NCBI GenBank assembly: GCA_002839535.1
Contig: PGYF01000013.1
Location: forward strand, 5,176 to 44,968
DNA from: Nitrospira bacterium HGW-Nitrospira-1
GTDB taxonomy: Bacteria; Nitrospirota; Thermodesulfovibrionia; Thermodesulfovibrionales; UBA6898
DNA: 39,793 bases
Direction: 5' to 3'
In this document: positions 1-39,793 of the stretch, one piece after another
How the letters are laid out: every line of letters starts with the position of its first letter
Position numbering within the stretch: the first letter of the stretch is position 1
The notes under the pieces: model-generated
Told to the model about the DNA's origin: nothing
The model's input: the letters and a program-made list of their open reading frames with translations, nothing else
Database searches by the model: none
Made by a program: the position numbers and the translations under genes

Positions 1-221
1 TGTCATTGTCCGGCTTGACCCCCGCATCAAGCATGCCCTCTGACTTGATCAGGGGGTGCGGGGCAGGCTCCCAATCCAGGATAGGGTATGGATTCCCCGG
101 TCAAGCCGGAGAATGACGGATGGGGGTCGGGCAATGACGGATGGTGGTCGGGCAATGACACAAATTAGGAAGCAATTCATCCCTGTGCCAAGAGCACAGG
201 GATGAATTGCTTATTCATTAA
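1..221. repeat. Right portion of a composite intergenic repeat, ending in a hairpin
   Basis: tgtcattgtccggcttgacccccgcatcaag... through gacacaaattaggaagcaattcat-hairpin-attgcttattcattaa; closely matches 35183-35389. Contains a 21 bp tandem (aatgacggatgg[g/t]ggtcgggc) at 112-153. Confidence 0.85.
170..212. other. Perfect 18 bp inverted repeat with 7 nt loop upstream of argG
   Basis: aagcaattcatccctgtg-ccaagag-cacagggatgaattgctt. Confidence 0.9.
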
Positions 222-249
222 TCTTTCCGAAATCTTTAGGGAGGCAAAA

Positions 250-1452
250 ATGGTGAAAAAAATAGTCCTTGCATATTCAGGAGGACTTGACACCTCCGTG
301 GCCATTGAATGGCTGAAGGAGACATACCATGCCGAGGTCATAGCCTTCTGCGCTGACCTTGGGCAGGGGGAAGACCTGAAAAAAGTACGGCAGAAGGCCC
401 TTAAGACCGGGGCCTCCAGGGTGTATGTTGAAGACCTGAGGGAAGAATTCGTCAAACACTATATTTTCCCTATGTTGCGCGGGAATGCCGTGTATGAAAG
501 TTTCTACCTTCTCGGCACGTCAATAGCAAGGCCGCTGATTGCAAAAAAACAGATAGAGATTGCGCTGAAGGAAAAGGCGGATGCTGTGGCGCACGGTTCA
601 ACAGGGAAGGGGAATGACCAGATACGGTTCGAGCTGACCTATTATGCCCTTAAGCCGGACATAAAGGTAATAGCTCCCTGGAGGGAGTGGTCATTTGACT
701 CACGGGAGTCTTTAATTGACTATTCCGAAAAACACGGCATACCGGTAGCAGCAACCAGGGCAAAGCCGTTCAGCACAGACAGGAATCTTCTCCATATCAG
801 CTATGAAGGAGGAATCCTTGAAGACCCGTGGGCTGAGCCGCCATCAGATATGTATACCATGATATCGCCCTTGGAACAGACCCCTGATAAGGCCGAATAT
901 ATTGAAATCGCCTTTGAAGGAGGCGACCCTGTAAGCATCAACGGCAAAAAGATGACGCCTGCGAAACTACTTCAAAAACTCAACGTGACAGGCGGCAGGC
1001 ATGGCATAGGAAGGGTGGATATTGTCGAGAACAGATATGTGGGAATAAAGTCAAGGGGGGTATATGAGACCCCGGGCGGAACAATACTGCATATCGCCAG
1101 GAGGGCTGTCCAGTCTATAACCCTTGACAGGGAAGTGACACACCTTCAGGATTCCCTCATGCCAAAATACGCTGAACTGGTATATTATGGCTACTGGTTT
1201 GCGCCTGAACGCATTGTCCTTCAGAAGATGATTGATGATATCCAGAAGGACGTTACAGGGACTGCGCGAATGAAACTCTATAAGGGAAACTGCCTGACTG
1301 TTGGAAGAAAATCTCCCAGGTCCTTATATAATCCAAAGCTTGCAACCTTTGAGGCCGAGAGCGTGTATAACCAGAAAGATGCTGAAGGATTTATCAAGCT
1401 CAATGCCCTGAGATTAAAAGCGAACAAGTCCCTCAGAGGAAGGAATGTCTGA
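250..1452 (+). CDS. argG: Argininosuccinate synthase
   Basis: [25 protein letters not shown]-terminus, [14 protein letters not shown] motif; ATG at 250 preceded by ggaggc RBS (the ORF track start at 202 lies in repeat sequence). Confidence 0.97.
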
Positions 1453-2530
1453 TATCAGGCGCTGGATCGGCCTTTGCATGGTGCATGATATAGGGCCGGT
1501 TACAGGCAGAAAACTGCTTGCCGCATTCGGATGCCCTGAAAACGTTTTTAAGGCAAACGCTTCTGACCTGCTTTCTGTAAACGGGATAAGCAGGGAACGC
1601 GCCGGGCATATCAGGAAATTCTGCCAGTGGGATGAGGTGGAAAAATACGTCCGAACAATGGAGAAAAAGGGTATATCGGCTGTTCCTTATCAGGATGACC
1701 GTTATCCCGAAGCGCTCAAAAATATAGACGATGCGCCGCTGGTTCTATATATGAAAGGAGAGTATCATCCTGATGACAGGTTTGCGATCGGGATTGTCGG
1801 TTCGCGGAAACATACCCCTTATGGCGAATCCGTTACGCAGAGGATTGCAGGAGAACTCTCTGCCGCAGGCTTTACAATCATCAGCGGGCTGGCACGAGGC
1901 ATAGATACGTTGTCTCATGAAAGCGCACTTGCAGCCGGAGGAAGGACTATAGCAGTGCTGGGCTCAGGCCCTGACGTCTGTTATCCTCCTGAGAACAGGG
2001 GCTTGACTGAGCGAATCGCAGCTTCCGGTTGTGTGATAAGCGAGTTTGTTCCCGGGACTATGCCGAACAAGGAAAACTTTCCCAGAAGAAACAGGTTGAT
2101 AAGCGGACTTTCGCTGGGCGTCCTTGTTGTCGAGGCAACGGACAAAAGCGGTTCACTTATTACGGCAGGATATGCCCTTGAGCAAAATAAAGAGGTGTTT
2201 TCTGTTCCGGGCAATATCACTTCCCAGAATTCAGAGGGCACAAACAAATTGATAAAACAGGGCGCTAAAATTGTCCTGAAGACCAACGATATTATTGAGG
2301 AGCTTGCCCCTGTGCTGAAGGGATATATCAGGACAGAGCTGAAAGAGCGTGTTAAGCTTGAGGGAGAAGAAAACAGGCTGTGCTCTATGCTTTCCATGGA
2401 GCCGAAACACATAGACCTGATATTGAGAGAGAGCGGGCTGGCCGTAAACCAGTTGCTCAATCTGCTCCTTTCCCTGGAGCTCAAAGGGATTGTAAAACAG
2501 GCCGGCGGAAAGAGATTTTATATTGCATGA
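1445..2530 (+). CDS. dprA: DNA processing protein DprA/Smf
   Basis: [54 protein letters not shown] motifs; overlaps argG stop. Confidence 0.95.
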
Positions 2531-2825
2531 GGTGGGACTTTTGTCAAAAAAACTGTTAAAGATTTTGAAGATGATCTCCAGGGATATGGAAGACAGGGAA
2601 TTCGTCTCAGATGAGGCGCTCGAAGCGCCGGGTTATGATGAAACGGATATTATGGATATCAGCGAAGAACTCGAAAACCTGGAATTTTACAATTACCTCG
2701 AAGATGATGAACTTGACATTTTGAAGGGACTTATTGCTTATATATTAATAAAAGAAAGTTCGTATGAGAAAGAAGATATATTTTCTTTAATCTTTGCCGG
2801 AGGAAGAAGGATCGTATGGAATTAG
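2523..2825 (+). CDS. Smg-like (DUF494-type) small acidic protein
   Basis: Short acidic ORF between dprA and topA, matching the smf-smg-topA-type order; family call is mainly from synteny. Confidence 0.5.
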   Translation: MHEVGLLSKKLLKILKMISRDMEDREFVSDEALEAPGYDETDIMDISEELENLEFYNYLEDDELDILKGLIAYILIKESSYEKEDIFSLIFAGGRRIVWN

Positions 2826-2859
2826 GAAAATCATGGAAACTGCGTGAAGGCGGCATAAA

Positions 2860-4641
2860 ATGAAATCATTGGTAATTGTCGAGTCCCCTGCCAAGGCCAG
2901 GACAATCAGTAAAATCCTCGGGAAGGATTTTACTGTCAAGGCCTCGGTCGGCCATATAAAGGACCTGCCTGCAAAGGAGATGGGCATTGATATAGAGAAT
3001 AACTTCACCCCGAATTATATTGTTATCCCGGGGAAAGAGAAGGTCATCAAGGAACTGAAAAAGGCTTCAAATGATGCTGAGGAGATTTACATAGCCCCTG
3101 ACCCTGACAGGGAAGGCGAGGCCATTGCCTGGCATATTGCGGATGAGGTCAAAGGCAAGACAAAGAAGATCTACAGGATAAAATTCAATGAGATAACAAG
3201 GTCCGCTGTCCTTGAGTCTATGCAAAATCCCGGCGAGATAGATATGCAAAAGGTCGATGCCCAGCAGGCCAGAAGGATATTAGACAGGCTTGTCGGATAT
3301 GAATTAAGCCCGCTTTTATGGAGGAAAGTCAGGAGGGGACTGAGTGCGGGAAGGGTGCAGTCAGTTGCTGTAAGGCTGGTTGTGGAGAGGGAACGCGAGG
3401 TTGAGGCGTTCAAACAGGAGGAGTACTGGTCTATCAACGCTGAATTTGAAGGATCAAGGAAGCCGCAGTTTTGGGCAAAGCTGTTCAAGTTCAATGAACA
3501 GAAGGTCGACATAAAGAACGCTGACGGGGCAAACTCTGTTGTCGAGAATTTAAAAAACAGCAGGTATCTGCTGACAAAGATCGAACGCAAGAAGAGAAGA
3601 CGGATGCCTTCACCTCCGTTTATTACGAGCACCCTTCAGCAGGAGGCCTCCCGGAAATTACGCTTTACCGCTAAAAAAACAATGATGATGGCTCAGCAGC
3701 TCTATGAAGGCATTGAACTCGGGGAAGAAGGTTCGGTCGGCCTGATTACCTATATGAGAACTGATTCCAACAGAATTGCGGCAGAGGCCCAGCAGGCTGC
3801 AAGAGAGTTTATTGAGAAGGCATACGGAAAGGCTTACATCCCGGAAAAACCGCCTTTCTATAAGAGCAAGGCTTCGGCGCAGGAGGCCCATGAGGCGATA
3901 AGGCCCACCTATTTAAACTACAGCCATGAGGCAATAAAACACTACCTGAGCAAGGACCAGAGCTCCCTGTATAAACTCATATGGAACCGTTTCATCGCAA
4001 GTCAGATGTCGCCTGCCGAGATTGAGCAGACCACCTTCATTATAGAGGATAGGGGTCAGGGGTTAGGGGTTAGCGCTCAATCCCCAATCTCCAATCCCCA
4101 ATCCCAATATGAATTTAGAGCGTCGGGAAGCGTTGTGAAGTTTCAGGGTTTTATGGTCCTTTATACAGAAGGGACGGATGAAATTCTGGATGAAAACGAA
4201 GCCCTCCTCCCTGCATTAAAAGAAGGTGAGACCCTCCGCCTTTTACATCTTGAACCAAAGCAGCATTTTACCCAGCCGCCGCCTCGTTATACGGAAGCTA
4301 CGCTGGTAAAGACGCTGGAGGAAAAAGGCATTGGAAGGCCGAGCACTTATGCTGCTATCCTTTCGACCATACAGGACAGAAAATATGTCCATAAGACTGA
4401 CGGGAAATTTGCTCCCACAGAACTCGGCATTGTGGTGAATGATATGCTTGTGGAAAGGTTCGCGGAACTCATGGATATCGGCTTTACAGCCGGCATGGAA
4501 GAGAACCTTGATCATATAGAAGACGGCAAAAAGAAGTGGGTGAAGGTGGTCAGGGACTTTTACGGGCCTTTTCATGAGAAACTGCGGAATGCAAAAATGC
4601 CAAGCCTCTTGAAGGTGAAACGCCGCCTGCAGCGGCTGTAG
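2860..4641 (+). CDS. topA: DNA topoisomerase I, N-terminal catalytic part (frame ends early)
   Basis: SLVIVESPAKARTISKILG, DPDREGEAIAWH, GLITYMRTDSNRIA, GIGRPSTYAAILSTIQDRKYV; zinc fingers continue in a different frame. Confidence 0.95.
   Translation: MKSLVIVESPAKARTISKILGKDFTVKASVGHIKDLPAKEMGIDIENNFTPNYIVIPGKEKVIKELKKASNDAEEIYIAPDPDREGEAIAWHIADEVKGKTKKIYRIKFNEITRSAVLESMQNPGEIDMQKVDAQQARRILDRLVGYELSPLLWRKVRRGLSAGRVQSVAVRLVVEREREVEAFKQEEYWSINAEFEGSRKPQFWAKLFKFNEQKVDIKNADGANSVVENLKNSRYLLTKIERKKRRRMPSPPFITSTLQQEASRKLRFTAKKTMMMAQQLYEGIELGEEGSVGLITYMRTDSNRIAAEAQQAAREFIEKAYGKAYIPEKPPFYKSKASAQEAHEAIRPTYLNYSHEAIKHYLSKDQSSLYKLIWNRFIASQMSPAEIEQTTFIIEDRGQGLGVSAQSPISNPQSQYEFRASGSVVKFQGFMVLYTEGTDEILDENEALLPALKEGETLRLLHLEPKQHFTQPPPRYTEATLVKTLEEKGIGRPSTYAAILSTIQDRKYVHKTDGKFAPTELGIVVNDMLVERFAELMDIGFTAGMEENLDHIEDGKKKWVKVVRDFYGPFHEKLRNAKMPSLLKVKRRLQRL
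4049..4108. repeat. Low-complexity repeat inserted in frame within topA
   Basis: gataggggtcaggggttaggggttagcgctcaatccccaatctccaatccccaatccc between IIE and YEFRASGSVVKF. Confidence 0.75.
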
Positions 4642-5015
4642 AGACAGATGAGAAATGTCCCAAGTGTGAATCTCCCATGGTACTTAAGTCAGGCAGGTTC
4701 GGGAAATTCCTTGCCTGTTCAAAATATCCTGAATGCAAGACAACCAAGCCTCTGGCTACAGGGGTCAAATGTCCTGAAGATGGCGGAGATATTGTGGAGA
4801 GAAGGTCAAAAAGAGGCAAGTCCTTTTGGAGTTGCAGTAATTACCCGAAATGCAAATTTGCAACCTGGCATAAGCCGGTACCTAAAAAATGTCCGAAATG
4901 CAGCGCTCTGTTTATGGTTGAAAAATGGGACAAGGCAGGCAATGTTTCACTCTCCTGTTTGAACAAAGAGTGTAATCATAAGGAAGAACTAAAAAGAGAA
5001 GAAGCTGCTTCATAA
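4593..5015 (+). CDS. topA: Topoisomerase I C-terminal zinc-finger segment in the -1 frame relative to the N-terminal ORF
   Basis: Frame open from 4578 reads [48 protein letters not shown] ... [28 protein letters not shown]. Confidence 0.85.
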   Translation, partial: [140 protein letters not shown]

Positions 5016-5047
5016 GAGGTTTCCAGCATTCATTTCCGAACTGATAC

Positions 5048-5218
5048 ATGAAAGAAAAACTGAAGGAGGAAATTTTGAAAAAGACTGTTGACAGGAAACT
5101 CCCCTGCGCTGCTGCAAGGAAGATCGCTGAGGGCCTCGGCATCCCCTACTCTGATGTAGGCGCTGCAGCAGATGAACTCGGCATTCAGATCAAAAACTGT
5201 CAGCTCGGTTGTTTCTGA
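5048..5218 (+). CDS. Small uncharacterised protein (56 aa, three cysteines)
   Basis: MKEKLKEEILKKTVDRKLPCAAARKIAEGLGIPYSDVGAAADELGIQIKNCQLGCF*; stop overlaps the ccsA start (TGATG); absent from the ORF track. Confidence 0.7.
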   Translation: MKEKLKEEILKKTVDRKLPCAAARKIAEGLGIPYSDVGAAADELGIQIKNCQLGCF

Positions 5219-6030
5219 TGGAAGTAATCCTTTTTGAACTGGCGCTGACCTTCTATTTTGCTGCCACGATCGTATGTGTCCTGGAGCTTTTCAAGGGCAC
5301 CAGCACCACATCCAGGATAATGTTCAGCCTTGTGGTGATCGGATTTGCCTTACATACAGCCAATATCATTGCGAGATATGTTCTTTCAGGGCATATCCCT
5401 ATAGCGAACCTGCATGAGGCTTCTTCCTTTTTTGCCTGGTGCATTGTCCTGCTTTTCTTCTACCTTGAATACCGGTATAAGCCTGGGCTCCTCGGCTCCT
5501 TTATTATGCCTGTGGTTTTTGTCCTTATGCTTTCTTCGTCGATGCTGCCGCGGAAGATCGAACCGCTCAGTCCGGTACTGCAAAGCTGCTGGCTTGGGAT
5601 ACATACCGTGCTTGCCTTTATCGGTGATGCTGCCTTTGCCATGGCCTTCGGCATAGGTATTATGTATCTGATTCAGGAACACTATGTTAAGTCAAAGCAT
5701 ATCCGCGGGCTTTTCAGGAAGCTGCCGAGCCTGCAGATGCTCGATGATATAAATTACCGGCTGATCACAATAGGGTTTCCGTTCCTCACCCTTGCCATTA
5801 TCACCGGCGCCTTATGGGCCGAAAGCGCATGGGGGAGTTACTGGAGATGGGACCCCAAGGAAGTCTGGTCTCTAATCACCTGGTTTATCTATGCATCGGT
5901 GCTGCATGTGCGGCTTACAGCCGGATGGAGAGGGAAGCGGGCTGCGATACTTTCTGTCATAGGGTTCTGTGCTGTCCTCTTTACGTTCTTCGGCGTTAAT
6001 CTGCTTGGCAAAGGATTGCATTTATTTTAA
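5218..6030 (+). CDS. ccsA: Cytochrome c biogenesis protein, CcsA/CcsB/HemX-type
   Basis: Multi-TM protein with tryptophan-rich WGSYWRWDPKEVWSLITWFIYASVLH motif; directly precedes hemA. Confidence 0.9.
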   Translation: MEVILFELALTFYFAATIVCVLELFKGTSTTSRIMFSLVVIGFALHTANIIARYVLSGHIPIANLHEASSFFAWCIVLLFFYLEYRYKPGLLGSFIMPVVFVLMLSSSMLPRKIEPLSPVLQSCWLGIHTVLAFIGDAAFAMAFGIGIMYLIQEHYVKSKHIRGLFRKLPSLQMLDDINYRLITIGFPFLTLAIITGALWAESAWGSYWRWDPKEVWSLITWFIYASVLHVRLTAGWRGKRAAILSVIGFCAVLFTFFGVNLLGKGLHLF

Positions 6031-7307
6031 TGAAAACAGTAGTGATTGGCTTGAATCATAAAACAGCGGATGTTGAGCTAAGGGAGAAACTGGCTTTCAA
6101 CGGCCAGAAGCTTGAAGACGGCATCCGTCAGATAAGAGAACTTCCTGAGATCAGGGAAACCGTCATTGTCTCTACCTGCAACAGGGTCGAGATTTATCTT
6201 AGGGTAAAAGATGTTAAAAAAGCATTTGAGGCAGTCAAGGATTTTTTTGTCCGATTTTTTGAGATAAAGAGAGAGGCTCTTGATAATGCCTTGTATCTTT
6301 ATCATGATATGGAGGCCGTGAGGCATATTTTCAGGGTTTCTTCGAGTCTTGATTCGATGGTGGTGGGGGAACCGCAGATACTCGGTCAGTTAAAGGACGC
6401 CTTTGAATTTGCGCTCGAAAGGAAAACAACAGGGGTACTCCTGAACAGGCTGCTGAAAAAATCCATTTCAGTCGCCAAGAGGGTAAGGACCGAGACAAAA
6501 ATAGCGGAAAACGCTGTGTCCATAAGCTTTGCGGCTGTCGAGCTTGCGAAGAAGATATTTGCCGATCTTTCGGAAAAAACGTTCATGCTCCTGGGGGCCG
6601 GTGAGATGGCGGAGCTTGCTGCCAAACACATGATAAACAATGGGGTGAAAGATATTATTATTGCAAACAGGACCTATGAGACCGGCTGTAATCTTGCGAA
6701 AGAATTCAAAGGGCGGGCAATACGCTTTGATGATTACATAGATGAATTAGCGCATGCGGACATCCTTATATGCTCTACCGGTGCACAGAACTATGTTTTG
6801 ATGAAAGGGCAGATGCAGAAGGTGATGAAAGAGCGGAAGAACAGGCCGGTGTTTCTTATTGATATTTCCGTGCCCAGGAATATTGACCCGGGGATAAATG
6901 ACCTTGATAATGTTTATCTGTACGATATTGATGACCTTCAGGGGACTGTGGATACGAATATCCTTGAAAGGCAGAAAGAGGCGAGGAAGGCCGACGACAT
7001 CATTGAAAAGGAGGTCGAGACGTTCAAAAAATGGTTGTCTTCTCTGGATACTGTCCCGACAGTGGTAGCCCTGAGAGAAAAGGCCGAGGCGATCAAAAAA
7101 GAAGAATTGGAAAAACTGCTGAACCGCCTTCCTGAAATCGGAGAAAAGGAGAAAAAGGCAATAGAAGGCATGGCCGGCTCGATCATCAACAAACTTATCC
7201 ACGCTCCAACCGTTGCGCTAAGAGAAGACTCTGAAGACAGGGATATTATGATAGCTGTCATAAAAAGACTCTACGGATTAAATGGAGAAGATGATGACGA
7301 AAAATAA
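6030..7307 (+). CDS. hemA: Glutamyl-tRNA reductase
   Basis: IGLNHKTADVELREKLAF, STCNRVEIYL, SSLDSMVVGEPQILGQLKDAFE, LLGAGEMAELAAKH. Confidence 0.97.
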   Translation: MKTVVIGLNHKTADVELREKLAFNGQKLEDGIRQIRELPEIRETVIVSTCNRVEIYLRVKDVKKAFEAVKDFFVRFFEIKREALDNALYLYHDMEAVRHIFRVSSSLDSMVVGEPQILGQLKDAFEFALERKTTGVLLNRLLKKSISVAKRVRTETKIAENAVSISFAAVELAKKIFADLSEKTFMLLGAGEMAELAAKHMINNGVKDIIIANRTYETGCNLAKEFKGRAIRFDDYIDELAHADILICSTGAQNYVLMKGQMQKVMKERKNRPVFLIDISVPRNIDPGINDLDNVYLYDIDDLQGTVDTNILERQKEARKADDIIEKEVETFKKWLSSLDTVPTVVALREKAEAIKKEELEKLLNRLPEIGEKEKKAIEGMAGSIINKLIHAPTVALREDSEDRDIMIAVIKRLYGLNGEDDDEK

Positions 7308-8322
7308 AGTTGTCATAGGCACAAGAGCCAGCAAACTTGCTCTCTGGCAGGCTGAATGGGTAAAGTCAGAACTGGAGCGTATGAACCCCGGCCTTCAGGT
7401 AGAATTGAACAAGATAAAGACAACCGGAGACAAGATACTGGATGTGCCTCTTGCGATGGTTGGCGGCAAGGGACTTTTTGTCAAAGAGATAGAGGAGGCG
7501 ATGCTCAGGGGAGAGGCCGATCTTGCGGTGCACAGCATGAAAGACGTGCCAACAGAGTTTCCCGAAGGGCTTGAGCTTGCAGCGATCTGCAAAAGAGAAG
7601 ACCCCAGAGACGCTTTTATCACAGCTGCAAAATCGACGCTCCGGGGCTTTAAAGATCTTCCGCAGGGCGCCTCTGTCGGTACGAGCAGTCTCAGGAGAGC
7701 CTGCCAGTTGCTGAGCCTGCGGCCTGATATCCGGATTATGCAGTTGAGGGGAAACCTCGAAACCAGACTTAGAAAGCTCGATGAAGGACAATTTGACGCC
7801 ATCATTCTGGCTGTTGCCGGCGTTAGAAGACTTGGATGGTCTGACAGGATAACCGAAATTCTGCCTGCTGATCTCTCTCTGCCGGCAATAGGTCAGGGCG
7901 CGATAGGGATAGAATGCAGAATGAACGATGATTTTATTCATAAACTCATTGCGCCGCTGAATCATAAGGAAAGCGCAACCTGCGTCAGGGCTGAGCGTGC
8001 GCTGCTAAAAAGGCTGCAGGGCGGCTGCCAGGTGCCGATTGCCGCCTATGCCAGACTGATTAGTCAGGAGTCAGGAGTCAGGGGTCAGGGGTTAGAAGAT
8101 AAGAAACAGAGATTAACTACAGATAAAGACTGTTCACTATTCACTGTTTACTATTCACTATTCATGGACAGCCTGGTGGGAAGCATTTCAGGTGACAGGA
8201 TCATCAGGGACCATGCAGAGGGACGTCCTGAAGATGCTGAGGTAATCGGGACGATGTTGGCCGAGTCTTTGCTTTTAAAGGGTGCGGACAAAATACTTGC
8301 CGAGCTTTATGGACAGCATTAG
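7282..8322 (+). CDS. hemC: Hydroxymethylbilane synthase (porphobilinogen deaminase) with in-frame repeat insertion
   Basis: VIGTRASKLALWQAEWVK, VHSMKDVPTEFPEGLELAAICKREDPRDAFI, LQGGCQVPIAAYA (cofactor cysteine). Confidence 0.96.
   Translation: MEKMMTKNKVVIGTRASKLALWQAEWVKSELERMNPGLQVELNKIKTTGDKILDVPLAMVGGKGLFVKEIEEAMLRGEADLAVHSMKDVPTEFPEGLELAAICKREDPRDAFITAAKSTLRGFKDLPQGASVGTSSLRRACQLLSLRPDIRIMQLRGNLETRLRKLDEGQFDAIILAVAGVRRLGWSDRITEILPADLSLPAIGQGAIGIECRMNDDFIHKLIAPLNHKESATCVRAERALLKRLQGGCQVPIAAYARLISQESGVRGQGLEDKKQRLTTDKDCSLFTVYYSLFMDSLVGSISGDRIIRDHAEGRPEDAEVIGTMLAESLLLKGADKILAELYGQH
8061..8165. repeat. Low-complexity repeat inserted in frame within hemC
   Basis: agtcaggagtcaggagtcaggggtcaggggtta ... 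ttcactattcactgtttactattcactattca, encoding SQESGVRGQGLEDKKQRLTTDKDCSLFTVYYSLF. Confidence 0.75.
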
Positions 8323-8342
8323 TCTAACAGCGGTCCCGTACA

Positions 8343-8972
8343 TTATTCTTCGCCTTCGAGCGCCTCGAGTTGTTCCCTGTTTTCCTGACAATCCACGCAG
8401 AGAGTTGCGGCAGGAAGCACCATCAATCTTTTTGCGCTGATCTCCTCACCGCACTCTTCACAGACGCCATAGGTCCCGTCAGCTATTTTTCTGAGAGCCT
8501 CGTCAATATTATGCATCAATTTCCTTTGGGCCGAGAGCCTCTGCAGGCTGAGGTCTTCCGAGATATCTATCTGGGCCCAGTCCCCATCGTCATTAGCAGT
8601 GTCAACAAGTTGTTTATTCTCTCCACTGATATGTCTTGCTATCTCTTCTTTCACTTCTTTGAGAATAGCTTCCTTTTTCCTGAGCAGGGATTTTTTGAGA
8701 TCAAGCAATCTGTCTTTTGAGGCGACTGTCTTTGCATAAGGTTTTTTCTCTTTTCCCATCTTTTTTACAACTGTCTTTTTAACAGTCTTTTCCGCTAAAG
8801 CCTTTTTTGCAGGGGAGATTTTCTTTTCCTGTTTTTTGGCTGGGACGGTCTTTTTCGCCTTGCCTGAAGGTTTGGCATGCGCTTTTTTAGAAAGAGATTT
8901 AACCGTTTTCTTTTTTGCAACAGGCTGCTTTTCTTTTTTCATTATAGTCTTTTTTAGGGTAGCTGCAGCCAT
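8343..8972 (-). CDS. DksA/TraR-type zinc-finger protein with long lysine-rich N-terminal tail
   Basis: C-terminus GTYGVCEECGEEISAKRLMVLPAATLCVDCQ (C4 zinc finger); N-terminus of KKTVKK/AKK repeats. Confidence 0.88.
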   Translation of the reverse strand: MAAATLKKTIMKKEKQPVAKKKTVKSLSKKAHAKPSGKAKKTVPAKKQEKKISPAKKALAEKTVKKTVVKKMGKEKKPYAKTVASKDRLLDLKKSLLRKKEAILKEVKEEIARHISGENKQLVDTANDDGDWAQIDISEDLSLQRLSAQRKLMHNIDEALRKIADGTYGVCEECGEEISAKRLMVLPAATLCVDCQENREQLEALEGEE

Positions 8973-9109
8973 TAGCCTGCTTCTTCTTTCCCGACTTCCT
9001 CTTTAAATATTTCAATAATGCTTCTTATCTTGATGCCTGCCTGCTGAAGGGCTTTCTGCACGTCAGGGAGCTTTGCATCTTCCACTTTTAACATGAAATT
9101 GCTGTTCAT
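8972..9109 (-). CDS. Small uncharacterised protein (45 aa)
   Basis: MNSNFMLKVEDAKLPDVQKALQQAGIKIRSIIEIFKEEVGKEEAG*; ggagg 7 nt before ATG; stop overlaps dksA-like start (TAATG); absent from the ORF track. Confidence 0.65.
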   Translation of the reverse strand: MNSNFMLKVEDAKLPDVQKALQQAGIKIRSIIEIFKEEVGKEEAG

Positions 9110-9111
9110 TA

Positions 9112-11009
<1,898 letters not shown>

Positions 11010-11013
<4 letters not shown>

Positions 11014-11777
11014 TGTATTACCTCCGCTGCCTCTTCTGCCCTGATCTTCTCCTGAATCTGCCCTTTTTCCTCTTCCTGCTGCGCTTCCTTGTTGAGCGCT
11101 GCCCTGCCTTCAATTATGGCGTCAGCCATCTTTGAAGTAAGGAGTTTTATGGCCCTTATTGCATCGTCATTGCCTGGAATGACATGATCGATTTCGTCAG
11201 GATCACAGTTTGTATCTACAACAGCCACGGTTGGTATCGATAGTTTTCTGGCCTCGGCCACCCCGATCTTTTCTTTTTTTGGATCGATAACAAATATGAT
11301 TCCAGGGAGTTGTTTCATATCTTTTATCCCGGAAAGGTTTTTGGCCAGCTTTTCCCTCTCCTTTTCAAGTCTGGCAGCCTCTTTCTTTGTAAGTAGCTCG
11401 AGGGTGCCGTCTTCCTTCATTGTATCCAACTTCTTGAGGCGGTCAAGGCTCTTTTTTACGGTAGTAAAGTTTGTCAGCATTCCCCCAAGCCATCTCTGGT
11501 TGACGTAGAAGGCTGAGGCCCTCTGAGCTTCTTCCATAATCGTGTCCTGCGCCTGTTTTTTTGTGCCTACAAAAAGCGCGCCTGCACCGGTTGCAGCCTG
11601 GTTCCTGACATAATTGTATGCCTCTTCAAGGCCTTTTAAGGTCTTCTGCAGGTCGATGATATAAATACCGTTTCTTTCGCCGAAAACGTATTTTTTCATC
11701 TTTGGGTTCCAGCGCTTTACCTGATGGCCAAAATGTACTCCGGCCTCAAGCAATTCCTTCATTGTGACTACTGCCAT
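11010..11777 (-). CDS. rpsB: 30S ribosomal protein S2
   Basis: [49 protein letters not shown] at 11777 with upstream RBS. Confidence 0.97.
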
Positions 11778-11975
11778 GATTTTCCTCCTATGGTTTTTTC
11801 CTCCGCCTGTTCCGCCCACCCTTTTAAAAAGGACCATCAGCAGAACTGTTGCCGGCGTGTGTATTTATTTCTTCCTGAAAAGAGTTTTTCAGGAAGAAAA
11901 GATTAACATAGTAAATCTTTTTTTGCAAGGCCTGTGTTATGATAATACATTGAAATAAAAAGGGAAAAGTGTTTT

Positions 11976-12725
11976 TTGGGAGCAGGGAAAAAAGCAAACA
12001 TAGGTCTTATAGCCTCGGTTTTTTCCGAGGGGACAATGTTCGAAAGTACGTTCAAAGCTATAGGGAAAGCGCTTCCCTGTTATCCGGCCTTTTATACCGG
12101 CATTGTTACAGGTAATCGGGCAATATTGGGAATATCAGGTGTCGGGAAAGTGAATGCTGCGCATACCGTGACCGTACTCATAGAAAAATTCTCTCCGTCG
12201 TGCATTATCAATTTCGGGACAGGGGGCACTTTCCCCTCTTCAGGGCTTAAGGTAGGTGATATTGCTGTTGCCGAAAAAGAGGTCTATGCTGACGAGGGCG
12301 TACTGTTGAAAGACGGGTTTCATGGTATAGACCTTATCGGCATACCTTTGTTCCAAAAAGGCAGGAAGAAGTATTTCAATGAATTTCCTCTTGATAAGCC
12401 GCTTATCAGAAAGGCTGTCAGGGCTGCTCAACTCATTACGCATTACGCATCACCGGAAACAGTCAAAAAAGGAACTTTTTTGACTGTTTCCGCCTGCACA
12501 GGGACAAAAAAACGGGCTGGAGAACTTGAAAGAAAATTCAGTCCTCTCTGCGAAAATATGGAAGGGGCCTCAATCGCACATATCTGTTGTCTCTATGGAA
12601 TCCCGTTTGTCGAGATAAGGGGCGTCAGCAATATGGTCGAAAACCGCGATAAGGGCAAATGGGACATAAAACTGGCGGCAGAGAATTGCCAGAAGGCGGT
12701 ATTGGAACTTCTTAATATTCTTTAA
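11976..12725 (+). CDS. mqnB: Futalosine hydrolase (menaquinone futalosine pathway)
   Basis: Nucleosidase fold motifs: ISGVGKVNAAHTVTVLIE, INFGTGGTF, CENMEGASIAHICCLYGIPFVEIRGVSN; mqnD nearby at 18876. Confidence 0.85.
   Translation: MGAGKKANIGLIASVFSEGTMFESTFKAIGKALPCYPAFYTGIVTGNRAILGISGVGKVNAAHTVTVLIEKFSPSCIINFGTGGTFPSSGLKVGDIAVAEKEVYADEGVLLKDGFHGIDLIGIPLFQKGRKKYFNEFPLDKPLIRKAVRAAQLITHYASPETVKKGTFLTVSACTGTKKRAGELERKFSPLCENMEGASIAHICCLYGIPFVEIRGVSNMVENRDKGKWDIKLAAENCQKAVLELLNIL
12454..12492. repeat. Perfect 17 bp inverted repeat (5 nt loop) inside mqnB, next to a cattacgcattacgcat tandem
   Basis: cggaaacagtcaaaaaa-ggaac-ttttttgactgtttccg. Confidence 0.85.
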
Positions 12726-12736
12726 CGCAGTTAATG

Positions 12737-12880
12737 CTAAATAGTGTCTGTGTATAAATTAAAGTTTGTCATCCTCGGGCTTGACCCGGGGATCCAGAAC
12801 ATATTGAAAGCAATGGATTCCCGATTAAGGACTTCGGGAATGACGAACAAAAAGCAGAGTTTATACACAGGCTCTAAATA
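12737..12880. mobile_element. MITE-like element with terminal inverted repeats and apparent 7 bp target duplication, with a nested intergenic repeat (12764-12848)
   Basis: CTAAATA | gtgtCTGTGTATAAA ... TTTATACACAGgct | CTAAATA; inner gtttgtcat...atgacgaac. Confidence 0.7.
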
Positions 12881-12948
12881 ATTTATTAAAATATATTCTT
12901 TTTTGATAGAATAGTTTCAAAACAAAAAGTAAAATAAAGGGGAAAAGA

Positions 12949-13695
12949 TTGAGCGAATATACTGTCTTCCCAAATGCACCTATAACTGAAGCTCTATTAG
13001 ATATTCGTGTTGAGTTACCAGAAGATGTCGATATTAATAAAATAGAAACTTTTCATGAGCATGTCAAAGATAGATTCCCTGATAAGAAAACAAGGGGTGC
13101 CTTTGCGATAGGAGTACAATTAATGCCAGATGGAACTCCGCAATCGCTTCCTGCCTCTGGTGGCCCCCAAGGATTCCTTTTCCGTTCACCTAACGAGAAT
13201 AAAATAGTTCAAGCAAGAATAGATGGCTTCACTTTTAACAAACTAAGGCCCTATGAGAACTGGACAGTTTTTCGTTCTGAGGCTAAATCATTGTGGAATA
13301 TGTATGTAGACCAGTTCGTTCCAAAAAAAGTAACTCGCATTGCCTTAAGGTATATAAATAGAATAGAAGTACCTTTACCGATAAAGGACTTTAAAGAGTA
13401 CATTTTAACTAATCCTGAGATTGCACCAAAGTTGTCACAATTTATTGATCATTTTTTTATGCAGGTTATATTGCCAAATCCAGAAATTCAAGCCAAAGCA
13501 GTAATTACTCAGACAATGGAACCAGCCACGGACAAAAACAAACTCCCTTTAATTCTTGATATAGATGTATTCATGGAAGCTGTTTATGTGGATAATAAAG
13601 AAGAAATATGGACCGATTTTGAAAAATTGCATGTATTTAAAAATGAGATATTTTTTAATAGCCTGACTGATAAAGCAAAGGAACTTTTTAAATGA
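12949..13695 (+). CDS. TIGR04255-like family protein
   Basis: FPNAPITEALLDIRVELP N-terminus and KKVTRIALRYINRIEVPL; characteristic of this sporadic family. Confidence 0.75.
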   Translation: MSEYTVFPNAPITEALLDIRVELPEDVDINKIETFHEHVKDRFPDKKTRGAFAIGVQLMPDGTPQSLPASGGPQGFLFRSPNENKIVQARIDGFTFNKLRPYENWTVFRSEAKSLWNMYVDQFVPKKVTRIALRYINRIEVPLPIKDFKEYILTNPEIAPKLSQFIDHFFMQVILPNPEIQAKAVITQTMEPATDKNKLPLILDIDVFMEAVYVDNKEEIWTDFEKLHVFKNEIFFNSLTDKAKELFK

Positions 13696-14147
13696 CATAT
13701 GCTGATTCAAGAAATGCATTGCATTATTTAAATCGTGAAAAAGTCATTGTTGTCTACGTGAATACATCAGCAGTGGGAGATGACTCCAATATAATCACCA
13801 ATGAAGCTGAACGCTCAGTGGGGCACTATCTTATTCCAGCCTCAACACAATTGGCATATCCTGAGACAAGATTTCTTACGCTTAAAAGAGAATGGGAAGA
13901 TAACACTGCTTATCTATCATCTATGACTAAAATAGTCATGCATCCTGCCTATCAGCAAATTATTGGAATGGGCCAAATTGCTATTCCCTTAATCTTTGCG
14001 GCGATGGAAAAAACCCCGGATCATTGGTTCTGGGCTCTAAGGTCTATAACAGGCAAAGATCCTGTGCTACCTGAGCATAGAGGTCGCTTAAGACAGATGA
14101 CTGAAGATTGGCTTAAGTGGGGTAGGGAAAACGGCCATATTGCATGA
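13692..14147 (+). CDS. Uncharacterised protein with HEAT-like C-terminal segment
   Basis: YQQIIGMGQIAIPLIFAAMEKTPDHWFWALRSITGKDPV...WLKWGRENGHIA; ATGA overlap with upstream gene. Confidence 0.7.
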   Translation: MTYADSRNALHYLNREKVIVVYVNTSAVGDDSNIITNEAERSVGHYLIPASTQLAYPETRFLTLKREWEDNTAYLSSMTKIVMHPAYQQIIGMGQIAIPLIFAAMEKTPDHWFWALRSITGKDPVLPEHRGRLRQMTEDWLKWGRENGHIA

Positions 14148-14590
14148 GTTCTGAGGGACAGAAACTGATCGAGGAAATTTTCCCCGGCTTGTTATCCAGT
14201 GGGTATGATATTGCCAGCCCAGCCACAAGAGAATATAATTGCATTGCTTGGGCTGCCGGAGATAGTGAAACTTGGTGGTGGCCTAATAAAGATTGTTTCT
14301 GGCCGTCTGAAATCCCGCAAGAAGAAAACCTGGAGGTGTTCATTAAGGTCTATGAAGCTTTTGGATACTCTCTTTGTGCTATCGATAGCTATGAAGAAGG
14401 GGCAGAGAAAGTTGCCATATATGTTGATCCCGAAGGAATACCAACCCATACAGCAAGGCAGTTAAGCAACGGACGCTGGACAAGCAAGTTGGGGAAACTT
14501 GAAGATATAGAACACAACTCTTTGGAAGGCCTTTACGGCCATACTTACGGCGCTGTTGCAGTGATTATGAAAAGGCCGATAAAAAAGTAA
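14144..14590 (+). CDS. Uncharacterised protein, putative Cys/His hydrolase (DUF7689-like by recall)
   Basis: EYNCIAWAAGDSETWWWPNKDCFWP ... EKVAIYVDPEGIPTHTARQLSNGRWTSKLGKLEDIEH; ATGA overlap with upstream gene. Confidence 0.65.
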   Translation: MSSEGQKLIEEIFPGLLSSGYDIASPATREYNCIAWAAGDSETWWWPNKDCFWPSEIPQEENLEVFIKVYEAFGYSLCAIDSYEEGAEKVAIYVDPEGIPTHTARQLSNGRWTSKLGKLEDIEHNSLEGLYGHTYGAVAVIMKRPIKK

Positions 14591-14592
14591 AG

Positions 14593-14724
14593 ATGCCGAA
14601 ATCAAAATACGATAATTATACAAAAGAGCAGTTGGTGGAGAAGATAAAACAGCTTGAAAAGCATCGCTATGGATTAGTCTGGGAGGACAAGCAGGAAGAC
14701 TTGAAGAATAAGGAAATCAAATGA
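14593..14724 (+). CDS. Small protein (43 aa) preceding the methylase
   Basis: MPKSKYDNYTKEQLVEKIKQLEKHRYGLVWEDKQEDLKNKEIK*; ATGA overlap with 14721 start; absent from the ORF track. Confidence 0.65.
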   Translation: MPKSKYDNYTKEQLVEKIKQLEKHRYGLVWEDKQEDLKNKEIK

Positions 14725-16823
14725 CACAAGAAGACATCATCCAAACGATTCTCAAAGACAGTAATTATCATCTTTCTCTCTTTTCCGATGATGAGATTGC
14801 TGCCCTGAGCAATAAAATTAATATCAAGGAATCAAAGAGCAGGAAAATGCCCTTTGTCGTCTGCATTATTCGTGGCAAAGACATCCCGTTGAAGCCAGAA
14901 GAAGTTGTCCGTCAGCTTTATGCAGCAAGACTGATCGAGCAATACGGCTACCCCAAAAAACGGCTTGCTTTTGAATATCCGGTCAATTTCGGGAGGGAGA
15001 AGAAAAGCGCTGATATAGTGGTATTTGATAAAGACAGACCTGATACGCCATACATTATCGTTGAGTTGAAAAAGCCGAAACTCAAAGACGGCAAAGACCA
15101 GCTCCGTTCATATCGCAATGCGACCGGCGCGCCGATGAGTGTCTGGACCAATGGCGAGAAGATTTCTCATTACCACCGCAAAGACCCTAACTATTTTGAA
15201 GACATCACCGACATCCCCAAGGCAAGCCAGAGCATTAAGGACATACTCAGTGAACGGTTTACCCTGAAGGACCTTATCATTAAGGATAAACTCGCCAACG
15301 AGCGTAAGTCCCTGAAAGATATTATTCTTGAAATGGAAGACGAAGTGCTTGCCAACGCTGGCGTAGATGTCTTTGAAGAGGTCTTTAAGCTCATATTTAC
15401 CAAGCTTTATGATGAATTTCTGAGTCAGAAAGATAAAGACATAATCAACTATTTTACAAAACAGGTTACTCAAACCGCAGTGGGAGAACCGGTTGCAACC
15501 TATGGCAATAAGCCCGGATATTTTGATGGTTCCGATTATGACGCGCTAAATGCCGCCGTAAGCGGCATTGATGATGAGGGCTTCAGAGTTATGGAGTTCA
15601 GAAACTCCGGCCAGACTGATACGGAACTGAAAAACAAGATTCAAGGTTTGTTCGATCAGGCAAAAAGCCAGTGGCCGGGTGTTTTTGCGGACGGGTCTGT
15701 TTTTGAGCTATCGGACAGCCATTTGGCCATCTGTATTGCGAGCTTGCAGGATGTAAAGCTGTTCAACTCCAATTTATTGGTGGTGGATGAAGCCTTTGAA
15801 TATCTGGTGAATAAATCTGCCAAAGGAGAAAAGGGGCAATACTTCACGCCGCGTCATATTATAGATATGTGCGTGAAGATGCTCAATCCTAAGGCTGGAG
15901 AGTATATGATTGACACGGCTTCAGGCAGTTGCGGGTTTCCTGTGCATACCATTTTTCAGATTACGGGACATCTGTTTACAAACGCCGAAATCTCTGAGAA
16001 AGACAAGGAGTATGTCTTAAAAGTCTTCGGCATAGACTTTGACGAAAAGACCGTGCGCGTGGCCCGCACTCTGAATCTTATTGCCGGTGACGGCGAAACC
16101 AATGTGCTGCATTTAAACGCTCTGGACTATGAACGATGGGACGACAAGACGGAGAACGATAAAAAATGGATTAAGACCTATGGCAAGGGATTTGAACGAC
16201 TGGAAAAGCTCCGGGCCGAAAAGGGCGAAAATAAATACTTCAATTTTGATATTCTGATGGCCAATCCGCCTTTTGCCGGAGACATTAAAGAGAACCGCAT
16301 CCTGCATCAGTACGAACTGGGATTTAATGCCAACAATAAAGCGCAATCCAAAGTCGGACGGGACATTCTATTTATCGAGCGCAACCTGGACTTTCTCAAA
16401 CCCGGCGGGCGCATGGCAATAGTCCTGCCTCAAGGCCGCTTCAATAACACTTCGGATAAACCTATTCGGGAATTTATCGCCCAACATGGGCGGATACTGG
16501 CTGTTGTAGGTTTGCACGGCAACACCTTCAAGCCACATACAGGCACCAAGACCAGTGTTTTGTTTATACAGAAATGGGACGATAAACTTTGCCCTAAAGT
16601 AGAGGACTATCCCATCTTCTTTGCAGTGAGTGAAAAAGGCGGCAAGGACAACTCCGGCGACTATGTCTATGTAAAAAATGGCACAGGGCAAGACAAGCTG
16701 GATAAAAACGGCCACCTCATCGTTGACCATGACTTGCATAATCATAATGGAGAATTGTCTGACGGCATTGCCGAGGCCTTTATAAAGTTTGCCAAAAAGG
16801 AAAAGCTGTCGTTTTGGAAATAA
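14721..16823 (+). CDS. Type I-like N6-adenine DNA methyltransferase fused to an HsdR_N-type nuclease domain
   Basis: N-terminus EYPVNFGREKKSADIVVFDKDRPDTPYIIVELKKP (PD-(D/E)xK-like); C-terminus KGQYFTPRHIIDMCVKML, DTASGSCGFPVHT, MANPPF. Confidence 0.9.
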   Translation: MTQEDIIQTILKDSNYHLSLFSDDEIAALSNKINIKESKSRKMPFVVCIIRGKDIPLKPEEVVRQLYAARLIEQYGYPKKRLAFEYPVNFGREKKSADIVVFDKDRPDTPYIIVELKKPKLKDGKDQLRSYRNATGAPMSVWTNGEKISHYHRKDPNYFEDITDIPKASQSIKDILSERFTLKDLIIKDKLANERKSLKDIILEMEDEVLANAGVDVFEEVFKLIFTKLYDEFLSQKDKDIINYFTKQVTQTAVGEPVATYGNKPGYFDGSDYDALNAAVSGIDDEGFRVMEFRNSGQTDTELKNKIQGLFDQAKSQWPGVFADGSVFELSDSHLAICIASLQDVKLFNSNLLVVDEAFEYLVNKSAKGEKGQYFTPRHIIDMCVKMLNPKAGEYMIDTASGSCGFPVHTIFQITGHLFTNAEISEKDKEYVLKVFGIDFDEKTVRVARTLNLIAGDGETNVLHLNALDYERWDDKTENDKKWIKTYGKGFERLEKLRAEKGENKYFNFDILMANPPFAGDIKENRILHQYELGFNANNKAQSKVGRDILFIERNLDFLKPGGRMAIVLPQGRFNNTSDKPIREFIAQHGRILAVVGLHGNTFKPHTGTKTSVLFIQKWDDKLCPKVEDYPIFFAVSEKGGKDNSGDYVYVKNGTGQDKLDKNGHLIVDHDLHNHNGELSDGIAEAFIKFAKKEKLSFWK

Positions 16824-16826
16824 ATT

Positions 16827-17825
16827 ATGAAAAAAGATATTCTGCAAAAAGGCGAAATAATAATTTATAGGACCTCAAAAAATGAGGTAGAGTTGGAAGT
16901 CAAACTGGAGGAAGAAACTGTTTGGCTTTCTTTAGATCAAATGGCTGTCTTGTTTAAAAGAGATAAATCTGTTATTTCGCGCCATATCAAAAATATTTTT
17001 AACGAAAAGGAATTAGAGCAAAAATCAGTTATTGCAAATTTTGCAACAACTGCCGCAGATGGAAAGGTTTATCAAGTGAATTACTATAATCTGGATGTCG
17101 TTATTTCCGTGGGCTATAGGGTTAAATCACAAAATGGAGTAAAGTTTCGCATTTGGGCGAGCAATGTTTTGAAGCAATACCTCATTAAAGGCTATGCCAT
17201 AAACAGTAAAAAGCTTTTGGAAGCACAAAGTAAATTTAATGAACTTCAGGAGGCGGTTTTATTTCTACAAAAGCAGTCGCAAAAAGAACTCCTGAAAGGT
17301 CAGGAAACTGAAATTATAAACTTGCTTGCAGATTATTCCAAGACCTTGTCGCTTCTTGAACAATATGACAAGGGGAAACTTCAGGCGCAAAAAGGGAAGA
17401 AGACCGCATTTGTTTTGCAATATAAGGACTGCATCAAAATAATTGCAGAGCTAAAAAAAGAACTGACTGCCAAAAAAGAAGCAGGAGATCTGTTTGGCGT
17501 GGAAAGAGGCGGCGGTTTTACCGGCGTCGTCAAAGGGCTGTATCAAACATTTGATAGAAAAGAACTGTATCCGACTATTGAAGCCAAAGCATCGCATTTG
17601 CTGTATCTGACTATTAAAGATCATCCTTTTACTGACGGCAATAAAAGAGTTGCCTCATTTTTGTTTGTCTTTTTTTTGGACAGATCAAATTATCTCTTTA
17701 AAAAATCAGGCGAGAGAAAAATCAATGACAACGCTTTGACAGCGCTGGCTTTGCTGGTTGCCGAAAGCGACCCGAAAGATAAAGATGTAATGATTAAGAT
17801 TATCAAAAATTTAATCTCTGAATAA
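16827..17825 (+). CDS. RhuM-family / Fic-Doc fusion protein
   Basis: N-terminus VWLSLDQMAVLFKRDKSVISRHIKNIFNEKEL...VISVGYRVKSQNGVKFRIWASNVLKQYLIKGYAIN; C-terminus HPFTDGNKRVASFLF. Confidence 0.9.
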   Translation: MKKDILQKGEIIIYRTSKNEVELEVKLEEETVWLSLDQMAVLFKRDKSVISRHIKNIFNEKELEQKSVIANFATTAADGKVYQVNYYNLDVVISVGYRVKSQNGVKFRIWASNVLKQYLIKGYAINSKKLLEAQSKFNELQEAVLFLQKQSQKELLKGQETEIINLLADYSKTLSLLEQYDKGKLQAQKGKKTAFVLQYKDCIKIIAELKKELTAKKEAGDLFGVERGGGFTGVVKGLYQTFDRKELYPTIEAKASHLLYLTIKDHPFTDGNKRVASFLFVFFLDRSNYLFKKSGERKINDNALTALALLVAESDPKDKDVMIKIIKNLISE

Positions 17826-17831
17826 ATAACT

Positions 17832-18452
17832 ATGCAATATTCAATTGTAAATTGGAAAGACCATGAGCCAACTTCTTTACGGCTTGATGCTGAATATTAC
17901 CGACCTATATTTTTACAGACGGAAAGGCAAATAAAGAGCAAGGAATGGGATTATCTGGAGAATTTATCTGAATCCATAAAAAGCTTTGGTGCATATTCAC
18001 TTTGTAATCAATTTGAATATATAGAAAAAGGTATTCCATTTCTAAGATGTAAAGACATTAAATCCGGGCGTATCGACTTTTCTGATGTTCTTTACATTAG
18101 TCACGATGCAAACAAGCTTTTATGCAAATCAGAAGTAAAGCCAAAAACTGTTCTTTTCACGATGTCGGGAACAGTCGGAAATTCTGCTATTGCAACAGAA
18201 GAGATTAAATATCCTATTAACTCAAATCAGGATATTGCAAAGATAGTCACGAATAGACAATTGAATCCATACTATTTCTCAGTATTCTTACAATCAAGCT
18301 ATGGCGAAAAGCAAGTTTCCAGATTGCCTGTTGGAAGCGTGCAGCAACATGTTTTTTTGTGGCAACTTGAGAAACTTATTGTTCCTAATGAAGACGCAGC
18401 TAATAAATGGCTGCAAACGCAAACAAAAGAGGCTGTTTCCTGTTGTCGATGA
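17832..18452 (+). CDS. Type I specificity subunit-like protein, single target-recognition domain (half-size HsdS)
   Basis: SLRLDAEYYRPIF; GIPFLRCKDIKSGRIDFSD; SGTVGNSAIATEE; only 206 aa. Confidence 0.7.
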   Translation: MQYSIVNWKDHEPTSLRLDAEYYRPIFLQTERQIKSKEWDYLENLSESIKSFGAYSLCNQFEYIEKGIPFLRCKDIKSGRIDFSDVLYISHDANKLLCKSEVKPKTVLFTMSGTVGNSAIATEEIKYPINSNQDIAKIVTNRQLNPYYFSVFLQSSYGEKQVSRLPVGSVQQHVFLWQLEKLIVPNEDAANKWLQTQTKEAVSCCR

Positions 18453-18559
18453 ATAGGATTAGACATGACAATCTGATATTTGATGAGGCATTCTTGATAG
18501 GGTTGTTAGAAGGAGAACTAATATATGCCGCTTCCACTTTTAATAAAAACACTTACTGA
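18449..18559 (+). CDS. Mini-ORF bridging HsdS and DUF3024
   Basis: MNRIRHDNLIFDEAFLIGLLEGELIYAASTFNKNTY*; ATGA overlap with the HsdS-like stop. Confidence 0.3.
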   Translation: MNRIRHDNLIFDEAFLIGLLEGELIYAASTFNKNTY

Positions 18560-18872
18560 AAAAAAGTTAAAAAAATATTGTGAGAATAAAATTCCGTCGC
18601 ATGTCAGGGATAAAATAACACTTTCATTTAAGTTCAGAGGAAACAGCGTTACCATATTTGAAAACAGGGCGCCATGGCATCCGGACATAAAAGAATGGTC
18701 TTCCATGCCAATAGCCCAAATGAGATATGATGGTAAAACTGGCAAATGGAATCTCTACTGTGCTGACAGAAACGATAGATGGCACGAATATTACGACGTT
18801 GAGCCGACAAAAAATATTGATGTCATCTTAAAAGAAATCGAGGACGACCCTACAGGGATTTTCTGGGGATAA
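18525..18872 (+). CDS. DUF3024-like protein
   Basis: MPIAQMRYDGKTGKWNLYCADRNDRWHEYYDVEPTKNIDVILKEIEDDPTGIFWG. Confidence 0.75.
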   Translation: MPLPLLIKTLTEKKLKKYCENKIPSHVRDKITLSFKFRGNSVTIFENRAPWHPDIKEWSSMPIAQMRYDGKTGKWNLYCADRNDRWHEYYDVEPTKNIDVILKEIEDDPTGIFWG

Positions 18873-18875
18873 TCT

Positions 18876-19619
18876 ATGCCTGCTAAGACTTTGACTCTCG
18901 GATACTCACCCTGTCCAAACGACACCTTTATTTTTTATGCGCTTGCGCATGGGAAGATCAATGCAGGCGATCTGCGTTTCAGGGAGATACTTGAGGATGT
19001 GGAGACCTTAAACCGGATGGCCCGACGTGCAGAGCTTGATATTACGAAGATATCATTCCACGCCTACGGGCATCTGAGGGAGACCTATTGCCTGCTTAGG
19101 TCAGGCGCCGCGATCGGGAAGGGCTGCGGTCCGCTCGTTGTCTCAAAAAAATATCAGCAGATGAATGACCTGCGAGGCAAAAAAATTGCAATCCCCGGAC
19201 AGCTTACAACCGCATTCCTTCTCCTTCAGCTTTTCGATCCGCTTTTTAAAGGAAATGTGATCGTAATGCCTTTTCATCGTATTATCAATGCGGTCAGAAA
19301 TGATGAGGCTGATGCAGGGCTGATCATCCATGAAAGCCGTTTCACATATCAGGATGCAGGTCTGAATCAGGTCGTGGATCTCGGCGAGTGGTGGGAAAGG
19401 GAAACAGGGCTGCCGATCCCCCTTGGCGGCATTATTGCAAAAAGGGAATTGGGAGAAGCCATGATAAAGGAGATAGACAGGGGCGTCAGAAAAAGCCTTG
19501 AGTATGCCTTTGAGCACAAGGCTGAGCCGAAATCATATATCAAAAAACATTCCCAGGAAATCGAGGACAGCGTTATAGAGCAGCATATCGGCCTTTATGT
19601 TCTGAAGAGAAAGGGATAA
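18876..19619 (+). CDS. mqnD: 1,4-dihydroxy-6-naphthoate synthase (futalosine pathway)
   Basis: LGYSPCPNDTFIFYALAHGKI; VVSKK; IPGQLTTAFLLLQLF; IHESRFTYQ. Confidence 0.93.
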   Translation: MPAKTLTLGYSPCPNDTFIFYALAHGKINAGDLRFREILEDVETLNRMARRAELDITKISFHAYGHLRETYCLLRSGAAIGKGCGPLVVSKKYQQMNDLRGKKIAIPGQLTTAFLLLQLFDPLFKGNVIVMPFHRIINAVRNDEADAGLIIHESRFTYQDAGLNQVVDLGEWWERETGLPIPLGGIIAKRELGEAMIKEIDRGVRKSLEYAFEHKAEPKSYIKKHSQEIEDSVIEQHIGLYVLKRKG

Positions 19620-19724
19620 TCGAAAGGTCTTCGAGGCCTCTTTGTGTGTGGTCCACCGGATTGCTTTGAAGAGATTGCAGTAGAGGATGTATAATACCTT
19701 AGGTTTGCTTGCAAAGGAGAGAAG

Positions 19725-20768
19725 ATGACATATACTGACGCTGTAAAAAGCGGATTCAGGCTGATTAACAGGAATTGGCAGTTGGTTGCTGTTCAGGCGG
19801 TTATGATGATTGCCAACTGTATCGGATTTTTTATTGTTGTGGGAATACCGCTTGCTATCGCATTTATCATTTTCGGACTTGACCTGACCGGTCTTGCGGA
19901 GACACGGGATATTATGGGGCTATTGAGAGACCCTTCTGCATTGCTTTCGAAATATATGGGGCTTGCGCTGATTGTTGTCGCCAGTTTTCTCCTATACCTC
20001 GTCATAGTTACGACTGCGGGGCTCTTTGTCTTTTCAGGTTCAATAGGCGTTATCGGCAGCGTGGTGATTGATCCATCCCTGAAGTTCAGCCTAAAGCTCT
20101 TTTTTGCAGAGGCAAAAAGGACCTTTTTCCCCCTGATGAGGTTTTCCCTGCTTATGGGTCTTGTCTTTATAGCAATAGTTTTTCTCCTCGGCCTCTTTGG
20201 CGGCGGAGTTGCAGCGCTTGTTCAGAGCGCCAAAAGCCAGGACTCGACCCTTGCATTGTTTCTTGGGATTTTTTTCTCCCTGGCGCTTGCGCTGATTGCG
20301 ATAAGTTTAATCCTGGCTGCGATCGCTGTTACTGTTTACGGCATAGCAATTCTTTTCTTTAAAACTGAAGGAGCGGCAAGGTCATTCAGGGATGCGGTCA
20401 GGTTTTTATGGAACAGACAATCTGCTTTCTGGCTCTATGTCATGCTCTTCTTTGCCTATCTTGCCGCAAGTTTTCTCATTATGCTTCTCACCTATCCGTT
20501 CATCCTTATCCCTGTTATTGGGACGATCATTTCATTCCCATTACAGTTAGCGTCCAGTTATATCGGTCTGTCAATTCTTGCCGCAATATTCATTTACTAC
20601 TACGAAGCAGAAATCAGAAAGACAGAGATTCCTGCTGAAAGTATAGAGCCGTCTGATTCTGTTAAGGCTACAGAGAAAAGTTCCACTGCGACTGAAGATA
20701 TTTCTGATGCAGGAGTTCCTCCGCAAGAAGATCTTCCTCCTGCGAAGGGGCCGACAGAAGAAGCCTGA
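19725..20768 (+). CDS. Multi-spanning membrane protein of unknown function
   Basis: Several hydrophobic segments; acidic/proline-rich C-terminal tail overlapping the convergent lipoate ligase gene. Confidence 0.75.
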   Translation: MTYTDAVKSGFRLINRNWQLVAVQAVMMIANCIGFFIVVGIPLAIAFIIFGLDLTGLAETRDIMGLLRDPSALLSKYMGLALIVVASFLLYLVIVTTAGLFVFSGSIGVIGSVVIDPSLKFSLKLFFAEAKRTFFPLMRFSLLMGLVFIAIVFLLGLFGGGVAALVQSAKSQDSTLALFLGIFFSLALALIAISLILAAIAVTVYGIAILFFKTEGAARSFRDAVRFLWNRQSAFWLYVMLFFAYLAASFLIMLLTYPFILIPVIGTIISFPLQLASSYIGLSILAAIFIYYYEAEIRKTEIPAESIEPSDSVKATEKSSTATEDISDAGVPPQEDLPPAKGPTEEA

Positions 20769-21462
20769 TACCAAAGGCCTCCTCAAAAGATGAGGCAACG
20801 GCTTTTTTGAACGCATCATCATCAAGCAAGGGCAGGACGTCTTTGAGCGCCTTCATGCAGTCTCTGAGAGATGCTGTTTTTTCTGCTCCAAATATCCCTT
20901 GCAGCTTTTCTTTATGATAGAAATAGGGAATGGAGCCCTGCTGGAGCAGGCCGTTACTCCATCGCTTCTGGGCTGAGCCCATGAGTTTTTTGTTATCCAG
21001 GAGTATCTCTCCAAAGGAACTCGACTGGAAGCATAAGGGACTTCTCATGAGCGTCCTGCCTTTTTCCATCTCCTTTTTTGGTTCAGCCATGACGTTGATT
21101 TTTTTAAATGCGATCAAAAAGGCCGTACTTATCCTTTTGTAGCTGTCGAGTAGGCCGTATGAAAATGGCTTTCTGTCTGTTCTTGCGGAAAAGCTGTAGG
21201 TCAATTCATCACTGTGGAGCACAGCCCTTCCGCCTGTCGGTCTCCTAACCACAGGGATATCCTGGGACTGACAGTATTCAATATTAATATCCGACGCCTT
21301 CTGAAAACAACCGAGAGTCAGAGAAGGACTGTCCCAACTATAGAGACGCAATGTTGCAGCCGCCCCGCCTTTTCTGACCTCTATTGCGATGGCTTCGTCA
21401 AGCGCCATATTATAAAAGGCGTCACAGGGGCCGGAGTCTATCAACCGCCATTCTTCATTCAT
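20668..21462 (-). CDS. Lipoate-protein ligase A / octanoyltransferase family
   Basis: PCDAFYNMALDEAIA, RLYSWDSPSLTLGCFQ, PVVRRPTGGRAVLHSDELTYSFSA, LMGSAQKR. Confidence 0.92.
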   Translation of the reverse strand: MNEEWRLIDSGPCDAFYNMALDEAIAIEVRKGGAAATLRLYSWDSPSLTLGCFQKASDINIEYCQSQDIPVVRRPTGGRAVLHSDELTYSFSARTDRKPFSYGLLDSYKRISTAFLIAFKKINVMAEPKKEMEKGRTLMRSPLCFQSSSFGEILLDNKKLMGSAQKRWSNGLLQQGSIPYFYHKEKLQGIFGAEKTASLRDCMKALKDVLPLLDDDAFKKAVASSFEEAFGIRLLLSAPSQEEDLLAEELLHQKYLQSQWNFSL

Positions 21463-21488
21463 AAAAAACTATAAATCGGGTAAGGGGA

Positions 21489-22361
21489 TTAAATCAGATT
21501 CATATCCTTCAACGCCTTCTTCAGCTTGTCCCTGTTTGCAGCGGCCATCTCACAGAGAGGGAGCCTGAATTCTTCCCTGATTTTGCCCATGAGCGCAAGG
21601 GCTGTCTTGACCGGTATGGGGTTTGTCTCGATGAACATCGCCGCATTCAGGGGTTCGAGTTGAAAATGTATCTTTCTTGCCTCATCAAACCTTCCCTTTT
21701 CCCATAATGCACACATCCGGGATACAAGCTTCGGCGCCACATTCGCAGATACGGAGATTGTGCCTTTCCCACCAAGCGCCATGAGCGGGAGTGTGGTAAA
21801 GTCATCGCCCGAAAGAACGGTAATCTTGTTGCCGCAAAGCCTGATCACCTCGCTCGCCTGCTTCATATCACCGGTAGCCTCTTTTATGGCAACGATATTT
21901 TTAATCTCTGCCAGCCGCGCCACAGTCGCAGGCAGTATATTTACAGCAGTCCTGCCGGGCACATTATAAAGGACGATAGGCATTTTCACTGCCTCGGCAA
22001 CGGCCTTATAATGCCTGTAAAGCCCTTCCTGTGTCGGCTTGTTATAATAAGGGGCAACAACAAGAGCCCCGTCAGCCCCTGATTTCTTTGCCTCTTTTGT
22101 GATCATGATTGTCTCGTCAGTCGCATTTGCCCCAGTGCCTGCGATTACAGGGACTCTTTTATTTACGGCCTCGACCGTAAACCTGATGACCCGGTGATGC
22201 TCTTCATAATCGAGCGTTGCGGATTCTCCTGTTGTGCCGCAGGGGACAATAGCATTCGTGCCCTGTTTTATATGCCATTCAATAAGATCGCCAAGGGCCT
22301 TCTCATCTACCTTGCCATTCCTGAACGGTGTGACTATTGCTACTATCGAACCTTTAAACAT
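21489..22361 (-). CDS. dapA: 4-hydroxy-tetrahydrodipicolinate synthase
   Basis: GSIVAIVTPFRNGKVD, PCGTTGESATLDYEEH, VLYNVPGRTAVNI, AIKEATGDM. Confidence 0.97.
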   Translation of the reverse strand: MFKGSIVAIVTPFRNGKVDEKALGDLIEWHIKQGTNAIVPCGTTGESATLDYEEHHRVIRFTVEAVNKRVPVIAGTGANATDETIMITKEAKKSGADGALVVAPYYNKPTQEGLYRHYKAVAEAVKMPIVLYNVPGRTAVNILPATVARLAEIKNIVAIKEATGDMKQASEVIRLCGNKITVLSGDDFTTLPLMALGGKGTISVSANVAPKLVSRMCALWEKGRFDEARKIHFQLEPLNAAMFIETNPIPVKTALALMGKIREEFRLPLCEMAAANRDKLKKALKDMNLI

Positions 22362-22373
22362 ATCTCCTCCTCA

Positions 22374-23297
22374 TTACGCTATTGTATTTTCGTTATCTGC
22401 CGGCATCTCGAAATGCCTGTCACCGAGTTTTATTGATCCTTCAAATACGTCAGAAGCAGGCCCGGTCATATACACGTGATTATCTTCTTTCCATTCTATC
22501 CCAAGTTCACCCCCTCGAAGCAGGACATCCACCTGTCTTGCCGTAAACCCCTTGATATACGAAGCAACACCGGCAGCCGACGCGCCTGTGCCGCAGGCCA
22601 TTGTCTCGCCCGCCCCTCTTTCCCATACACGCATCTTTATCCTCTCAGAGTCAATGACCTGGATAAACTCGACATTTATCCTCTTTGGGAAGAGCGCATG
22701 ATTTTCGATCAATGGGCCGTATTTTTTCACATCAATGCCGGCAACGTCATCAACAAAGATTACTGCATGGGGGTTGCCCATCGAAACAGCAGTAATTTTA
22801 AACTCTTTATCCGCAATTTTTAAAGGGAAATCTATTACCCCCCCCCTCCCCCCCTTATTAAGGGGTGGGTGGGGGGGTAGATTGACCGGTATCAGCCTGC
22901 CTTCCAGTATTGGTTCACCCATATCAACTCTCACCATCTGTCCTATTCTTTCCGGCTTTATAATACCGGCAGCGGTCTCTACCAAAAGGATTCCCTTGTC
23001 GGACAATCCCCTGTCCCATATATATTTGGCGAAACAGCGTATCCCGTTGCCGCACATTTCAACTTCGCTGCCGTCGGCATTGAAGATTACCATTTTAAAG
23101 TCAGCAATCGCTGAAGGATACAATAAAAGCACCTGGTCTGCGCCAATACCGAAGCGCCTGTGGCAGAGCCGTATGCTTAAACCGCTTAAACTGTTTGAAC
23201 CGCTTAAACCGCTTGAACTGTTTAACTTACCATCCCGACAATCAATAAGAATAAAGTCGTTCCCAAGGCCATGCATCTTTGTAAACCTGAGATTCAT
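22374..23297 (-). CDS. dapF: Diaminopimelate epimerase with two in-frame repeat insertions
   Basis: FTKMHGLGNDFILIDCRDG, FNADGSEVEMCGNGIRCFAKY, VWERGAGETMACGTGASAA. Confidence 0.96.
   Translation of the reverse strand: MNLRFTKMHGLGNDFILIDCRDGKLNSSSGLSGSNSLSGLSIRLCHRRFGIGADQVLLLYPSAIADFKMVIFNADGSEVEMCGNGIRCFAKYIWDRGLSDKGILLVETAAGIIKPERIGQMVRVDMGEPILEGRLIPVNLPPHPPLNKGGRGGVIDFPLKIADKEFKITAVSMGNPHAVIFVDDVAGIDVKKYGPLIENHALFPKRINVEFIQVIDSERIKMRVWERGAGETMACGTGASAAGVASYIKGFTARQVDVLLRGGELGIEWKEDNHVYMTGPASDVFEGSIKLGDRHFEMPADNENTIA
22830..22882. repeat. Palindromic C/G-run repeat in frame within dapF
   Basis: ctattacccccccccctcccccccttattaaggggtgggtgggggggtag; encodes LPPHPPLNKGGRGGVI on the minus strand. 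Confidence 0.85.
23174..23226. repeat. Imperfect short tandem repeat in frame within dapF
   Basis: gcttaaaccgcttaaactgtttgaaccgcttaaaccgcttgaactgtttaac; encodes SSSGLSGSNSLSGLS on the minus strand. Confidence 0.8.
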
Positions 23298-24550
23298 CGG
23301 AGATACCCTGGTATATTTTCATTACTGATAAGTTCTTCATAGGTGCCGCGTTTTCTGATAAGGCTGTGCGTCTTTCCATTCACCATGACCTCGGCAACAG
23401 AAGGCCGGCTGTTATAGTTTGAACTCATTGACATGCCGTATGCGCCGGCGCTCATGACAGAGAGATATTCGCCTTTGTTGACCTTTGCTATCTTCCTTCC
23501 CTTCGCGAGAAAATCGCCTGACTCGCAGATCGGCCCTACAATATCAGCCATAATCATATTTCTTTTCTTCCTTGCAATAGGGATAATATGATGGTACGCC
23601 TCATACAGCGAAGGCCGCATCAGGTCGTTCATCCCTGCGTCAACAATCACAAATTCCTTCCCACTGCTTTTTTTCAGGTAAAGCGCCTTTGTCACAAGGA
23701 TGCCGGCATTGCCGACAATTGATCTGCCGGGCTCCATGATAAGAGTGATATCCCTGCCCTTTAAAAGAGGAAGCAGCTTTTTAGCGACATCAGCAGGCAC
23801 AGGGGGCTTCTCATTTACATAGGTGATGCCGAGTCCGCCTCCGATATCGAGGTATTTGATGTCGAACTTTTCTCTGTTTAACTCATCAAGAAGTACGAGA
23901 ATTCTTTTAAGCGCATCCACAAAGGGAGATGTCTTCGTTATCTGCGAGCCGATATGCTTTTGAATTCCGACTACCCTGATATGTTTCAGCCTTGACGCCA
24001 GCCGGTAATTTTCAAGCGCATCATCAATCGAAATGCCGAATTTATGCTCACGCATACCGGTCGAGATATACGGATGCGTTTTTGCGTCTATGTCAGGATT
24101 GATCCTCAGCGCCACAGGGGCCTTGGTCCGCATCTTTCCGGCAATCCTGTCGATTTCCCGCAGTTCATCTGCGGATTCGACATTGAACATAAGAATTTTG
24201 GCCATCAAGGCGCTTCTGATCTCTTCTTCTTTTTTGCCGACTCCTGCGTAGACAATCTTTTCAGCCGGGATACCTGCCTTCATTGCCCTGAACAATTCAC
24301 CGCCTGAAACAATATCAGCGCCGCCGCCGTTCTTTGCAAGAAGCCGTAACACAGCGCCGTTGGAATTCGCCTTAAGAGCATAGCAGACAATGTGCGGGAA
24401 GTCTTTATACGCATTGTTATAGGCGTTAAAATGTCTCAGAAGTGTTTTATAGCTGTATATATAAAGCGGGGTCCCGTATTTTTCCGCAAGGAGTCTTACA
24501 GGAACATCCTCTGCATATAACTCATCCTCTTTATAGCTGAAAAAATGCAT
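23294..24550 (-). CDS. lysA: Diaminopimelate decarboxylase
   Basis: GTPLYIYSYKTLLRHF, CYALKANSNGAVLRLLAKNGGGADIVSGGELF, HIGSQI, LDIGGGLGI, GPICESGDFLAKGR; start MHFFSYKEDE at 24550. Confidence 0.97.
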   Translation of the reverse strand: MHFFSYKEDELYAEDVPVRLLAEKYGTPLYIYSYKTLLRHFNAYNNAYKDFPHIVCYALKANSNGAVLRLLAKNGGGADIVSGGELFRAMKAGIPAEKIVYAGVGKKEEEIRSALMAKILMFNVESADELREIDRIAGKMRTKAPVALRINPDIDAKTHPYISTGMREHKFGISIDDALENYRLASRLKHIRVVGIQKHIGSQITKTSPFVDALKRILVLLDELNREKFDIKYLDIGGGLGITYVNEKPPVPADVAKKLLPLLKGRDITLIMEPGRSIVGNAGILVTKALYLKKSSGKEFVIVDAGMNDLMRPSLYEAYHHIIPIARKKRNMIMADIVGPICESGDFLAKGRKIAKVNKGEYLSVMSAGAYGMSMSSNYNSRPSVAEVMVNGKTHSLIRKRGTYEELISNENIPGYLR

Positions 24551-24680
24551 GTTCGATCTCCTGAAACATATATTCTTGCTTGTTTTTTTTGAATACTTTA
24601 ACATAATAAAAAAACAAAGTCATAAATAAGGCCCCAGTTTAAAATTGTCAGGATTAAAATCAAAAACTAAAGAGGTTCTC

Positions 24681-26627
24681 ATGGGTAAAAACATTATTGA
24701 AAAGATATTCGAAGCACATCTTGCATACGGTGATTTAAAGGCAGGCTCTCCTGTCGGACTGAGGGTAGATCAGGTATACACCCAGGATGCAACAGGGACA
24801 ATGGCCTGGCTTCAATTCGAGGCCATGGGGCTTGACAGGGTAAAGGTCCCTCTCGCTGTCTCATATATTGATCACAACATGGTACAGTCGAACTTTATGA
24901 ACCCTGACGATCATAAGTTTCTCCAGAGCATTGCGGCAAAATACGGCGCATATTTTTCAAGACCCGGCAACGGCATATGCCACCAGATACATCTTGAACA
25001 ATTTGCAGCGCCCGGCAGAATAGCCCTGGGCACTGACAGCCACACCCCCACAGGAGGCGGCATGGGTATGATAGCCATAGGGGTGGGAGGTCTTGATGCA
25101 GCAACTGTCATGGGAGGTTCTCCTTTTGAACTGAACATGCCTCAGGTCATCAAGATACACCTCAAGGGAAAACTCCAGCGGCCATGGGTGACTGCCATGG
25201 ACGTAATTCTTGAGATTCTAAGAAGGCTCACGGTCAAAGGCGGGGTAGGAAAGATTATGGAGTACGGGGGGCCAGGGGCAGGAGACCTGAGCGTCCCTGA
25301 ACGCGCGACCATAACAAACATGGGTGCTGAATTGGGTGCAACAACATCAATATTCCCGAGCGACAAAAGGACAAAATTCTATCTCTCAGCAATCGGCAGG
25401 GAAGCTGACTGGATGGAGCTGAAAGCAGACAAGGGGGCAAGATACGCAGAGGTGATTGATGTTGATCTCAGTTCGATCGAGCCGATGATCGCGCAGCCCC
25501 ATAGCCCTGACAATGTTGTTACTGTCAAAAGCCTTGGCAACACAAAAATAGATCAGGTCTGCATAGGCAGCTGTACGAACTCATCCTATCAGGCGATGAA
25601 GGCGGTCGCATCCATCCTGAAGGACAACACAGTGGCTGAAGGCGTTAATCTTCTGATAAACCCCGGTTCAAAACAGGTCTATGAGATGATAGCAAAGGAA
25701 AAACTCACTTCGGACATGATAGCTGCAGGCGCCCGGATGCTTGAGGCCTCATGCGGCCCGTGCATTGGCATGGGAGGCGCGCCGGGGAGCGGACAGGTTT
25801 CGGTCCGTTCCTTTAACAGGAACTTCAAGGGACGGAGCGGCACAAAAGACGCCTCTGTTTATCTCGCAAGTCCTGTGTCCTGTGCGGTCTTTGCTGTCAA
25901 GGGAGAGATCGTCGCTCCGCGCGAATCAGGACTTCATATCAGCAGTTTTAAAGAACCCTCAAAATACCTGATAAATAGAAACTTCATAATCCCCCCAAAA
26001 GCTGACGCCTCGGATATCAACGTCATCAAGGGGCCAAACATAAAAGAGGCGCCGGTTAAAGAACCTTTGCAGGATAAGATCAATGCAGAGGTCCTGCTGA
26101 AACTCGGGGACAACATCACGACCGATGACATCATGCCTGCAGGTTCAAAAATTCTGCCCTTCAGGTCCAACATACCGGCCATTTCCGAATTTGTCTTTGA
26201 GAATATAGACAAGACCTTCAGCAACCGTGCAGAAGAGGCAAAGTCAAAAGGAGGCGGGATCATTGTCGGCGGCGAAAACTACGGCCAAGGCTCCTCAAGA
26301 GAACATGCAGCCATAGCTCCCATGTTTCTCGGCATACAGGCTGTTATCGTAAAGTCGTTTGCGCGGATACACCGTTCAAACCTGATAAATTTCGGGATAC
26401 TCCCCTTGCAGTTTGAAAATTCCGAAGATTATGACAGAGCAGAGAACGGCGACCAGCTTGTCATAAGAGACCTCAATGCAACAATAAGCGGCGCCCAAAA
26501 GTATATAATTGAAAATACAACACAGGGCTATACTTTTACCGTTGTCTCGACCCTGAACGAGCGGGAACAGGAAATAATCAAAAAAGGCGGCCTGCTTCCC
26601 TATACCAGGGCCCGCTCCGGCATGTAA
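24681..26627 (+). CDS. Aconitate hydratase
   Basis: GTDSHTPTGGGMGMIAIGVGGLDAATVMGG, CIGSCTNSSYQ, EASCGPCIGMGGAP, GENYGQGSSREHAAIAP. Confidence 0.95.
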   Translation: MGKNIIEKIFEAHLAYGDLKAGSPVGLRVDQVYTQDATGTMAWLQFEAMGLDRVKVPLAVSYIDHNMVQSNFMNPDDHKFLQSIAAKYGAYFSRPGNGICHQIHLEQFAAPGRIALGTDSHTPTGGGMGMIAIGVGGLDAATVMGGSPFELNMPQVIKIHLKGKLQRPWVTAMDVILEILRRLTVKGGVGKIMEYGGPGAGDLSVPERATITNMGAELGATTSIFPSDKRTKFYLSAIGREADWMELKADKGARYAEVIDVDLSSIEPMIAQPHSPDNVVTVKSLGNTKIDQVCIGSCTNSSYQAMKAVASILKDNTVAEGVNLLINPGSKQVYEMIAKEKLTSDMIAAGARMLEASCGPCIGMGGAPGSGQVSVRSFNRNFKGRSGTKDASVYLASPVSCAVFAVKGEIVAPRESGLHISSFKEPSKYLINRNFIIPPKADASDINVIKGPNIKEAPVKEPLQDKINAEVLLKLGDNITTDDIMPAGSKILPFRSNIPAISEFVFENIDKTFSNRAEEAKSKGGGIIVGGENYGQGSSREHAAIAPMFLGIQAVIVKSFARIHRSNLINFGILPLQFENSEDYDRAENGDQLVIRDLNATISGAQKYIIENTTQGYTFTVVSTLNEREQEIIKKGGLLPYTRARSGM

Positions 26628-26694
26628 ATTTTTGTTCGCTCAAAAAAGCGGATTTTATGCGGAAAAGATTGACCCCAAAAATGCATTTTTTGGG

Positions 26695-26724
26695 TTGACA
26701 AGAAAACGCAATAAAGGGTATTTT
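26695..26724 (+). promoter_or_regulatory. Sigma70-like promoter for tRNA-Lys
   Basis: TTGACA (26695) - 18 nt - TATTTT (26719), 16 nt before the tRNA. Confidence 0.6.
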
Positions 26725-26740
26725 ATTACTTCGTATTTAC

Positions 26741-26816
26741 GGGCCGCTAGCTCAGTTGGTAGAGCAACGCCCTTTTAAGGCGTGGGTCGTTGGTTCGAAT
26801 CCAACGCGGCTCACCA
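26741..26816 (+). tRNA. tRNA-Lys (anticodon TTT)
   Basis: gggccgctagctcagttggtagagcaacgcccttttaaggcgtgggtcgttggttcgaatccaacgcggctcacca; cloverleaf folds by eye, CCA encoded. Confidence 0.96.
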
Positions 26817-26855
26817 AAAAACCGTGATGAGTAACAAGTGATGCATTAATGCGGA

Positions 26856-26950
26856 GTTGCATTCAAAATGATAACAAGGCGGCAAGGAGGAAGCGACGAA
26901 GGCATACTGTTTGGTATGTTGAGGAGCTGACGACGAAGCCAACGCAGTTA
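26856..26950. repeat. Truncated copy of a palindrome-rich repeat element
   Basis: gttgcattcaaaatgataacaaggcggcaaggaggaagcgacgaaggcatactgtttggtatgttgaggagctgacgacgaagccaacgcagtta; recognised by recall as a multicopy environmental repeat. Confidence 0.6.
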
Positions 26951-26975
26951 GGTTCGAATCCCACTGGGGACGCCA
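26951..26975 (+). pseudogene. 3' remnant of a tRNA, best match tRNA-Glu
   Basis: ggttcgaatcccactggggacgcca = T-loop plus acceptor TGGGGAC-G-CCA, complementary to the GTCCCCA start typical of tRNA-Glu. Confidence 0.7.
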
Positions 26976-26985
26976 GTAAAATCAA

Positions 26986-27012
26986 GGGGTTGCGGCTTGC
27001 AGCCCCTTTTTT
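26986..27012 (+). terminator. Intrinsic terminator
   Basis: ggggttgc-ggctt-gcagcccc followed by a T tract. Confidence 0.8.
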
Positions 27013-27018
27013 GTTTCC

Positions 27019-29307
27019 TTACTGCTGAGTGAGGTCAATAGCTGAGAGGTATTTTTTTAATATTTCCAAAAGAGACTTTTCATCAAACGGCTTTACAAGA
27101 TAGTCCGCTGCTCCGCTTTCCATCGCTTTTTCTTTATGTTTCCCGGCGCTTCTTGAGGTGAGAATGATAACAGGTATATTTTTCAGCCTTTCGGAACTCT
27201 TTATCCTGCTGATTAGTTCATAGCCATGCATAACAGGCATTTCAAGGTCTGTAATGATGAGATCGACGGGATTCTCATCAAGAATATTCAATGCCTCTGA
27301 GCCATTTGAGGCGCTGTAGACCTGACATTGTTTAGCTTCGAGAAATGTGCTCACATACTTTCTCACGCTCAAAGAATCGTCAACAATAAGAACCCTTCCG
27401 GCTTCATACGCCTTGACGCCTGCAGGCTTTTTGACGGCAAACAACTGTTTCCTGTCTTCAAATATTCTTGTAGGATTAATAACAAAACGTATCTTGCCGT
27501 CCCCTGAGATGGTTGTTCCGGAGTAAACATACAATCCATCGAGAAAACGATTCATCGGCTTTATGATAACTTCTTCATAACCTGCTATCTCATCAACAAT
27601 CAGTCCTGCCTTTTTGTCTGTAACACTGCACACAATTACATGCTTTAGGTTATCGGATGCGCTGTCAAGCCCAAGGACATCCGAGAGATTCCTGATATAA
27701 ATATCACTGCCCCGATAATCTACTGTCTCGAAAGCCGCTTCTTTGTTGCTCATATCGATCCGGATTATCTCGTCTATGAGACCTGCCGGCAGTGCAAACT
27801 CTATATGTCCTGCCCTGAAAACAACCACATTTGTTATTGTCAGGGAAGAGGGCACCCGTATTTTAAAGGCTGTTCCCCAACTGACATCGCTACTTACCTC
27901 GATCACTCCATTGATGGCTGATATCAGTCTTCTGACAGCGCTCATGCCCATTCCCCTGCCTGACACCATATCAACGGTTTCCGCAGTTGAAAAGCCGGGA
28001 ACAAAGACAAGCGGTAAGAGTTCTTCATTAGGCGGTTTTTCCCCAGGCTCCAATAAGCCATTTTCGATTGCCTTGCTGAATAATTTATCCGTATCTATCC
28101 CATTCCCATCATCCTTAATCTCTATTATTGCAGTGTTGCCTTCTCTGCCTGCGGACAGGAAAATGGTCCCTTCCTCCTGCTTGCCCTTCCCGATCCTCTC
28201 CGCTGTTTTTTCAATGCCGTGCCCTACGGCATTTCTTAGAATGTGCATAAGCGGATCAAAGAGTTTTTCAAATATTACCTTGTCGACGTTTGTGTCGCCG
28301 CCTGATATAAGAAGTTTAACGTTTTTGTCGTGCTGCTTCGCCATATCTTTTACAGGCCTTACAAAACGCTGGAACAGCCGGCCGATTTCTATCATTCTGC
28401 TTTCAGCGATATCAGTCCGCAATTCCCTTATCATGATATCCATGGTCTTCACATGATCATTAAAAGTATTGAAAAATTCAGAGAGTCCTTTCAGCGCCTC
28501 TGTTATATCATTTGTTATCTCCTGGAGTTTTCTTGAAAAGAGATTCAATTCATCGTAGCTGTCAAACTCAAGTTCGCCAAACTCGGAAAGAAGCGGATCA
28601 GTATACTTCACATTATCACGAAAAGAATACGCATAACGGTCGGCAAACCTGTTAATCTCATTGAGCAGTCGCATGCCTGCAAAGAATATCTCGTCGGATA
28701 TCTCTCCTGTTGATTTCGTCTGCTGCAAGAGATAATTTTTCTTGATCGTAATTTCACTGATGAGGCTTAACATCTCATCGACCTTGCGGACGTCTACCTT
28801 GACAAAATTACCTGAGAAGAATTCAAAGTCTTCTTTCCTCCTGCCTGTTTCACGTTTCTCCGGGACTGTTACAGCCGGGGGTTCGACAGGCTCGGCAAGT
28901 GACTTTGGCGGTTCTTTTTTGCTGAGCGCTTCGTCAGCCTTCCGGAGGACGTCCTCCCCTACCTCGCTGTTTTCCCCCCTCTGTGCCGAGACGTCGTTAA
29001 TAAGTCCTTTAATGCCGTCAAGCATATATAACAAAAGCTCTGTTAGTTCCCTGCTTACCGCTCTTTTGTTGTCCTTTAATTCTTCCAGAATATCTTCCAT
29101 CTTGTGGGCAATATTGCTCGTAACAGTGAGCTTTACAATAGCCGCTGATCCCTTGAGCGTATGTGCGGCCCTGAAAAGATCCTCGATAAGCGCGGTATTT
29201 TCAGCAGTGGTCTCAAGATCAGTTATCCCCCTGCTGAGCGTATTAATATGCTCCTCTGCCTCAGCAAGGAAATAGCCCAGGAGCCCTGAAAGATTAAAAT
29301 CCGTCAT
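27019..29307 (-). CDS. CheA-type hybrid histidine kinase (Hpt-HATPase-CheW-REC)
   Basis: AAHTLKGSAAIVKL; HILRNAVGHGIEKTAER; GRGMGMSAVRRLI; REC domain VLIVDDSLSVRKYVS...DLIITDLEMPVMHGYEL. Confidence 0.93.
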   Translation of the reverse strand: MTDFNLSGLLGYFLAEAEEHINTLSRGITDLETTAENTALIEDLFRAAHTLKGSAAIVKLTVTSNIAHKMEDILEELKDNKRAVSRELTELLLYMLDGIKGLINDVSAQRGENSEVGEDVLRKADEALSKKEPPKSLAEPVEPPAVTVPEKRETGRRKEDFEFFSGNFVKVDVRKVDEMLSLISEITIKKNYLLQQTKSTGEISDEIFFAGMRLLNEINRFADRYAYSFRDNVKYTDPLLSEFGELEFDSYDELNLFSRKLQEITNDITEALKGLSEFFNTFNDHVKTMDIMIRELRTDIAESRMIEIGRLFQRFVRPVKDMAKQHDKNVKLLISGGDTNVDKVIFEKLFDPLMHILRNAVGHGIEKTAERIGKGKQEEGTIFLSAGREGNTAIIEIKDDGNGIDTDKLFSKAIENGLLEPGEKPPNEELLPLVFVPGFSTAETVDMVSGRGMGMSAVRRLISAINGVIEVSSDVSWGTAFKIRVPSSLTITNVVVFRAGHIEFALPAGLIDEIIRIDMSNKEAAFETVDYRGSDIYIRNLSDVLGLDSASDNLKHVIVCSVTDKKAGLIVDEIAGYEEVIIKPMNRFLDGLYVYSGTTISGDGKIRFVINPTRIFEDRKQLFAVKKPAGVKAYEAGRVLIVDDSLSVRKYVSTFLEAKQCQVYSASNGSEALNILDENPVDLIITDLEMPVMHGYELISRIKSSERLKNIPVIILTSRSAGKHKEKAMESGAADYLVKPFDEKSLLEILKKYLSAIDLTQQ

Positions 29308-29726
29308 AATTGCATATCCTTTACGCTAAAATCCTGGAAAAACCTGTTTACATCAATTAGATCCTCAGGGGAGATGTCAGAGCTGAATTCCGTAGGATAT
29401 GGGAGTATTTCTGAAAGAAAACCAATGCTTTCGTTGATAGTCTCCCTCATGAGTTTGACTTCCACATCAACAACGATCAGTTTGATGCCATGATAGAGGG
29501 GCTTGCCTGTTGGATAAATCTTTGACAGGTCTATAGCAGGGATTACCCTGCCGTGCAAAGAAATTACTCCACACACATATTCCGGAGCAAGGGGGATTGA
29601 AAAGAAGTCAGACACCTCTATCACTTCTCTTATTTGTTCAACAGACAAAAGAAAATCCTTTTCTCCTATCTTAAAGACCCAGTATGTTGTCTCCTCGAAA
29701 GATTGAGCCTCTTCTTTCTCTTTCAT
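29304..29726 (-). CDS. CheW-like coupling protein
   Basis: FLLSVEQIREVIEVSDFFSIPLAPEYVCGVISLHGRVIPAIDLSK. Confidence 0.9.
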   Translation of the reverse strand: MKEKEEAQSFEETTYWVFKIGEKDFLLSVEQIREVIEVSDFFSIPLAPEYVCGVISLHGRVIPAIDLSKIYPTGKPLYHGIKLIVVDVEVKLMRETINESIGFLSEILPYPTEFSSDISPEDLIDVNRFFQDFSVKDMQL

Positions 29727-30088
29727 TGGTTCAAATGCTTTTTCACGGCGAGCAGGATGTCTATCGGCTCACAGGGTTTGATAAGGTATTCGTCTGCGCC
29801 CTGTTTTTCAGCCCAGAGCTTATCACTCATCTGGGTTTTTGCCGTCAACATAATCACAGGAATGTTCTTCAGGTTCTCATTTTTTTTAATATCCCTGCAT
29901 ATCTGAAATCCGTTCTTCTTTGGCATTACAACATCAAGAATGAACAGGTCAAAGGGCTCGTTCTTGATCATTCTCTCCGCTTCTTCACCATCGAAGGCAA
30001 CAGATAATGTATGCCCTGTATTACTTAATACCGACTTTATGTATTCGATATCCGTAATGCTGTCTTCGGCGATAAGAATCTTTGCCAT
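29723..30088 (-). CDS. CheY/PilG-like single-domain response regulator
   Basis: KILIAEDSITDIEYIKSVLSN...DLFILDVVMPKKNGFQICRDIKKN...PVIMLTAK. Confidence 0.92.
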   Translation of the reverse strand: MAKILIAEDSITDIEYIKSVLSNTGHTLSVAFDGEEAERMIKNEPFDLFILDVVMPKKNGFQICRDIKKNENLKNIPVIMLTAKTQMSDKLWAEKQGADEYLIKPCEPIDILLAVKKHLNQ

Positions 30089-30089
30089 T

Positions 30090-31391
30090 TCAGGCCTCCT
30101 TTATTTTCAGGATTCCAACCCTTGTCAGGGTATGAAATATCCTTTTTGCTTCATTTATTTCAATTCCTGCCATGTTTACTATATCAACGAGTTTCCGTTT
30201 GCCGTCAATGAGTGAGAAAATTTTCAATTCATTTTCTTCAAGAGTAATATCTTCCATGGCGCCATCACTCATAAACCTGATAAAGACGATATTATCATCC
30301 TCGAACATTTTCGCAGCGAAGCTTTTTTCACCAACTCTCCGCGCACCTTCAAGGATTAGCTGAGAGGCATTTAGCCTTATTGAGATATCTGAGAGATTAT
30401 CCGGGACGGGTATTTTCTCAAAGAAAAAGTTGCCGTCCTCCAACTCCATTGTAGAGTAAATGGCGGCTTCGATGCGTTCTTTGAGAATTGCCGTAATGTC
30501 ATTGGCGGTCAGGACGCCTTCGTTGATAAATGCCCTAAGGATAGGGACGCCTGTTTCTTTCGCTTTCCTCACTACCTGATTAAAGACCTCTTTAGGAATG
30601 TTTTTTCTTTTCTCCAGCAGGTCTCCGGTGAGCACTGCCTTTTCTCCCCTGCTTGTTGACGCATATACGATATTCCCCTGCTCAAAATATATCTCGGAAC
30701 TCATGGTATGAGCATGGATAAAGAGTTTTCCTGTTGCCTTTGCAGTGTCTATTAACTGGAAGATATCGAAGAGACTAAAATCGGAAATGTCTCCTGAGAG
30801 GATAATTCCTCCGGCCTTGATTACGCCTGCCTGTTTGAGAATATCAGTCATGCTTTTCTGAATAAGAAACGAAAATTCGTTGTAAAAATATCCCCTGATA
30901 ATCTTGTCAACGACCTCTCCGATATCAGTGTCAGAATACGCCGGCAAAACAGGCTTTGTATCTTCGCCGCCGGCAGCGGCAATTTTCGCTGTTTCAACCA
31001 CCTCAACCGCTTCACGGGCTTTAAGAGCAGAGTTTACTTTTTCAAGAAGATCCTCAGGCTGGAATGGTTTTATGAAATAATCTACAATGCCGAACTTCTC
31101 GGTAAACTTCTCCCCGACGTCCTTGCCTTTTGCAGTAATAAGTATAATAGGAATATCTTTAAGAAGCTGATTGCTATTTATCATCTTGCAAAACTGATAG
31201 CCGTTAATCTTCGGCATTATAAAGTCAACCAGTATTAGAGAAGGCAATACATCCTCTGCTGTCTTGAGGCCTTCCTCTCCATCCTTTGCCGTAAAAACCT
31301 CATACCCCGCTTCTGCAAGAACAACCCCTGCCAGTTTTTGCATTATCAGACTGTCATCTATTACGAGAACCCTTCCCTTGCTCATTAACAT
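30090..31391 (-). CDS. Response regulator with C-terminal DUF4388 (PatA-like) region
   Basis: REC VLVIDDSLIMQKLAGVVL; then GIILSGDISDFSLFDIFQLIDTAKATGKLFIH...IYFEQGNIVYA. Confidence 0.85.
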   Translation of the reverse strand: MLMSKGRVLVIDDSLIMQKLAGVVLAEAGYEVFTAKDGEEGLKTAEDVLPSLILVDFIMPKINGYQFCKMINSNQLLKDIPIILITAKGKDVGEKFTEKFGIVDYFIKPFQPEDLLEKVNSALKAREAVEVVETAKIAAAGGEDTKPVLPAYSDTDIGEVVDKIIRGYFYNEFSFLIQKSMTDILKQAGVIKAGGIILSGDISDFSLFDIFQLIDTAKATGKLFIHAHTMSSEIYFEQGNIVYASTSRGEKAVLTGDLLEKRKNIPKEVFNQVVRKAKETGVPILRAFINEGVLTANDITAILKERIEAAIYSTMELEDGNFFFEKIPVPDNLSDISIRLNASQLILEGARRVGEKSFAAKMFEDDNIVFIRFMSDGAMEDITLEENELKIFSLIDGKRKLVDIVNMAGIEINEAKRIFHTLTRVGILKIKEA

Positions 31392-31435
31392 CCTCCTTTA
31401 CAATGCGCGCTGCTCTTGCATGAATGACGCATATT

Positions 31436-32323
31436 TTATTTTTTCAAAATATCCATGGCTTTCTGCAGGCTCAACTTCATTCTTGTAAATGCATTTGCAA
31501 GTGTTTTTATCTCATTATTGGCGAGGACAGCAAATTCTTTGTCCATCTTCCCGCGGCTTATCTCATCGGCTGTTACGACGAGTCTTTCTATAGGCCTGAT
31601 TATATTGATTATGATCAATCTGTCAAGAACCATTATGACAAGAAGGAAAAAGACGCTATAGATTATAGAAAAGAGAATCAATGCCTTTTTTGCATTTTGA
31701 ATAGGAACATTTGCAGGCACATACACGGTTGTGGCGCCGACGATTTCCCCGTCTTTCCAGTTATATCCTTCATTGACGCCATATATCTTCTTCTGTTCAT
31801 TTGGAGCTATGTTAGGATCGCCATGGCACTTGAGGCAGCCGGCTTCCACTTTTATGGACTGCATGATTGCATAAAAACTGCCTTTGGAGTCCTTTATAAA
31901 TCCTTTCCACTCCTTAGATAATCTCCCTGAACGAAACTCATTAATCTTCTCGGTTTCAAGACTATTTGCCTTATTAGCAGGATTTAATGGGCTGAGGGTA
32001 GCGAACTTGAAGGAATACTCTTTTGCTGTTTCAGCAATATTGTCTGCTATCTCTCTTAAGATATAATATCCCGAAGTAAGCTCTATAGGTTTCTGATCAG
32101 GCGACAATTCATCAACCACAGGGCGCATTGTCCCTCCAACGTATGTCCTCACTCCCAGCATTGTATTGAGCAGAAGTTCTGCCCGCCCCATGCTTTCTTT
32201 TTCAGCATTCTTCAGCAGCGCCTGATAGGTTATACCTACCATTACAGGAAGCGACATAAGGTAAACGATGAGCATGGTTAAAGTAAAACTGGTCCTTAAT
32301 TTCAAATTTTTGAATTTAATCAT
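31436..32323 (-). CDS. Membrane sensor with DUF3365/Tll0287-like heme c domain and HAMP, no output domain
   Basis: N-terminal TM, VEAGCLKCHGDPNIAPNEQKKIYGVNEGYNWKDGEIVGATTVYVP, second TM, then HAMP-like segment to the C-terminus. Confidence 0.85.
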   Translation of the reverse strand: MIKFKNLKLRTSFTLTMLIVYLMSLPVMVGITYQALLKNAEKESMGRAELLLNTMLGVRTYVGGTMRPVVDELSPDQKPIELTSGYYILREIADNIAETAKEYSFKFATLSPLNPANKANSLETEKINEFRSGRLSKEWKGFIKDSKGSFYAIMQSIKVEAGCLKCHGDPNIAPNEQKKIYGVNEGYNWKDGEIVGATTVYVPANVPIQNAKKALILFSIIYSVFFLLVIMVLDRLIIINIIRPIERLVVTADEISRGKMDKEFAVLANNEIKTLANAFTRMKLSLQKAMDILKK

Positions 32324-32326
32324 TTT

Positions 32327-32872
32327 TTATTCCTTTCCGTGTCTTGCAATAAACGAAACCTGCTCTTGATCGGGCAGCTCCTTCTTTATAGACTCTAATA
32401 AATAGGAATAATCCTCCGCCTGCATGGAATTGCCGCGGCTGTAGGATATTTTGGAGAAGATATTATCCACAAGCATTTTCCCTATCGGGCCGATTAGCCC
32501 TATAAACTCTTCTTCAAGAGATGCAATAATCTGGGGTCGTATGTTTACGCCTGGACTCGAAGGTATTGCTTCCGCCATTAAGCCTGCATCGCTGCTGCCT
32601 CCTATAAGTTCTATCAGCTTTGGGGTCAGGGGAACATTTGCAGGCATGGGGGATTTTACCCCCTTCAAAAAAGAATGATCCAAAGCAACAGCGCCATTTA
32701 ATTTTTTGAGACAATCTTCATTTTTGCACAGGCCAAGACTTAAGGCGACAACCTCTCCGTTGTCCAGGTATATCTTCAGCAGATGGCTGTCACCCTCTAT
32801 TTTTATCGAAAGAAGTCCCGAATCTTTTACGCGCAGACACTTTTTTATAATATCTGGAATATGCATTAACAC
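32327..32872 (-). CDS. Uncharacterised protein with DUF4388-like N-terminus and LIGPIGKMLV helical C-terminal motif
   Basis: SGLLSIKIEGDSHLLKIYLDNGEVVALSLG; EEEFIGLIGPIGKMLVDNIF. Confidence 0.6.
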   Translation of the reverse strand: MLMHIPDIIKKCLRVKDSGLLSIKIEGDSHLLKIYLDNGEVVALSLGLCKNEDCLKKLNGAVALDHSFLKGVKSPMPANVPLTPKLIELIGGSSDAGLMAEAIPSSPGVNIRPQIIASLEEEFIGLIGPIGKMLVDNIFSKISYSRGNSMQAEDYSYLLESIKKELPDQEQVSFIARHGKE

Positions 32873-32909
32873 CCCTTAAGCACAGAGACGGATTATTTCA
32901 GTCTTATCT

Positions 32910-33269
32910 TTAACAACCCCTTAGGCTTCTTATCTTTTTCCCGATATTTGTTTTGTTTTTGATCACATACCTAACAGAGACCTTGTCCATGATTTCAATC
33001 TTGTATTTTTTTATTTTTGAGAATGCCTGTTCATCTTCAAAGACTATCTCTGTTTTTACGTTATTTTTATCTTCGACGGTGATACGCTGATTCTTATCGT
33101 CAATTTTTACAAGCAGACCTCTTACAGTTAACTCCTCCCCTGCAAGTGCGATTGCAACTGTCAAAAAAAGAAGGCTTGTTAAAATCAGGATAGAAAACAA
33201 AACATGCTTTTTTGAGATTTTCATATTTTCCTCTCCTTTTATTTGGTTTATTTGAAACATCCCCTTCAC
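32910..33269 (-). CDS. Small exported protein of unknown function
   Basis: Signal-peptide-like KKHVLFSILILTSLLFLTVAIALA then beta-rich ELTVRGLLVKIDDKNQRITVEDKNNV. Confidence 0.65.
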   Translation of the reverse strand: MKGMFQINQIKGEENMKISKKHVLFSILILTSLLFLTVAIALAGEELTVRGLLVKIDDKNQRITVEDKNNVKTEIVFEDEQAFSKIKKYKIEIMDKVSVRYVIKNKTNIGKKIRSLRGC

Positions 33270-33368
33270 TTAAAATCACTATAGCATAAAGCAAGTTGTT
33301 ATTGCTACTCAAAAATCAGCAAAAAATCAGTAACGGGTTAATGAAGTGACATACGGAAATAATATATA

Positions 33369-34577
33369 ATGGAAGCCAGGAAATATTATGCGGAGGTAAT
33401 CTTGAAACACAAAATTAGTGTGAACCTTGCATCACGTGTGAAAAACCTGCCCCCTTATCTCTTTGCAGCCATTGACAGGATGAAACAGGAGACCCGGGCA
33501 AAGGGGGTTGATTTAATAGATCTCAGCATTGGCGATCCTGATATCCCTACGCCCGGCCACATTGTTGAAGCCATGAAAATCGCAGTCGGAAAACCGGAAC
33601 ACCACCGCTATCCTTCCTATGAAGGGATGCTCTCTTACAGGGAAGCGGTTGCAGGATGGTATAAAAGACGTTTTAATGCAACAATTGATCCGGCTACGGA
33701 GGCGCTTTCACTTATCGGTTCGAAGGAAGGGATCGGCCATATCCCCCTCGCATTTGTTGAGGCGGGTGATACTGTATTAGTGCCGTCGCCCGGTTATCCG
33801 GTATATCCGGTAAGCGTAGTGTTTGCCGGGGGTAAAAGCCATATTATGCCTCTCAGGGAGGTCAATGGTTTTCTGCCTGATTTCAAGGCCATCCCTGAGG
33901 AGACATTGCGGCATACGAAGCTTATGTTTATAAACTATCCCAACAACCCGACCTCTGCAATCGCTCCGAAGTCGTTTTATGAGGAAGTAATATGCCTTGC
34001 GGCCAAATATAACATCATTGTATGCCATGATGCGGCCTACAGTGAAATATATTTTGATGATGAGAAGCCCTTGAGTTTTATGCAGGTAGACGGCGCAAAG
34101 GATGTTGGCATAGAATTTCATTCCCTTTCCAAAACATACAATATGACCGGATGGAGAATAGGGTTTGCTGTCGGCAACCGCAGTGTTATTGCAGGGCTGG
34201 GGAAGATCAAGAGCAACCTTGATTCCGGAGTGTTTCAGGCCATACAGGAGGCGTCGGTTACCGCCCTGAATACCGATGAAAGGATTTTGTCCGGCATCAG
34301 AAAGACCTATCAGGACAGACGTGATGCCCTATATGATGGACTCAGAGGTATTGGCATCGAAGCCGCCCAACCAAAGGCAAGCTTCTATCTCTGGGCAAAA
34401 GTCCCGAAACAGTTTGATTCTTCAGGCTTTGTTGCGCATATCCTGGAGAAGGCTGGGATTCTTACAACGCCCGGCAATGGATTTGGCGCACCTGGAGAAG
34501 GATATGTACGCTTTGCGTTGACAGCGCCGGTCGAAAGAATAAAGGAAGCTGTTGAAAGGCTCAGGAAGGCCTTCTGA
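33369..34577 (+). CDS. dapL: LL-diaminopimelate aminotransferase (class I/II aminotransferase)
   Basis: LPPYLFAAIDRMKQETRAKGVDLIDLSIGDPDIPTP; NYPNNPTSAIAP; HSLSKTYNMTGWRIGFAVGN; start codon uncertain (possible TTG at 33402). Confidence 0.88.
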   Translation: MEARKYYAEVILKHKISVNLASRVKNLPPYLFAAIDRMKQETRAKGVDLIDLSIGDPDIPTPGHIVEAMKIAVGKPEHHRYPSYEGMLSYREAVAGWYKRRFNATIDPATEALSLIGSKEGIGHIPLAFVEAGDTVLVPSPGYPVYPVSVVFAGGKSHIMPLREVNGFLPDFKAIPEETLRHTKLMFINYPNNPTSAIAPKSFYEEVICLAAKYNIIVCHDAAYSEIYFDDEKPLSFMQVDGAKDVGIEFHSLSKTYNMTGWRIGFAVGNRSVIAGLGKIKSNLDSGVFQAIQEASVTALNTDERILSGIRKTYQDRRDALYDGLRGIGIEAAQPKASFYLWAKVPKQFDSSGFVAHILEKAGILTTPGNGFGAPGEGYVRFALTAPVERIKEAVERLRKAF

Positions 34578-34585
34578 TTTTTTGT

Positions 34586-35077
34586 ATGGCTATTGTTTAT
34601 ATAGGTATAGGATCTAATCTTGGCGACAGGCATAAAAACTGTCTCATGGCCATTGCCCTTTTGAGACAGAATGGTCTTTTGGTAACAAAACAGTCCTCGA
34701 TGTATGAAACAGAACCTTGGGGGGTTGCTGAGCAGCCTGCCTTTGTAAATATGGCTGTTGAGATAGATACAGAGCTTGCACCCATGATGCTTCTGTGCCT
34801 GCTTAAGAAAATAGAAAAAGCTATGGGGCGGCAGGAAGCGCTAAGATGGGGTCCCCGCATTGCAGACCTTGATATCCTCCTCTATAATGATATCACTTTA
34901 AATACGGACGCCCTCACCATCCCCCATCCCTTGATCCATGAAAGGGAATTCGTTCTCAAACCATTATCTGAGATAGCAAAGGATTTCGTACATCCTGTTT
35001 TGAAAAAAAGGATTGGAGATTTGATGAGTAAAGAAAGCAAACTGCGGAAAATGGGCTATCAAGTTGTGCCTATTTAA
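34586..35077 (+). CDS. folK: 2-amino-4-hydroxy-6-hydroxymethyldihydropteridine pyrophosphokinase
   Basis: VYIGIGSNLGDRHKN; YETEPWGVAEQPAFVNMAVEI; WGPRIADLDILLYND; IPHPLIHEREFVL. Confidence 0.95.
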   Translation: MAIVYIGIGSNLGDRHKNCLMAIALLRQNGLLVTKQSSMYETEPWGVAEQPAFVNMAVEIDTELAPMMLLCLLKKIEKAMGRQEALRWGPRIADLDILLYNDITLNTDALTIPHPLIHEREFVLKPLSEIAKDFVHPVLKKRIGDLMSKESKLRKMGYQVVPI

Positions 35078-35127
35078 GCGTGCCGGCGTGCTTTCTGAAA
35101 AAGATATGCTCAAGATCGGAGAGACGA

Positions 35128-35389
35128 GTGAAGAACCCTGTGCCAAGAGCACAGGGCGTCAAAAGTCAAAACAAATTTATTCTGTCATTGTCCGGCTTGA
35201 CCCCCGCATCAAGCATGCCCTCTGATTGACCGGACAATCCAGGATAGGGTATGGATTCCCCGATCAAGCATGCCCTCTGACTTGATCAGGGGGTCGTGGA
35301 ATGACAGAGGGGGGGTCGGGGAATGACACAAATTAGAAAGCAATTCATCCCTGTGCCAAGAGCACAGGGAGTTCTTGCTTATTCATTAA
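35128..35389. repeat. Complete composite repeat bounded at both ends by CCCTGTGCCAAGAGCACAGGG hairpins
   Basis: Hairpins at 35136-35156 and 35349-35369; left 96 bp (35128-35223) identical to 39698-39793; right part matches 1-221. Confidence 0.85.
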
Positions 35390-35465
35390 AATTCAACTGG
35401 ATATCTGCTGAAGGCGCTAACAAATCATTCAACCGGGCCCGCGCCTTAGCTTCGCATTATCCGGC

Positions 35466-37121
35466 CTATGCTTTTCTCATCTCCTTATACGCATTGATCA
35501 GCCCGTTTGTGGATGAATCATGGGTTGTCACCGGAGCATCATCCGCTATCTCAGGGAGTATCCTGTTTGCCAGCTGCTTGCCGAGTTCCACTCCCCACTG
35601 GTCGAAACTGAAGATATTCCAAATCACGCCCTGCGTAAAGATTTTGTGCTCATACATCGCGATAAGGCTTCCAAGCGTCCTCGGGGTGAGTTTCTTAAAG
35701 AGGATGGAGTTGGTCGGACGGTTGCCTGTGAAGACTTTAAACGGCGCGAGCATCTTTATCTCCTCTTCGCTCTTGCCCGAGGCCCTAAGCTCTGCTATGA
35801 CCTCTTCCTCTGTCTTGCCATTCATCAAGGCCTCTGTCTGGGCAAAGAAGTTCGAAAGCAGTATTTTATGATGCTCACCCACAGGATTGTGGCTTATCGC
35901 AGGAGCGAGGAAGTCGCAGGGGATGGGCCTTGTGCCCTGATGGATAAGTTGATAGAAGGCATGCTGACCGTTTGTGCCCGGCTCTCCCCAGATGACCGGG
36001 CCTGTCTGGTAAGCGACCTCCAGGCCGTCTCTGTCAACGTATTTGCCGCTGCTCTCCATATCAGCCTGCTGGGAGTAGGCTGCAAAACAGCGCATATACT
36101 GATCGTAGGGGAGGATAGCATGGGTCTGTGCGCCGTAAAAGTTGTTGTTCCAGACGCCGATGAGGGCCAGTATAACCGGGATGTTTTTTTCAAAAGGAGT
36201 TTCCCTGAAATGCCTGTCCATGGCGTGAGCGCCTTCCAATAGTCCGATAAAATTCTGAAAGCCGATTGAACAGGCAATTGAAAGTCCTATTGCCGACCAG
36301 AGCGAATACCTGCCGCCGACCCAGTCCCAGAATACAAACATGTTTTCCAGGGCTATGCCGAATTTCTTTACCTCTGTTTCATTGGTCGAGATAGCCACAA
36401 AGTGGTTTTTTACATATACTTTGTCCTTTGCTGAATCAAGAAACCACTTTCGCGCTGTGCGGGCGTTCGTCATGGTCTCCTGGGTGGTGAAGGTCTTCGA
36501 TGCGATCATGAATAGTGTTGTCTCAGGTGACAACTGCTTCAGGGTTTCTGTGATATGTGTAGCGTCGATATTCGAGACAAAGTGTGTCCTGATGTGCGGT
36601 ACTGCATAGGGTCTTAGCGCCTCGGTTACCATGACAGGCCCGAGGTCTGAGCCTCCGATGCCGATGTTTACGATGTCTGTTACTGCCTTCCCTGTATAAC
36701 CCTTCCATTCCCCTGAGATGACCCTGTCTGAAAATACCTCCATCTGCCCCAGCACGGCATTCACCCCGGGCATAACGTCCTTTCCATCGACAAAGATCGG
36801 CGTGTTCGATCGGTTTCTCAGCGCAACATGAAGGACTGCCCTGCCTTCCGTCTCATTGATTTTATCGCCGGAGAAGATCTTTTCTATTGCGTCTTTGACG
36901 TCTGTTTCATCCGCAAGCCCAAGGAGAAGGCGCATGGTCTCACTGTCTATGCTGTTTTTTGAATAGTCAAGCAGGACGTCTTCAAATCTGAGGGAGAACT
37001 TCACAAACCTTTCAGGGTCTTCGCCGAACAGATCTTTCATAAGCCTGTTCTTCATGGCCTTGTAATGGTCTCGAAGACCTTTCCAGGCCTCTGTCTGCAA
37101 TGGGTTGATCTTCTTAAGCAT
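35466..37121 (-). CDS. pgi: Glucose-6-phosphate isomerase
   Basis: [63 protein letters not shown]. Confidence 0.97.
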
Positions 37122-37172
37122 GACTGCCTCCGTAATTGCGCATAATATTCTTCAAGACCTTCCTTACTGCTT

Positions 37173-38108
37173 TTATCCCCTGGTATTATTTTTCAGCAGC
37201 ACGATCTTTTCTCTCATATCCTGTGGTATTTCACTCCTGAATTCCATATATTCCCCTGTTGTGGGATGGGTAAAACCGAGCAGTTCAGCATGGAGCATCT
37301 GACGTGGAAAGAGTATCTTTCCGCTCCCTCTCTCAATAGAAGTTTTTTTTCCGTATGTCTTGTCTCCGAGCACCGGATGACCGATTGATGCAAAATGCAC
37401 GCGTATCTGGTGCGTCCTGCCTGTCAAGAGCTTTGCCTCGATAAGGGTCGCGTCAGTGAGACTTTCTATCACCCTCCAGGTGGTGACCGCCTCTTTGCCT
37501 TTCCGAACCTTTGTGGACATCTTCTTTCTGTCGGAAGAAGACCTGCCGATCTTCAGGACTATTTCGCCGCTGACAGTTTTTAATGTTCCATAGATCAGCG
37601 CCTTATATTTTCTGTTTATCGATCTTTGTTTAAACTGCCCAACAAGATTGTAATATGCGCTGTCATCAAGCGCAACGACCATGACGCCGGAAGTATCTTT
37701 ATCCAGGCGATGCACAACGCCCGGCCTCAGCGGCCCTCCGACTGAGGCGAGTTTTTTGCTGTGATATGCGATCGCATTCAGAAGCGTTCCGCTGCTGTGG
37801 CCTGCCGCGGGATAGATGACCATATCAGGCGGTTTGTTTACCACGATAAGAAAATCATCGCTATACAGTATTTCAAGCGGTATATTCTCCGGCGCAAGTG
37901 TCCGGTCTTCGTCCGGGATTGTTATGGATATGGTGTCTCCATATTTTGTCTTGTAGTTGGGTTTGGTGGGGAGATGGTTAATCTGCACCAGGCCTTTTTC
38001 GATCAGGTGATGCACCTGGGAGCGGGTAATTCCTGACAACTCCGATGTCTGGACATCCACTCTTTTCCCTGCTTCTTCTATGCTGATCTGGAATTCGGTT
38101 TTTTTCAT
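37173..38108 (-). CDS. rluD: Ribosomal large subunit pseudouridine synthase (RluD family)
   Basis: S4-like N-terminus; PGVVHRLDKDTSGVMVVA; LLTGRTHQIRVHFASIGHPVLGDKTYG. Confidence 0.93.
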   Translation of the reverse strand: MKKTEFQISIEEAGKRVDVQTSELSGITRSQVHHLIEKGLVQINHLPTKPNYKTKYGDTISITIPDEDRTLAPENIPLEILYSDDFLIVVNKPPDMVIYPAAGHSSGTLLNAIAYHSKKLASVGGPLRPGVVHRLDKDTSGVMVVALDDSAYYNLVGQFKQRSINRKYKALIYGTLKTVSGEIVLKIGRSSSDRKKMSTKVRKGKEAVTTWRVIESLTDATLIEAKLLTGRTHQIRVHFASIGHPVLGDKTYGKKTSIERGSGKILFPRQMLHAELLGFTHPTTGEYMEFRSEIPQDMREKIVLLKNNTRG

Positions 38109-38362
38109 CTGAGGGTAATTTTACCTGAAATTATGATAAATTGGGGACTGCCTCATAAATTAATCTGACTGGAGCTTTATATTGATTGTAATGAATCAGT
38201 TATTTAAGATATGATTTTAATCAAGATTGCCAAAACAGGCAACTTGGTAGTTCAATCGTTACACAAACAATGAAAACAAATTACTAAAAAGAAGCAGCAA
38301 AAATAGCAAAAGCATTTACTCAAGTTTTAGGGTTTAAACTTGATAAAGCGCTGCTTGAAAAA

Positions 38363-38674
38363 ATGGATGCAACTGCAGTGGTTTCATTCAAGCCGTTAGC
38401 TAACTTATTGAAGAATAAGAGAACAGAAATTAACGGAGATTTAAGGGCTTTTTGCAAATCAAATGGTTTTACTCAATATAAGATTAAATATATTGAAGAA
38501 AGCAGTGTCAGAAATCTTGACAGGGATATATTGGCAAAGTACGTTAGAACAATCAACGCAGAAAAAGAGATGAAAGACTGGATTTTAAAGTATCCAAATG
38601 TTGCAAAGAAATACAAAATAGACACAATGATTGGGGATAGGTCCCTCAAAGCCAACCGCGCTAATCTTATATGA
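38363..38674 (+). CDS. Hypothetical protein, possibly the 3' part of a decayed gene
   Basis: ORF MDATAVVSFKPLANLLKNKRTEINGDLRAFCKSNGF...; upstream in-frame sequence stops after a plausible coding stretch. Confidence 0.45.
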   Translation: MDATAVVSFKPLANLLKNKRTEINGDLRAFCKSNGFTQYKIKYIEESSVRNLDRDILAKYVRTINAEKEMKDWILKYPNVAKKYKIDTMIGDRSLKANRANLI

Positions 38675-38703
38675 GGAGTAATCTTGGAGACAGGAGGTTA
38701 TCA

Positions 38704-38919
38704 ATGAAACTTACAGCAATTATTGAACGTGAAGGTGATGGATACGTATCACTGTGCCCGGAGTTAGATATCGCAAGCCAAGGGGATAGTGTCGAACAGG
38801 CCCGGGACAATCTTCGTGAAGCGTTGGAACTGTTTTTCGAGACTGCATCACCCGAGGAGGTAAAACAGCGACTTCACGACGAGGTTTTCGTTACCCAACT
38901 TGAGGTGGCACTTGGGTAA
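38704..38919 (+). CDS. hicB: HicB-like antitoxin
   Basis: MKLTAIIEREGDGYVSLCPELDIASQGDSVEQARDNLREALELFFE; ggaggt RBS upstream of ATG 38704. Confidence 0.88.
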   Translation: MKLTAIIEREGDGYVSLCPELDIASQGDSVEQARDNLREALELFFETASPEEVKQRLHDEVFVTQLEVALG

Positions 38920-39133
38920 GTTGCGTGTCCTTTCCGGGAAAGAGGTATGTGCCATCTTGACCAATCAAGGCTTTGAGCAAGTGCGCCAGCGCAGTAGCCA
39001 CATCGTAATGCAGAAGAAGTTACCCCGAGGTACGATAACTGTTCCTGTTCCAGACCATAATGAAATCCGAATTGGGACGCTGCAATCTATAATCCGCCAG
39101 TCAGGGCTGCCTCGAAGTGAATTTGAATTATAA
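38900..39133 (+). CDS. hicA: HicA-like mRNA interferase toxin
   Basis: LSGKEVCAILTNQGFEQVRQRSSHIVMQKKLPRGTITVPVPDHNEIRIGTLQSIIRQSGL (catalytic-type His in SSHIVM); start is a non-ATG codon. Confidence 0.88.
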   Translation: MRWHLGKLRVLSGKEVCAILTNQGFEQVRQRSSHIVMQKKLPRGTITVPVPDHNEIRIGTLQSIIRQSGLPRSEFEL

Positions 39134-39214
39134 CCACCTGGTGCCTAACACTTATAATGCCCTGCGCGCTTATAAATTAATCTGTTAAATTATTCATCCG
39201 CTTATAAAATAATC

Positions 39215-39249
39215 TTGACAAACATATAAATACATGGTCATATGATGAT
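39215..39249 (+). promoter_or_regulatory. Candidate promoter/operator for the ArsR-family regulator
   Basis: TTGACA at 39215 and AT-rich catggtcatatgatgatatg immediately before the ATG; possibly autoregulatory. Confidence 0.45.
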
Positions 39250-39654
39250 ATGAAAAAGATCCAAAAGATTATGGGCCTGCTCTCTGATAACGCCCGCCTG
39301 AGGATATTGATGCTTCTGATGAGCAGGGAATCATGCGTATGCCAGGTTATGGGTGTTCTCGGCATTTCGCAGCCCCTCGTGTCGAGGAATCTAAAACTCC
39401 TTGGCGATGTTGGTTTTCTGGAAGGACGGAAGGAAGGCAAGCTCGTCTTTTATTCAATGAAAAAAAAGATGGATGACTTCAACGCCGGAATAATCGGGTT
39501 ATTGAGAGAGACTTTAAGAGGCGACAGAATTTTATCAAAAGATATCAGGTCGCTTCGAGCCTGCGAGGAGTTTCAGAAAAAGTCGGGAAAGTGCGATATG
39601 AAGACTTTTTCTGAATATATGTCAAAGAGACGCGGAAAGGCGTCAAGAGTTTAG
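39250..39654 (+). CDS. ArsR/SmtB-family transcriptional regulator
   Basis: LSDNARLRILMLLMSRESCVCQVMGVLGISQPLVSRNLKLLGDVGFLEGRKEGKLVFYSM; CVC metal-site-like motif. Confidence 0.92.
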   Translation: MKKIQKIMGLLSDNARLRILMLLMSRESCVCQVMGVLGISQPLVSRNLKLLGDVGFLEGRKEGKLVFYSMKKKMDDFNAGIIGLLRETLRGDRILSKDIRSLRACEEFQKKSGKCDMKTFSEYMSKRRGKASRV

Positions 39655-39697
39655 CCCGCCTAATGCAGCAAGTGACGAGTAACAATGTCCCGGTTTT

Positions 39698-39793
39698 GTG
39701 AAGAACCCTGTGCCAAGAGCACAGGGCGTCAAAAGTCAAAACAAATTTATTCTGTCATTGTCCGGCTTGACCCCCGCATCAAGCATGCCCTCT
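39698..39793. repeat. Left portion of the composite repeat, cut by the window end
   Basis: 96 bp identical to 35128-35223; last 41 bp identical to positions 1-41. Confidence 0.9.

Follow-up and report, generated by a model that had tools for sequence, protein, structure and literature searches.

Toxin–antitoxin–chaperone (TAC) modules, such as HigBA-SecB and CmdTAC, consist of three adjacent genes, with a third protein proposed to act through an extension of the antitoxin (PMC5105189, PMC6377645); tripartite toxin–antitoxin (TA) modules with a third protein are known antiphage systems (CmdTAC, PMC11618068). In the Panacea (PanAT) and NetFlax type II TA network, partners are swapped between toxins and antitoxins, and Panacea is an experimentally established antitoxin domain (PMC8832971). 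Papain-like folds are found in toxins and peptidases (AvrPphB/YopT, NlpC/P60, Josephin-type), and proteins carrying the eCIS_core domain (PF13699, formerly DUF4157) are a setting in which cargo toxins are expected (PMC11297309). In this work, a cassette of three overlapping genes was analyzed in a 39,793-nucleotide stretch (the window) of contig PGYF01000013.1 of Nitrospira bacterium HGW-Nitrospira-1 (GCA_002839535.1), and was best read as a tripartite TA system made of a probable cysteine-enzyme toxin, its proposed antitoxin, and a third protein that heads many such cassettes with different third genes.

The three open reading frames were intact and located on the forward strand: gene 1 at 12949–13695 (TTG start, in agreement with its homologues; 248 aa), gene 2 at 13692–14147 (151 aa) and gene 3 at 14144–14590 (148 aa). 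They were joined by exact ATGA stop/start overlaps at 13692–13695 (genes 1 and 2) and 14144–14147 (genes 2 and 3). The observation behind the original prediction, a three-gene overlapping cassette, was therefore confirmed. Gene 1, predicted to resemble the TIGR04255 family, matched the NCBIfam model TIGR04255 (3.3e-43; 148 bits against a cut-off of 30). Gene 3, predicted to be a papain/NlpC-like Cys/His hydrolase, was not recognized at that time as a member of Pfam PF24738, DUF7689 (6.2e-43; 146.7 bits against a gathering score of 22.6). Gene 2 had no Pfam, NCBIfam or PADLOC hit at E<=1, and the “HEAT-like” label given to its C-terminal segment was not supported by sequence search. None of the three genes matched a PADLOC model, and PDB sequence searches with the three profiles returned nothing significant. 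No paper mentioning DUF7689 or TIGR04255 was found in the literature library searched.

A scan of one genome per species with an alignment of gene 2 gave 238 relatives, of which 80 loci were kept. Across 87 loci with gene 2 (mostly from that scan), gene 3 followed directly in 74 and TIGR04255 preceded directly in 31, an arrangement far beyond chance. Co-occurrence of the three genes outside this contig, one of the conditions set beforehand, was thus observed, and in at least ten phyla: the loci came from Nitrospirota, Planctomycetota, Cyanobacteriota, Thermodesulfobacteriota, Myxococcota, Cloacimonadota, Spirochaetota, Bacteroidota, Armatimonadota, Hydrogenedentota and others. The DUF7689 of the window was nearest to that of another Nitrospirae bin (84% identity). 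The distribution was sporadic, since only 9 of 296 Nitrospirota genomes carried DUF7689. A plasmid search with gene 2, a first viral scan with gene 2 alone and a search of a phage collection with a divergent DUF7689 found nothing, although gene 2–DUF7689 pairs and TIGR04255 were also seen on viral contigs.

The Cys and His of gene 3 highlighted in the original prediction (in NCIAWA and PTHTARQL) were Cys33 (codon at 14240–14242) and His102 (14447–14449), both invariant in 63 of 63 aligned DUF7689 sequences. Tyr31, Asn32 and Gly117 were also among the invariant residues, while Ser114, Lys115, Asp121 (59/63) and His124 (60/63) were nearly invariant. The last two belong to the predicted acidic patch (DIEH, residues 121–124, 14504–14515) and are possible third catalytic or structural residues. 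The AlphaFold2 model of gene 3 was confident (pLDDT 96, pTM 0.90), and placed Cys33, the proposed nucleophile, at the start of helix 33–37, and His102, the proposed catalytic base, in strand 100–106, which is the papain-like order. No PDB fold match passed E 1e-3; the best ones (E 0.05 or worse) were mostly to the wider papain-like fold: Josephin-type deubiquitinases, AvrPphB, LytE, CwlO and USP/UCH proteins. NlpC/P60 membership was not supported, as PF24738 was the only Pfam match and neither a PDB sequence hit nor a significant fold match was obtained. DUF7689 was also found as the C-terminal domain of eCIS_core proteins (4.8e-31) in three Nitrospirota loci (L005–L007 in the numbering of this survey), which lay beside further eCIS-core-like ORFs and lacked gene 2.

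Several features suggested that gene 2 behaves like an antitoxin. The same 149 Cyanobacteriales genomes were surveyed in both directions. Of 38 DUF7689 genes scored as intact, 36 were directly behind an intact gene 2; a 37th (G447) was split by an insert beside an intact gene 2, and the 38th (G448, locus L192) was a divergent form with an intact DUF7689 and a stop inside its downstream gene-2-like ORF. By contrast, gene 2 was intact beside a damaged DUF7689 in 11 loci and without a detected one in 14, several of which kept a short remnant of its start. DUF7689 was thus lost or broken beside an intact gene 2 about 26 times (including the split copy) and the reverse was seen at most once, L192 being the divergent exception, though losses are partly shared by descent and the count of 26 overstates the independent events. 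If damage fell by length alone, about 58% would hit DUF7689, and 25 of 25 would have a probability near 1e-6, a figure that shared descent also weakens. In a separate set of DUF7689-seeded cyanobacterial loci, 36 of 36 carried an intact gene 2 directly upstream. In two Tychonema loci (L057, L058), the orphan gene 2 was directly followed by a DNA cytosine methyltransferase-like gene where DUF7689 had been deleted. Orphan gene 2 remained under purifying selection (dN/dS 0.14 for the pair L205/L206; orphan median 0.26, paired median 0.28), which is consistent with retained protection or with another, independent role.

The conserved core of gene 2 (residues 61–143, 13872–14120; F..LK..W ... HPAYQQIIGMG ... 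DHWFWAL ... WLKW) was fused in relatives to other domains: at its N-terminus to SocA_Panacea (6e-23 and 2e-23; loci L149 and L150), to an AbrB-like domain (1.5e-32) and weakly to Phd/YefM (5e-4, below cut-off), and at its C-terminus to HU (1.6e-18). The copy in the window had none of these domains. A complication came from Bacteroides and Phocaeicola plasmids (L207, L208, L209), which encoded lipoproteins in which DUF7689 and a gene-2-like domain (hhalign E 3e-5 over 60 columns) formed one exported chain; in L207 the gene was located two genes upstream of a MAC/perforin-domain gene. This confirms that the two belong together, but it is unusual for a toxin and its antitoxin, and in an exported protein the roles may differ.

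TIGR04255 was present in 34 of 198 Nitrospirota genomes and in 23 of 247 genomes of a second phylum, but only 2 of 30 and 5 of 30 fetched loci, respectively, held genes 2 and 3. In 84 of 89 TIGR04255 loci a gene started within -22 to +30 bases of its stop, 58 of them at exactly -4, as in the window. Different pairs were found behind it: a helix-turn-helix protein plus a Zeta toxin (5.6e-10); unknown proteins plus HEPN (1.5e-6) or PIN (1e-11); a HicB-position protein plus a HicA-like protein (3e-4, below cut-off); and a WDGYxA protein plus a HANIxWP protein. DUF7689 thus occupies the slot that known toxins occupy elsewhere. The WDGYxA/HANIxWP cassette (L100, L101, L102, L104, L106, L110, L111, L118, L119, L212, L213, L235–L237, L247, L248) is apparently undescribed and was more common than the DUF7689 one; its WDGYxA protein weakly matched PADLOC PDC-M32A. 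In six other TIGR04255 cassettes (L096, L103, L105, L125, L240, L243), the third gene carried an SxSCD / SHDCD-like motif (WRQGDV...VVISHDCDL), with no Pfam hit for the four tested (L103, L105, L125, L240). The AlphaFold2 model of the TIGR04255 protein (pLDDT 89, pTM 0.83) showed two similar halves, each a four-stranded sheet followed by a long helix. Foldseek gave TATA-binding protein and AdoMet decarboxylase folds (best E 1e-4), but with TM of about 0.3–0.44 and rmsd near 12 A, so only the topology of the halves is alike; SecB was not among the top 50 matches.

Gene 2 carried an N-terminal extension linked to TIGR04255. Its conserved core began near residue 54 in trios but near residue 25 in pairs without TIGR04255 (p 1.6e-6; starts called mechanically). 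The extension held a pattern, G/A-V/L/M-S/G-x-E/D-S ... HY-x2-P-I/V-S/T, which in the window corresponds to about residues 25–53 (13764–13850; TSAVGDDS..HYLIPASTQ). A profile of this tag found the N-termini of WDGYxA partners (best E 1.7e-4), an unrelated family: 6 of 47 TIGR04255 partners other than gene 2 scored >=6 bits, against 0 of 1578 control ORFs (p=4e-10) and 5 of 2350 shuffles. The tag was absent from 102 of 103 gene-2 proteins in loci without TIGR04255, the exception (L033) being on a contig cut inside a TIGR04255 fragment. The simplest reading is a putative docking segment for TIGR04255. However, a common N-terminal motif looked for across all TIGR04255 partners held only for the gene-2 and WDGYxA classes, and was not seen in the PIN, HEPN, Zeta or HicA-like classes.

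Downstream of the trio, R-M-like genes started at about 130 bp. This block (14721–18872, forward strand) comprised a 700-aa HSDR_N + N6_Mtase fusion, a RhuM-Fic protein (PDC-S23), a short 206-aa specificity subunit and a DUF3024 protein (PDC-S43); no full HsdR was seen, so it may be incomplete. A 43-aa ORF (MPKSKYDNYTKEQLVEKI..., 14593–14724, forward strand), located between gene 3 and the methyltransferase and overlapping the methyltransferase start by ATGA, is probably the first gene of the R-M operon. Just upstream of the trio, an imperfect inverted repeat (12760–12875; gtcatcctcgggcttgacccgggg...cccg...cgggaatgac) resembled a dispersed intergenic repeat. Neighbors of trios elsewhere were mostly housekeeping genes (such as IMPDH, hisA and lysS), with a few R-M genes.

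The best explanation, which we consider fairly likely, is a tripartite type II-like TA module. Of the features of type II TA systems, a small adjacent, overlapping gene pair with conserved order, a proposed toxin that is not kept without its proposed antitoxin (with the divergent exception L192) and, in relatives, swapping of the proposed antitoxin core with other antitoxin or DNA-binding domains were observed. In this model, DUF7689 would be the toxin, a small protein whose papain-like Cys33/His102 site probably modifies or cuts an as yet unidentified intracellular protein; gene 2 would be the antitoxin, its C-terminal core (about 85 aa) binding and inhibiting DUF7689; and TIGR04255, translated first and shared by many TA pairs, would engage a 45–60 aa N-terminal extension of the antitoxin, acting as a chaperone- or sensor-like control element whose loss would free the toxin. 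The families, the overlaps, the conserved order, the asymmetric loss, the domain swaps, the tag distribution and the toxin-family partners of TIGR04255 were established here, whereas toxicity, neutralization, binding of the tag by TIGR04255, the biochemical activity and any antiphage role are inferred. The interpretation in the original prediction was partly supported: translational coupling and joint action, conserved order across phyla and the conserved Cys and His in papain-like secondary-structure positions were supported, and the “conflict” idea was supported by TA-type evidence rather than by the R-M neighbors, while the HEAT-like and NlpC/P60 assignments were not supported.

Other explanations were weighed. 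Genes 2 and 3 might form an obligate enzyme complex with a housekeeping or stress role, gene 2 being an activator, maturation or substrate-binding subunit of a cysteine hydrolase or transferase. The natural fusion in the Bacteroides lipoproteins, the conserved pairing and the purifying selection on orphan gene 2 are compatible with this view, but it appears unlikely given the one-sided losses, the fusion of the gene-2 core to antitoxin and DNA-binding domains, the known toxin families in the third slot of TIGR04255 cassettes and the eCIS-core fusions lacking gene 2. That the trio is part of the adjacent restriction-modification locus is very improbable and was largely refuted by its recurrence without R-M genes. 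It is also very improbable that TIGR04255 is a SecB-type chaperone, which would make this a TAC system proper: the logic of a third protein plus an antitoxin extension is the same, but the fold search favored TBP-like halves and the extension is N-terminal, not C-terminal.

As an extension of the best explanation, TIGR04255 may be a phage or stress sensor and the trio an abortive-infection system, in which an incoming factor would bind TIGR04255, release the antitoxin tag and free the toxin. The antiphage precedent of CmdTAC, the R-M genes next to this trio and some others, and the occurrence on viral contigs point in this direction, but the mostly housekeeping neighbors and the absence of PADLOC matches do not, and on present evidence, without phage data, this remains doubtful. 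If true, it would explain how many unrelated toxins can share one trigger. More broadly, and tentatively, TIGR04255 might be the hub of a previously unrecognized class of modular tripartite TA systems in bacteria, docking on an N-terminal segment of exchangeable antitoxins and so controlling at least six unrelated toxin classes (PIN, HEPN, Zeta, HicA-like, DUF7689 and the WDGYxA-coupled family), with DUF7689 as a new papain-like intracellular toxin; we consider this somewhat less likely than not. The proposed module gives a testable role to two families without a function (TIGR04255 and DUF7689) and to an unnamed antitoxin family, predicts the catalytic residues and the docking segment, and points to a third-component hub distinct from SecB and Panacea.

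In this reading the cassette works like TAC and Panacea systems but is not a member of either. As in HigBA-SecB and CmdTAC, there are three adjacent genes and an antitoxin extension tied to the presence of the third protein; the extension is, however, N-terminal, TIGR04255 is the first gene, it gave no SecB match in the fold search, and it is shared by many non-homologous pairs. Partner swapping is common to the Panacea and NetFlax network, and the gene-2 core is itself fused to Panacea in L149 and L150, but gene 2 of the window carries no Panacea domain, the shared element of the trio is a separate protein, and term searches of the two papers on that network found no papain-like or peptidase toxin. 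With papain-like toxins and peptidases, DUF7689 shares the predicted Cys at a helix start and His on a following strand, and these gave its top, though non-significant, PDB matches; it has no sequence match to them and carries distinct YNCIAWA / THAARQL / SKLG motifs. Finally, the same DUF7689 domain forms the C-terminus of eCIS_core cargo-like proteins, whereas the protein encoded in the window is stand-alone and accompanied by gene 2.
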